Source: a virus
Reading direction: 5' to 3' (one strand)
Virus record (IMG/VR): IMGVR_UViG_3300035113_000009
Span: 1 to 33,725 of that record
Length of the DNA stretch: 33,725 nucleotides
Part shown: positions 1 to 33,725 of the stretch, one piece after another
How the letters are laid out: every line of letters starts with the position of its first letter
Position numbering within the stretch: the first letter of the stretch is position 1
The notes under the pieces: generated by a model
What the model was told of the DNA's origin: nothing
The model's input: the letters and a program-made list of their open reading frames with translations, nothing else
The model's database searches: none
Made by a program: the position numbers and the translations under genes

Positions 1-123
1 TTCGCGTGGTTCAACCCACCCTGGAATACCTTTATGTGCCTCAAGCCGTTGAATGGAACGCAGGCCATCAACGTAAAGTACGTATTCACCGCCGTAACGG
101 TGAGTCAGCTTCACGAATCGCAT
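1..123 (-). CDS. Hypothetical protein, N-terminal part only (cut by window edge)
   Basis: An ATG at 121-123 on the minus strand is preceded by an AGGAG Shine-Dalgarno about 7 bases upstream, and 41 codons stay open to the window edge. The peptide begins MRFVKLTHRYGGEYVLYVDG, which looks like an ordinary small soluble protein. It lies downstream of the helicase gene in the same direction, beyond the iteron region, so it may be the next gene of that operon. No family is recognised and the C-terminus is missing. Confidence 0.6.
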   Translation of the reverse strand, partial: MRFVKLTHRYGGEYVLYVDGLRSIQRLEAHKGIPGWVEPRE

Positions 124-171
124 TTGTGTCTCCTTGGGTTGTGGTGGGGTCTGTGGATAAGTCGCGGTTCC

Positions 172-334
172 GGTTACATCGGTTACACCAGTTACACCGG
201 TTACGCCATTTAGCTGGTAGGGCGTGGGTGTATATATACACTCTCCTGTATTAGTATAGTAATGATGTAACTGATGTAACTAGCGTAACCATGCGGGTTT
301 TTTGATGATCCGACATGATGTAACTGATGTAACT
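172..334. repeat. 9-bp iteron clusters in opposite orientation; candidate replication origin
   Basis: Nine 9-bp units are visible. Four tandem units of the form RGTTACRYC lie at 172-207. Three units of the complementary form (GATGTAACT twice, then AGCGTAACC) lie at 264-290, and two more GATGTAACT units at 317-334. The left cluster is inverted relative to the two right clusters, and an AT-rich stretch with a palindrome sits between them. The array is directly downstream of the VapE-type helicase gene. Iterons beside a replication helicase are typical of initiator-binding origins, so an origin is a reasonable inference; an operator or partition site is the main alternative. The 124-337 interval contains no other gene. 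Confidence 0.65.
228..241. other. Perfect 14-bp AT-rich palindrome between the iteron clusters
   Basis: GTGTATATATACAC is a perfect palindrome near the midpoint between the left (172-207) and first right (264-290) iteron clusters. The stretch is AT-rich compared with its surroundings, so it could be a DNA-unwinding element or the binding site of a dimeric protein. Its placement is seen in the sequence; the function is inferred. Confidence 0.5.
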
Positions 335-337
335 TGG

Positions 338-1606
338 TCATTTAAACTCCCACCCGCGCCTAGTTTTACCGTTTTCCTTCCAAACCTTGCGCGTCCATCC
401 GTTAAATTCCAGGATTGCTGCAATGCGGCGTTGTTCTGGCTGTCCATTCCGTGACAGCTCAAAATTTAGGCAATCGAGCATGATTTTCGGTATGGTTATC
501 TCTCGTTTCCCGATCAGGAAGTCAAGGATTGCATCCTCCCAAGGATCACCCTCGCGGCGGTTATCCGTTTCACGTTGCTGCTCATCTATTGGGATATCCC
601 ACCATTTTGCCCCGGATGCGAATAATTGAACGGCTTCGGCAAAGAGCAATTCCCGGTTTATTTGGAGCCATTCCAGATTGATTTCGCCACATAGGGCTGG
701 AAGGAATCGGCGAGCGCCAGTAGGATCGTTTTGCCAATTATTGCGGTTCGTGGTACAGACTAGGACGGTTTGGCGGGGATGATCCTCAGTATTGCGCCCA
801 TATGCACGCCGGTAGCGATCCACTTGGCAGCTGATAATGCCCTTGACGCGCTCAATCTCGGACTTATTGAAACTGTGCATTTCGCTGATTTCGACCATCA
901 TGTGGCCGTCAAGGACGCCAAAAAAGTCTTTTGTCAGCACCGACTCATGGCATTCCACGAACCACTTGCCGCCGAGAATGGCGAGCGCCGAAGATTTTCC
1001 GGCCCCTTGATGGCCCTCTAGTACCGGCACGGTATCAACTTTGCAGCCTGGGCGCATCACCCGGGCAACAATGGATAATATCCAGCACCGGCCTAGCGCC
1101 GCCGTATAAGCGTTATGAGCAGTGCCGAAGCCTTCTGACATTAGGTAGTCAAGCCGTGGCGTTTCGTCGCCCTTGAGCGATTCCAGCCATTCCCGGCACT
1201 CGTTCTTGATGTTTCGGAAAGCGGCGACTAGGGCTGCATCGTGGCAAGTGGTCGCGGATATCTTTTTTAGTCCGACGTGACGCTGGATGTACAGCTGGAG
1301 CAGGATGTCGTCGCTATCCCGCCACTTGCGCTGCGGCCCCTGCCAGTTCGTGACAATGGCGTCGAGAAACTCGTCGTACCAGATTCTGCCTTCCAACTCG
1401 GGATCGTTTTCTATGCTGCGTATTGCGTTGTCGAGGTTATTGTCCGTGGCTTTGCCGGATTTGCTGAGAATGCCAAGCCAGTCAGGACGGCGGATTGGCG
1501 CAAGTTCTTGCGTTGCATACGCTTCCAGCGGTGGGAAGCTGTCATCAGGTGGGCTATTCACGAACGGCTCAATCTGACGGCAAGTAATCGGCCAAAGCTT
1601 CCTCAA
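338..1606 (-). CDS. VapE / D5-like superfamily 3 helicase (phage replication)
   Basis: This is a putative replicative helicase of the virulence-associated E (VapE)/D5 type, expected to form an ATP-driven hexamer. Walker A is EGHQGAGKSS (about residues 197-206), followed by a Walker B-like MMVEISEM (236-243), a sensor-1-like VLVCTTNRNNW and an arginine-rich GARRFLP. At about 420 aa it holds the helicase domain and a short N-terminal region but no recognisable primase domain, unlike longer primase-helicase fusions. The start is uncertain. A TTG at 1606 overlaps the upstream gene by 38 bases and has no clear ribosome site, while a GTG at 1561, seven bases after the upstream stop, would give a protein 15 residues shorter. 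It probably works with the iteron array just downstream. An orphan DnaB N-terminal domain is encoded separately at 3951-4478. Confidence 0.85.
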   Translation of the reverse strand: MRKLWPITCRQIEPFVNSPPDDSFPPLEAYATQELAPIRRPDWLGILSKSGKATDNNLDNAIRSIENDPELEGRIWYDEFLDAIVTNWQGPQRKWRDSDDILLQLYIQRHVGLKKISATTCHDAALVAAFRNIKNECREWLESLKGDETPRLDYLMSEGFGTAHNAYTAALGRCWILSIVARVMRPGCKVDTVPVLEGHQGAGKSSALAILGGKWFVECHESVLTKDFFGVLDGHMMVEISEMHSFNKSEIERVKGIISCQVDRYRRAYGRNTEDHPRQTVLVCTTNRNNWQNDPTGARRFLPALCGEINLEWLQINRELLFAEAVQLFASGAKWWDIPIDEQQRETDNRREGDPWEDAILDFLIGKREITIPKIMLDCLNFELSRNGQPEQRRIAAILEFNGWTRKVWKENGKTRRGWEFK

Positions 1607-1874
1607 ACGAAAGATATCGACAATCCGAATAAATAGTCACGGATTTGTCGGCATATTGAATTCCAATTGAGCCAGCAATCGTATCCCCATCAATGGTAAT
1701 AGGGAGGCAGTCTGTATAAGTTTCTTTCGCGCCGTCTGCCCTAGTAATTTCATAGGTTTCTAGCCGGTACGCAATGATAAAGTCACCAATTGCAAGTCCG
1801 ACTTTTTCGTCAAATAAAACCTCTTTTGTATCAGGCTGAGCGGCAATAATATGAATCGCAATAGGCTTTGTCAT
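1569..1874 (-). CDS. Hypothetical protein, 101 aa
   Basis: The protein starts MTKPIAIHIIAAQ and ends FEEALADYLPSD. No family is recognised. It is acidic with alternating beta-type segments and no transmembrane stretch. Its ATG forms an ATGA overlap with the stop of the upstream HTH gene, and its 3' end overlaps or closely abuts the helicase gene. It therefore belongs to the replication operon and is likely translationally coupled. Confidence 0.7.
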   Translation of the reverse strand: MTKPIAIHIIAAQPDTKEVLFDEKVGLAIGDFIIAYRLETYEITRADGAKETYTDCLPITIDGDTIAGSIGIQYADKSVTIYSDCRYLSFEEALADYLPSD

Positions 1875-2041
1875 TCCTGCTTTCTCCCTTGTTTTTCTTG
1901 CAGCTCAAGATAGCTAACGCGCTGCTTCGATATCTTGAATATCTCGGCAACCTGCTCCAGTGTGTGGGTTTTGCGAAGACGGATGATCGCCTGGCGGCGC
2001 TTCTTTGCCTCAGCCTTGATTCGTTCGCGGTATTTGTGCAT
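1871..2041 (-). CDS. Small helix-turn-helix protein (56 aa)
   Basis: The protein is very basic and has a single HTH: the segment TLEQVAEIFKISKQRVSYLE resembles sigma-70 region 4 or a homeodomain-like HTH. It is probably a DNA-binding regulator of the replication operon. The ATG at 2041 lacks a Shine-Dalgarno, but a promoter-like element ends seven bases upstream, so the message may be leaderless. The reading frame also extends up to a TTG at 2077, which would add 12 residues; I consider this less likely because that stretch contains the promoter. The gene ends in an ATGA overlap with the 101-aa gene. Confidence 0.6.
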   Translation of the reverse strand: MHKYRERIKAEAKKRRQAIIRLRKTHTLEQVAEIFKISKQRVSYLELQEKQGRKQE

Positions 2042-2048
2042 ACCACGC

Positions 2049-2077
2049 AATCTATCCGAAATTCGGGGAAAGTTCAA
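2049..2077 (-). promoter_or_regulatory. Predicted sigma70 promoter for the leftward replication operon
   Basis: Read on the minus strand, TTGAAC (2077-2072) is followed after exactly 17 bases by TAGATT (2054-2049). Each hexamer matches four of six consensus positions. The predicted start of transcription falls on or next to the ATG at 2041. It lies back to back with the rightward promoter at 2116-2144. Confidence 0.45.
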
Positions 2078-2089
2078 CCCCTAGCAAAA

Positions 2090-2101
2090 TATTTGCAAAT
2101 A
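2090..2101. promoter_or_regulatory. 12-bp palindrome, candidate operator
   Basis: TATTTGCAAATA is a perfect palindrome between the two divergent promoters, upstream of both -35 elements. A dimeric regulator binding here could govern both directions; the HTH protein at 1871-2041 is an obvious candidate, by inference. Confidence 0.4.
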
Positions 2102-2115
2102 ATCGACATTACCCC

Positions 2116-2144
2116 TTGACAAGCCCATCGGCTAGGCGCATATT
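2116..2144 (+). promoter_or_regulatory. Sigma70 promoter for the 2178-3679 operon
   Basis: A perfect TTGACA at 2116-2121 is separated by 17 bases from CATATT at 2139-2144 (four of six matches). The first gene begins at 2178 with a strong AAGGAG site, giving a leader of roughly 25-30 bases. Confidence 0.65.
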
Positions 2145-2177
2145 GCCCCCATACCAACCGAACAAGGAGCAGCGAAG

Positions 2178-2399
2178 ATGGATTTCAAAAAGCCGATTTA
2201 CCAACTGGATGGCAAGTCATACAAGAGCGTTAATGGCTTGGTTTCCGCACTGATGAAGAAGCACGGCGCGCATGAATGCGGCTGCTTCAACAGAGACCGC
2301 ATCCTGAAGGTGTATGCAGACAGAAACACGGTCTGCGCCACGTATCAAAGCACAGTGCCGGAACTCGGGAAACCGATAGTTCTAACGCAGATAGCCTAA
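2178..2399 (+). CDS. Hypothetical protein, 73 aa
   Basis: The ATG has an AAGGAG Shine-Dalgarno eight bases upstream and is the first gene after the 2116 promoter. The protein (MDFKKPIYQLDGKSYKSVNG...) is small, soluble and contains three cysteines in its middle. No family is recognised. Early-expressed leftmost genes of this type are often host-takeover or accessory proteins, but nothing in the sequence fixes a role. Confidence 0.7.
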   Translation: MDFKKPIYQLDGKSYKSVNGLVSALMKKHGAHECGCFNRDRILKVYADRNTVCATYQSTVPELGKPIVLTQIA

Positions 2400-2403
2400 C
2401 CGC

Positions 2404-2438
2404 TGCCGGTCGGTTACCGGCACATACCGCAGATGCGG
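2404..2438 (+). terminator. Two consecutive hairpins between genes, possible attenuator
   Basis: TGCCGG (2404-2409) pairs with CCGGCA (2417-2422) across a 7-base loop, and CCGCA (2427-2431) pairs with TGCGG (2434-2438). GTTTATC follows, so the T-run is weak. The structure lies just after the stop of the 73-aa gene and upstream of the next gene. It may attenuate transcription or protect the mRNA. Confidence 0.35.
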
Positions 2439-2457
2439 GTTTATCGGGGGTTTAAAA

Positions 2458-2667
2458 ATGGAAACAGTTAATTGGAATGCGAGTCTTGGTGGATGGGTTA
2501 TCGAAAAAACAACTAATGGCGTGTTTGTTCAGCGCGTCTATTGTGGCTTCACGATCAAGCAGGCGCGCGAATTATTCAGCGCTGATAAAAACCCCGTCGT
2601 GGTGCCTGCTGCAATAGATGGCAAGCCCCGCCGCGACTTTAGCGGCTACTTCGTCAAGTCAGCCTAA
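2458..2667 (+). CDS. Hypothetical protein, 69 aa
   Basis: The protein starts METVNWNASLGGWVIEKTTN and ends SGYFVKSA. A purine-rich GGGGG lies ten bases upstream of the ATG. No domain is recognised; it resembles the small beta-rich accessory proteins found in phage early regions. It shares the operon with the DNA methyltransferase-like gene. Confidence 0.65.
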   Translation: METVNWNASLGGWVIEKTTNGVFVQRVYCGFTIKQARELFSADKNPVVVPAAIDGKPRRDFSGYFVKSA

Positions 2668-2683
2668 CCAAAGGGGAATGAAA

Positions 2684-2863
2684 ATGATCGCAAAAAACGA
2701 CGTAGTTCGCATCCGTGCCGAATGGCAGGATGCAGGCGATGACCAGATCGTGTTCCGCGCCCTGCACGATGAGGATGGCGGACGCGTTTCCATCGTTGCC
2801 GAATTGGGCCTGCCGATCAATCCGGTGCAGGTTGTTGAAACGAGGATGCTGTGCGCGTCCTGA
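2684..2863 (+). CDS. Hypothetical protein, 59 aa
   Basis: The protein begins MIAKNDVVRIRAEWQDAGDD and looks like a small SH3-like or beta-barrel phage protein. I chose the ATG at 2684 because AAGGGG (2671-2676) is at ideal spacing; another ATG two codons earlier is too close to that site. It overlaps the methyltransferase-like gene by 13 bases, so the two are probably co-translated. Confidence 0.65.
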   Translation: MIAKNDVVRIRAEWQDAGDDQIVFRALHDEDGGRVSIVAELGLPINPVQVVETRMLCAS

Positions 2864-3468
2864 TTGCTTGCGAGTTTTCCGGTGTGGTGCGCGAGGCGTT
2901 CCGTGACATGGGGCATGACGCATGGAGTTGCGATTTGATTCCGAGCGAGAAATATGGCCCACATATTATTGGTGATGCCATAGAAGTCGCAAGCTCGCAA
3001 CATTGGGACCTAATGATTGCCCATCCGCCTTGCACTTATCTTTGTAGCATGGGTATATGGTGGAATAAGAAACGACCGGAACGATGGGAACATACCTATT
3101 CCGCAATGGATTTCGTTAAATCACTTTGGGATAGCCCAATCGCTCACATTGCGATTGAAAATCCTATTGGCTACCTTGGGACACATTGGCAAAAGTCCCA
3201 TCAGATAATCAATCCGTGGATGTTTGGCGACGAGGCCAATAAGCCAACATGTCTATGGCTAAAGAACTTGCCAACACTTGCCCCGACAAAGATTGTTGAT
3301 AAGGGAAAGTTCTACACCAAAAAGAATGGGGCGCGCATGTCGGCCTGGTCACATATCACCAGCGGCACACGAAAAGAGGAACGCGCAAAAATCGCTAGTC
3401 GAACATTCCAAGGCATCGCAAACGCAATGGCCGACCAATGGGGATCGCTCCCCGCACTCACAGCCTAA
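2851..3468 (+). CDS. DNA cytosine methyltransferase-like protein
   Basis: The 205-aa protein has an N-terminal SAM-binding-like segment (LIACEFSGVVREAF, residues 4-17), an acidic CDLI after strand 2, a PPC motif within AHPPCTYLC (about 57-65) and IENP (102-105) at the place of the C5-methyltransferase ENV motif. It is short for a complete C5 enzyme and lacks an obvious target-recognition domain, so DNA-modifying activity is inferred from the family. It starts with GTG at 2851, with GAGGA close upstream. A role in protecting phage DNA from host restriction is plausible. A second, unrelated DNA methyltransferase lies at 11225-11929. Confidence 0.7.
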   Translation: MRVLIACEFSGVVREAFRDMGHDAWSCDLIPSEKYGPHIIGDAIEVASSQHWDLMIAHPPCTYLCSMGIWWNKKRPERWEHTYSAMDFVKSLWDSPIAHIAIENPIGYLGTHWQKSHQIINPWMFGDEANKPTCLWLKNLPTLAPTKIVDKGKFYTKKNGARMSAWSHITSGTRKEERAKIASRTFQGIANAMADQWGSLPALTA

Positions 3469-3478
3469 AGGGGCCGAT

Positions 3479-3679
3479 ATGAAAGCACAGTCTCCGAGTA
3501 CCGCGCTCTGCACGTCGGCGCGGTCGATTACTGCGACGTTGGGCTTGCGGGCAGCTATCGGCTACTGCCAGTTGCGGAATATTGGGCCGGAAGTCGCAGC
3601 TTACTGGTTGCTGCATTCCACGCGCTATGCGAAGGATGCGATCCTGACCAAAAAAACGCCCACCGGGGGGATGGGCTAA
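3479..3679 (+). CDS. Hypothetical protein, 66 aa
   Basis: The ATG at 3479 has AAGGGG five bases upstream and follows the methyltransferase-like gene by ten bases. The protein (MKAQSPSTALCTSARSITAT...) is basic, small and unrecognised. It ends within the terminator hairpin that closes the convergent leftward operon, so it is the last gene of the 2178-3679 unit. Confidence 0.55.
   Translation: MKAQSPSTALCTSARSITATLGLRAAIGYCQLRNIGPEVAAYWLLHSTRYAKDAILTKKTPTGGMG
3650..3676 (-). terminator. Rho-independent terminator of the leftward early operon
   Basis: On the minus strand GCCCA (3676-3672) pairs with TGGGC (3662-3658), followed by G and a run of seven T (3656-3650). It sits just past the last gene of the 8968-3728 operon and overlaps the 3' end of the opposing gene. 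Confidence 0.7.
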
Positions 3680-3727
3680 GGGGGTCTTTAAGTCGGAGGA
3701 GGTTCGACTGGCGCTATCCTAGCACGG

Positions 3728-3961
3728 TTAATCGAATGGCGGCTGAATAAAGTAGGCTTTCGGTCTGCGACGATCCATCTCAGCATCGTGCGCCAATCCT
3801 CGGAAGGTTGCGACTGCTTGTATCCATTCTCCGCCAGGTGCTATGCGTTGGAGAAAGCGCGAAAGAGCCTCAGATTGCCGCCATTCACCATCATGGTTTC
3901 CCATTTCAGCAGCGACACTAGCATCAGCGTAGGCATCATTCCATGCGCGATCAAAGTCCAT
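3728..3961 (-). CDS. Hypothetical protein, 77 aa
   Basis: The ATG at 3961 has an excellent GGGAGG six bases upstream, so I prefer it to a longer reading. The protein starts MDFDRAWNDAYADASVAAEM and is rich in charged and aromatic residues. No family is recognised. It is the last gene of the leftward early operon, overlapping the DnaB-N gene by 11 bases and followed by the terminator at 3650-3676. Confidence 0.65.
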   Translation of the reverse strand: MDFDRAWNDAYADASVAAEMGNHDGEWRQSEALSRFLQRIAPGGEWIQAVATFRGLAHDAEMDRRRPKAYFIQPPFD

Positions 3962-4478
3962 TTGTAGCCTCCCTCTGCCGACGTTCTTCGGCTTTGCTGC
4001 GAACAATCCGCGCGTACTGCCCGATATTCGCCGCGCTCGGAGTCTCCCGCGCGATGTCGGCCAGGTAGTCGAATCCGCCCGCGATGAGCGAGGCTTCGTT
4101 CGTGCTACGCAGCGAGTTCCACAGCGTCACCGGGTCGGGCCATTCGTGCCGGTCGATCAGTCGCCGCTCATGGGCGAATATGCGCCGGTTGGAATCGTCG
4201 TAGAAGTCGTCCTCTCGCACCAGCGGCTTGATTAGCGGCAGCTTGCCCATGTCGAGCATTAGGCCGCCGATTATGCCCATTTCGGCATGGACATCGACCA
4301 GCCCATCGCGTGCCAGGATAGCCCGCTGATTCTCGCCTATGCAGAAGGTCAGCGAGTTACGCACTGCCAGCATTGGGGCGCATGGTTCCATTGCGCCAGA
4401 TATTTCGACCAGCAGCGCATTGACGGATTTCAGCATGCGATCTGCGGCGGCTATCTGGCGTTCGGGAAGAGCGATCAT
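3951..4478 (-). CDS. Orphan DnaB helicase N-terminal domain protein
   Basis: Residues from about 63 onward follow the DnaB N-terminal domain closely: AEMGIIGGLMLD, VREDDFYDDSNRRIFAH, a DPVTLWNSL segment, GGFDYLADIARETPSAANI and YARIVRSKAEERR. In DnaB this domain forms the helicase collar and contacts DnaG primase. The RecA-type ATPase domain is absent: the frame stops about 12 residues after the match, and no helicase-like sequence follows in any frame. The first ~60 residues are unrelated. It may recruit, load or block the host replicative helicase or primase; this is inference. It starts in an ATGA overlap with a small membrane protein gene. Confidence 0.75.
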   Translation of the reverse strand: MIALPERQIAAADRMLKSVNALLVEISGAMEPCAPMLAVRNSLTFCIGENQRAILARDGLVDVHAEMGIIGGLMLDMGKLPLIKPLVREDDFYDDSNRRIFAHERRLIDRHEWPDPVTLWNSLRSTNEASLIAGGFDYLADIARETPSAANIGQYARIVRSKAEERRQREATNGL

Positions 4479-4633
4479 GGCTGTTGCGGGTGAAGCATCG
4501 CAATAGCGACAATCAGGATCACAATGCCATCCGCGATAAGCTCTGCTTGTGACGCAGGGATCATGTTCCAGCCAAAATAGTTGTTTTCCTCAATCCAGAA
4601 AGCAATTGCCAGAAAAAATATCCACCAGTTCAT
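4475..4633 (-). CDS. Small membrane protein, 52 aa
   Basis: This short gene was found by direct reading. It starts with ATG at 4633, overlapping the preceding stop (TGATG), and has GGGGAGG immediately upstream. It ends in an ATGA overlap with the DnaB-N gene. The product has two hydrophobic helices, WWIFFLAIAFWI near the N-terminus and IVILIVAIAML near the C-terminus, separated by a short polar loop. It is probably an inner-membrane protein, of a type seen among superinfection-exclusion or accessory phage peptides; the role is unknown. Confidence 0.6.
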   Translation of the reverse strand: MNWWIFFLAIAFWIEENNYFGWNMIPASQAELIADGIVILIVAIAMLHPQQP

Positions 4634-5022
4634 CACCCCTCCCCGCCTGCGGATAGGGCGGCAATTGCTGCGTCTATGAGCGCGTCGGCATCCCCGCCAG
4701 TCCAGCGGACGAATGATCCGTTGTAACGTGCGATGAATGGATCAAGGCCCGGATACGCGACTTCCCGGCGCAAATACCTATACCGCCTCGCGTCCAGCGC
4801 CTCTCCTGCGGGCGGTGTGGCTGACACATCCCACTTGTAATGTTCACCTTCCTTTATAGGCTCCCCTTTGGTTGCTTCGCCAATTCGGACGGTCCATGTG
4901 GGCGGTATTGCACCCTGCTCCGCGATCAGTTCCTCGCGGCAGAGTTGGCGGAAGCGTTCGAGGTCGTCAGGATAGCCGGGTAAGCCAGCTTCGCGGGCCA
5001 GCCGTATCGCTGCGTCGGTCAT
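4633..5022 (-). CDS. Conserved phage hypothetical protein, 129 aa
   Basis: The protein begins MTDAAIRLAREAGLPGYPDD and contains ALDARRYRYLRRE and a C-terminal ALIDAAIAAL helix, a pattern common in small proteins of betaproteobacterial phages. The ATG at 5022 makes an ATGA overlap with the upstream gene, which is why I prefer it to a longer frame. No enzymatic motif is seen. Confidence 0.7.
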   Translation of the reverse strand: MTDAAIRLAREAGLPGYPDDLERFRQLCREELIAEQGAIPPTWTVRIGEATKGEPIKEGEHYKWDVSATPPAGEALDARRYRYLRREVAYPGLDPFIARYNGSFVRWTGGDADALIDAAIAALSAGGEG

Positions 5023-5330
5023 GTGTGTTCGTCCTTGTATTTCAGGTAGTCCAAATAGTCGCGGAAGTTGCGGAAGCAATCGGCGACATTCAGATAATGG
5101 GCATAGCGTCGTTGCGATGCCGTCAGTTTGCGCGGCTGTCCCATTTCGCCGTATTCCACTTTGTCAGTTGGATGCACATTGAAAATAACAGTAGGCTTAT
5201 CAGCATCGAAATTGACGCCTATGTAATGGCCGCGATCCTCGGCAATGATTCCCGGCTTGCCATCAACTAGCACACGGCGTCCTACCGCAGCGGGAACTCC
5301 GTAATACTCACGAACGTATTCACAGGCCAT
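5019..5330 (-). CDS. Conserved phage hypothetical protein, 103 aa
   Basis: The segments REYYGVPAAVGRRV, AEDRGHYIGVNFD and HPTDKVEYGEMG are the hallmark of a small phage protein family of unknown function, probably an SH3-like beta fold. GGGAGG precedes two adjacent ATG codons; the second, at 5330, has the better spacing. It overlaps both neighbours and is part of the leftward early operon. Confidence 0.7.
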   Translation of the reverse strand: MACEYVREYYGVPAAVGRRVLVDGKPGIIAEDRGHYIGVNFDADKPTVIFNVHPTDKVEYGEMGQPRKLTASQRRYAHYLNVADCFRNFRDYLDYLKYKDEHT

Positions 5331-5517
5331 CATCCCCTCCCTGTATCGCGGCTGCGGCGCGGTAGTCATGGCGAAAAGTGTCGCCGTTGCTGTACGAAAT
5401 TTCGCATTGTTCCCGCTTGCGTCTGTGCATGGCGCGGTGGGATGCGATGCCCAAGCAGTCAAACGTCTTGCTGCATGTGTGGCAAAAGCAATAATCCGGT
5501 ATGCGGCGCTTACTCAC
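5320..5517 (-). CDS. C2H2-like zinc-finger mini-protein, 65 aa
   Basis: Residues 10-34 have the pattern CHTC followed, about 12 residues later, by HRAMH, which fits a C-x2-C...H-x3-H zinc finger. The remainder is basic. It uses a GTG start at 5517 with AGGGGG five bases upstream and overlaps the upstream gene by eight bases. It is probably a small nucleic-acid or protein-binding factor; the target is unknown. Confidence 0.6.
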   Translation of the reverse strand: MSKRRIPDYCFCHTCSKTFDCLGIASHRAMHRRKREQCEISYSNGDTFRHDYRAAAAIQGGDDGL

Positions 5518-6382
5518 GTTCGCCCCCTGCGCGGATTGCGGCGACTACCTTCACTGCGCCTTCCAGTCGCGCCCAGTCCATATTGCCGTCCATATTCGCG
5601 CAGTTGTTGTCGATATTCGACTGGTAGCCTTCCGCCAAGTGCAAGCGCACGGCATCCGCTGCGTCAATCAGGCGTTCCCGTTCCCCCGCCAGCGCCGCGT
5701 CGAGGTGCGCGCGGGGAGAGGGGGTGGCGAGGGCTCCCACAAACTTTGCATAGCAGCGAGCAACTTTTGCCGATCCTTTATCGGTTAGGTTTATGAATTC
5801 TTTCATTTCCGCATCCTTCGCCGCAATCTCGGCCTCGCGCGCGGCGAGTTGGTCACGCAGTATCTCGCGCTCTTTGTTGGCGATTTCGACAATCGTGTTA
5901 CGTTCCTCACGCAGCGCGGTGAGGTCGCGTTCGTAATCCTCCAGCAATACGACCGGCATGCTTGGCGACGATAGAACGGATGAATGCTCCAGTTTCATTA
6001 GCAGTACGCCATTTTCGTAATGACACAGTTCGCCAGTCCAGAACCACGCCCTAGTGGTCGGCGGTGGCGAACTCTTTGGTTGCGGGTTGAAGTTGGCGAC
6101 TGACGGGGTATTGAGCGGGAAAACCGTTGGCAACCTCGGAGTCGGCATCGCACCATCGGCGGCTACCGGCTGCGCGGCTTGCTGGATCAGCGTGGCGAAG
6201 CGGCATAGTTGATCTATCGACATGGTGCGATGCCTGTCGTCCCTGTTTAGAAACTTCGATGGCGCAATCGCTTGATCTGCCAGTTCCAACACCTTCTCAT
6301 CGCTAATCGTCATGGCTGGTCCTATTGGTTGAGTGCAGCGGCAAGTCGGGCAGTTATTATGCTTAGTAGCGATATAGGTCAT
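5510..6382 (-). CDS. Coiled-coil phage protein of unknown function, about 290 aa
   Basis: The central part is a long heptad-rich coiled coil (residues about 150-210, with ALREERNTIVEIANKE and LAAREAEIAAKDAEM). It is preceded by a proline-rich linker and followed by an Ala/Arg-rich helical tail. I chose the ATG at 6382 because it forms an ATGA overlap with the HTH gene. A start at 6313 (MTISDEKVLELAD), with AGGA upstream, is equally credible and would remove a short Cys-containing leader (NNCPTCRC). No enzyme motif is visible. Confidence 0.65.
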   Translation of the reverse strand: MTYIATKHNNCPTCRCTQPIGPAMTISDEKVLELADQAIAPSKFLNRDDRHRTMSIDQLCRFATLIQQAAQPVAADGAMPTPRLPTVFPLNTPSVANFNPQPKSSPPPTTRAWFWTGELCHYENGVLLMKLEHSSVLSSPSMPVVLLEDYERDLTALREERNTIVEIANKEREILRDQLAAREAEIAAKDAEMKEFINLTDKGSAKVARCYAKFVGALATPSPRAHLDAALAGERERLIDAADAVRLHLAEGYQSNIDNNCANMDGNMDWARLEGAVKVVAAIRAGGERE

Positions 6383-6570
6383 GAGAATACCCATGCGATG
6401 ATTTCAAGGGACGCTTTGTAATCTGGCATACCTCGGCCAGAAAGAAAGCGCGATAAGGTACTTTCGCTAATGCCGATTTCCTTGGCAGCAACTTTATGAT
6501 TTATGCGATTGGCGGCAAGATAAAGGCGCACCATCTCAGCAAAGCGGTCAGGCTCGTCGCGCTTGCTCAT
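6379..6570 (-). CDS. XRE-family HTH DNA-binding protein, 63 aa
   Basis: A single lambda-repressor-type HTH fills the protein: NHKVAAKEIGISESTLSRFL carries helices 2 and 3, followed by SGRGMPDYKASLEI. It is likely a small regulator acting on phage promoters. Its ATG overlaps the stop of the upstream zinc-ribbon gene as ATGA, with AAGGGGG just upstream. It is the second HTH gene in this operon, after the Cro-like first gene. Confidence 0.75.
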   Translation of the reverse strand: MSKRDEPDRFAEMVRLYLAANRINHKVAAKEIGISESTLSRFLSGRGMPDYKASLEIIAWVFS

Positions 6571-6827
6571 TCCCCTTCCCCCTTCTGCGGGGCGGCTTGC
6601 ACAGATTCGCCAGTATCCCGATAAACTTCCTCAACATGGCCGACCTCTCCGCAACAATGGTGCTGTGACGGATCAGGAGCGCCATCAGCAGAACTACCGC
6701 AATAGGCACACACCCATTCAGTTTCACGCTCTTGAGGCGAGCAACTGTCGTTTATGCGCTTTAGTTCATCATAAGACTGACCGACCTTTAAGGCATTTTT
6801 AATGGCATATATGCTCGTCTTACTCAT
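6567..6827 (-). CDS. Zinc-ribbon-like protein, paralogue of the 8051-8260 product
   Basis: The second half holds CAYCG, then HHCC and EVGHVEEVYRDTGE, a likely zinc-binding unit. The same unit occurs in the 69-aa protein at 8051-8260 (CVYCG, SCC, GHVEEVYLDTGE). The N-terminal halves differ. The function is unknown. It overlaps the coiled-coil gene upstream by eight bases and the HTH gene downstream by four. Confidence 0.7.
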   Translation of the reverse strand: MSKTSIYAIKNALKVGQSYDELKRINDSCSPQERETEWVCAYCGSSADGAPDPSQHHCCGEVGHVEEVYRDTGESVQAAPQKGEGE

Positions 6828-7059
6828 GGGTGGCTCCTTGTAGTTCTTCTATTTGCGCTGTGAGTCTGGCAATTTCACCATCCTGCAATGTGGAGACTTG
6901 AGCGCGTAGCTCATGAATTTCGGCGCGAAGCTGCCTAATGGAATGTTCCAAACTGCCAACATCGCTACGCAACGAGTCCAATTCATAAAGGCGTGAAACA
7001 GCGCGATCAGAATTACGTTTGATGTCATCAAGTTCCCACCTTTCAAGTATGTGCATCAT
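6820..7059 (-). CDS. Coiled-coil protein, 79 aa
   Basis: Almost the whole protein is one amphipathic coiled coil with regular leucines (SLEHSIRQLRAEIHELRAQV, then IARLTAQIEEL). The first ATG makes an ATGA overlap with the upstream stop; a second ATG follows immediately and may be the one used. It is probably an oligomeric scaffold or partner protein. Confidence 0.65.
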   Translation of the reverse strand: MMHILERWELDDIKRNSDRAVSRLYELDSLRSDVGSLEHSIRQLRAEIHELRAQVSTLQDGEIARLTAQIEELQGATHE

Positions 7060-7331
7060 CCCTCTCCTTCGTCTGTGGGGGCGGCTGCTAACATGAACTT
7101 CCAGCCCTCAGCAATGTGTGATTCGCGGGTGACTTTGTTCATGTGTTGCGATCCCCGCATCCAGTGCTCCATCTGCTCACACATGCGCGGAGTCGCTTCC
7201 TTCGGCACCCACTGCCAGTCCTTCTGCGCCGTCAGCCGCGCTAGGTCGGATTTGAGGCGGTCGATTTCGGTCTGCATGGCAGATACCTGCTCGAATTCTT
7301 CTTCATTAAGCGTGCGGAATACTTTACTCAT
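7056..7331 (-). CDS. Conserved phage hypothetical protein, 91 aa
   Basis: The core WQWVPKEATPRMCEQ ... GWKFMLAAAPT is typical of a widespread phage family of unknown function with the pattern W-x-VPxxPTxxM ... Y/F-x-x-ML-x-AAP. An N-terminal coiled-coil stretch precedes it. The ATG at 7331 has AAGGA eight bases upstream and is preferred over an ATG three codons earlier that would sit on the ribosome site. Confidence 0.7.
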   Translation of the reverse strand: MSKVFRTLNEEEFEQVSAMQTEIDRLKSDLARLTAQKDWQWVPKEATPRMCEQMEHWMRGSQHMNKVTRESHIAEGWKFMLAAAPTDEGEG

Positions 7332-7674
7332 TGCCAGCATCCTTTTCCGTTGGAAGTTCTACGAAGTCGGCAACTTTATCGCGGGCTTGAGCCAGAAGGT
7401 TTATTGCTTCTGTCAGCAGCGGATGGGCGCCGGCAGCTTCAACCGTTTGCATGGCGTCATGTATACGCAATTCTGGGCGGCTCATTAAATCAATCTGGCA
7501 CCGACGCGGCAAACCGTTTCTTTCTGCTATTTGTGGCGATGGGCTTTGTTCTGATAGCTTCTTCCGTCGCGCGAAAAGTTCTGCCCTAATTGCTTCCCAT
7601 TGGTCAAAGAAGTCGGGGCTAAGACTTTGTTCGCACATTTGCTGAACCATTTTCATTGCGGTAATTTCAGACAT
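7324..7674 (-). CDS. Hypothetical protein, 116 aa
   Basis: The ATG at 7674 has AAGGA six bases upstream and lies two bases after the preceding stop. The product (MSEITAMKMVQQMCEQSL...) is mainly alpha-helical and soluble, with an acidic C-terminus. No family is recognised. It is an internal gene of the leftward early operon. Confidence 0.65.
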   Translation of the reverse strand: MSEITAMKMVQQMCEQSLSPDFFDQWEAIRAELFARRKKLSEQSPSPQIAERNGLPRRCQIDLMSRPELRIHDAMQTVEAAGAHPLLTEAINLLAQARDKVADFVELPTEKDAGNE

Positions 7675-7676
7675 TT

Positions 7677-8054
7677 TCAATCCTTCGGGGTGGGTTGGAT
7701 GATGAGGCGTTGCGTGCAGTACGTCTCGCGTCCTCGTTGCATTTCGTAATCGTTGTAATGCCATTCAAGGCCCGCATCCCATTGCCAGCGATAGGCAACC
7801 GGCTCCCTCGCATAAATCTCCGTGAGCTTGGCCTCGGCTTCCTTCCGTTTCGCGTACTCGGCCTGATACGCCTTGTCGCTGTTCGCGGCGGTCTGCCAAG
7901 CGCACTTAGCATTGTCCTCAGCAGCAGCGATGCGAGTAATGGCGTCGTACAGTTCTAATTCGAGAGTACGAGCGAAGTCAATATGTACCAAGCTTTCTAT
8001 TGCATTCTCGTCAGTTCTTGGCGTTGATGATCGACTATTGGTGACATCATTCAT
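7677..8054 (-). CDS. Conserved phage hypothetical protein, 125 aa
   Basis: The protein contains STPRTDENA and FARTLELEL near its N-terminus, and REPVAYRWQWDAGLEW followed by RLIIQPTP at the C-terminus. Both segments are typical of helical proteins of betaproteobacterial phages. The middle is a charged coiled coil. It starts in an ATGA overlap with the zinc-ribbon gene. The function is unknown. Confidence 0.7.
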   Translation of the reverse strand: MNDVTNSRSSTPRTDENAIESLVHIDFARTLELELYDAITRIAAAEDNAKCAWQTAANSDKAYQAEYAKRKEAEAKLTEIYAREPVAYRWQWDAGLEWHYNDYEMQRGRETYCTQRLIIQPTPKD

Positions 8055-8260
8055 ACTGGCTCTCCTGTATCCAGATAAACTTCCTCGACATGCCCGGTTT
8101 CTTTACAGCAGCTTTTACTTATGTTTGCTGCTTCGTCGATGATATTGCCGCAATAGACGCAGGCCCATCCTCTTTTGCGAGCGCGTTCCTCCATTTCCTC
8201 GTGGGAGTGCGTTCCCTTGTCGCGTCTAACGTCGCTGTAGTCCTCAAATTTATGCTTCAT
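8051..8260 (-). CDS. Zinc-ribbon-like protein, paralogue of the 6567-6827 product
   Basis: The C-terminal half (WACVYCGN, SCCKETGHVEEVYLDTGE) is closely similar to the 86-aa protein encoded 1.4 kb downstream in the same operon, including at the DNA level. The N-terminal half is highly charged. AAGGAGG precedes GTG-ATG; the ATG at 8260 has the better spacing. The function is unknown; metal binding through C-x2-C and CC/H is inferred. Confidence 0.7.
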   Translation of the reverse strand: MKHKFEDYSDVRRDKGTHSHEEMEERARKRGWACVYCGNIIDEAANISKSCCKETGHVEEVYLDTGEPV

Positions 8261-8768
8261 CACTTCCTCCTTTGGTCTGATCCTTCGCTGGCTCGGCAGC
8301 GAGTATGGCGCGGTATAGCGGGATTAGCGTTCCTTCGTCGTATGCGTCATCAGGTGGGCATACATCGCTAAATAGCGTGTGTGCGCCATTTACTGTGTAT
8401 TGCCATGCGAAAGGAACATTCTCGACTGCTTGCTTCCTGATAATGCTGTGTGCGCTATCAAGCAATCCCTGCAACTTTTTGCATTCCGCTTCAAGGTCGC
8501 GCTTCTGTTCAACGAGCGCCCCGAATGCTTCCTTCGCGCCTTCTTCGGCAAGATTTAGCTGCTCAATCTCCGCAGCCTGCGCGTCGATCACAGCTTGGCG
8601 CGATGAGTAGGCGGCGAGGAATGCACGTTTGCGCTCCGTCCATCCTACCCATGCGAATGAGTCAATCTGGATTTGCTCATCAGCAGCATCGTCGTACCGC
8701 AGCGGTTCACTACCGAATTCGGCAATATAGGCAGCCAGCGCGTCCGAGGGGGCGGTATCCGTGGTCAT
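8250..8768 (-). CDS. Phage hypothetical protein with central coiled coil, 172 aa
   Basis: Residues about 65-115 form a coiled coil (ALVEQKRDLEAECKKLQGLL). The C-terminal part, with VPFAWQYTV and LIPLYRAILAAEPA, is a motif common in phage accessory proteins. The ATG at 8768 has AAGGAG five bases upstream and overlaps the Cro-like gene as ATGA, which rules out the longer upstream reading. The function is unknown. Confidence 0.7.
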   Translation of the reverse strand: MTTDTAPSDALAAYIAEFGSEPLRYDDAADEQIQIDSFAWVGWTERKRAFLAAYSSRQAVIDAQAAEIEQLNLAEEGAKEAFGALVEQKRDLEAECKKLQGLLDSAHSIIRKQAVENVPFAWQYTVNGAHTLFSDVCPPDDAYDEGTLIPLYRAILAAEPAKDQTKGGSDEA

Positions 8769-8968
8769 GCGCGCTCCTTGCGGTCGGCTTTCAGCTTGCC
8801 GCGAGTGGCGACTTGTATCTGCGATTGCCGAAGATGCGGTATGCGCCCATCGCGTAGCCATTTATGCACGGCCTGACGCGATATGCCCAACTTGGCAGCA
8901 GCAGTTACAACGCGGCTTTCTGTTCCCTTTGGGCCTGCGAAATGGTTTAGTACCTGAATCGGTGTCAT
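8765..8968 (-). CDS. Cro-like / YdaS-type repressor, 67 aa
   Basis: The arrangement MTPIQVLNHF ... TAAAKLGISRQAVHKWL ... GRIPHLRQSQIQVATRGKL is the pattern of small Cro-like proteins: an HTH, then IP, then a Q-x-I-x-x-x-T-x-G-x-L tail. It is the first gene of the leftward early operon, behind overlapping divergent promoters (8993-9032), as expected for a Cro that controls its own and the opposing promoter. AAGGA lies about nine bases before the ATG. No partner CI gene is seen across the switch. Confidence 0.8.
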   Translation of the reverse strand: MTPIQVLNHFAGPKGTESRVVTAAAKLGISRQAVHKWLRDGRIPHLRQSQIQVATRGKLKADRKERA

Positions 8969-8992
8969 TTGAAATTTTCCTTAGGTTGCCTA

Positions 8993-9021
8993 TTGACAAC
9001 TGCGTTTTACTCTGTCAGGAT
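8993..9021 (+). promoter_or_regulatory. Rightward early promoter
   Basis: A perfect TTGACA (8993-8998) and a weak CAGGAT (9016-9021, three of six matches) are separated by 17 bases. It overlaps the leftward promoter and would serve the 9052-16885 operon. The weak -10 suggests regulation or dependence on an activator. Confidence 0.5.
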
Positions 9022-9032
9022 GTGTCTGTCAA
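9004..9032 (-). promoter_or_regulatory. Leftward early promoter with operator-like repeats
   Basis: On the minus strand TTGACA (9032-9027) and TAAAAC (9009-9004, four of six matches) are 17 bases apart. TGACAGA occurs twice on this strand with a 14-base period, and TTGACA recurs in opposite orientation at 8993. These are plausible half-sites for the Cro-like protein. Confidence 0.6.
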
Positions 9033-9051
9033 GAATTATTTGGAGTAAGAA

Positions 9052-9303
9052 ATGGGCCGCAATGTAGAGATAGTGGTTTTTGATCGTGAGGAATATGACG
9101 GCGATTGGCCGCCAACGAATCTGAATGATTGCATCGGATGGCTAACTAGCCATCTCCTTTCAATCCCCGCAGAATTCCGCAAGAGCGCGAAAATCTGCAT
9201 TGGCAGCATATCGAGTTGGGAAGATAGCCATTACGCTACGATTGAAATTACCTATACGCGCCCCGAACTCGCAGGAGAAACAGAGAAACGCGAACAGGAA
9301 TAA
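9052..9303 (+). CDS. Hypothetical protein, 83 aa (first gene of rightward operon)
   Basis: The protein starts MGRNVEIVVFDREEYDGDWP and is acidic, with beta-strand-like segments (SAKICIGSI, ATIEITYTRP) and a charged C-terminal tail. GGAG precedes the ATG by eight bases. It sits where lambdoid phages place cI or N, but it has no HTH and is not a repressor by sequence. The function is unknown. Confidence 0.7.
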   Translation: MGRNVEIVVFDREEYDGDWPPTNLNDCIGWLTSHLLSIPAEFRKSAKICIGSISSWEDSHYATIEITYTRPELAGETEKREQE

Positions 9304-9306
9304 TTG

Positions 9307-9378
9307 ATGGTGCGTGAACAGAAAGAGCAACATGAGCGCCAACTGTTTGCCGCATTGCAAGCGAAGTTCGGCAAATGA
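9307..9378 (+). CDS. Possible micro-protein, 23 aa
   Basis: The ATG at 9307 has AGGA seven bases upstream. It encodes a charged helix (MVREQKEQHERQLFAALQAK...) and stops in an ATGA overlap with the next small frame. The regular overlaps and ribosome site favour translation, but the length makes this uncertain. Confidence 0.4.
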   Translation: MVREQKEQHERQLFAALQAKFGK

Positions 9379-9491
9379 CTAGGGACTGGATCAACGAAGC
9401 CAAGCAGCGCCAGAAAATCCGCGAGCTTATCCGCTACTGGCGCTCATTGAATAACGCAGCACGACTTAGGGGGATTTTGAATGGGAAATGA
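9375..9491 (+). CDS. Hypothetical mini-protein, 38 aa
   Basis: The start is coupled by ATGA to the upstream 23-aa frame, and the frame continues for 38 codons. The product is very basic and helical (MTRDWINEAKQRQKIRELIR...), compatible with nucleic-acid binding or a short partner peptide. It overlaps the start of the next gene by 11 bases. Confidence 0.45.
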   Translation: MTRDWINEAKQRQKIRELIRYWRSLNNAARLRGILNGK

Positions 9492-9606
9492 ATTGCAGCC
9501 CGCTGATGAAGCGGAATTTGAGGCCGAAGTAATGGCTGAACTCGCGGAGCAGGAACTGGCTGCGGCAGCTCACGAAATGGAAACCGAGGGGGTTTACTAT
9601 GACTGA
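9481..9606 (+). CDS. Acidic mini-protein, 41 aa
   Basis: The ATG at 9481 has AGGGGG seven bases upstream. The product is strongly acidic and helical (NELQPADEAEFEAEVMAEL...) and overlaps the annealing-protein gene by eight bases. The acidity and the position next to a single-strand annealing protein suggest a DNA mimic or protein partner, which is speculative. Confidence 0.5.
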   Translation: MGNELQPADEAEFEAEVMAELAEQELAAAAHEMETEGVYYD

Positions 9607-10408
9607 AATGGTGGTACAGCAGCAATCGACTGAACTGGAGCGCGTCCTGATTGCGGGCGACTTGGCAAGGCTCCAGCCAAATGAACGGGTCATGTATTAC
9701 AAGGCCGTCTGCGAATCTGTTGGCCTGAATCCGCTCACCAAGCCTTTCGAGTACATCACCCTGAACGGCAAGCTGACACTCTATGCCCGCCGGGATGCGA
9801 CTGACCAGCTTCGGCAAATCAAGGGCGTCAGCATCGAAATCAAGGCACGGGAAGTAGTCGAGGATTGCTACATCGTTACCGCTTGCGCCAAGATCGGAAC
9901 GCGCCAAGATGAGTCAATCGGGGCCGTGACCATCGGCGGATTGAAGGGCGAATCCCGCGCCAATGCCATGATGAAGGCGGAAACGAAGGCCAAGCGCCGG
10001 GTAACGCTGTCAATCTGTGGCCTCGGAATGCTGGACGAAACCGAGGTGGAAACTATCACACCTATTCCGGCATCGTCAAAATCCGTCGCGGCCTTTGAAT
10101 ACGAGCAACTCCCCGCTGACCGCAGGCAGTCACTGGATCAGATTGCCGCCGAAATCGTGACCACATTCAAGGATACCGGCAGCGAAGAAGCCTACGATAT
10201 GTATGTCGCAGCCCGCGATAATCTCGACCTGATCGAAGAGAAAGCCGCGATGAAGGCGCTGATCCCGTCGAATATCCGCACGATGTTCGGCAAGATCGTC
10301 GCGGCGCGGAAGGCAGCGGAGAAGGATGCGCCGCCAATATCAGATGCTGCTCATCATTCAATGGAAAAAGTCGAGTCTATGAAAGGATTGGATCATGCAA
10401 GAGATTAA
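9599..10408 (+). CDS. Putative single-strand annealing protein (RecT/Bet-like superfamily)
   Basis: The 269-aa protein has an N-terminal core with YYKAVCESVGLNPLTKPFEY, LTLYARRDATDQLRQ and ANAMMKAETKAKRRVTLSIC. This matches a common phage family resembling RecT/Bet annealing proteins (compare the GLNPLT and Y-x-x-RD elements). The second half is a helical, less conserved tail. The expected role is annealing single-stranded DNA during phage recombination or replication. A VRR-NUC nuclease at 11926-12405 lies in the same operon. The family link is by motif only, so the exact superfamily is uncertain. Confidence 0.6.
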   Translation: MTEMVVQQQSTELERVLIAGDLARLQPNERVMYYKAVCESVGLNPLTKPFEYITLNGKLTLYARRDATDQLRQIKGVSIEIKAREVVEDCYIVTACAKIGTRQDESIGAVTIGGLKGESRANAMMKAETKAKRRVTLSICGLGMLDETEVETITPIPASSKSVAAFEYEQLPADRRQSLDQIAAEIVTTFKDTGSEEAYDMYVAARDNLDLIEEKAAMKALIPSNIRTMFGKIVAARKAAEKDAPPISDAAHHSMEKVESMKGLDHARD

Positions 10409-10682
10409 CGACTACGACGAAGCCCGCGCACGGTGGCACGGTACAGCAGCCGAGCAGCGCGAACTGGCCGATATAACCGATTGGGTAGCGAACGGCTATG
10501 ACGGCTTCGTGCAGCGCACAGCGGCGACGTGGAACGCCTGCGACCCGGAGCCGGAGAACGCGCCGGTTGCTGTCACTGGCCGCGATATGTGGTACTGGAG
10601 CGAACTCGGAGTAGCGCCGGAGGGATCGCGCACAGCCGATTGGGACGCGCGGCAGGATGCGTATAGGAGGAGTGGAGAATGA
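10395..10682 (+). CDS. Hypothetical protein, 95 aa
   Basis: The protein starts MQEINDYDEARARWHGTAAE and is rich in Trp, Asp and Ala. It overlaps the annealing-protein gene by 14 bases and the next gene by four (ATGA). No domain is recognised. Its place right after the annealing protein suggests a recombination accessory role, by context only. Confidence 0.65.
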   Translation: MQEINDYDEARARWHGTAAEQRELADITDWVANGYDGFVQRTAATWNACDPEPENAPVAVTGRDMWYWSELGVAPEGSRTADWDARQDAYRRSGE

Positions 10683-10834
10683 GCGACTTTATCCATTGCC
10701 CGTGCTGCAAGGGCGTCAATATCGAAGATACCGACTACGAGGACGAAAACGGCGAGGAGGATACCGAAGGCCGTCGCTGCTTGGATTGCAACTGGGAAGG
10801 CGATGTATCCGAACTGGTGACAATCAAGCCATGA
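10679..10834 (+). CDS. Zinc-ribbon mini-protein, 51 aa
   Basis: This short gene was found by direct reading. It has CPCC near the N-terminus and CLDC about 30 residues later, a four-cysteine zinc ribbon, with a very acidic stretch between them. It is coupled by ATGA overlaps on both sides, and AGGAG and GGAG elements lie upstream of its ATG. It could be a nucleic-acid or polymerase-binding adaptor; the function is unknown. Confidence 0.65.
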   Translation: MSDFIHCPCCKGVNIEDTDYEDENGEEDTEGRRCLDCNWEGDVSELVTIKP

Positions 10835-11232
10835 CCGCCCGCCGCAGCGTGACGCCGATCCAATCACCCGCGCAAGGTCGCCGCGATCTGGCAGCGTGCA
10901 TGGCGCTGGTCGAGTCGCTGGCTGTCGTGGGGCCACTGTGGATTCTGCCACCGCTACCGGACTGGCGCACGGCCCACGCAGCACAGGTCAAGACGCCGCG
11001 CCCATCGCGCCAGAAGCATCGGCATATCACGATCAATGGCCGCACGCAGACGCTTACCGAGTGGGCGACGGAGACAGGGCAGAACTATCGCAAGATCGCA
11101 CAGCGCATCGACTCGCTCGGATGGTCGGACGAGGAAGCAGTTACCGGCAAGCGCAAGCATCGGCGCAAGTGGCTAGGGCGGAAAGCGACGCCAGAGCGCA
11201 GCATTGGCAAGACGTGGGAGGCGCATGACTGA
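10831..11232 (+). CDS. Phage protein with a small HTH-like TINGxTxTLxEWAxETG domain, 133 aa
   Basis: The C-terminal half (ITINGRTQTLTEWATETGQN, then IAQRIDSLGWSDEEAV) is a helical module often found in phage DNA-binding or HNH-associated proteins. The N-terminal half has a short hydrophobic stretch (ALVESLAVVGPLWILPPLP). It starts in an ATGA overlap and ends eight bases inside the DNA methyltransferase gene. It is probably DNA-associated. Confidence 0.65.
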   Translation: MTARRSVTPIQSPAQGRRDLAACMALVESLAVVGPLWILPPLPDWRTAHAAQVKTPRPSRQKHRHITINGRTQTLTEWATETGQNYRKIAQRIDSLGWSDEEAVTGKRKHRRKWLGRKATPERSIGKTWEAHD

Positions 11233-11929
11233 GCCGACGATCATCGGCAACGCCACGCTGTACTGCGCTTCGTGCGAGGACATCCTGCCGACGCTGCCGA
11301 AAGTCGATGCCGTGATTACCGATCCGCCGTATGGGATTGGCGAGGCTGCAGGAAAGAATGCGAGCCGTGGCAAGCTGGCAATCTCTAAAGACTATGGCAC
11401 CGATGATTGGGATAACAACCCGCTGGACATGCCATTGATCCAATTAGTTATTGATGCTGCAGCCAGCGTTATTATCTTTGGCGGAAACTATTATCCGATG
11501 CCTGCAGCGTCATGCTGGCTCGTATGGGACAAGGAAAACGGCGCAAGTGATTTTGCCGACGCTGAACTCGCATGGACAAACATGCCAAAAGCGGTTCGCC
11601 TAATCCGCTATCGCTGGAATGGGATGCTCAGAGCCAACAATGAGGCAAGAGGCGACCATCCAACACAAAAGCCGATAGGGGTCATGCGCTGGTGCATCGA
11701 CCAAGCTGGCAATCCGCAGACGATCCTCGATCCCTTCATGGGCAGTGGTACTACAGGAGTCGCCGCAATGCAGATGGGCCGCAAGTTCATAGGCATCGAA
11801 CGCGAGCGCAAATACTTCGACATCGCGGCAGAACGCATTGAAAACGCACAGCGCCAGACCACGCTATTCACCCGCGAGGAAGCGTACGAGCAGACGCAGC
11901 GGCCACTACTAGGGTACGACGTGCCATGA
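11225..11929 (+). CDS. DNA methyltransferase, DPPY type (N6-adenine/N4-cytosine, beta order)
   Basis: The 234-aa protein has the catalytic DPPY at residues 33-36, HPTQKP at 145-150 and the SAM-binding DPFMGSGTTG at 169-178, followed by GRKFIGIERE. The catalytic motif precedes the SAM motif, which is the beta-class order. It should transfer methyl groups from SAM to adenine N6 or cytosine N4 in a specific DNA sequence. No cognate restriction enzyme is beside it, so anti-restriction self-protection or gene regulation is likely. The ATG at 11225 has GGGAGG close upstream and overlaps the previous gene by eight bases. Confidence 0.9.
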   Translation: MTEPTIIGNATLYCASCEDILPTLPKVDAVITDPPYGIGEAAGKNASRGKLAISKDYGTDDWDNNPLDMPLIQLVIDAAASVIIFGGNYYPMPAASCWLVWDKENGASDFADAELAWTNMPKAVRLIRYRWNGMLRANNEARGDHPTQKPIGVMRWCIDQAGNPQTILDPFMGSGTTGVAAMQMGRKFIGIERERKYFDIAAERIENAQRQTTLFTREEAYEQTQRPLLGYDVP

Positions 11930-12405
11930 CACTCAAGCGCCCGAAAACGCTCCGCGAAACCGTTGCCGGCAACCACGCCGCGATGGACTTCCTCGCAGAC
12001 ATGCACGGCGTACCGCGCACGGAGAAGGTGCTTACGTTCGCACCGAAGCGCGAGTATGCGCCGAGGAAGGCATCAGTGGGCGCAAAGGAAGCCGACGTAC
12101 TCCGCGCCGTGCTCGACCTGTGCCGCAAGCATCCGGCAGTCGGTTGGTGTCGGCGCATGTCGGTCGGGCAGGTTGATCTTGGCGGCGGTAATCGCCTACC
12201 GTTCGGCTTCGTCGGATGTAGCGACATCATCGGGCAAATGAAGGATGGCCGGTTCATGGCTCTAGAGGTCAAGCGTGAGATAGGCGGTCATGCGACCGAG
12301 GCGCAACTGAAGTTTATCTACACTGTTCGCGGCTTTGGAGGCGTGGCTGGAGTCTGCCGCAGCGCCGAGGAAGCGCAGATTATTTTACAAGGAGAGCAGC
12401 GATGA
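11926..12405 (+). CDS. VRR-NUC domain nuclease
   Basis: The 159-aa protein carries a PD-(D/E)XK-like site: CSDIIG (Asp100), then ALEVKR (Glu114, Lys116) and EAQLKFI (Gln127). The ending GFGGVAGVCRSAEEA is typical of VRR-NUC proteins. These stand-alone phage nucleases are thought to be structure-specific or junction endonucleases. It starts in an ATGA overlap with the methyltransferase gene and shares the operon with the annealing protein, fitting a recombination and DNA-processing role. Confidence 0.85.
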   Translation: MTLKRPKTLRETVAGNHAAMDFLADMHGVPRTEKVLTFAPKREYAPRKASVGAKEADVLRAVLDLCRKHPAVGWCRRMSVGQVDLGGGNRLPFGFVGCSDIIGQMKDGRFMALEVKREIGGHATEAQLKFIYTVRGFGGVAGVCRSAEEAQIILQGEQR

Positions 12406-12572
12406 AAGCAACCGTCTATATGCAGTTACCACCAATTCGCCGCACAGAAGGAGATACCAAGGATTTCATGGCGAATCTGGTAGAGATCAAGAGCGTTTCC
12501 GGCTCATATGCGGAATGCTGGCAACAAGCCAAGGCGCTCACTCCGAAACCTGTGCTGCAATTCGCGAAATGA
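12402..12572 (+). CDS. Hypothetical protein, 56 aa
   Basis: This short gene was found by direct reading, with AAGGAG about ten bases before the ATG at 12402. The product starts MKATVYMQLPPIRRTEGDTK and has no recognised domain. It overlaps the nuclease gene by four bases and the following membrane peptide as ATGA. Confidence 0.6.
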   Translation: MKATVYMQLPPIRRTEGDTKDFMANLVEIKSVSGSYAECWQQAKALTPKPVLQFAK

Positions 12573-12691
12573 CCACGCACAGCCGCCTCGCCGTGCATCA
12601 CCGCTGCTGCCGCTGGTGGCAGCGTTCCTGGCCGTGGCGCGTGGTCGGCGCTGCGGCGTTGGGCGTAGTATTTTGGCTATGGAGGAAATGA
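12569..12691 (+). CDS. Small membrane protein, 40 aa
   Basis: The start is coupled by ATGA to the upstream gene. The peptide has a basic, Trp- and Cys-rich N-terminus (HHRCCRWWQRSWPW), one hydrophobic helix (VVGAAALGVVFWLW) and a basic end. It is probably a single-span membrane peptide. It lies in the early operon rather than the lysis cassette, so a holin role is unlikely. Confidence 0.5.
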   Translation: MTTHSRLAVHHRCCRWWQRSWPWRVVGAAALGVVFWLWRK

Positions 12692-12987
12692 TGAGCGATA
12701 GGCCGATTCAGGTTGGGGATTTGGTGCAGGTAGTGCGTGGAACTCCCTGCTGCGGGCATATTTCAATATGGGGCGGTCACATATTTACAGTAGCAGAAAT
12801 CCTGTCAGTTGGTGGCGATGGACAATGCGCCTATTGTGATGTGCTCCGATCATTTAGTGCGCTTGCATTCCCTAAAATAGCGGCTATGGAAGGAATCGAA
12901 TTAGTTATGCTTAAGCGCATCCCGCCATTGGGCGAACTTAACGAAGTGCCAACCGATGCACAGACAGAGCGCGAGGTGGCGGCGTGA
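12691..12987 (+). CDS. Conserved phage hypothetical protein, 98 aa
   Basis: The segment IQVGDLVQVVRGTPCCGH followed by FTVAEILS suggests a small SH3-like barrel, a type common in phage genomes. A CAYC pair could bind metal together with the earlier CC. GGAGG precedes two consecutive ATG codons; the second, at 12691, has the better spacing. The function is unknown. Confidence 0.65.
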   Translation: MSDRPIQVGDLVQVVRGTPCCGHISIWGGHIFTVAEILSVGGDGQCAYCDVLRSFSALAFPKIAAMEGIELVMLKRIPPLGELNEVPTDAQTEREVAA

Positions 12988-13208
12988 GTGTGGATAAAAT
13001 ACGCGCAGAGATGCTTGAATATTTCGCTGGCCGTTCGCAGAAAATGTTTGAATATATCAAGCTCTTGACCGACGAAGAAATCATAGCCATAGAAGAAAAG
13101 CGCAATAAGGAGTTAGATGAAGTCCTGAAATTTGTAACTCGTCATGTATCTGCCGCGCGCGATGCTATAGATAAGGAAATGCTGCGAACATTAAAGGAAC
13201 ATCCGTGA
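12984..13208 (+). CDS. Helical hypothetical protein, 74 aa
   Basis: The GTG start at 12984 forms a GTGA overlap with the upstream stop and has GAGG six bases before it. The product is almost wholly alpha-helical and charged (TDEEIIAIEEKRNKELDEVL). No family is recognised. It ends in another GTGA overlap. Confidence 0.6.
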   Translation: MSVDKIRAEMLEYFAGRSQKMFEYIKLLTDEEIIAIEEKRNKELDEVLKFVTRHVSAARDAIDKEMLRTLKEHP

Positions 13209-13399
13209 ATTTTTCGCCTTACAGGTTCTTTCTCCGCGTGAATATCGCCATCCTGCGCTGGTTTATCTGGATGGCAGATTATCAGCAGGATTCGTTGCGC
13301 CGCATGGACTGGCCGCGATCCCCGATGATAGACGACCGGAAAGCGCAACTGGACGGCGAGCTGATCCAATGCGAAATGCGGCTGCGGTATCTGTCATGA
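13205..13399 (+). CDS. Small protein with N-terminal hydrophobic helix, 64 aa
   Basis: The GTG start is coupled by GTGA overlap, and AGGA lies eight bases upstream. The N-terminal FFLRVNIAILRWFIWMA could be membrane-associated; the rest is a charged helix (DRKAQLDGELIQCEMRLRYL). It is coupled by ATGA to the acyltransferase gene. The role is unknown. Confidence 0.6.
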   Translation: MNFSPYRFFLRVNIAILRWFIWMADYQQDSLRRMDWPRSPMIDDRKAQLDGELIQCEMRLRYLS

Positions 13400-14223
13400 C
13401 CCTATCCATATTCCACACCCGCGAATTCTTCGACCTGCATCAAGGCACGCATTACCTGCAATCTGGCAACACGGTCATGCCGGTATGGTTGCAGGATGGC
13501 CTCGCTTATTCCCCGTTGCGCGGTACATTCGGCGGATTTGGCGGCGAAGTGTCGTTGGCCGCGTATGAGGATATTGCGAATCAACTGATGCTGATAGGCG
13601 CGAAGGAATACCGGATCAAGCTCGCCCCATCGTCGCACGATCAGGAAGCGTTCGCGCTGGCGTTTAATGTGCTGAGTCGCGCCGGATTCCAAGTTATCGG
13701 GCAGGAGTTGAATTACGACCAGCCGATTAATCTGATACTGCCATTGGCAGAAGGAAACAGAAAGCGGCTTGCCAAGTTAAAACGCGAGGCATTCACTGCT
13801 TACTATATGCCAATAGAAGAAGTCTATCCTGTGATTGCAGAAAACCGGCAACGCAAGGGAAAACCTATGTCGATGCCACTTGATGCGCTTATGGAAATGG
13901 AACGAATATTTCCCGGACGCTTGCATGGTTTTGGAATTACTTCGATAGGCGGTTCGCTTGTTGCTGGGGCAATTTGTATTGATCTGAATCACCAGACTCG
14001 CTATATTTTCATGTGGGGCGATGGACCAAACATGGAAGTATTTTCGCCGGTAGTATTGTTGGCTAACTTCATCCATTGGCATTCTCTTTCTTCGCTGTTT
14101 AGCTTGCTCGACGCCGGAACATCTACCGAAAACGGTATCCCGAACTATGGGCTGATTCAGTTCAAGAGAAGTCTCGGCTTCCGCGAGTCGCTGAAACTCA
14201 CGATGGGGTTGCGCCGTGAATAG
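13396..14223 (+). CDS. FemAB/GNAT-like acyltransferase
   Basis: The 275-aa protein resembles the FemAB/CelD-type GNAT proteins, which transfer acyl or aminoacyl groups. Visible elements are an N-terminal RGTFGGFGGE segment, a central KRLAKLKREAF with GSLVAGAICIDL, and the C-terminal IPNYGLIQFKRSLGF typical of the second GNAT lobe. The ATG at 13396 overlaps the previous stop (ATGA). In a block with a ketoisomerase and an aminotransferase it could acylate an amino sugar, though it does not resemble the hexapeptide-repeat acetyltransferases usual in Fuc3NAc pathways. That role is inferred. Confidence 0.7.
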   Translation: MTLSIFHTREFFDLHQGTHYLQSGNTVMPVWLQDGLAYSPLRGTFGGFGGEVSLAAYEDIANQLMLIGAKEYRIKLAPSSHDQEAFALAFNVLSRAGFQVIGQELNYDQPINLILPLAEGNRKRLAKLKREAFTAYYMPIEEVYPVIAENRQRKGKPMSMPLDALMEMERIFPGRLHGFGITSIGGSLVAGAICIDLNHQTRYIFMWGDGPNMEVFSPVVLLANFIHWHSLSSLFSLLDAGTSTENGIPNYGLIQFKRSLGFRESLKLTMGLRRE

Positions 14224-14467
14224 ACGTGGGTTCCTTTCTAGCTGCATCGCGCTATGTGTAGCGCCAGCAATCGTTCGCGCCGATTCGTTAATGCGAATAA
14301 TTCCGATTGAGACTGAAATAATCCTGCCGCCAACCGGATCGCTTTTGACGATAGACATGATTACCAGAGAGGCATTAAAAGTTTTAGAAACAAACATGCT
14401 TTTTAACAAATCAATCAGCAGGTATTACGAAGATGCTCACACCCAATTTTCTATCCGCAGATATTGA
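14216..14467 (+). CDS. Tat-signal protein with a coat-protein N-arm-like C-terminus, 83 aa
   Basis: The protein starts (GTG) with MNRRGFLSS, a twin-arginine motif followed by a hydrophobic stretch (CIALCVAPAIV) and RADS, a plausible signal peptidase site after residue 22. Its last part, LLTIDMITREALKVLETNML ... ISRYYEDAHTQFSIRRY, aligns with the first ~50 residues of the coat protein encoded at 31098-32375 (LLTISMITNESLMVLENELT ... LRTYDESFG ... LNVRRP). It overlaps the acyltransferase gene by eight bases and the next gene by 35. The function is unknown; the family seems to occur in other phages, by recollection. Confidence 0.65.
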   Translation: MNRRGFLSSCIALCVAPAIVRADSLMRIIPIETEIILPPTGSLLTIDMITREALKVLETNMLFNKSISRYYEDAHTQFSIRRY

Positions 14468-15272
14468 CGGCTTCCGTTTTGACAACGGCATGTGCTTGTT
14501 GGAGTTCGACACCATCAGTCGAACCGACACTCCCGACCTATCGACCTATACCGGCGCATACAAGGGCTGCGGGCGCTTTACGTCGTTGGTCGAGTCCTAT
14601 ATCCGCGAGCGATTCGACATCGTGGAGATTCCTACGCCGCAGATGCTGTTGCCCGGGGTCGTCGCCCGTGATGCCTGTATCACCAATTACTTCGATGCTG
14701 CCGATCCAAGCAAGCTGCGCTACTTAGTCGCAGAAACGATGGCGCGCAAGATACTCGGCATTCCCTACAAGACGATTGCCGATGGTTACTACCGTGCCGG
14801 ATGGTGCCCGCCGCCGCATATCAAAAAAGGACTGCGGCCCGTCACGTTCCACTACCCGAAAGCCGGATACTTCGGCATCATGGCCGAAACGCTAGGCGTC
14901 ACACCGAGCGCGAAACGCGACGATCTGGACACCGTAGAACTTTCGCTGGCCTTCGTGACGGGCATTCCCGATATCGTCGCCAGCGTGCTATTCGTGGTCA
15001 CTGCATCGCCAATTTACCGAGTGACTAACCAAGATACCTGCATCGGCATGGATGGCAATTGCCGCATGGTGGTCGAGTATCGCGGGGCGTGCGATGTTGC
15101 TGCCGAACTTGATCGGCTAGGGATATGCTCATACCCGACCGTGCGCGGAACGAAAACGATACGCTACCCGTTGCCGACTGTGGCGAATCTTCGGAAAGCG
15201 CCGGACCTGTATGCCAATACCTTTAACGCGCAAATACTGAAAGGAATCATCAATGCAAAAACTGTCACCTGA
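14433..15272 (+). CDS. Unknown protein, 279 aa, in sugar-modification block
   Basis: The protein starts MLTPNFLSADIDGFRFDNGM and includes AETMARKILGIPYKTIADGY and GWCPPPHIKKGLRPVTFHYP. No family is recognised, and no Rossmann, GNAT or PLP signature is visible. A hydrophobic stretch at IPDIVASVLFVVTAS might be a buried strand-helix or a membrane-associated segment. It overlaps both neighbours (35 and 20 bases), so it is expressed with the acyltransferase and methyltransferase. It may be a new enzyme of the block or an unrelated insertion. Confidence 0.65.
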   Translation: MLTPNFLSADIDGFRFDNGMCLLEFDTISRTDTPDLSTYTGAYKGCGRFTSLVESYIRERFDIVEIPTPQMLLPGVVARDACITNYFDAADPSKLRYLVAETMARKILGIPYKTIADGYYRAGWCPPPHIKKGLRPVTFHYPKAGYFGIMAETLGVTPSAKRDDLDTVELSLAFVTGIPDIVASVLFVVTASPIYRVTNQDTCIGMDGNCRMVVEYRGACDVAAELDRLGICSYPTVRGTKTIRYPLPTVANLRKAPDLYANTFNAQILKGIINAKTVT

Positions 15273-15936
15273 CGCCTATGCTGAACTGCAACTGCCCGAC
15301 CAGCATATCGAGGACATCATGCAGGAGTACGAGGCAAAATGGATACTGGAACAGACGCAGGGCTGCAATACCATTCTGGAACTCGGATGGGGAAGCGGAA
15401 TAATTGCCAAGGCGCTGCACAATGCTGGGAAATCTGTTCTAGTTCTTGATGGTTCTAGAGAAAGTTGCCATATCGCTTATCAACATCATGGCATTATGTC
15501 TATGCAAACCATGTTTGCAGATTTCACCACTTCACAGATATACGATTGCGTTATTGCATCATTCGTGCTTGAACATGTAGAAAATCCAGTTGATCTGCTT
15601 TTGCAATGCGGGAAATTGGCAAAAAAACTGATTGTCGTTGTCGGCAATGCCAACAGCTACCATCGGCAATTAGCGGTGCAGATGGGATTGCAACCGTGTC
15701 TAGATTCACTATCCGCACGCGATGAGCAAGTGGGCCATTACCGTGTTTATGATTTTGCTACGATAAAAAGCCAACTAAATGTCACAGGATGGACTCCTAT
15801 GCATTGGAAAGGTCTGCAATTCAAGCCTCTCCCAAATAGCATGATTACGAACTTCGATCCCAAGCTGATCCGCGCCATGTGCGAGATAGACGTGCCGTTC
15901 GAGTGCGCTGCGAATTTAATGATTGTCTGCAAATGA
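15253..15936 (+). CDS. Class I SAM-dependent methyltransferase
   Basis: The 227-aa protein has motif I ILELGWGSG (41-49), an acidic strand-2 end (VLVLDGS), IYDCVIASFVLEHVENP as motif IV/post-motif and a helical C-terminal cap. This is the fold of small-molecule O-, N- or C-methyltransferases such as UbiE- or TylF-like enzymes, not a DNA methyltransferase. AAGGA lies eight bases before the ATG. It is coupled by ATGA to the aminotransferase gene, so a sugar intermediate is the likely substrate, by context. Confidence 0.8.
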   Translation: MQKLSPDAYAELQLPDQHIEDIMQEYEAKWILEQTQGCNTILELGWGSGIIAKALHNAGKSVLVLDGSRESCHIAYQHHGIMSMQTMFADFTTSQIYDCVIASFVLEHVENPVDLLLQCGKLAKKLIVVVGNANSYHRQLAVQMGLQPCLDSLSARDEQVGHYRVYDFATIKSQLNVTGWTPMHWKGLQFKPLPNSMITNFDPKLIRAMCEIDVPFECAANLMIVCK

Positions 15937-16529
15937 ACGCATACAAGGTAGTCGAAGATTTCGAGGCCGCGCTTGCGGAATATACTGGCGCGCCGTTCGT
16001 TGTCACGACGAACAGTTGTTCAATGGCGCTGCTGGTTGCGTGTAGCTATGGGGCGCAATGGCATAAGGATGAACTTATCATTATCCCCTCTCGCACCTAT
16101 TGCGCAGTTCCACAGTCAATAATCCACGCTGGATTTCGCGTCGATTTCAGCGATACGGACTGGCGCGGAGAATATCGCCTTTATCCTTCGATAGTATGGG
16201 ATTCCGCCCGCCGCTTCACTTCCGGCATGTATCGGCCCGGCCAGATGCAGTGCGTGTCATTTCAGACCAGTAAAATCCTCGGCCTAGAGCAAGGCGGGGC
16301 GATCCTATTGGATGATCCAGAAGCGGACCAGTGGCTCAGGAGGGCGCGTTTTGATGGCCGATTGAACGCATCAGAGAAACTACCAAAGCAGATCGGCTGG
16401 CATTGCTATCTCTCGCCAACAGTCGCCGCACTCGGCTTGCAGCACCTCGCATGCCTGCCGCGCCATAACGAGGATCAAGCCGGATCGAAGGATTTCGCGG
16501 ACTTGTCAAAACTCGATATATGGACCTGA
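15933..16529 (+). CDS. DegT/DnrJ/EryC1-type PLP aminotransferase, half-length
   Basis: The protein follows the large domain of sugar aminotransferases: TTNSCSMALLVACSYG near the N-terminus, DELIIIPSRTYCAVPQSII, VWDSARRF (Asp90, where PLP-binding Asp is expected), and SFQTSKILGLEQGGAI with the putative Schiff-base Lys114. It ends at 198 aa after a QHLACLPRHNED helix, whereas family members are usually about 360-400 aa, so the C-terminal domain is missing. No continuation is seen in other frames. Normally these enzymes aminate keto-sugar nucleotides. Whether this short form is active is unknown. Confidence 0.75.
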   Translation: MNAYKVVEDFEAALAEYTGAPFVVTTNSCSMALLVACSYGAQWHKDELIIIPSRTYCAVPQSIIHAGFRVDFSDTDWRGEYRLYPSIVWDSARRFTSGMYRPGQMQCVSFQTSKILGLEQGGAILLDDPEADQWLRRARFDGRLNASEKLPKQIGWHCYLSPTVAALGLQHLACLPRHNEDQAGSKDFADLSKLDIWT

Positions 16530-16885
16530 TTCAGTTCCCGAAGATTCTCGACGCGCGCGGCAATCTGACCTTTGTCGAACGCCTGCCATTCGCCATTAAA
16601 CGCTGCTACTGGCTATATCACGTTCCCGATGGCTCACTGCGCGGGGGCCATGCACATCGCACGCTGGATCGCGTATTTATAGCCGTAGCGGGCAGATTCA
16701 AGCTCAACGGAATCGAACTCAGCAATCCGTGGGAAGGACTTCGCGTGCTGCCGATGACATGGGTCGAACTGACCGATTTCAGCAACGGAGCAGTGTGCCT
16801 GGTACTTGCGAGCGCGCAATACGACGAATCGGATTACATCAGGGATCGCGTGGAATTTAATCGCTTGACGCAGATATCCGCATAA
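16520..16885 (+). CDS. FdtA/QdtA-type dTDP-4-keto-6-deoxyglucose 3,4-ketoisomerase (WxcM-like cupin)
   Basis: The 121-aa cupin has the characteristic RGNLTFVE, PFAIKRCYWLYHVP and RGGHAHR (His44, His46) segments, the histidines of which act in catalysis in FdtA-type enzymes. These convert dTDP-4-keto-6-deoxyglucose to the 3-keto isomer that a DegT-type enzyme then aminates, the first steps to dTDP-3-amino-3,6-dideoxyhexoses. It overlaps the aminotransferase gene by ten bases, which fits pathway order. The dTDP-sugar precursor would have to come from the host, as no RmlA/RmlB gene is in the window. Ketoisomerase versus a related epimerase is not settled by sequence alone. Confidence 0.85.
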   Translation: MDLIQFPKILDARGNLTFVERLPFAIKRCYWLYHVPDGSLRGGHAHRTLDRVFIAVAGRFKLNGIELSNPWEGLRVLPMTWVELTDFSNGAVCLVLASAQYDESDYIRDRVEFNRLTQISA

Positions 16886-16898
16886 CGTAGATTTACGA

Positions 16899-16953
16899 AG
16901 GGCCGTTACCCGCTCCCCGCCAGGAGTGATTTACCCCCGAGGGTAGCGGCCCT
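16899..16953. terminator. Long inverted repeat at convergent operon ends, possible bidirectional terminator
   Basis: The arm AGGGCCGTTACCC (16899-16911) pairs with GGGTAGCGGCCCT (16941-16953) with one G-T wobble. The 29-base loop contains a smaller CTCC/GGAG hairpin. It lies between the stop of the ketoisomerase gene and the end of the 3TM holin gene on the other strand. There is no strong T-run, so rho-independent action is uncertain. Confidence 0.5.
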
Positions 16954-16960
16954 CCTTAAA

Positions 16961-17350
16961 TTAGCGGTTGCCTTCCGCGTTCTTGACCTTCTCGTAGGTA
17001 CGCAATCCGCCGAGGCCGAGCATCCCCATCAGCACCGGCATCATTTCTGACACGTCAGCGGGCGATACATCGATCGGATGCCCGAACCACGTCAGCAGAA
17101 ACTTGGCGACCGGCAAGCCGATCCAGTTCCATCCGCAAGCCACGCCGCACGTCCAGCCGATAAACGGACGCCATCCAGCCACAAACACGCTAGGCGATGC
17201 GGCCTCGACCTTGTTGATGTCTAGCTGCCCCTGCACGACCATGACCGCTGCGGCAAGCTGCTGCTTTTCCTGCTCGCTCTTGTCGGGCCATATCTTGTTG
17301 ATAGCTGTTGTAACGAGATCAGCTATTTCACCCGCTCCGGTTAGGCTCAT
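16961..17350 (-). CDS. Holin-like 3TM protein
   Basis: The 129-aa protein has a helical soluble N-terminus (SEQEKQQLAAAVMVVQGQLD) and then the segments WRPFIGWTCGVACGWNWIG, LPVAKFLLTWF and MMPVLMGMLGLGGLRTYEK. This is the pattern of the 'holin of 3TMs' family seen in phages and gene transfer agents. It should insert in the inner membrane and aid lysis. It is the last gene of the leftward late region, ten bases after the endolysin gene. Confidence 0.8.
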   Translation of the reverse strand: MSLTGAGEIADLVTTAINKIWPDKSEQEKQQLAAAVMVVQGQLDINKVEAASPSVFVAGWRPFIGWTCGVACGWNWIGLPVAKFLLTWFGHPIDVSPADVSEMMPVLMGMLGLGGLRTYEKVKNAEGNR

Positions 17351-17359
17351 GGTGCGCTC

Positions 17360-17773
17360 CTATGGCATGAAAACGTGCTTCCCCGATTTCGGCGGCTTGA
17401 TCGACCAGTGCGACCATCCTTTAGTCGCGCTCGGGTCTTCGATGTAAATTCCGCACTCGGTCAGAATGTATTCGTGGTCCATGCACCATGCGTCGATTTC
17501 GTTGTGCGGGTCAAAACGATCAACGGCTAACCCTTCCTTGTGCGCTGAATGAGGCGCTCCCTGCGGGCAGTCCTGCGGGCGAAATCCGCCGAATGTGACA
17601 CCCGATACGCCACTACCAGTAGCCGGATTGTTAAGGAATACGATTCCATCAGCCACAGAGAGAGATTCCATATGCTCGCAGGCGGCAAGGAGCCGCTCCG
17701 CGTTCGCCTGTATCTCGTCGGTGACATCGGAATGATTCCACCATTTTCCGAAATACTGTTGCAGTGTAATCAT
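17360..17773 (-). CDS. Endolysin, peptidase M15-like (VanY/D-Ala-D-Ala peptidase fold)
   Basis: The 137-aa protein contains SAHKEGLAVD (residues 76-85), matching the SxHxxGxAxD zinc motif of M15 peptidases, and GWSHWSIKPP (His122) supplying the third zinc ligand. FGGFRPQDCP precedes it. It should cleave peptide bonds in peptidoglycan during lysis. There is no signal peptide, so release would depend on the flanking holins. It starts in an ATGA overlap with the upstream holin gene. Confidence 0.85.
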   Translation of the reverse strand: MITLQQYFGKWWNHSDVTDEIQANAERLLAACEHMESLSVADGIVFLNNPATGSGVSGVTFGGFRPQDCPQGAPHSAHKEGLAVDRFDPHNEIDAWCMDHEYILTECGIYIEDPSATKGWSHWSIKPPKSGKHVFMP

Positions 17774-18138
17774 TCCGTCTCCTGAAACGTCTTCTGCGCT
17801 TTCTGTTCCAACAGGAATATTGCCCGTGCGCCCATGTGGCCGGAAATAGCCACAGCAGCGACCATCAGATAGTCATTCACGCCGAAGCCCAAGCACAGGA
17901 AATACGTCACGAATCCGGCAAACGCTGAAACGAACATCTCACCGATCAATTCGGTAAGGTTCCACACGCGGGTATTCCCCGCCTTCATTTTCTGTCGAAA
18001 ATTCACGATACCTCCAATAGCCGCAAGCGTTGTCATATACATGGTTGGAATCCAGTTCTTCACGATCCATTCCCATGTGCCAACAGTTTTCGCGGCCAAC
18101 TCCGCTTCGCTGCTCATTACGTTATTCCCTTCCGCCAT
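17770..18138 (-). CDS. Phage holin, LydA-like
   Basis: The 122-aa protein has two or three hydrophobic segments (MYMTTLAAIGGIVNF, FVSAFAGFVTYFLCLGFGV, LMVAAVAISG) and the ending GHMGARAIFLLEQK, typical of LydA-type holins (holin superfamily III). It is the first gene of the lysis cassette. Two starts are possible, at 18138 and seven codons later at 18117, where AAGGGA lies upstream. A dual start, as in lambda S, is conceivable. A promoter-like element lies at 18150-18178. Confidence 0.8.
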   Translation of the reverse strand: MAEGNNVMSSEAELAAKTVGTWEWIVKNWIPTMYMTTLAAIGGIVNFRQKMKAGNTRVWNLTELIGEMFVSAFAGFVTYFLCLGFGVNDYLMVAAVAISGHMGARAIFLLEQKAQKTFQETE

Positions 18139-18149
18139 CTTCGAGCGTG

Positions 18150-18178
18150 ATTGTTAAATGATTATGAAGTTATTGCAA
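18150..18178 (-). promoter_or_regulatory. Candidate promoter for the lysis cassette
   Basis: On the minus strand TTGCAA (18178-18173) and AACAAT (18155-18150) are 17 bases apart, each with four of six consensus matches, in the AT-rich gap between the tail fibre and holin genes. Confidence 0.35.
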
Positions 18179-18182
18179 AACC

Positions 18183-19514
18183 TTAAATAGAACGTCCCCA
18201 AGTAAATCCCATCGTAGAAACACGGTACGAATCTACCGTGGCAAGCGTTGCGCGTGCCGCAATTAATCCTGCCGAACTAGTACGCACGCGTTGTTGCGAA
18301 AATGTTCCGCCCGCCGATGTTGAATCGAATGTATTTGCCAATGGTGCAGCGGTTCCGCTCGGCGCAAGGTCTGTCTGATCCGGGCAATATACCCATGCGG
18401 CGAATACCGCGCTAGCATCTGACATACGGACATTCAAATGTGCCGTGGTGGAGAAATTCAACGGTACTTTCACCGCATCAGTACGGCGCGCAGTTGTCAG
18501 TGTATTGCTCAAGTCAATATCCAGCGTTGGTGAATCCCATATCAATTCAACTGAGCCGCCGCCAGTTGCATAGGTATGGTAGGCCACGTTCGCACCAGCA
18601 AGACGCTTGATCCAGCCAATGAGCCGCTTGTAATCATAGTTCGCTGGCATCGTCGGTGCGGTACTGGATAGCGAGTACAGAGCATCGACAACGCCGGTAT
18701 CAGAGCGCGCAATCCGCCAGATATAGTAATCGCTATTCCCGACTGCTCCGGTATCTAAGCCGCCCTGATTCGTGCCGACTGCCCAAGCCGTATTGACAGC
18801 CTTGGTTATCGCTGTGCCGTCCATCCAATAAACGCCGGTCGAGTCCATGCAACCACCCGCCGCAATGTCCGTGGAGTTCGTTGCATCGCCCGCATTCACC
18901 GACCAGAGATTCCCGTTTATCAGCGAAGAAAGCGGCGTGACATAGGCAACCTTCAGTGTCGATGCAGCGCGAGATATTGCGATTGAACCAGCCGCTCCGA
19001 CCGGCAATACGGTCAGAACGCCAGCAGCAGACGCAATCGGAATGTCTCCGGTCGTAGTCGGATTCGGCAGCGTCAGATTCGCATTCGGCGGCGTCAGCGT
19101 GCGAGTTGTGCCGGTCGTGAATCCATCAACTTCTATTGCGAATAGCTTGGTCGGATCGCCGGAACCCTTGATGATCGGCGTCGAATCGACAAACGGCGGG
19201 GTGGATGACAGCGCGGTAATCAGCGCAGCATAGGAGATATTGTCATAGCTGCCGAGCGTATTGCCGAGCGAATCCTGCACCACGAACAAGTAAGAAACGC
19301 CGATGGTGATCCAGATTTCCTGCGGGGGGCGTCCATCCGCGCCAAGCACGATTGGATTCGCGTTCTGCACGTTTCCAAGGTAGGTCGTGTAGGTCGCCAG
19401 TGGCGTCACAGTTCCTGCGGCATAGGTATAGATCAGGCCAGCGTTATTGGGCAAGCCGCCAGCATTGAACGACTGATAGCCAACGCCAAAGGTGGGGCAA
19501 AGTGTCACGGCCAT
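18183..19514 (-). CDS. Tail fibre / receptor-binding protein with P22-tailspike-like head-binding domain
   Basis: The first ~110 residues (FNAGGLPNNAGLIYTYAAGT, PLATYTTYLG, NPIVLGADGRPPQEIWI, YLFVVQDSLGNTLGSYDNI) follow the N-terminal virion-attachment domain of podoviral tailspikes. The middle and end are beta-rich. DYYIWRIARSDTGVVDALYS and YKRLIGWIKR are common in phage tail proteins, and the last domain is likely to bind the receptor. AAGGA lies eight bases before the ATG. It is followed by the lysis genes. Confidence 0.8.
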   Translation of the reverse strand: MAVTLCPTFGVGYQSFNAGGLPNNAGLIYTYAAGTVTPLATYTTYLGNVQNANPIVLGADGRPPQEIWITIGVSYLFVVQDSLGNTLGSYDNISYAALITALSSTPPFVDSTPIIKGSGDPTKLFAIEVDGFTTGTTRTLTPPNANLTLPNPTTTGDIPIASAAGVLTVLPVGAAGSIAISRAASTLKVAYVTPLSSLINGNLWSVNAGDATNSTDIAAGGCMDSTGVYWMDGTAITKAVNTAWAVGTNQGGLDTGAVGNSDYYIWRIARSDTGVVDALYSLSSTAPTMPANYDYKRLIGWIKRLAGANVAYHTYATGGGSVELIWDSPTLDIDLSNTLTTARRTDAVKVPLNFSTTAHLNVRMSDASAVFAAWVYCPDQTDLAPSGTAAPLANTFDSTSAGGTFSQQRVRTSSAGLIAARATLATVDSYRVSTMGFTWGRSI

Positions 19515-19616
19515 GATATTTTCCTTATGCTATAGTGCGTCATGCTTGAATGGATCGGAATCGCTTGGGCCATTAAATATTTCCTCGACAAGAGGATACG
19601 ATGGTATTCACCGCCG

Positions 19617-21875
19617 TCATTTCCCGACCCTCCCGAGCGGGACAACGCGCCGACCCACCTTCTTCAAGGCCGCCGCTTGGCTTCTGGCAGCGGAAGCCTT
19701 TTCACCGAGGAACCGACCGGCCCATGCTCCGCTAGCTGCACCGCCTGGGCCGAAGAGACTCCCAACGGCACCGCCTGCCGATGTCGCCGCAGGCGTAATG
19801 AGGCGCGATACCAATCCCTGCTTGACCAGATTAGTGCCTTGTGCCGCCGCTCCGGGATAAGCGGCATCGACGGCAAGGATGTTCCCCCCTGCTCGTAGTG
19901 TGTGAATATTCTTGATCCCTTCAGGATCATCAGAAAACAGTGTGGCTATTTTCTCGCCATGTGAATCCAGATAGTCATTGACGCGACGGTTATTCCAAAA
20001 TGGAGTAGTCGTTTTTGTATTCGGCTGGCCCGCTTCAATCAGTTCGTTGCCGACATGCGCCTTGATGGCTTTTATCGCGGCATCTGCCTGCGGCTTAAGT
20101 TCATCTGGCATCTTGTTTCGCAGCGTATCAATCACACCATTAAACTGATCTATCGACAACTTATCCAGTAAAGTTGCCGGAATCTTTTCGTTCGGCGTGC
20201 GACGGGATAGCGGATCGTTCGGGTCTTTCTCAAACAGCCGCGCCATTCCTTTCGGATTGTTGATCGTGGCCTTCTTTTGCTGCCACATTTGGCGACTGAC
20301 GTTATAGACATCTTCGCCAGCACTTTTGGTAACGGCATCATCGATAGCCTCCTTGATCGGCTCAAGGATTGAGGCGTTATCATGCTTCCATCGTTTATTG
20401 ATGAACTGGCGGAATTCTTCTGCATTCGATACGGTCAAACCACCCGGGTTGTTTTTCTCAAACAGTTCAAGTTGGCTCTTGATGCCTTTAAGCAATCCAA
20501 GTTTGTCATCGGCCATGACGCCATTGACGAAACTCGGATCATCCAATATGGCGTGTATCGGTTCGGTCTGTACGACCGGCAATCCCTTGGATTTTTGATC
20601 CGCCGCCGTATAGAGCTTGCGGGATGCCTTGTCGTACCATTTTTCCAAGGCATCAACAGGGGCTGAAATCTTGTCACCAGTTGCATACAAGGATTTGTCA
20701 TTCAGCCCTACACGACCGCCATTTTCAGAGACAATCTGCGATCCCTTGTTTGTCAGTGCGTTGTATTCATCCGTGAAATGCTGCAACATTTGATGCCCTG
20801 CTGGCTCATTGATTTTCGTTATCTGTGCGTCGGTAGCCCCTTCAAGCACATTTCCAGTCAAGGCACTTTTGCGAATCTTGTCCAAGCCAAGGCCATCTTT
20901 CAAAATCTCTGCCCGAGAGGTTTGCACATCTTCTGGCAAATCAAGAGGCGATGCGACTGGCTTGGTAGGATCAGGCGCATATTCAATGGCCGCTGCTTTG
21001 CCTTGAACTGGCGTAGTAATACTGGCATCAACGCCTGCCACTTTGGGCGCGACTTCTGGAGCGGGCGCAGAGGTAGCTTTCGGGGTTTCCGCAGCCGCCA
21101 TTTCTGGTGCGTTCGCAGCTTCTGCCTTCCGCATATACGCAGGAAGTTCAGGCGGAATGGAAGGTGTCGGCGTCATGCCCGGAGTCGCTTCGGCCACGGC
21201 GGCGGGCTTTGCAGTGGCAGCAATGGATGGATTCACATCGCGCAGCAAACTAACCGGCTTTGCGCCCTGACCGCGCATCAGCAGCGCAGGCAACGCATTA
21301 ATCCCCGTTTCTACCGCCGTGGCAGCAGCCGGGCTTCCGGTCGCGGCAAGCGTGGCGTTCCCCGCTTTGGTCGCACCGATGGGAACCCAATTCAGCGGGT
21401 TATAGGGAGATTCGATAGCCGCGCTGGCTTTCTTTCCGACTTCGGTCTGCGGCTGGTAGGTGCGGTCGCGCTGCTCCTGCTCTACGGCCTTTGCCGCCTC
21501 ATCCACGCTACCGCCCGATGCCAGCGTCTGCAATCCACGCCAGCCGCCAATAATGGCAGCTCCACCGCTAGAAAGCACCTTTGCGGCAGCTTCTGCGTAT
21601 CCTGTTCCGCCAAGGTCATCAGGAACGCTCAGGAGCGGCTTAGATGCTGTTTCCGGCGCTTTTGGGGCCATAGGTGCAGGCGATGCACTCGACGCAACAG
21701 AAGCCGCTTGCGTCGGCTTCCCCTTGGCCTCACTGAGCAGCCATTCCGTATCCGGGTCAGTCTCAATGCTTACGCCCTGCTGCGGTGCAGCACTACCGGA
21801 CGCAGCCCCACCCTTCCCGGCTTCGTTCAGGAGCCATTCAGTATCGGGATCGGTTTCTAGCGCAACCTGTGCCAT
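19617..21875 (-). CDS. Large internal virion / DNA ejection protein (gp16-like position)
   Basis: The 752-aa protein is Ala/Pro-rich in its first 300 residues and then helical, ending in a Gly/Ala-rich segment (TSAGGAVGSLFGPGG) and a very basic tail. ETDPDTEWLL occurs twice at the N-terminus (residues 7-16 and 38-47). There is no clear enzymatic motif. Being the last and largest of three consecutive genes after gp10- and fibre-like genes, it fits the P22 gp16/gp20-type ejection proteins, which form a conduit for DNA in the cell envelope. It overlaps the upstream gene by one base (TGATG). Confidence 0.7.
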   Translation of the reverse strand: MAQVALETDPDTEWLLNEAGKGGAASGSAAPQQGVSIETDPDTEWLLSEAKGKPTQAASVASSASPAPMAPKAPETASKPLLSVPDDLGGTGYAEAAAKVLSSGGAAIIGGWRGLQTLASGGSVDEAAKAVEQEQRDRTYQPQTEVGKKASAAIESPYNPLNWVPIGATKAGNATLAATGSPAAATAVETGINALPALLMRGQGAKPVSLLRDVNPSIAATAKPAAVAEATPGMTPTPSIPPELPAYMRKAEAANAPEMAAAETPKATSAPAPEVAPKVAGVDASITTPVQGKAAAIEYAPDPTKPVASPLDLPEDVQTSRAEILKDGLGLDKIRKSALTGNVLEGATDAQITKINEPAGHQMLQHFTDEYNALTNKGSQIVSENGGRVGLNDKSLYATGDKISAPVDALEKWYDKASRKLYTAADQKSKGLPVVQTEPIHAILDDPSFVNGVMADDKLGLLKGIKSQLELFEKNNPGGLTVSNAEEFRQFINKRWKHDNASILEPIKEAIDDAVTKSAGEDVYNVSRQMWQQKKATINNPKGMARLFEKDPNDPLSRRTPNEKIPATLLDKLSIDQFNGVIDTLRNKMPDELKPQADAAIKAIKAHVGNELIEAGQPNTKTTTPFWNNRRVNDYLDSHGEKIATLFSDDPEGIKNIHTLRAGGNILAVDAAYPGAAAQGTNLVKQGLVSRLITPAATSAGGAVGSLFGPGGAASGAWAGRFLGEKASAARSQAAALKKVGRRVVPLGRVGK

Positions 21876-23179
21876 CAGTATTTACCCGCCGTGGTCAGCA
21901 TGTTCAACTTGATGAGTTTGTCAGCATAAGTTGCCGCTTTGGATGCGCGTTCCTTGCTTCCCGGCTTGCCCAAAACGCGGTCGATTGTTCCATTGTCGCC
22001 AGAAGCCTTGGCATTTTTCAGGATATAGACCATCGGATCGAACGTCTGACTCCATTGGTTCTGAAAGTCGCGGGCAGCAAAAATGTCCTTCTGGTTGTCC
22101 GGACTGGTGATCGCAGCCTGCATTCCCTTGTTGAATGCTTCCGCCCCTGACACATAGGCATCATTGACCTTGGTTATTTTCTTGATCGCCTCGCCCGGGG
22201 AATCGCTAGGCAGTACCGCATTTGCTGCAAGTTGTCGCGCTGCATCGGTATTCGCGCCCATCGAAGACGCGTTATTTTCGACCTGGAGCGCTATAAAGTG
22301 ACGCAATTGGGCAGTTGCAGGCCCAATATCGGCAGCAGACTTTGGTATGAACTCGCTCAGGCCGACCGAATTCATCACACTGGCGAGCTTACCCGATCCG
22401 GTTCCGGTAAAAGCATCTGGCGTTAGATCGAGAATCTGCTTATTATTGAAGTGCTGCGCCGGGGCTTGGGCCGCTGCCGCTTGCGCCTGATCGCGCAGAG
22501 CATACAAAGGGGCAGCAGTCTGCGGGCTTTCTCCCTGCGGATAAGTAAGCGGTGCGTTCGTGGTTTGTCCCTGCACTGGCATGGCATTCTGCTGCACCGT
22601 ACCGAATTGACCCTTCTGTACCACGGTAGGCACGCCACGCGGCCCCATAGCGGTTCCTGGCGTTTGTTGGGCACTCGCCGGTACTTGCGTCTGCGCGACC
22701 TGACCGGACGCGCCTACGCCCGCCTGCTGGCGTTGTGCAACAAGCTGCTGCACGGACTGCGGCGACTGTTGGATAACCTGCGAGTATTTCTGATACCAAG
22801 GGCCGACTACTTCATCAGGCACACCAGCGCCACGGGCGAAAGCCGCATGCTGATCAAGCAAGGATTGCATTTTCTGGCTATATTGCTGTAGTCGTGTCGG
22901 GTCTTGTTCCTGCGCCGCTGCTGCAACAATAGGGTCCTGAGCGATGGAATTGAAATCGTCCTGTACCCGCTGCGCCTGTTCCTGAGATAACTTAAAGGCA
23001 GCAGACTTCGCTTGTGTCTGCGCCGTCTGCGACTGCGCCTGCACACCAGCGATTTCAGCCGGAAGCGTAGCCTGCGCCTTTTTCAGCGATATTGCCCCGT
23101 TCGCGGCTTGGAGGATAGACCCGATATTGCTCAACGCATTCGGCGTCTGGACTTGCGAGATAAAACCGTAATCAGGCAT
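21875..23179 (-). CDS. DNA ejection protein (P22 gp20-like position)
   Basis: The 434-aa protein has a Gln/Ala-rich coiled-coil N-terminal half (LPAEIAGVQAQSQTAQTQAK), a low-complexity centre (QAQAAAAQAPAQ) and a helical C-terminus ending LNMLTTAGKY. Composition and position between the gp7-like and large ejection proteins are typical of P22-type internal proteins expelled with the DNA. Assignment rests on context and composition rather than a definite motif. Confidence 0.7.
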   Translation of the reverse strand: MPDYGFISQVQTPNALSNIGSILQAANGAISLKKAQATLPAEIAGVQAQSQTAQTQAKSAAFKLSQEQAQRVQDDFNSIAQDPIVAAAAQEQDPTRLQQYSQKMQSLLDQHAAFARGAGVPDEVVGPWYQKYSQVIQQSPQSVQQLVAQRQQAGVGASGQVAQTQVPASAQQTPGTAMGPRGVPTVVQKGQFGTVQQNAMPVQGQTTNAPLTYPQGESPQTAAPLYALRDQAQAAAAQAPAQHFNNKQILDLTPDAFTGTGSGKLASVMNSVGLSEFIPKSAADIGPATAQLRHFIALQVENNASSMGANTDAARQLAANAVLPSDSPGEAIKKITKVNDAYVSGAEAFNKGMQAAITSPDNQKDIFAARDFQNQWSQTFDPMVYILKNAKASGDNGTIDRVLGKPGSKERASKAATYADKLIKLNMLTTAGKY

Positions 23180-23182
23180 GGA

Positions 23183-24025
23183 TCAGCCCCCCCCGAACTT
23201 CTGATAATCCGCCACCATGCCGGGGCTAAAATTCTGGCTGGTACTGTACAAACCACCTGCGCCGGAACTCCCGCCGGATGATGGTTGCAGGAAGTTTCCA
23301 AGCTGATACCAACCGAGTCCATTGCTGATTCCGCTGCTCAGCGCATTCGCTTGTCCGATCGTTCCTGCTGCCTGCGCTGCGCCGATGTTCGACAGGCTAT
23401 TGCCGACGCCCTGCGAAATATTAGCGCCTGCGCCCGCCGTCGAAGCGTTTGCAGAATTTCCTAATCCTGCAATCGTGGAGAGCCGATTGAAGATATTCGT
23501 CTGATTCGCCGAGTAGTTGTTAAACGCATTCTGATAGGCATTCCCCGCGAAGTTCTGCGCGTAATCATTAATGCCTTTCAGCGTGTTTCCACTCACCAAC
23601 CCGCCAGTCGAGTTGGCGAAATTCTTCACCGCGCCGAGTCCCTGCCCAAGCTGGAACTCATAGTTCGGTGCCAGATTCGCGTTCAGGTCGTTCGCATCGA
23701 ACTGGTGATTGAAATATGGCTGCATATCACTGATGCTGCCAAGCGCATTCTTGCCAGCCACGCGCCACGGTTTTTGCTGCGCGTTGATCGTGTTGAACAT
23801 GCCTTGCTGCGAATTGACGGCTTGCTCCGATGCGTTCGCAGCTTGGGATGCGGCTTTGCCTGCGGCTTTGCTGCTCAGTACGCCACCGACAATTGCGCCA
23901 CCAACGCCAATAGCTGCTGTTACAGGGTCGTTTTTCTCGCCATACGGAGCGCCGCCGAAAGGGTCACCAATCGGCATCTCAGCCGACCAGAATTTAGTCG
24001 CACGGCGGGACATATAGATTTTCAT
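23183..24025 (-). CDS. DNA transfer / ejection protein (P22 gp7-like position)
   Basis: The 280-aa protein has a glycine-rich hydrophobic segment (AIGVGGAIVGGVLSSKAAGK) near the N-terminus and then the pattern GKNALGSISDM ... APNYEFQLGQGLGAVKNFAN ... GGLVSGNTLKGINDYAQ. This pattern is widespread in podoviral proteins annotated as DNA transfer proteins. It starts in an ATGA overlap with the GNAT-like gene. It probably inserts in the host membrane during DNA entry. Confidence 0.75.
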   Translation of the reverse strand: MKIYMSRRATKFWSAEMPIGDPFGGAPYGEKNDPVTAAIGVGGAIVGGVLSSKAAGKAASQAANASEQAVNSQQGMFNTINAQQKPWRVAGKNALGSISDMQPYFNHQFDANDLNANLAPNYEFQLGQGLGAVKNFANSTGGLVSGNTLKGINDYAQNFAGNAYQNAFNNYSANQTNIFNRLSTIAGLGNSANASTAGAGANISQGVGNSLSNIGAAQAAGTIGQANALSSGISNGLGWYQLGNFLQPSSGGSSGAGGLYSTSQNFSPGMVADYQKFGGG

Positions 24026-24363
24026 AATTGATACTCCGTCAGTCCATTCATTTTAGCTATAACGCGGAATCCAAGCAATCTGGCAAGCCGATGGCCTATG
24101 GCATGGTCGTCCATGACTTTCGTCGTTGCGTGGCCTTCTTCGCGGATTACCTGCGACAGATACGAACGCATGATGCCACGCAGCCATACGCGGCCCTGAT
24201 GGCACGGGTCGATGGCGATATGCACTTCTGAGCCGCGCCGAAGGATTGCGCCTTTGTTTGCGATAGGGATAATCTGCCAGTCATCGAATGCAGCAGCAAA
24301 GTCGGCATATGGCATCTGTGTGCGATGCTGGACGGCGGCATAGACTTGTTGAAGTGCGCTCAT
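24022..24363 (-). CDS. GNAT-like small protein in the ejection cluster, 113 aa
   Basis: The segments EVHIAIDPCHQGRVWL, RSYLSQVIREEGHATTKV and HRLARLLGFRVIAKMNGLTEYQL look like the later half of an acetyltransferase (GNAT) fold with the typical LGF near the end. Similar acetyltransferase-like proteins accompany internal virion genes in T7-like phages (gp13 type), so a structural or assembly role is possible. The acetyl-CoA loop (Q/R-x-x-G-x-G/A) is not clear, so activity is doubtful. Confidence 0.55.
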   Translation of the reverse strand: MSALQQVYAAVQHRTQMPYADFAAAFDDWQIIPIANKGAILRRGSEVHIAIDPCHQGRVWLRGIMRSYLSQVIREEGHATTKVMDDHAIGHRLARLLGFRVIAKMNGLTEYQL

Positions 24364-25928
24364 GCTGTCCTCTTTATGATGCCTTCCGCGTTGTAGGTCA
24401 CAGTTGTGAATGTGCCAGTCGTAGCAATCGTAATTGCCGTCGAGGCCTTGCAGCGAATATGAATCACTGTGCTTTCATATGGCCCTACGCCCGTCACGTT
24501 CGTTATCGCCGTGATAAATGTCGCACCGTTTAGCTGAATGAATCCGAGCGTAACTGTTTGCGCCGTGTTCGTTTCGTCGGTGTAGGCACACGTCACGGTG
24601 AAGTTATGGACTGTGGCTGTGGTGACATTGACGTTCGCAGAGACTTCAAACGATCCATCCGATGCGCCGACAGTGAATGTCGATACCGATGCGACTGCTG
24701 CGTTCTGTGCAGTTACGCGACCAGATGCGACCACAGCGACAGCGCCGAGTGCGCCTGAAGTTGTCACACCGCCGATTTTCGATATGCTGCCAGTTGCAGC
24801 TATTTGCCCTGTTACATCACAGGCAACTGTAGGAGCAGTCGTACTACCAAGAGCTACATTGCCACCGAACGCACTCTGTGCAGTTCCGGCACCATAAAAT
24901 GCAAATCTGGCCGTTGCCGAATTCAAATCGCTATAAAACGCATAGAGATTCGTCATTCTGTTGTCGGCGGTTATTGTCGATTTGAAGCTGTAATAATTTG
25001 TGATCGTGCAACTGGCAGATGTTGTATTGGGTCTTGCGTTATAACAAGCCAGCGATGGTAGCGTTCCTGCATAATTCGCATGTGGCCGAACATCAATGCC
25101 ATCAAAACTGACAGCCGCGCCACCGGCTGAAAGTTCAGAGAGAAGCTGTATTCCTTGGCTCGTCGTGACAGTAAAGCTATTGTCATTTATCAACACTTGA
25201 GTGGCTGTACTAGGACTTGCTCCAGCCCCTCCGACAGCAACATGAGAACCATTAAATTGCAATCCTGATGACTCTCCCCATGTATTCGCGCTAGTTGCAT
25301 ACGCTATAAAATTCGCATTAGCTGCATTCGGAAGCTTTAGCGTACTCCACAGCGGTGCAGTCGTTACACCGCCAGAGCGCAGATATGATCCAGCGGATAC
25401 ATCGGCAAGTCGAGCCAATGTCGTTGTCGTATCGCCATACAGGATGTCGCCAACAGCGTATGAAGCGAACCCCGTCCCGCCATTGGCAGCAATCAAAGTT
25501 CCGGAAAGCGTTATCGTTCCGCTAGATGTTATCGGCCCTCCGCTGGTCGTTAGCCCTGTCGTGCCACCAGACACATCGACGCTTGTCACGCTGCCAGTTC
25601 CAGCAGGCAAGTCGCTAACATCCAGCGTGCGAAACGACGGGGGCGCGGCAGTCCCACTCAGCGGCCCAGCGAATACGTTATGCTGCCCCGTTGTCTGTAC
25701 GCCAGTCCCGCCGTTGCCAACTGGCAGAATTCCACTTACGTCTGCGGTCAAATCGACCGGCCCAAATCCAGCCCCGCCACCGTGTAATACATCCGTGGCG
25801 GTTCCGGTATCGCCATTGCCGCCAATCTGGAAAAGATTCACCCAGAAGCGATACCAAGCGCGCGTCGGCGGTGCGCCGTCATCGGTTAGCGAATTCGTTG
25901 CAACTGGCGGATAGAACTGGTCAGCCAT
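24360..25928 (-). CDS. Tail fibre or needle-like structural protein, 522 aa
   Basis: The protein is beta-rich, with GNGGTG-type repeats (VGNGGTGVQTT, ANGGTGFASYAVGD) characteristic of phage fibres. The N-terminus (MADQFYPPVATNSLTDDG, then TRAWYRFWVNLFQ) may attach to the virion. The last ~130 residues read as a compact beta domain (ASDGSFEVSANVNVT ... GLFIQLNG-like strands ... NAEGIIKRTA), likely a trimeric tip. It lies where P22 encodes tail needle gp26, directly after gp10. An ATGA overlap links it to the GNAT-like gene. Confidence 0.7.
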   Translation of the reverse strand: MADQFYPPVATNSLTDDGAPPTRAWYRFWVNLFQIGGNGDTGTATDVLHGGGAGFGPVDLTADVSGILPVGNGGTGVQTTGQHNVFAGPLSGTAAPPSFRTLDVSDLPAGTGSVTSVDVSGGTTGLTTSGGPITSSGTITLSGTLIAANGGTGFASYAVGDILYGDTTTTLARLADVSAGSYLRSGGVTTAPLWSTLKLPNAANANFIAYATSANTWGESSGLQFNGSHVAVGGAGASPSTATQVLINDNSFTVTTSQGIQLLSELSAGGAAVSFDGIDVRPHANYAGTLPSLACYNARPNTTSASCTITNYYSFKSTITADNRMTNLYAFYSDLNSATARFAFYGAGTAQSAFGGNVALGSTTAPTVACDVTGQIAATGSISKIGGVTTSGALGAVAVVASGRVTAQNAAVASVSTFTVGASDGSFEVSANVNVTTATVHNFTVTCAYTDETNTAQTVTLGFIQLNGATFITAITNVTGVGPYESTVIHIRCKASTAITIATTGTFTTVTYNAEGIIKRTA

Positions 25929-25929
25929 G

Positions 25930-27387
25930 TCAATTGCTTCCCGGCGTGGCGTTCAAGTTCGCAGACACGACGACACGATAGACCGGATCAGTGACGGTAA
26001 CTTCAAAGATACGATCACGAGCAGCGCCTAGCCTGCGCCATATCGCCCGATGCTTGTACTGTCCTGTTTTGCCGATAGTAGCGGTATGCTGCGTGCCGAA
26101 TGTCGAACCGCCATCGTCCGACCAAGTAAGAACAGCTTTGGGATCGCTTCCCTGTCCGGTTTGCAAGCCCACTCCGGGCTGAAACTGTATCTGCAAGTCG
26201 TGAAAGAATTGCCGCTTTAGATCGGTTGTCAGATGCTGGCAGCGACGGATACAGGGAATCAATGACCCGTCCATATCGGTGAAAGTCGATTGCGACAGCA
26301 TGTAAAGATTGCCATTCTGCCAATCGCCGACAATCACATCGCCGTTGAAATTCATCGAGCAGTTTCCACGGTGCCGGTGCAGGATGTTATTTGCGTCACG
26401 ATAGGCGCGTTTATGCCAGTATCCAGTCGCGAGGTCATAGACCCATGTAATGTCCTCGGTTGGGAAATTCAGCACATAAAATTCATGCCCTGACTGCGTA
26501 TAGGTGTAGGCAACTGCATCATTCGTGACGGCATAATTCTGGATCGCATATTCCACGGCGAACGTCGATATCCGAACTGGGGTATAACCCTTCATCTGCA
26601 CCACGGTTGCGTTCCCTCGCGTGTCATTGGCAAGGAACGCGAACGATTCGCCGAGGCGCGAAACCGAGAACGGGGCAAGCGTTCCGTGCTGCATTGATGT
26701 GCCGGGAATGCGCTGGAATGGAAACGGAAACGTGCCGACATCCGTCCAGACTTCGGTGAAACACTCTTTAATCAGGAATATCTCCCGATTGCTTACTATC
26801 AGGCTTATTAGATTCCCGGTAGAGCCATCGGCAGAGGAAAAGTTAAGCGCGCTGGATGTAACCGACAACGCATCGGTGCAGCCCCATTGGTTTGTACCGG
26901 GATTGTTGTAGATCAGAAAATTGTCGATGATGTCCGTGCGTGTGCCATTGGCAAATGCGCCATCATTGATCGCGGCGAAAGTATTCGTTCCCCATGTGTA
27001 GTAATAACGACTAGCGCCATCGCACAGATATGCGCTCACGCCATTGTCGGCAATCGACACAGGCCCGGAAGTCGTCAGCAGCGTACCGACTGCGGTTTCA
27101 TTGAAATTCGCGTCGATGTAGTACAGGACATTGGAACTAACTACCAGACAGGTAACACTGCCCGGAAGCGTATAAGTGGCACGGACAGGGCCACCAGCAG
27201 CCGTTTCCAGCTTTAGCAGTAATCCGGGCGCAGGATAAAGTGCAATAACGCCGCGCAAATCCTGCGTGGTTGGATTATCATCAGTCTTGGTCGGGTCAGT
27301 CTCTGGATACCAGTTAATCGACTCCTGATCGTTCTGTGTGAGCGATGCGGCTATGTATGATCCGCCGACGAATCCAAAATCACTCAC
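25930..27387 (-). CDS. P22 gp10-like packaged DNA stabilisation / head-completion protein
   Basis: The 485-aa protein matches the gp10 family: GFVGGSYIAASLTQNDQESI and NWYPE at the N-terminus, PGTSMQHGT and LAND in the middle, DLATGYWHKR, and the C-terminal RIFEVTVTDPVYRVVVSANL. In P22 it plugs the head-tail connector after packaging, assembling on gp4. I chose the GTG at 27387 because it forms a GTGA overlap with the upstream gene and has GAGG upstream; the frame remains open further 5'. Confidence 0.88.
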   Translation of the reverse strand: MSDFGFVGGSYIAASLTQNDQESINWYPETDPTKTDDNPTTQDLRGVIALYPAPGLLLKLETAAGGPVRATYTLPGSVTCLVVSSNVLYYIDANFNETAVGTLLTTSGPVSIADNGVSAYLCDGASRYYYTWGTNTFAAINDGAFANGTRTDIIDNFLIYNNPGTNQWGCTDALSVTSSALNFSSADGSTGNLISLIVSNREIFLIKECFTEVWTDVGTFPFPFQRIPGTSMQHGTLAPFSVSRLGESFAFLANDTRGNATVVQMKGYTPVRISTFAVEYAIQNYAVTNDAVAYTYTQSGHEFYVLNFPTEDITWVYDLATGYWHKRAYRDANNILHRHRGNCSMNFNGDVIVGDWQNGNLYMLSQSTFTDMDGSLIPCIRRCQHLTTDLKRQFFHDLQIQFQPGVGLQTGQGSDPKAVLTWSDDGGSTFGTQHTATIGKTGQYKHRAIWRRLGAARDRIFEVTVTDPVYRVVVSANLNATPGSN

Positions 27388-27566
27388 TTCGCCATCCTCG
27401 CAACGATTGCAGCGCCATTTACCTTGAACCACTTCGCGAATTCGCTCTTCTGCTGCGGATGGTCTTTCAGCAATTCATTCGCAATCGCAAGCGCGGAATC
27501 TTCCGTGAGGTCGTCAGCAGCTTTCCATGCCGCGACAATTTCAGCTTGTTTATCAGCGGCATTCAT
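27384..27566 (-). CDS. Small helical protein between gp4- and gp10-like genes, 60 aa
   Basis: The ATG at 27566 overlaps the stop of the gp4-like gene (ATGA). The product is helical and charged ([20 protein letters not shown] ... [16 protein letters not shown]). No family is recognised. Being coupled on both sides to connector genes, it may be a small connector or assembly protein. Confidence 0.6.
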
Positions 27567-28501
27567 TGCGTGAAACCCCCGGAGAATATCCACGCGGCAT
27601 CATTTCTGCGATTCATACTGACAAGAGCATCATCGAACCGCGCAATCTGTGGCGGGTTCATATTTGTACGTTTCACCCACGCGCGAGACTCGGCAGCATT
27701 CTTTTGGATAAGTTGCACCTGTACCGGATCGGTCGTGCGCCCGTATTCAGGCAGAAGCAGTTCGGCAAGGTTCCAGCGAATCGCCATGTTATAGCCCTGC
27801 GGCAGCGTGACTGTTTCTGCCAGCGTGTTGAATCCTTGCAGTACCGTTTCCGCGAACATGTGCATTTCGCCTGATCCTGGCACCGGCCAGAATGTGATAT
27901 TGCCGACCGGCGATGAAGGCTGGTAGTACAACATGCGCGGCCACGGCCCTTGCAACGTCTTGAAGCCGATCAGCTCGTATTGCTCAATATTGACCGGCGT
28001 CACGATGTAGTCAAGCGACGATACGCGGACGAAGGCGCTATTGATCCGCAATGGGCGCTGGTAGTAGGTCGTTATCGTCGTGCTGGTGACAGGCGCGGAA
28101 GTGTAATCGACGCTTACCTGATAGGTGCCAGTCTGCCCCGCGCCGGTAATGAACTTGATAACCTGCGTTCCTGCCGTAACACCTGAGCCGGTCAGATATT
28201 GCCCAAGTGCGATATTCCCTGCTGATATTGACGAAACTGTCAGCGTTGTCCCCGCGATGCTTCCGGTGAAGGTTCCGCCTATGGTTCCACCCTGTCCGAT
28301 GGTGTATTGATAGACGTTGTTCGTCAGCGTGAAAATGATTTCAGTGACGTAATTCACCATCATGGTCGAGTTCGACCACGTTTCCAGCATGTCGTTGAGC
28401 ATGTCGAGGCAATCGTTTGCATCCGATGCCTCTATGGTTTCCCCCGGAGCGTAAGCCCCGATTGCCCTTAGAGAGCGAGTTACCAAGTCGAGGGCTTGCA
28501 C
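27563..28501 (-). CDS. P22 gp4-like tail accessory factor with inserted beta domain
   Basis: The 312-aa protein follows P22 gp4 at both ends: [20 protein letters not shown] and [17 protein letters not shown] at the N-terminus, [22 protein letters not shown] and [22 protein letters not shown] later. gp4 completes the portal ring and starts head closure. Residues about 77-143 ([20 protein letters not shown] ... GTYQVS) form a Ser/Thr/Gly-rich beta module inserted between YTIGQGG and RPLRI. The start is a GTG at 28501 with GGAG eight bases upstream. Confidence 0.85.
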
Positions 28502-28525
28502 TATAGTTTCTCCGTTCAGGCCATC

Positions 28526-28855
28526 TTAATTGCCTATGCCGTTTTGCACCTTGACGACCGCTGTACTGCTTCCAGTAATGCCGCTGAAGTACGCATCGCG
28601 CGGGCCGGTGACAACGATTTGCGTCGAGTGCAGCAGGTAGTAGCAGTTCTGCACTGATGCAGCCGCAGCAGCATTTTTAGCCGCCTCCGCAGCCGTTGCG
28701 CCCCACCCGACAACGCAGTCAATCGCAGCATCAGTATTGGTCAGGAGGTATTGTTGCGCGGTTTCTCCAGTTAGACTTATCGCCTGCACCGCTGTCGGCG
28801 CAGAGGTTGCCCCGGTAAAGCTGAGCAGCGGGCCTTTGGGCTGAAATGCGATCAT
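28526..28855 (-). CDS. Small virion-associated protein, 109 aa
   Basis: The protein is hydrophobic to neutral with an alanine-rich helix (GWGATAAEAAKNAAAAAS) and beta-type ends (VVTGPRDAYFSGITGSSTAV). It starts in an ATGA overlap with the next structural gene. Its place between the glycosyltransferase and gp4 suggests a minor head or decoration protein; no definite family is recognised. Confidence 0.6.
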   Translation of the reverse strand: MIAFQPKGPLLSFTGATSAPTAVQAISLTGETAQQYLLTNTDAAIDCVVGWGATAAEAAKNAAAAASVQNCYYLLHSTQIVVTGPRDAYFSGITGSSTAVVKVQNGIGN

Positions 28856-29247
28856 GCCGGATCAACCGTTATGGTGATGACACCGACTGCCGAGGTTGGC
28901 GTGCCAGTCAGAACAACATTCAGCGAATCTCCCGCAACAAAGCTGCGCGTCGGAACGCCTGCAACCATTGTCAGTGACTGATTCGTATCTGCCGTCCCTG
29001 CCACATCGAAGCTGCCAGAGTGCAGCAGCGTTCCAGATGCAGCGGCAATGGTCGAAGCGCACTTATAGAACTGGAACGTACATGCGCCACCGCTACCAGC
29101 TACACGAGGGCGTCCGGTAATCGCTACCACGCGGCAGGGGAACTGCGCGATCCACGCCGCCTGTGTGACCGTGTTTGCGTCATACTTGAATTGAATGTAC
29201 TTGCAAGCACCCTGGCTATCCATTACTCCTAATGCGCGTCCGCCCAT
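28852..29247 (-). CDS. Beta-rich structural protein, 131 aa
   Basis: The protein contains QGACKYIQFKYDANTVTQAA, FPCRVVAITGRPRVAGSG and many Thr/Gly/Val strands, consistent with a jelly-roll or decoration fold. AAAGGAAA precedes the ATG. It is coupled to the next gene by ATGA. It is likely a head fibre or decoration protein, inferred from composition and place. Confidence 0.6.
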   Translation of the reverse strand: MGGRALGVMDSQGACKYIQFKYDANTVTQAAWIAQFPCRVVAITGRPRVAGSGGACTFQFYKCASTIAAASGTLLHSGSFDVAGTADTNQSLTMVAGVPTRSFVAGDSLNVVLTGTPTSAVGVITITVDPA

Positions 29248-29262
29248 ACGATTTCCTTTCGA

Positions 29263-30702
29263 TTATGCTGCGATTGATTCAGTTTTACGGGCCGGATCGT
29301 CACTGCCTCCGGGCTGCTTCTTCAAGAATGCGTCATAGTTGCCGTACCAGCCCTGCACGCCGAAGTGCCCCATATTCACCCGCGGCTCGACCCAGATGTC
29401 GCCGCCAATGGCCTGCCAGCGGATACCGAAGCTGATGTCCTCGCCGTAGCGAACGTGGTCAAGCGTGATGTGCCCGAAGAAGTTGTAGAGCTTGCGCCCG
29501 TTATCCCAGTACCAGTCATGCGGATTGGCCTTCTTGAGCTTCTCGAACACGGTACGGCTGATCTTCATGAATCCGGTCGGCACCTTCTGCGCCTTGATCA
29601 GGCCATCTTCATTCACAACCGCATGGTTGTTTTCGTCGTTGTGGATCGTGACGCCGTAGTTTTCCCAATTGTTTTTGACCGGATACGCAGCCCCAACGAT
29701 TTCGACATCAGCTTTCAGCACATTCAGGAAGCCTTGGAAGTCCCAGGATTGATCAGAGTCGAGGAAAAACAGATGTGTGCAGTCGGATTTCAGGAACATA
29801 TCCGCCATCAGGTTACGATTGTGGTCGATGTACGACCCGCCCGATACATCCTGAAAATCGAATTCCAGCGTTGTGTGCCGTGCCAGCGCATAGACCGTCT
29901 GAAACATGGAGCGGATATATGGCGAGTAGCCCTTGTTTTCGTAGAAGGGCGTCGAAATCATGATCTTTTTCTTGCTGCGATCAATCGGGTAAAGCCGCTC
30001 GTTGATCAGGTCGAGTTCATCGCAATGACGTTCAAGATTGTCGCCAGTGATCGCGGACAAGTTCGCGTTGTCATCGCGCCTGCGAATACTTGCAAGCGGT
30101 TCTTGTATCACATGTAGGTCATGCGCCTTGACGATGCGCGCATACCACTCAAGATCGGCCAAAAGGTGCAAATCCTCGCTGAAATAGCCGAGTTCGGCAT
30201 GCAACTCACGACGGTACAGGCTGGTCGAGATATACAGCAAGTTGCCGTTTTTCAGCAGTTTCTGCCAATCTGCACGAATACGGTTTTGTACTTCTTTCGG
30301 CTGTCCAACCGGATCAGATACTGGCGCATCGGCCTCATCAATGAATCGGGGCAAGCCAAAAGCGATGCCGCAATCAGGATTCGCATCAAGATACGCCACT
30401 TGTTTGGCGAGCTTCTCAGGCTCCCATACATCATCGGCGGCAAGCAGGGCGATATAGTCGCCAGTCGCGCGCCGAACAAGATTGTTCGTAGTTTTGTTCT
30501 GGCCTTCGTTGGCCGTTTTCAGCACTACGGAAACACGAGGGCTTTCGTAGAATTTCAGCACCTGCGCGGAGTTATCCGTTGATCCGTCGTCCTCTATCAG
30601 CAACTCCCAATCCGTGAAGGTTTGGGCAAGCACGCTGTCAATCGTGCGCGCAATCAAATGGCCTAGCTGGTACGACGGTATGCAGACGCTTACTTTTGGC
30701 AT
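29263..30702 (-). CDS. Two-domain glycosyltransferase (GT2 plus second GT-A domain) in the head gene cluster
   Basis: The first ~210 residues are a family 2 glycosyltransferase: KVSVCIPSYQ, IDSVLAQTFTDWELLIEDDG, ALLAADD (metal-binding Asp90-Asp91) and LADLEWYARI. From about 245 a second GT-A-like domain begins (KIMISTPFYENKGYSPYIRS, DHNRNLMADMFL) with its own FFLDSDQSWD (Asp315, Asp317) and GAAYPVKNNW. The gene lies among coat and connector genes behind a terminator-like hairpin, with GGAG six bases before the ATG. It probably transfers sugars onto a phage structural protein, or else onto host surface glycans. It is a natural partner for the sugar block at 13396-16885. Confidence 0.85.
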   Translation of the reverse strand: MPKVSVCIPSYQLGHLIARTIDSVLAQTFTDWELLIEDDGSTDNSAQVLKFYESPRVSVVLKTANEGQNKTTNNLVRRATGDYIALLAADDVWEPEKLAKQVAYLDANPDCGIAFGLPRFIDEADAPVSDPVGQPKEVQNRIRADWQKLLKNGNLLYISTSLYRRELHAELGYFSEDLHLLADLEWYARIVKAHDLHVIQEPLASIRRRDDNANLSAITGDNLERHCDELDLINERLYPIDRSKKKIMISTPFYENKGYSPYIRSMFQTVYALARHTTLEFDFQDVSGGSYIDHNRNLMADMFLKSDCTHLFFLDSDQSWDFQGFLNVLKADVEIVGAAYPVKNNWENYGVTIHNDENNHAVVNEDGLIKAQKVPTGFMKISRTVFEKLKKANPHDWYWDNGRKLYNFFGHITLDHVRYGEDISFGIRWQAIGGDIWVEPRVNMGHFGVQGWYGNYDAFLKKQPGGSDDPARKTESIAA

Positions 30703-30718
30703 TCAAGTCTCCGAAAAG

Positions 30719-30777
30719 CCCACAAACTCAGACGCTGGCAGTAGTAACACAATCTAACCAGCGCCCATGTTTGTGGG
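30719..30777 (-). terminator. Two-tier hairpin after the coat/decoration genes, likely attenuating terminator
   Basis: The outer arms CCCACAAAC (30719-30727) and GTTTGTGGG (30769-30777) pair perfectly. The inner arms CGCTGG (30733-30738) and CCAGCG (30758-30763) pair as well. In the transcribed (minus) direction the structure is followed by CTTTTC. It lies between the decoration-like gene and the glycosyltransferase gene and would reduce expression of the latter relative to coat. The rest of 30703-30800 holds nothing else recognised. Confidence 0.6.
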
Positions 30778-30800
30778 GTGTGACAAGGGCCAAATATCAA

Positions 30801-31085
30801 TTACGCGGCCCAGATTCCGATTGCCACCAGCGTTGCCTGAATTTCCGCAATCGCGGCAATGGCATTGTTGGCTTGCGTCGAGGTCGAGAAGCCCCAGATT
30901 GCGGACGTGGTAGATACGGCCACAGTCGTTGCAATCGTGGTATGCGATGCAGCAGTTGCCCGCTGCACCACAGGGGTCGTGCCGTAAAAACCTACGGTAT
31001 CAGCCGGATCGTCAGCCACCCAAAACGGGGAGCCGCCGCCGACAAATGTCGCGGTCGTGGTAGATGCTGCGCCTGGATTGCTCAT
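30801..31085 (-). CDS. Small capsid-associated protein, 94 aa
   Basis: The protein is Ala/Thr/Ser-rich, with DPADTVGFYGTTPVVQRATA and a C-terminal helix (NNAIAAIAEIQATLVAIGIW). This pattern is common for small proteins encoded right after phage coat genes. It probably decorates the head or forms fibres. It lies 12 bases after the coat gene and is followed by the hairpin at 30719-30777. Confidence 0.65.
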   Translation of the reverse strand: MSNPGAASTTTATFVGGGSPFWVADDPADTVGFYGTTPVVQRATAASHTTIATTVAVSTTSAIWGFSTSTQANNAIAAIAEIQATLVAIGIWAA

Positions 31086-31097
31086 GTCATTTCTCCT

Positions 31098-32375
31098 TTA
31101 AGCCGCGACTCGGCAGGCAAGTTCCTGATAGAGCGGAGCCCATCCGAATAGCACATCGAAACGCGCCGGTATCTGGTCGTTGTTGATGGTGTATTGTCGG
31201 ACAACGCGGATCGAGATTCCCGCTTCCTTGGATGCCGCTCGCCCTGCATACACGACACCAGCAGGCAATTCCAAATCCGCCATCGCGCAGGTAAATGCGT
31301 TTTTGTGGAAAAGGATGTTCTGCGGCGAAGTATTGCCGGTTGCCGATACCCCGATGCTATAGGGGGTCACGGTTGCGGTTGCCGAAGTGCTGGTAATGCT
31401 CACGTTTTGGAACTGGCCTGCGGTTATGATCGCCGGAGCAATCGTCAGCGTGCCGGTCGAGGAACCCGTACCGCTGAAATCCGACCGTACAACGAACGTG
31501 CGCGGCTGCGTGCCGTAAATCTGGCGATTCTGCGGATTCACCGGGAAAACGTTGGCAATACTGATGATGTCGCCCTTTTTCAGCGTTACCGTTGCACCGA
31601 ATGTCAGCGTTACGTTGCTGGTTTCAGCCCATCCGGTAGCAATGCCGATGGAGGTCGTATTGACGGTCAGCGTGGAAGCGGACGATGCAGCCCATGCCCC
31701 GGTAGTCTGGGTATTCACGTTCTGATCCATCTTCCAGTTCATGCCAGCCGAATCGCGGCCCATCAGACCCTTCATGTACTGCGATCCGATCTTGTCGCTC
31801 GGCATGAACAACCCTTTGAGGCTATCCACAATCGATGCGCCAGTAAAGGGCTCGATTACAACAGCGCGGGAACCGTCACGCGGCGCAGCCTCAGCATCGA
31901 GGTAGGCACCAGCAGTCAGATACGTCAGCAGGGCCGTAGGCGGTGTACCATAGGTGCCGACGATGTTCGCCGTGGAGTTTTTCGCCATTTGCAGACCGAT
32001 ATAATCGACGCGGTTTGCAACCGCAGCGACCGAGGGCTTAATGACGTTTTCGGAGAAAGCACCCAGAGACAGGCGCAAATCCTTGGTAGTGAAGGCGGTA
32101 TCGACGTGGAACTGGTCGCCGTACTTGGTGGTATCGCCGACAACGACTGGAATCGAGGTCTGGTTGTAATCCTCGATGCTCAGATTCGGGCCGGATGTAC
32201 CGATGAAACGCGGGGGGCGGCGAACATTCAACGTATCGCCGATTTTTGCACCATCGACGCCGAAAGACTCGTCGTAGGTACGAAGAACCTGACTGGTAAA
32301 GGTCAGTTCGTTTTCGAGCACCATAAGGGATTCATTGGTGATCATCGAAATCGTAAGCAGGGTATCTGTGCTCAT
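31098..32375 (-). CDS. Major coat protein, P22 gp5-like
   Basis: The 425-aa length matches P22 coat. The N-terminal arm (LLTISMITNESLMVLENELT, GDTLNVRRPPRF), the VVVGDTTKYGDQFHVDTAFT segment, a Thr/Ser-rich insertion region (about 240-340) in place of the P22 I-domain, and the C-terminal FHKNAFTCAMADLELPAGV and RFDVLFGWAPLYQELACRV identify it. It forms the icosahedral shell. GGAG lies five bases before the ATG, and a strong promoter is at 32485-32513, consistent with high late expression. The N-arm has a partial copy in the protein at 14216-14467. Confidence 0.92.
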   Translation of the reverse strand: MSTDTLLTISMITNESLMVLENELTFTSQVLRTYDESFGVDGAKIGDTLNVRRPPRFIGTSGPNLSIEDYNQTSIPVVVGDTTKYGDQFHVDTAFTTKDLRLSLGAFSENVIKPSVAAVANRVDYIGLQMAKNSTANIVGTYGTPPTALLTYLTAGAYLDAEAAPRDGSRAVVIEPFTGASIVDSLKGLFMPSDKIGSQYMKGLMGRDSAGMNWKMDQNVNTQTTGAWAASSASTLTVNTTSIGIATGWAETSNVTLTFGATVTLKKGDIISIANVFPVNPQNRQIYGTQPRTFVVRSDFSGTGSSTGTLTIAPAIITAGQFQNVSITSTSATATVTPYSIGVSATGNTSPQNILFHKNAFTCAMADLELPAGVVYAGRAASKEAGISIRVVRQYTINNDQIPARFDVLFGWAPLYQELACRVAA

Positions 32376-32484
32376 GATCGCTCCAAGAAAGTTGATAAAG
32401 AGTTCTGCTACGCTCTGTATCTCATGGAGCTATCAAGCAGCCAGATGACGCACTGGCGGGCGAGGACTGCGGTATTACGACTGC

Positions 32485-32513
32485 CTTATAAACCTGTTTT
32501 CCTGCCGTGTCAA
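32485..32513 (-). promoter_or_regulatory. Strong sigma70 promoter upstream of the coat gene
   Basis: On the minus strand TTGACA (32513-32508, perfect) and TATAAG (32490-32485, five of six) are 17 bases apart. The leader of about 100 bases (32376-32478) contains a small GCCAG/CTGGC hairpin and no gene. The promoter starts just after the stop of the upstream structural gene. Confidence 0.75.
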
Positions 32514-32518
32514 GCGCG

Positions 32519-33565
32519 TCAGAAACAACCCATTCCGGCACTGGCATTTCGCGGGGTCATAAAAGCTACCCCAAGGTTATTCCCGCCATTGGTCGAATGA
32601 TCGCCAGCAAAGAATTTGTATCCATTTCCGCCAATAAGATCGGTAATACTCAAGTAATCGCCGCTGAAAATTGCCCCCGTTTTAGTGATGGTATAGCGCG
32701 TTCCAGGCGTTACAGCATTAAGCGTTATCAGATTCCCCAGGGAGCCGGTAAAGCCCGTAAGCGTGGTGACGGAAACAGCCTGCCCGGAGGCAATTGTCAC
32801 AGTTTTTGGGGCGGCATCAAGCTTTAGCTCACCGATTGTTACGGGGATGGAAGTTGAATTCGCCACAATTTGATTCATGCCGGTTCCAGCACCGGAAAAC
32901 CAAACGATGTTATATGTTTGATGCCCCGACTGAAAAGTCTTTGCGACAGAACTCGTGCTTGTGAATTTTACTGTTCCATTGAATGTTGCCGTTAGGCCTG
33001 TGACAGTATTTAACTGCCACGCAACGGTTCCCGTATCGTCCCCTGTCACTGTCCATAAAGCATTCTGCGTTATGCTACGCGTATTGGCATTGTTGGCAAG
33101 CAATCGCGCCATAGTAACGGGGAAACCCCCATCATCAAATGCACCATTAGTAACCGATAGATTTCCACTGGTGTTGAAGGCATCTGCCAACGTCCAACCG
33201 CCACCAACACCATTAAATAAAACCGCACCGCCAAGAACTTTGCTATTGCTAGCAATGGTTTTACCAGTCGTTGTGGCGGCAAATGTCACGCTGCCTGTAT
33301 ATGTGATCGTCCCGCCAAACGTCGCATTCCCGCTGATGGCAAGCGCAGAGCTACCAGCAAATGTGCCGGTATAGGCGTTGAATGTGTAGTTTAGGCAGGC
33401 GCTCGATACATTTACCGTCAGCGTGCCAGCGCCGCTCGCTACGTCGCCAGTCGCATCAATCGCCGCAGTAGGAAACGGCGCACCAGTCGCGCCGCCGGAA
33501 AGCAGCGACCAAGATGCAGTCGTGTTCCAGTTGACCGAACCGCCACCTGTGATCAGGAAGGCCAT
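32519..33565 (-). CDS. Beta-rich virion protein, possible head fibre or adhesin, 348 aa
   Basis: The protein is dominated by short Thr/Gly/Asn/Val strands (GAGTLTVNVSSACLNYTFNA, SGNATFGGTITYTGSVTFAA), which suggests a repetitive beta-solenoid or stacked beta-sandwich. It ends in a compact tail (NNLGVAFMTPRNASAGMGCF). No enzyme motif is seen. It lies upstream of coat where P22 phages carry scaffold, but it is clearly not a helical scaffold protein. It is probably a surface fibre or decoration, inferred from composition. Confidence 0.65.
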   Translation of the reverse strand: MAFLITGGGSVNWNTTASWSLLSGGATGAPFPTAAIDATGDVASGAGTLTVNVSSACLNYTFNAYTGTFAGSSALAISGNATFGGTITYTGSVTFAATTTGKTIASNSKVLGGAVLFNGVGGGWTLADAFNTSGNLSVTNGAFDDGGFPVTMARLLANNANTRSITQNALWTVTGDDTGTVAWQLNTVTGLTATFNGTVKFTSTSSVAKTFQSGHQTYNIVWFSGAGTGMNQIVANSTSIPVTIGELKLDAAPKTVTIASGQAVSVTTLTGFTGSLGNLITLNAVTPGTRYTITKTGAIFSGDYLSITDLIGGNGYKFFAGDHSTNGGNNLGVAFMTPRNASAGMGCF

Positions 33566-33566
33566 T

Positions 33567-33725
33567 TTAGAACCCGAAATTCACGGACAAGAAATCCCAT
33601 ACCAGATCGGTCGAGTTGTACATCACGACCCAATAATCTGTCTTGGATGAGCCTGTCGTTGTTGCTGGCGCAGTAAGCTGTGTAGAAAAACGATACGCGC
33701 CATTGAATGAAAATGTCTGCACATT
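33567..33725 (-). CDS. Structural protein, C-terminal fragment (cut by window edge)
   Basis: An open frame enters from the right edge and stops with TAA at 33569-33567, one base before the ATG of the next gene. The 52 visible residues (including FSFNGAYRFSTQLTAPATTT and DYWVVMYNSTDLVWDFLSVN) are beta-rich, in the style of phage fibre or appendage proteins. The N-terminus is outside the window. Confidence 0.6.
   Translation of the reverse strand, partial: NVQTFSFNGAYRFSTQLTAPATTTGSSKTDYWVVMYNSTDLVWDFLSVNFGF

Follow-up and report, generated by a model that had tools for sequence, protein, structure and literature searches.

Analysis of a viral DNA of 33,725 nucleotides, called here the window in its whole length, revealed a plus-strand block of genes related to amino-sugar enzymes and, in a separate late operon, a two-domain glycosyltransferase (GT) gene close to the coat gene (Table 1). 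We tentatively interpret the block and the coat-adjacent GT together as a predicted phage amino-sugar synthesis that serves virion glycosylation, a reading that we consider plausible but short of probable. If it is correct, small phages would produce a custom-built amino sugar destined for their own virions, and virion glycosylation would extend from borrowed host sugars to phage-made ones. The pairing of a sugar block with a coat-adjacent GT also gives a directly testable prediction on virion composition.

Table 1. Features of the sugar block and of the coat gene region in the window.
Feature	Coordinates	Strand	Basis or remark
FemAB/GNAT-type N-acyltransferase	13396..14223	+	via homologue L102 = PF13480
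p83	14216..14467	+	signal-like N-terminus and ~35 aa with likeness to P22-type coat arm
U279, orphan 279-aa protein	14433..15272	+	sole relative in L061
Class I SAM methyltransferase	15253..15936	+	PF13489
mini-DegT, half-size (197 aa) DegT-type PLP sugar aminotransferase, predicted	15936..16529	+	PF01041
FdtA/QdtA-type dTDP-4-keto-6-deoxyglucose 3,4-ketoisomerase, predicted	16520..16885	+	PF05523
Two-domain GT: GT2 and phrog_1574 GT-A-like domain with DSD	29263..30702	-	late operon; PF00535
Small Ser/Thr-rich protein of 94 aa, encoded between the coat and GT genes	30801..31085	-	candidate acceptor (speculative)
P22-type major coat protein	31098..32375	-	PF11651, phrog_283

The block (13396-16885) comprised six mostly overlapping ORFs, with the frames present where they had been noted earlier and all the main frames open. 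A preliminary description had counted five consecutive overlapping genes; these were present, but p83 had been missed. It had also spoken of a complete tailoring set; profile searches of the record, which is incomplete, gave no match to PF16363 (4,6-dehydratase) or PF00483 (sugar nucleotidyltransferase), so the block is not a complete pathway. RmlA/RmlB are not supplied by the phage record itself, so that either the host or sequence beyond the incomplete record must provide for the upstream steps. The block lay at a convergent junction and adjoined the lysis genes. Promoter and terminator scans gave site numbers no higher than in shuffled sequences, the Rfam search returned no match, and the tRNA search found none.

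The predicted ketoisomerase, referred to below as FdtA, matched PF05523 with 118.6 bits (cut-off 23) and the PDB entries 2pa7 and 4zu7 with E values of ~1e-20. Its residues H44 and H46, which form the HAH motif, aligned with the residues mutated in the 2pae and 2pak variants and were invariant among the eight sequences of alignment A7. A residue pair, Arg/His in FdtA and Tyr/Arg in QdtA, probably helps to set product stereochemistry; at these positions the window protein had R13, which is FdtA-like, and V82, which is neither FdtA- nor QdtA-like. No description of a phage FdtA was found in the literature searched, in which few subscription journals were covered. Further FdtA matches in small faecal 'Bacteriophage sp.' records were set aside, as these records were 4.6-9 kb long, unannotated and possibly bacterial.

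The mini-DegT matched PF01041 with 77 bits in two stretches (cut-off 19.8), and its likely start at 15936, where the ATG overlaps the methyltransferase stop, gave a protein of 197 aa. Solved DegT relatives have 357-442 aa, and the full-length architecture (~360-440 aa) was not found here: about 36 internal residues and about 90 C-terminal residues were missing, which removes an internal segment and the C-terminal domain. The protein is a half-size relative of the DegT/DnrJ/EryC1/StrS aminotransferases and not a typical member. K113 aligned with Lys186 of perosamine synthase (K186A in entry 3dr4), and both this PLP lysine and D89, the pyridine-N aspartate, were invariant in 44 aligned sequences, as was the motif around them. 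The AF2 model (pLDDT 91.6, pTM 0.89) predicted with confidence a trimmed sugar-aminotransferase fold. Its best VIA match was to WlaRF/WlaRG with TDP-Qui3N (Z 19.4, 190-191 of the 197 residues), with a lead of less than 1 Z over perosamine synthases and others, and this ranking does not fix the position of amination.

The mini-DegT family was strongly conserved across about 60 viral loci and was not found in the 299 bacterial genomes searched; it is known here from viruses only. Most relatives adjoined GTP cyclohydrolase I, not FdtA; many were found among sugar genes, with an epimerase at position -1, with NeuB/cytidylyltransferase (L002) or with GTs (L062, L069). We know of no activity for any half-size DegT, and the same literature search, with its few subscription journals, yielded no description of such proteins. 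We regard as doubtful the stronger proposal that phages evolved a half-size (~195 aa) fold-type-I PLP sugar aminotransferase, lacking the small domain, as a functioning enzyme, and that this podovirus employs it to make a 3-amino sugar with phage-encoded enzymes and to decorate its own capsid via the coat-adjacent two-domain GT. If true, mini-DegT would lower the known minimum size for a sugar aminotransferase and offer a compact enzyme for study.

The acyltransferase ORF opened at 13369, and its ATG at 13396 overlapped the stop of the preceding ORF. It had no direct match in Pfam, PHROGs, NCBIfam or PDB sequences; a bacterial homologue, L102 (E=3.6e-18), matched PF13480 Acetyltransf_6 with 32.6 bits (cut-off 22). 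The protein thus appears to be related to Acetyltransf_6 rather than a scored member. Its C-terminal half was conserved in a second phage record (L061/G002), in which the acyltransferase was truncated to only 161 aa, and its relatives were found in surface-glycan loci of bacteria. The methyltransferase matched PF13489 Methyltransf_23 with 39.6 bits (cut-off 27) and PDB 2p7h with an E value of 1e-10. It carried the motif NANSYHRQLAVxMG, which marks a glycan-locus subfamily; in L103, an Acetyltransf_6 protein was located next to a Methyltransf_23 protein with the similar motif NAxSxHRxLAVxMG. Bacterial relatives of the methyltransferase occurred mostly in surface-glycan or flagellin loci; in two cases their neighbours were FdtA and an FdtB-like DegT of full length, which supports a dTDP-3-amino-3,6-dideoxyhexose pathway that draws on precursors of the host.

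Comparison with other loci revealed that the second phage carried the acyltransferase, a U279 relative, the methyltransferase and FdtA in the order seen in the window, without DegT, which was absent from the 25.9 kb of G002. Identities between the two phages were 56-57% for the methyltransferase, 46% for FdtA and 54% for the GT, against 22-38% for most tail and head proteins. Three phage contexts without relation to one another had FdtA next to DegT: the window; L062, in which FdtA adjoins a mini-DegT and a GNAT gene and two GTs follow; and L064-L067, in which phage FdtA is paired with a full-length DegT. In a bacterial glycan locus, methyltransferase, GNAT, FdtA and DegT genes were consecutive. 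As evident from these results, the families named in the preliminary description were borne out for the FdtA/QdtA-like ketoisomerase (both catalytic histidines kept), for the class I methyltransferase and, through L102, for the FemAB/GNAT-like acyltransferase. Its DegT-type aminotransferase stood in family and PLP residues, but the viral protein has only half the usual size, and activity is not to be assumed for it. The amino-sugar reading of the block is well supported by the FdtA histidines, the FdtA-DegT phage contexts and the bacterial operon; the half size of DegT and its absence from the second phage were not part of that description. The gene order that it proposed to seek in phages recurred in the second phage except for DegT.

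No GT was present within the block. The sole GT, which is soluble-looking, matched PF00535 with 104 bits, and its phrog_1574 domain spanned residues 243-450; this probable destination of the sugar lies outside the interval described earlier. The coat protein matched PF11651 with 103 bits and phrog_283 with 208 bits. Counted from the coat gene, the GT gene was the second one downstream in the window; in G002 it also followed the coat gene at a short distance, and in both phages it was among virion structural genes. The G002 GT was full-length, and the 94-aa protein was 63% identical to the protein in the equivalent G002 position. None of the public phage records matched 80% of the window GT. 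In MW202691 and MW202573, relatives of GT domain 2 immediately followed P22-type coat genes, which speaks for a virion destination; however, no FdtA was detected in the phages with such relatives beside coat genes, which indicates that the GT slot is independent of this sugar.

In the proposed pathway, host RmlA/RmlB would provide dTDP-4-keto-6-deoxyglucose, which the block would divert. FdtA would turn the C4 ketone into a C3 ketone, and mini-DegT would place an amino group onto C3. The FemAB/GNAT enzyme would then acylate the C3 amine and the methyltransferase would add a methyl group, in an order that we infer, to yield a dTDP-3-acylamino-3,6-dideoxyhexose or a methylated form of it. Finally, the two-domain GT may transfer the sugar to a virion protein, either the coat protein or the 94-aa protein, giving a glycosylated virion.

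The bacterial dTDP-Fuc3NAc and dTDP-Qui3NAc pathways (FdtA-FdtB-FdtC, QdtA-QdtB-QdtC and Campylobacter WlaRA-WlaRF/RG) likewise combine a PF05523 ketoisomerase, a DegT-family aminotransferase and an N-acyltransferase. In contrast to these, the phage aminotransferase is half-size, the acyltransferase is of the FemAB/GNAT type, where FdtC/QdtC are left-handed beta-helix proteins, and the block has an additional methyltransferase and an orphan and lacks RmlA/RmlB. The UDP-viosamine cluster of Mimivirus (R141, L136, L142) includes an amino-deoxysugar aminotransferase, an N-acetyltransferase and GTs for its own particle glycans, and methylated viosamine has been reported (PMC4691112). The likeness is in virus-encoded amino-sugar enzymes serving the virus's own particle, which for the window is a proposal; however, Mimivirus is a eukaryotic giant virus with a UDP-linked 4-amino sugar and its own 4,6-dehydratase, and no FdtA is mentioned. 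Mycobacteriophages carry glycans on capsid and tail-tube subunits (Freeman et al. 2023, as summarised in PMC12619734), but no phage amino-sugar synthesis block is described in that summary. Enterobacterial flagellin glycosylation islands have the same enzyme combination, FdtB/DegT aminotransferases, SAM methyltransferases, acyltransferases and GTs (PMC4875605), but are chromosomal, with flagellin as the target.

Several observations run against the proposed pathway and virion destination: the GT and the block are in different operons, V82 of FdtA is atypical, the G002 block lacks DegT, and the two related genomes with both loci may represent one phylogenetic event. The same sugar could instead be put on the host O-antigen or another surface glycan and block superinfection, which we consider rather unlikely. 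The position of the block beside the lysis genes agrees with this, as Xanthomonas phage PBR31, whose coat protein is 51% identical, encodes in that slot a putative deacetylase for which the annotation names O-antigen modification as a possible role, and so do the surface-glycan relatives of the methyltransferase and acyltransferase. However, the block yielded neither a GtrA-like flippase nor Wzy nor a membrane-bound GT, the sole GT belongs to the structural operon, and no integrase was seen among the genes scanned. Moreover, the coat-adjacent GT is present in both phages and 54% identical despite coat proteins that are only 38% identical, which favours virion glycosylation over host-surface conversion.

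Mini-DegT might also be a PLP enzyme of another reaction, or a binding or regulatory protein, with either the product of FdtA or an aminotransferase of the host as the source of the amine. The loss of its entire C-terminal domain, the retention of FdtA in G002 without any DegT and the prevalence of GTP cyclohydrolase I neighbours argue for this; the invariant Lys, Asp and surrounding motif, the confident model fold and the sugar genes around many relatives argue against it, and we judge it unlikely. Decay of the block, as cargo that was acquired from a host and is no longer used, appears very unlikely: p83 and the shortened L061 acyltransferase would suit decay, but the main frames are all open, and the methyltransferase, FdtA and GT are better conserved between the two phages than most tail and head proteins. 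Modification of phage DNA bases by the sugar is extremely improbable; DNA hypermodification by virus GTs occurs in other phages (Pyle et al. 2024, as cited in PMC12619734), but the incomplete record contained no thymidylate-synthase-type hydroxymethylase.

U279 had no family in Pfam, PHROGs or NCBIfam. Scans of viral contigs, phages and plasmids with the single protein and with an alignment found nothing beyond its relative at L061:6414-7340; none was found in the 299 genomes, in a scan without a positive control that is uninformative by itself, and its AF2 model was likewise uninformative (pLDDT 27.5). A stretch of about 35 aa in p83 was similar to the arm at the N-terminus of P22-type coat proteins, with 45.7% identity over 35 aa to the coat protein of the window itself (E 8.8e-7) and 51.5% over 33 aa to those of MW202483 and OR003940, and p83 is probably a chimeric recombination remnant.

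The amino-sugar genes proposed in the preliminary description are present in the window, with corrections: the five genes listed as consecutive were all found, but p83, a small chimeric ORF of 83 codons, had been overlooked. The component parts are known families; what is new is the half-size aminotransferase (mini-DegT) and the pairing of the block with a coat-adjacent glycosyltransferase. The FdtA-like ketoisomerase matched PF05523 at 118.6 bits in a profile search, with both histidines that were mutated in solved FdtA variants conserved, and the class I methyltransferase belongs to Methyltransf_23 (nearest PDB entry, 2p7h). The acyltransferase showed no direct family match; its bacterial homologue (E 3.6e-18) is an Acetyltransf_6 protein, and thus the FemAB/GNAT call stands. 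In p83, a twin-arginine-like N-terminus is followed by about 35 residues that resemble the arm at the N-terminus of other coat proteins of the P22 type, and by sequence the ORF looks like a recombination scar within the block.

Coordinates of features in the window
Feature	Position	Strand
VapE-type primase/helicase	338-1606	-
DNA methyltransferase	11204-11929	
Sugar block	13396-16885	+
Acyltransferase, most likely start	13396	+
p83	14216-14467	+
mini-DegT, most likely start	15936	+
Holin	16961-17350	-
Head-closure protein	25930-27432	-
Glycosyltransferase	29263-30702	-
Coat protein	31098-32375	-

The proposed DegT-type aminotransferase is indeed related to the DegT family, but only as a half-size form of 197 aa, compared with 357-442 aa for solved DegT enzymes. 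The ATG at its most likely start overlaps the methyltransferase stop, and the similarity to its relatives likewise begins there. A single scan revealed the short form at 59 viral loci, nearly all 192-222 aa long; a profile of the short family, run against 299 Pseudomonadota genomes, revealed ordinary full-length DegT proteins only. In an alignment of 44 short-form sequences, D89, K113 and the core WDSAR...MYRPGQMQCxSF...K were invariant or nearly so, and K113 took the alignment position of Lys186, the catalytic lysine in perosamine synthase (3dr4). Solved sugar aminotransferases aligned over 185-194 of the 197 residues of an AF2 model built with the same 44 sequences (pLDDT 91.6, pTM 0.89). 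At the head of the structural matches stood two Campylobacter enzymes in complex with TDP-Qui3N, WlaRF and WlaRG (Z 19.4), whose scores were tied with those of perosamine synthases and others. By profile-profile alignment, two stretches are missing from mini-DegT: about 36 internal residues and the C-terminal domain.

The neighbors of the short form vary between loci, with GTP cyclohydrolase I downstream in most and an epimerase often upstream. Among L003-L060 (viral loci with mini-DegT relatives), GTP cyclohydrolase I is usually the next gene (50 loci in neighbor clusters), and a QueD-like PTPS sometimes follows, in phage types other than that of the window. In the viral contig L002 (5895-10723), the short form lies near genes for a HisF-like protein, a cytidylyltransferase, a methyltransferase and NeuB, a gene content resembling a phage nonulosonic-acid type module. 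The short form also occurs among glycosyltransferases in named phages, such as Flavobacterium immuto phages and Synechococcus phage S-SCSM2R.

The gene order was recovered in part in another phage: locus L061 of the 25.9 kb record G002 contains acyltransferase, U279-like (U279 being the window's orphan 279-aa protein), methyltransferase and FdtA genes in the order of the window, but no DegT was found anywhere in G002. The methyltransferases are 57% and the FdtA proteins 46% identical, the U279 and methyltransferase genes overlap by 20 bases in both, and both blocks share the same junction with the lysis genes, the window's block ending a rightward operon convergent with them. Of the acyltransferase, L061 (5936-6421) retains only the C-terminal half (161 aa). 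The DNA methyltransferase is the most conserved gene common to both phages (73% identity). GNAT, FdtA and mini-DegT genes precede two glycosyltransferases in L062, an unrelated phage record of 87 kb; in phage loci L064-L067, FdtA is paired with, and overlaps, a full-length DegT gene, followed by a glycosyltransferase-like gene. A gammaproteobacterial MAG encodes a methyltransferase relative, then GNAT, FdtA and full-length DegT. The methyltransferase was also traced to 11 bacterial loci, most of them devoted to surface glycans or flagellin; seven have a DegT relative no more than 8 kb away, and two have FdtA. In L103, an Acetyltransf_6 protein adjoins a Methyltransf_23 protein with a motif similar to that of the window methyltransferase.

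The tailoring set had been called complete; the tailoring genes are there, but neither a 4,6-dehydratase nor a sugar nucleotidyltransferase was found in the record, so dTDP-4-keto-6-deoxyglucose would be supplied by the host or made by genes in the record's missing part. The record also yielded no thymidylate-synthase-type gene. This linear 33.7 kb record of a podovirus with a P22-type coat protein is probably incomplete, since no portal or terminase was seen; both lie upstream of the coat gene in MW202520 and MW202674, two related circular genomes. At the two FdtA positions that we take to fix product configuration in FdtA/QdtA variants, R13 is FdtA-like and V82 is unlike both; therefore, the FdtA sequence does not tell Fuc3N from Qui3N. 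The block is predicted to work like the Fdt/Qdt pathways of bacteria; its counterpart among viral strategies is the Mimivirus viosamine cluster (PMC4691112).

A single glycosyltransferase is encoded in the window. It combines a GT2 domain with a GT-A-like second domain (phrog_1574, DSD motif), and its gene is the second one downstream of the coat gene. The G002 copy occupies the same place and is 54% identical over its full length; identity is 63% for the 94-aa protein encoded between coat and glycosyltransferase, 38% for the coat protein and 22-38% for most other virion proteins. Among 50,697 public phage records, none covered 80% of the glycosyltransferase, and 39 contained the coat protein family. 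In the Manatee Spring P22-type podophages MW202691 and MW202573, relatives of the second domain lie directly downstream of the coat gene, a slot that may generally serve capsid glycosylation. The main rival destination for the sugar is host-surface conversion, because in PBR31 the slot beside the lysis genes holds a putative O-antigen modification gene. Virion glycosylation, with an acceptor that we infer, is preferred on the basis of the coat-adjacent position, the conservation in G002 and the second-domain relatives. At this slot, MW202691 and MW202573 contain a phrog_1574-like glycosyltransferase, in one of the two together with a methyltransferase.

Follow-up and report, generated by a model that had tools for sequence, protein, structure and literature searches.

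Pieces of phage head proteins carried on a Tat-type leader: a recurrent gene family in uncultured phages and its possible action as a decoy

Phage coat proteins can be recognised by their hosts: CapRel-SJ46 is triggered directly by a coat protein, and Lit is activated by the coat peptide Gol (PMC9712102). In the coat protein gp5 of phage P22, the N-terminal arm (N-arm) contacts scaffold via D14, E15 and E18 (PMC9965877). Virion assembly can be blocked by a prophage product, as reported for Tab (PMC10884400), and partners that lack a signal of their own can be exported by Tat (PMC4273604). Here we describe phage genes in which a constant Tat-type leader is fused to pieces of the phage's own head proteins; the fusion recurs, its sources lie in several coat families, and the pieces are anciently diverged with their amino acids kept. 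From the sequences we infer Tat targeting and decoy action, and we tentatively propose, as a possibility short of an even chance, that the family acts as a membrane-targeted or exported decoy.

The window, by which we mean the whole 33,725-nucleotide stretch analysed (IMG/VR virus record IMGVR_UViG_3300035113_000009), carries on its plus strand, at 14216..14467, an ORF that starts with GTG and encodes an 83-aa protein, VNRRGFLSSCIALCVAPAIVRADSLMRIIPIETEIILPPTGSLLTIDMITREALKVLETNMLFNKSISRYYEDAHTQFSIRRY, whose parts were delimited from the translation and an alignment of 11 such proteins. Residues 1-28 (14216..14299, plus strand), MNRRGFLSSCIALCVAPAIVRADSLMRI, form a conserved Tat-type leader with a twin arginine, a hydrophobic run and a V-R-A signal-peptidase-like site, cleavage being predicted after A22 (nucleotide 14281). 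The linker PIETEIILPPT (residues 29-39; 14300..14332, plus strand), partly common to other members in the family alignments, is followed by a segment resembling the coat N-arm (residues 40-74; 14333..14437, plus strand) and by nine C-terminal residues without significant coat similarity (14438..14464, plus strand), before which the profile match stops. The first-pass annotation had carried the likeness to coat through to a final RR, a pairing that can be made only across a gap of some nine residues and that lacks significance when taken alone. The ORF overlaps the stop of the upstream gene at its 5' end and the start of the next gene at its 3' end, within a tight plus-strand cassette. This dense cassette, at 13369-16885 (plus strand) of the window, also contains a 284-aa acyltransferase-like ORF (judged by eye), a 279-aa ORF without a family, a methyltransferase, a short DegT-type aminotransferase and an FdtA-like enzyme, and is possibly devoted to surface-sugar modification.

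The phage's own coat gene, of P22 type and 425 aa in length, lies on the minus strand at 31098..32375 (PF11651, E=1.7e-29; phrog_283, E=4.7e-61). Its N-arm region, residues 3-37 (32265..32369, minus strand), aligns to residues 40-74 of the 83-aa protein without gaps and with 16 identities in 35 positions (E=6e-6 against the ORFs of 11 records), a score that 2,000 shuffles never reached. Run over 271 loci and the window, a profile of 152 P22-type coats finds the ORF at E=4.2e-8 among 46,068 stop-to-stop segments, coat positions 7-42 being the sole stretch matched; the remaining matches shorter than 300 aa with E<1e-4 comprise coat genes truncated at contig ends or interrupted by inserts, three leader ORFs belonging to this family, and a single copy of the coat arm that lacks the leader (L056:2979). 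When the whole ORF was compared by tblastn with 50,697 phage records, all 28 matches began at query residue 42, and all fell in annotated coat, capsid or head genes or in unnamed genes equivalently placed in sister phages. AlphaFold models, of modest confidence, begin a helix at residue 46 of the ORF and, in the coat, at the homologous residue, 9. The claim that a Tat signal and a coat-arm segment share one 83-aa product thus holds under both profile and structural comparison, and the ORF is confirmed, at the level of sequence, to combine a Tat-type signal with the N-terminal arm of a P22-type coat; the rest of the HK97-fold coat, with its P-, A- and I-domains, is absent from it. The matching segment is short (35 residues), yet E=4e-8 and the shuffles rule out chance similarity. 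A misassembled contig should show near-identical DNA, yet identity to the own coat is 51% in DNA, and the recurrence of the fusion in many contigs refutes both explanations, which we give next to no weight.

Two oddities of coat genes were seen in passing. The leaderless copy just mentioned (L056:2979-3266) is a 96-aa ORF that has coat N-arm sequence and a hydrophobic C-terminal stretch, lies about 2 kb upstream of its own coat, and is the only such fragment seen. Elsewhere the coat gene is split within its N-arm (L179:13600-14540 in G006; also L157, L158, L161, L163 and L165), in G006 by about 0.85 kb that includes an HNH-like ORF (13753-14439) and so points to an intron or homing element; a group I intron was considered and rejected, as no Rfam match was obtained.

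The leader is the constant part of these proteins. Its family motif, RRxFL...APAIVRAxSLM, is present in the window gene, and the twin arginine, accompanied by a hydrophobic run, is invariant across all aligned leaders. Between close members 73-87% of leader residues agree, whereas identity of the leader DNA is mostly 54-79%; conservation is thus at the protein level. Over 398 genomes of one bacterial phylum, a leader profile recovered two family members and, in eight other genomes, eight longer proteins of secreted type, which by eye include a PhoD-like phosphatase, substrate-binding proteins, an oxidase and a deacetylase; these matches support, short of proving export, a working Tat signal. 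The curated TAT_signal model (PF10518) gives members 12.6-15.8 bits, under its cut-off of 22.7, and searches of Pfam (PF10518 included), PHROG and NCBIfam returned no match for the window protein. Among the 50,697 deposited phage records there was no convincing match to the leader: one leader query gave weak matches in a single Agrobacterium phage (E=6) and another gave none.

Uncultured phages were scanned with the 83-aa protein and then with alignments of the leader alone, giving 122 distinct leader genes after removal of near-duplicates. The survey for Tat and coat-arm fusions that the first-pass annotation had called for was thus productive: ten further distinct leader/N-arm proteins came to light, together with many more in which the leader precedes a different piece of a head protein. 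At least 29 of the 122 tails carry head-protein pieces in frame, the window gene's being of its own coat type; this is a lower bound because the phage's own coat is often not in hand. The sources are the coat N-arm (11, window included), other coat regions, coats of three further families, and the portal. The P22-type coat profile matches 17 of the 122 tails (E<=0.005), eleven in the N-arm (coat positions 4-67) and the others at 90-130, 237-302 and 359-398, approximately the P-domain helix, I-domain and C-terminal P-domain of P22 gp5 on the published domain map (PMC9965877), a distribution that is partly a detection effect because divergence leaves the N-arm and C-terminal regions the easiest to detect. 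In each of the 11 N-arm tails the piece starts close to the beginning of the coat.

The predominance of the N-arm (11 of 17 P22-type tails) favours the main rival to the decoy, namely that membrane-tethered fragments bind the coat, scaffold or portal of a related competitor, a superinfecting phage or a satellite, and so poison capsid assembly. A glutamate equivalent, by residue numbering, to the P22 scaffold-contact residues (E52 in the window protein) is invariant in 11 of 11 leader/N-arm proteins, and Tab offers a precedent for prophage-encoded blocking. However, the fragments have the phage's own coat lineage as their source and the gene is in some phages part of the head operon, so that self-poisoning would need control; the phage's own heads would also be endangered, and integrase is absent from most records. 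We consider such interference unlikely, though worth keeping in view.

Comparison of each tail with the long ORFs of its own locus carries the argument about sources, since the PHROG scan of all 122 tails is insensitive to such short pieces (best head-protein E, 6e-5). At E<=1e-3, 20 of 122 tails had an own-locus match, whereas only 1 of 120 control ORFs drawn from these loci did (p=1e-5). The tail of L383 is 75% identical to its own phrog_334 coat over 36 residues; those of L400, L403 and L420 match their own phrog_212 coats and that of L330 its own phrog_1357 coat. In G007 the match is to the C-terminal end of the own coat, again phrog_1357. The tested own-locus matches also include portal or connector proteins (phrog_156 and phrog_332). 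In G001, which has a gpT-like coat, one tail matches the own coat (2 of 2,000 shuffles) and a second weakly matches the gpT profile.

Other leader proteins have tails of a different kind. In L019, L027, L036, L041, L069, L091 and their relatives the same leader precedes a longer tail, LHHIPERWATVWGVG..., which is conserved across several contigs and matches no family and none of the phages' own proteins; this group forms a stable branch of the leader family. Four more (L404:10001; L325:8983; L005:5001, in G005; L102:2795, in G013) have tails resembling pieces of tail proteins, with a spike-like GDGxxDDT motif (seen by eye), a LamG-bearing tail that resembles its own phage's 1467-aa protein, and a match to tail sheath phrog_205 at E=0.02, so that the association of the leader with virion pieces may extend beyond heads.

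The first-pass annotation had called the window's segment a copy of its own phage's coat arm, which is upheld for the family and less clearly for the window. Of 166 coats ranked by similarity to each of the ten P22-type tails whose own coat is in hand, the own coat placed 2, 1, 2, 49 (the window), 7, 22, 40, 18, 20 and 9; uniform ranks are rejected at p=1.4e-5, and the window's own coat is only 49th of 166. That rank would agree with a fairly recent capture of tails from the coats of other phages of the same host, the other phage being the target. Against this, own coats rank first or second in three phages, and identity to the ranked tails reaches about 62% at most among the coats in hand, so that these tails are not recent captures from anything sampled; we hold such heterologous capture to be highly improbable.

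Pooled over 16 pairs of tail and own head protein, pS is 0.74, which is saturated, and pN is 0.31. Every significant coat match is in frame with the leader, the other five frames giving no coat-profile match at E<0.5, a result that also rejects out-of-frame capture of coat DNA. A silent cassette for gene conversion of the coat was likewise rejected, DNA identity to the own head gene (45-75%) being judged too low. Because synonymous sites are saturated, amino acids are kept and the matches are in frame, these are apparently old proteins whose tails have probably been under long-term selection as head-protein-like sequence, although the same pN and pS could also arise if the tails derived from the coats of unsampled relatives. 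The tail might instead be a passenger: the leader alone would matter, as a small membrane or exported peptide, and tails would be swapped by illegitimate recombination, often from abundant head genes. Such turnover fits a conserved leader that precedes unrelated tails, and bears on the roughly three quarters of tails for which coat-profile and own-locus comparison found no source. It is the reading least consistent with the frame and substitution pattern, and N-arm pieces that begin at about the first coat residues in every case also speak against it; we judge it quite unlikely.

The leader gene has no fixed place. It lies between terminase and portal in G002, G004, G006 and G008, just upstream of the coat in L402, and on the strand opposite the head genes in the window, L378, L400 and L420; it is sporadic among phages of the same portal type. 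A constant gene between terminase and portal was therefore rejected, as the arrangement holds in four phages and is absent from nearly all loci with that portal type. The same four phages, and the likely scaffold-contact residue kept in the N-arm pieces, would suit an assembly factor of the phage's own that recruits scaffold or coat to the inner membrane, where heads would be assembled or nucleated. A single role of this kind would not predict pieces that vary from phage to phage (N-arm, P-domain, I-domain, C-terminus, portal) and can be permuted, nor a sporadic gene, and we find it very unlikely. Integrase was found in only 4 of 32 records, which may be incomplete, making lysogenic immunity a less likely role.

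Several tails are composite. One tail of L373 joins coat 359-398 to 99-129, two P-domain parts in permuted order; that of L335 joins N-arm and I-domain pieces, and those of L400 and L378 join coat to portal pieces. Nine records have at least two leader genes each (L373, G001, L383, L326, L321, L344, L400, L387 and L381), and L373 has three, every one with its own coat piece, of which the third is a weak match (E=0.03).

Among several readings of function we prefer the decoy. The leader would direct the peptide to the Tat translocase of the inner membrane, to be retained there or exported; by imitating parts of virion proteins, the peptide would titrate whatever recognises those parts, the most plausible targets being host immune sensors that respond to coat or portal. 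Since Tat moves folded complexes, a bound factor might also leave the cytoplasm with the peptide. A coat-derived decoy would have to resemble the own coat, could use any recognised segment, and would gain from several copies; mosaics, permuted pieces and tandem copies fit an arms race over several recognised segments. We count for the decoy the 122 distinct genes, the own-locus matches (20/122 against 1/120), the high own-coat ranks, pS of 0.74 against pN of 0.31, the in-frame coat matches, and the position next to terminase and portal in four phages, which we read as probable expression there. The wider family pattern favours decoy or titration without proving either. A broader version, in which mosaics of own coat and portal pieces on a Tat signal are, in many uncultured phages, an evolving counter-defence by self-mimicry, we regard as rather doubtful; the factors intercepted would be those recognising virion proteins, possibly carried out of the cytoplasm. 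Against the decoy, known coat-sensing proteins are mostly cytoplasmic, so that the benefit of exporting a decoy is not obvious; no source was identified for about three quarters of the tails; the window's tail is nearer to many other coats than to its own; and pN/pS could stem from the coats of unsampled relatives.

A literature search found no description of Tat-leader head-fragment proteins, and no coat-derived phage decoy against CapRel-SJ46 or Lit. With 122 distinct members in metagenomic phages and a leader that lacks a convincing match in 50,697 deposited records, the family is apparently large and undescribed. One constant export leader carrying pieces of the own coat or portal, in several coat families, is unexpected and directly testable whatever the mechanism. 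If the tails are decoys, their sequences would reveal which parts of virion proteins are sensed by bacteria in nature; if they block assembly, they would be natural peptide inhibitors of capsid formation.

Each known system shares one side of this design. With P22-type coats (PF11651/phrog_283) the window protein has in common the N-arm, coat residues 3-37 being homologous to its residues 40-74, but it has a Tat leader in front and none of the rest of the coat, and cannot be a coat subunit. With bacterial Tat signal peptides the leader shares the twin-arginine motif, the short hydrophobic run and the V-R-A cleavage-like site, and its APAIVRA core occurs in secreted-type bacterial proteins as well; unlike those signals, it is unusually conserved and its apparent cargo is a head-protein piece of 40-60 residues. 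Tab, the tail assembly blocker of Pseudomonas prophages, is likewise phage-encoded and comparable, by concept only, if the leader proteins interfere with assembly; it acts on tails, is expressed from prophages, and is not described in the excerpted account as a Tat-leader virion fragment (PMC10884400). CapRel-SJ46 and Lit/Gol, in which host immune proteins recognise coat or even a short peptide from it (PMC9712102), are host systems, unlike the phage-encoded leader proteins, and the proposed decoys would mimic their targets.

Follow-up and report, generated by a model that had tools for sequence, protein, structure and literature searches.

Paired genes for a glycosyltransferase and a small head-fibre-like protein: a candidate capsid-glycosylation cassette in uncultivated P22-type phages

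The window analyzed here, the whole 33,725-base viral record IMGVR_UViG_3300035113_000009 (a linear contig that may be incomplete), carries a gene for a double glycosyltransferase (GT) inside a P22-type head module, beside a gene for a small protein of the 'FYG-TPV' type (hereafter FYG). We propose that this soluble two-domain enzyme probably glycosylates the FYG head-fibre-like protein, so that the capsid would carry sugars. Beyond the window, we lean, if only slightly, towards a cassette of two genes that is widespread among uncultivated P22-type phages and pairs a small head-fibre protein with its own decorating GT. Some versions would add a methyltransferase, tandem GTs, or a deoxy- or amino-sugar made by the phage. 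Such a cassette would give the capsid a phage-made sugar coat and would be exchanged independently of the coat gene. We infer the activity, the acceptor, the donor sugars, and the presence of the product in virions from sequence. Coordinates are collected in Table 1.

Table 1. Features of the window, in order of position, with the evidence for each
Feature	Coordinates	Strand	Evidence
Sugar block: protein with acyltransferase-like look	13369..14223	+	28% to syntenic L056 ORF
Sugar block: 279-aa protein	14433..15272	+	26% to syntenic L056 ORF
Sugar block: SAM methyltransferase	15253..15936	+	PF13489 E 5.7e-10; 56% to L056
Sugar block: short DegT/DnrJ/EryC1 aminotransferase	15879..16529	+	PF01041 E 2.1e-21; absent from L056
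Sugar block: FdtA-type dTDP-sugar ketoisomerase	16520..16885	+	PF05523 E 2.1e-34; 46% to L056
Head closure / gp10-like stabilization protein	25930..27432	-	phrog_578 E 1.4e-102
gp4-like tail accessory/adaptor protein	27563..28501	-	HMM from annotated adaptors E 3e-32; phrog_637 E 8.5e-6
109-aa protein between GT and adaptor	28526..28855	-	position only; Pfam/PHROG: no matches
131-aa protein between GT and adaptor	28852..29247	-	position only; Pfam/PHROG: no family above cut-off
Double glycosyltransferase, 479 aa	29263..30702	-	PF00535 and phrog_1574 matches; AF2 model
C-terminal phrog_1574 / STIV A197-like GT-A domain, residues 237-479	29266..29994	-	phrog_1574; 2c0n profile matches
N-terminal GT2 domain, residues 1-236	29995..30702	-	PF00535 E 9e-30; VIA Z 26.3 to 2z86
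'FYG-TPV' small coat-adjacent protein, 94 aa, probably head-fibre-like	30801..31085	-	co-occurrence, co-movement, co-variation with C-domain
P22-type major coat protein	31098..32375	-	PF11651 E 1.7e-29; phrog_283

The double GT is a single open frame, and it lies in a same-strand series that runs from the coat gene through the FYG ORF, the GT, and the 131- and 109-aa ORFs to the gp4-like adaptor and the gp10-like closure gene. The first-pass annotation had placed the GT among head genes, between coat and connector, and that position holds. It had also assigned these genes to the same late transcript. Intergenic gaps in the head module range from -4 to 99 bp, and a minus-strand scan from coat to adaptor, whose promoter and terminator totals were at chance level, found no terminator apart from one site within the coat gene. 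Hence, a single late transcript from coat to adaptor is likely. Directly upstream of the coat gene, a 348-aa protein (32519-33565, minus strand) occupies the place where relatives have a scaffolding protein; it matched no Pfam or PHROG family above cut-off.

To characterize the enzyme, we compared both halves of the protein with family profiles and structures. Residues 5-169 match PF00535 at 104.2 bits, against a curated cut-off of 23.3, and residues 243-450 match phrog_1574, a family of 'unknown function', at E = 1.1e-20; the C half has no Pfam match. A profile of 11 C-terminal domains (hereafter C-domains; alignment A2) found one significant structure in the PDB, STIV A197 (2c0n, E = 9.4e-8), which a profile from 72 sequences (A8) matched as well (E = 3.9e-6). 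The motif A-D-D lies at residues 89-91 and L-D-S-D at residues 314-317. In the N domain, D38, D90, D91, and D183 are invariant in seven full-length sequences (alignment A3); these acidic residues would include the DD motif and the Asp base of such enzymes. An alignment of 69 C-domain rows, 16 of which span both domains, shows no variation at D315, D317, D422, and H446, among other positions. Residue 421 begins a helix in the AlphaFold2 (AF2) model, so that the C-domain has both a DxD and a helical Asp base. These results support the first-pass prediction of two GT-A-type domains, and both motifs that it cited, ADD and LDSD, are present.

Structure prediction, a check proposed with that reading, gave a confident model of the whole protein (pLDDT 92.9, pTM 0.88); a 109-row alignment was not used for folding because it matched GT2-only rows to the C-domain. 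Foldseek with the full model returned two-domain GTs, heparosan synthase 2 and K4 chondroitin polymerase, as the best PDB matches, and the N domain superimposed on chondroitin polymerase 2z86 with a VIA Z of 26.3 (rmsd 2.1 over 227 residues). The C-domain was also confidently modeled, and the fold-search matches of the whole model were taken up by the N domain, so that the structural check bears on the N-terminal half and the profile match to A197 on the C-terminal half.

To see where such enzymes occur, we scanned viral contigs with four C-domains (A1), found 340 relatives, and kept the best 80; the scan was seeded with P22-type phages, so its counts describe the window's subfamily. Annotated P22-type phages supplied the profiles that we used to detect coat, adaptor, and gp10 genes. 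A P22-type coat gene was present in 70 of the best 80 of 340 loci and lay upstream of the C-domain in 69, which argues that the C-domain gene is no stray cargo. The median gap from coat to C-domain was 374 bp over these 70 coat-bearing loci, and the full order of coat, C-domain, and adaptor/gp10 was found in 45 of the best 80 of 340. All four C-domain loci from bacterial assemblies had a P22-type coat gene too, and contigs of Nitrosomonadales, Gallionellaceae, and other groups hint at possible hosts of phages with the cassette. The C-domain is nonetheless optional for the coat: a set of 80 close coat relatives (60-78% identity) includes only 8 that carry it.

The form of the enzyme varies within this slot. 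Among 88 C-domain ORFs, the window's included, 55 consist of the C-domain alone. An N-terminal part is present in 17, of which 16 group with the window's GT2 in a single homology cluster (GT2 confirmed by Pfam in all six ORFs of the cluster that were scanned), and a C-terminal part of one family is present in 16, with a weak Methyltransf_24 match in one of the three scanned. A C-domain enzyme is common in this slot, and the fused double GT represents one of its forms. Two loci encode proteins with three GT domains in the same position, two GT2 and a C-domain (L060, 1817-4021, and L064, 4065-6311). Seven others (L082, L090, L097, L108, L122, L125, and L133) have two C-domain ORFs, mostly side by side, an arrangement that may yield longer glycans. 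A methyltransferase-like ORF of ~170 aa directly precedes the C-domain gene in 10 loci (for example, L072, 9438-9962), and another such ORF was seen in L044 (11519-12025).

The C-domain gene also has a partner, FYG. Five C-domain loci with less than 1.5 kb upstream were dropped from the count; of the 75 that remain with enough sequence, 68 have FYG upstream of the C-domain, mostly within about 100 bp, and a 69th locus (L059) has an FYG ORF that overlaps. A long fibre-like protein takes the place of FYG in six other loci of the C-domain set and in two of the four assembly loci, some of them with an FYG-like head. Loci with a C-domain and a longer fibre-like or other small protein, and no clear FYG, are L066, L068, L069, L077, L078, L079, L135, L137, and L293. 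FYG was found in none of nine remote C-domain loci. The profile for FYG was built from coat-gene surroundings, mostly with a C-domain, and could favor finding FYG there. A reverse search started instead from loci selected by FYG sequence patterns alone, with at least 1.2 kb downstream (17 FYG loci were too short and were dropped). A C-domain followed in 71 of 71 loci in one set (A12) and 66 of 72 in another (A13); the two sets overlap in part, and the C-domain set already included some of their contigs. After dereplication of FYG loci at 90%, a C-domain was present in 107 and absent in 10, under a stricter distance rule that misses overlapping ORFs such as that of L059.

A comparison that starts from the coat gives the same association. 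Among 64 coat relatives with enough sequence (16 with less than 1.5 kb downstream were dropped), the FYG type stands behind the coat gene in six of the seven with a C-domain, versus 5 of the 57 without (Fisher p = 4e-5, uncorrected for relatedness); 49 of those 57 have a 140-aa protein of another type there. FYG does not need the enzyme, because it occurs without a C-domain in 6 of 72 loci of A13 and in those 5 of 57 coat relatives. The loci are homologous, so none of these counts should be read as independent trials.

What kind of protein FYG is can be said less firmly. Searches with 56 relatives gave matches to the head-fibre families phrog_6994 (two relatives) and phrog_4366 (one relative), hence in at most 3 of the 56, at E = 0.004-0.008; the window's copy had no head-fibre PHROG match, and none of the 56 had a Pfam match. 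FYG is probably a head-fibre-like protein, a label that we regard as weak. The monomer model was too poor (pLDDT 62) to serve as a query for structure searches. Its absence from several relatives without a C-domain made Tyr34, in the FYG motif, a candidate acceptor, but the counts gave no support: with a C-domain, 70 rows have Tyr and 37 another residue, and without one the split is five and five (Fisher p = 0.49, from a crude pattern that misread some rows). The Ser/Thr content of FYG is no higher with a C-domain (median 0.21) than without (0.25), and neither comparison turned up an acceptor residue in FYG.

Co-variation bears on which neighbor the enzyme acts upon. Over 52 dereplicated loci, with near-identical coats dropped beforehand, FYG and C-domain identities correlate with a Spearman coefficient of 0.51 (partial 0.52 given coat; 0 of 999 permutations), whereas FYG and coat identities give 0.21 (partial 0.24), and C-domain and coat identities give 0.00. 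L002 has a coat only 32% identical to that of the window, yet its FYG is 77% and its C-domain 67% identical; the L002 contig is not long enough to reveal a sugar block. In L061, the GT gene lies upstream of the terminase gene terL, about 5.5 kb from the coat gene, with two FYG ORFs directly before it. Because the GT is so closely linked to FYG, relocates together with it, and co-varies with it, we suggest that modification of FYG is the simplest role for the enzyme, and that the FYG protein is its likeliest acceptor. In favor of this proposal we also count A197, the nearest solved relative of the C-domain, which is essential in a virus with a glycosylated coat protein (PMC10551542). The first-pass annotation had named coat, fibres, or host surface glycans as targets and had not singled out FYG.

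The same data weigh on a target elsewhere in the virion. The GT might instead act on the major coat protein, or on some other component of the virion such as the product of the 131- or 109-aa ORF or a tail part, with FYG only aiding assembly or bringing the enzyme to the capsid. The coat is an abundant neighbor, and there are precedents: passages of PMC10551542 describe the STIV coat protein as glycosylated and A197 as essential, and name A197, as does PMC4187194, as the suspected but unproven coat-glycosylating enzyme, while glycans on mycobacteriophage capsid and tail-tube subunits are cited, after Freeman et al. 2023, in a passage of PMC12619734. We nevertheless consider such a target unlikely, given the absence of any correlation between C-domain and coat over the 52 loci and the L061 locus, in which the GT went with FYG and away from the coat.

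A second possibility is that FYG and GT travel together through linked inheritance only, with no working relation; neighboring genes do exchange together, and the loci are related. The gp4 adaptor on the downstream side serves as a control here. Over 32 loci, it gives -0.07 against the C-domain, where FYG gives 0.51, so adjacency alone does not explain the co-variation. Moreover, the coat gene is just as close a neighbor of FYG, yet FYG follows the coat less, and FYG-GT pairs persist with a methyltransferase gene in between and after relocation, as in L061. Linkage without function is thus rather improbable.

Substrates outside the virion are less likely for the window's subfamily. Phages often carry genes for host-surface glycans, and the N domain resembles polysaccharide synthases and, weakly, GtrB models; the GT could therefore alter host glycans, through serotype conversion or receptor masking, and lie in the head operon simply for the sake of late expression. 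The protein has no transmembrane-like stretch (maximum Kyte-Doolittle 19-residue mean 1.0), no GtrA (PF04138) was found in the record, itself possibly incomplete, and the tie to FYG in 137 of 143 testable rows (from two sets that overlap in part) would be unexpected for a host-directed enzyme, which together leave little room for this role. Remote C-domain members in T4-like, cyano-, and pelagiphages are located elsewhere than the head-module slot. Some remote relatives adjoin replication genes, and other substrates are therefore possible for the family. In the T4-like phages Cr30 and phiN3 (L052 and L053), the relatives are flanked by the genes for a recombination nuclease and for the sliding clamp and are candidate DNA-modifying GTs. 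That the window's C-domain is itself such an enzyme, as phage DNA GTs are, and in the head module by accident, is very improbable: these two relatives and three Manatee Spring phages, whose C-domain has exonuclease or other replication or recombination genes nearby, speak for it, but the record has no thymidylate synthase-type base-modifying gene (PF00303) and the close subfamily is found, together with FYG, in the head module.

If the enzyme acts on FYG, a source of sugar might be the block at 13369-16885 on the plus strand, to which the first-pass annotation had linked the GT. One relative supports this link. L056 is the closest full-length double-GT relative (coat 38%, gp4 32%, gp10 31%, GT 54%, FYG 63% identical) and has same-order counterparts of four of the five sugar-block genes (28, 26, 56, and 46%), with no DegT. 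The first gene of the block, whose product has the look of a possible acyltransferase, has no Pfam or NCBIfam match. A scan with the window and L056 methyltransferases found the L056 contig only, and the window's methyltransferase had no match in 50,697 phage records. FdtA occurs in 1 of 42 P22-type records searched (26 of the 42 with a C-domain), that of L056, and DegT in none of the 42; the block is therefore no general part of the cassette. FdtA also occurs in four other viral contigs (L298-L301), but these are phages with neither a P22 coat nor a C-domain in the flanks examined.

Three further observations concern the block. The window's DegT protein has about 200 residues against a 360-residue model, although it lies in a tight operon. 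A 361-aa ORF just before FdtA in L298-L301, and not in L300 and L301 only, resembles a full-length DegT by eye. An 83-aa ORF (14216-14467, plus strand) contains, after a signal-like start, a segment that resembles the coat protein's N-terminal arm (coat HMM E = 1.5e-6; 36-52% identity to other coats over 33-45 residues); it has no full-length relative in the 50,697 phage records and none in the L056 sugar block.

We envisage that FdtA ketoisomerase, aminotransferase, and methyltransferase would convert a dTDP-sugar of the host into a modified deoxy- or amino-sugar nucleotide, and the presence of FdtA in the block fits a dTDP-sugar made by the phage. In the late phase, the GT would attach a short glycan to the FYG protein encoded between GT and coat. 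The first sugar would be added to the protein by one domain and extended by the other, in either order, and the two domains suggest a unit of at least two sugars. The assembled capsid would then bear the sugars via FYG.

Virion glycosylation is documented for few phages, as far as the literature covered here goes, and a search of titles and abstract openings on virion glycosylation by phage GTs, on GTs in phages of this kind, and on A197 with bacteriophage capsid, returned no description of an FYG/A197-like GT pairing. If our proposal is right, this pairing would be a sequence signature predicting glycosylated capsids in many environmental P22-type phages. It would also name a concrete acceptor and give a likely function to a PHROG family called unknown. 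The purpose of capsid sugars could then be tested in a small, soluble two-protein system.

Several known systems share some features with the cassette. First, heparosan synthase 2 and K4 chondroitin polymerase, which polymerize glycosaminoglycans, likewise carry two GT-A domains on one chain; their identity to the double GT is 12-24% over aligned parts, however, and the domain arrangements fail to superimpose (rmsd about 21 Å over both domains). Second, PHROG models of the O-antigen conversion enzyme GtrB match about the first 110 residues of the double GT (E = 1e-8 to 3e-6), but the GtrB system differs from this enzyme, which has no membrane-like stretch and no GtrA in its record. Third, mycobacteriophage virion glycosylation also involves a phage GT, and a passage of one citing paper reads a phage GT with a methyltransferase as a sign of virion glycosylation (PMC13313380). 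According to passages of such citing papers, that system has glycans on virion proteins, as we propose for this cassette, but its targets are capsid and tail-tube subunits, and its hosts are Actinobacteria. Finally, STIV A197 is the only clear PDB profile match to the C-domain and, like it, is viral, with a DxD and an Asp base, from a virus whose coat is described as glycosylated in the passages cited above. A197 is a lone domain of an archaeal tailless virus, whereas here the domain is fused to a GT2 and has a small-protein partner in P22-type phages; if our reading holds, an archaeal virus enzyme and bacterial phages would be joined in one theme.
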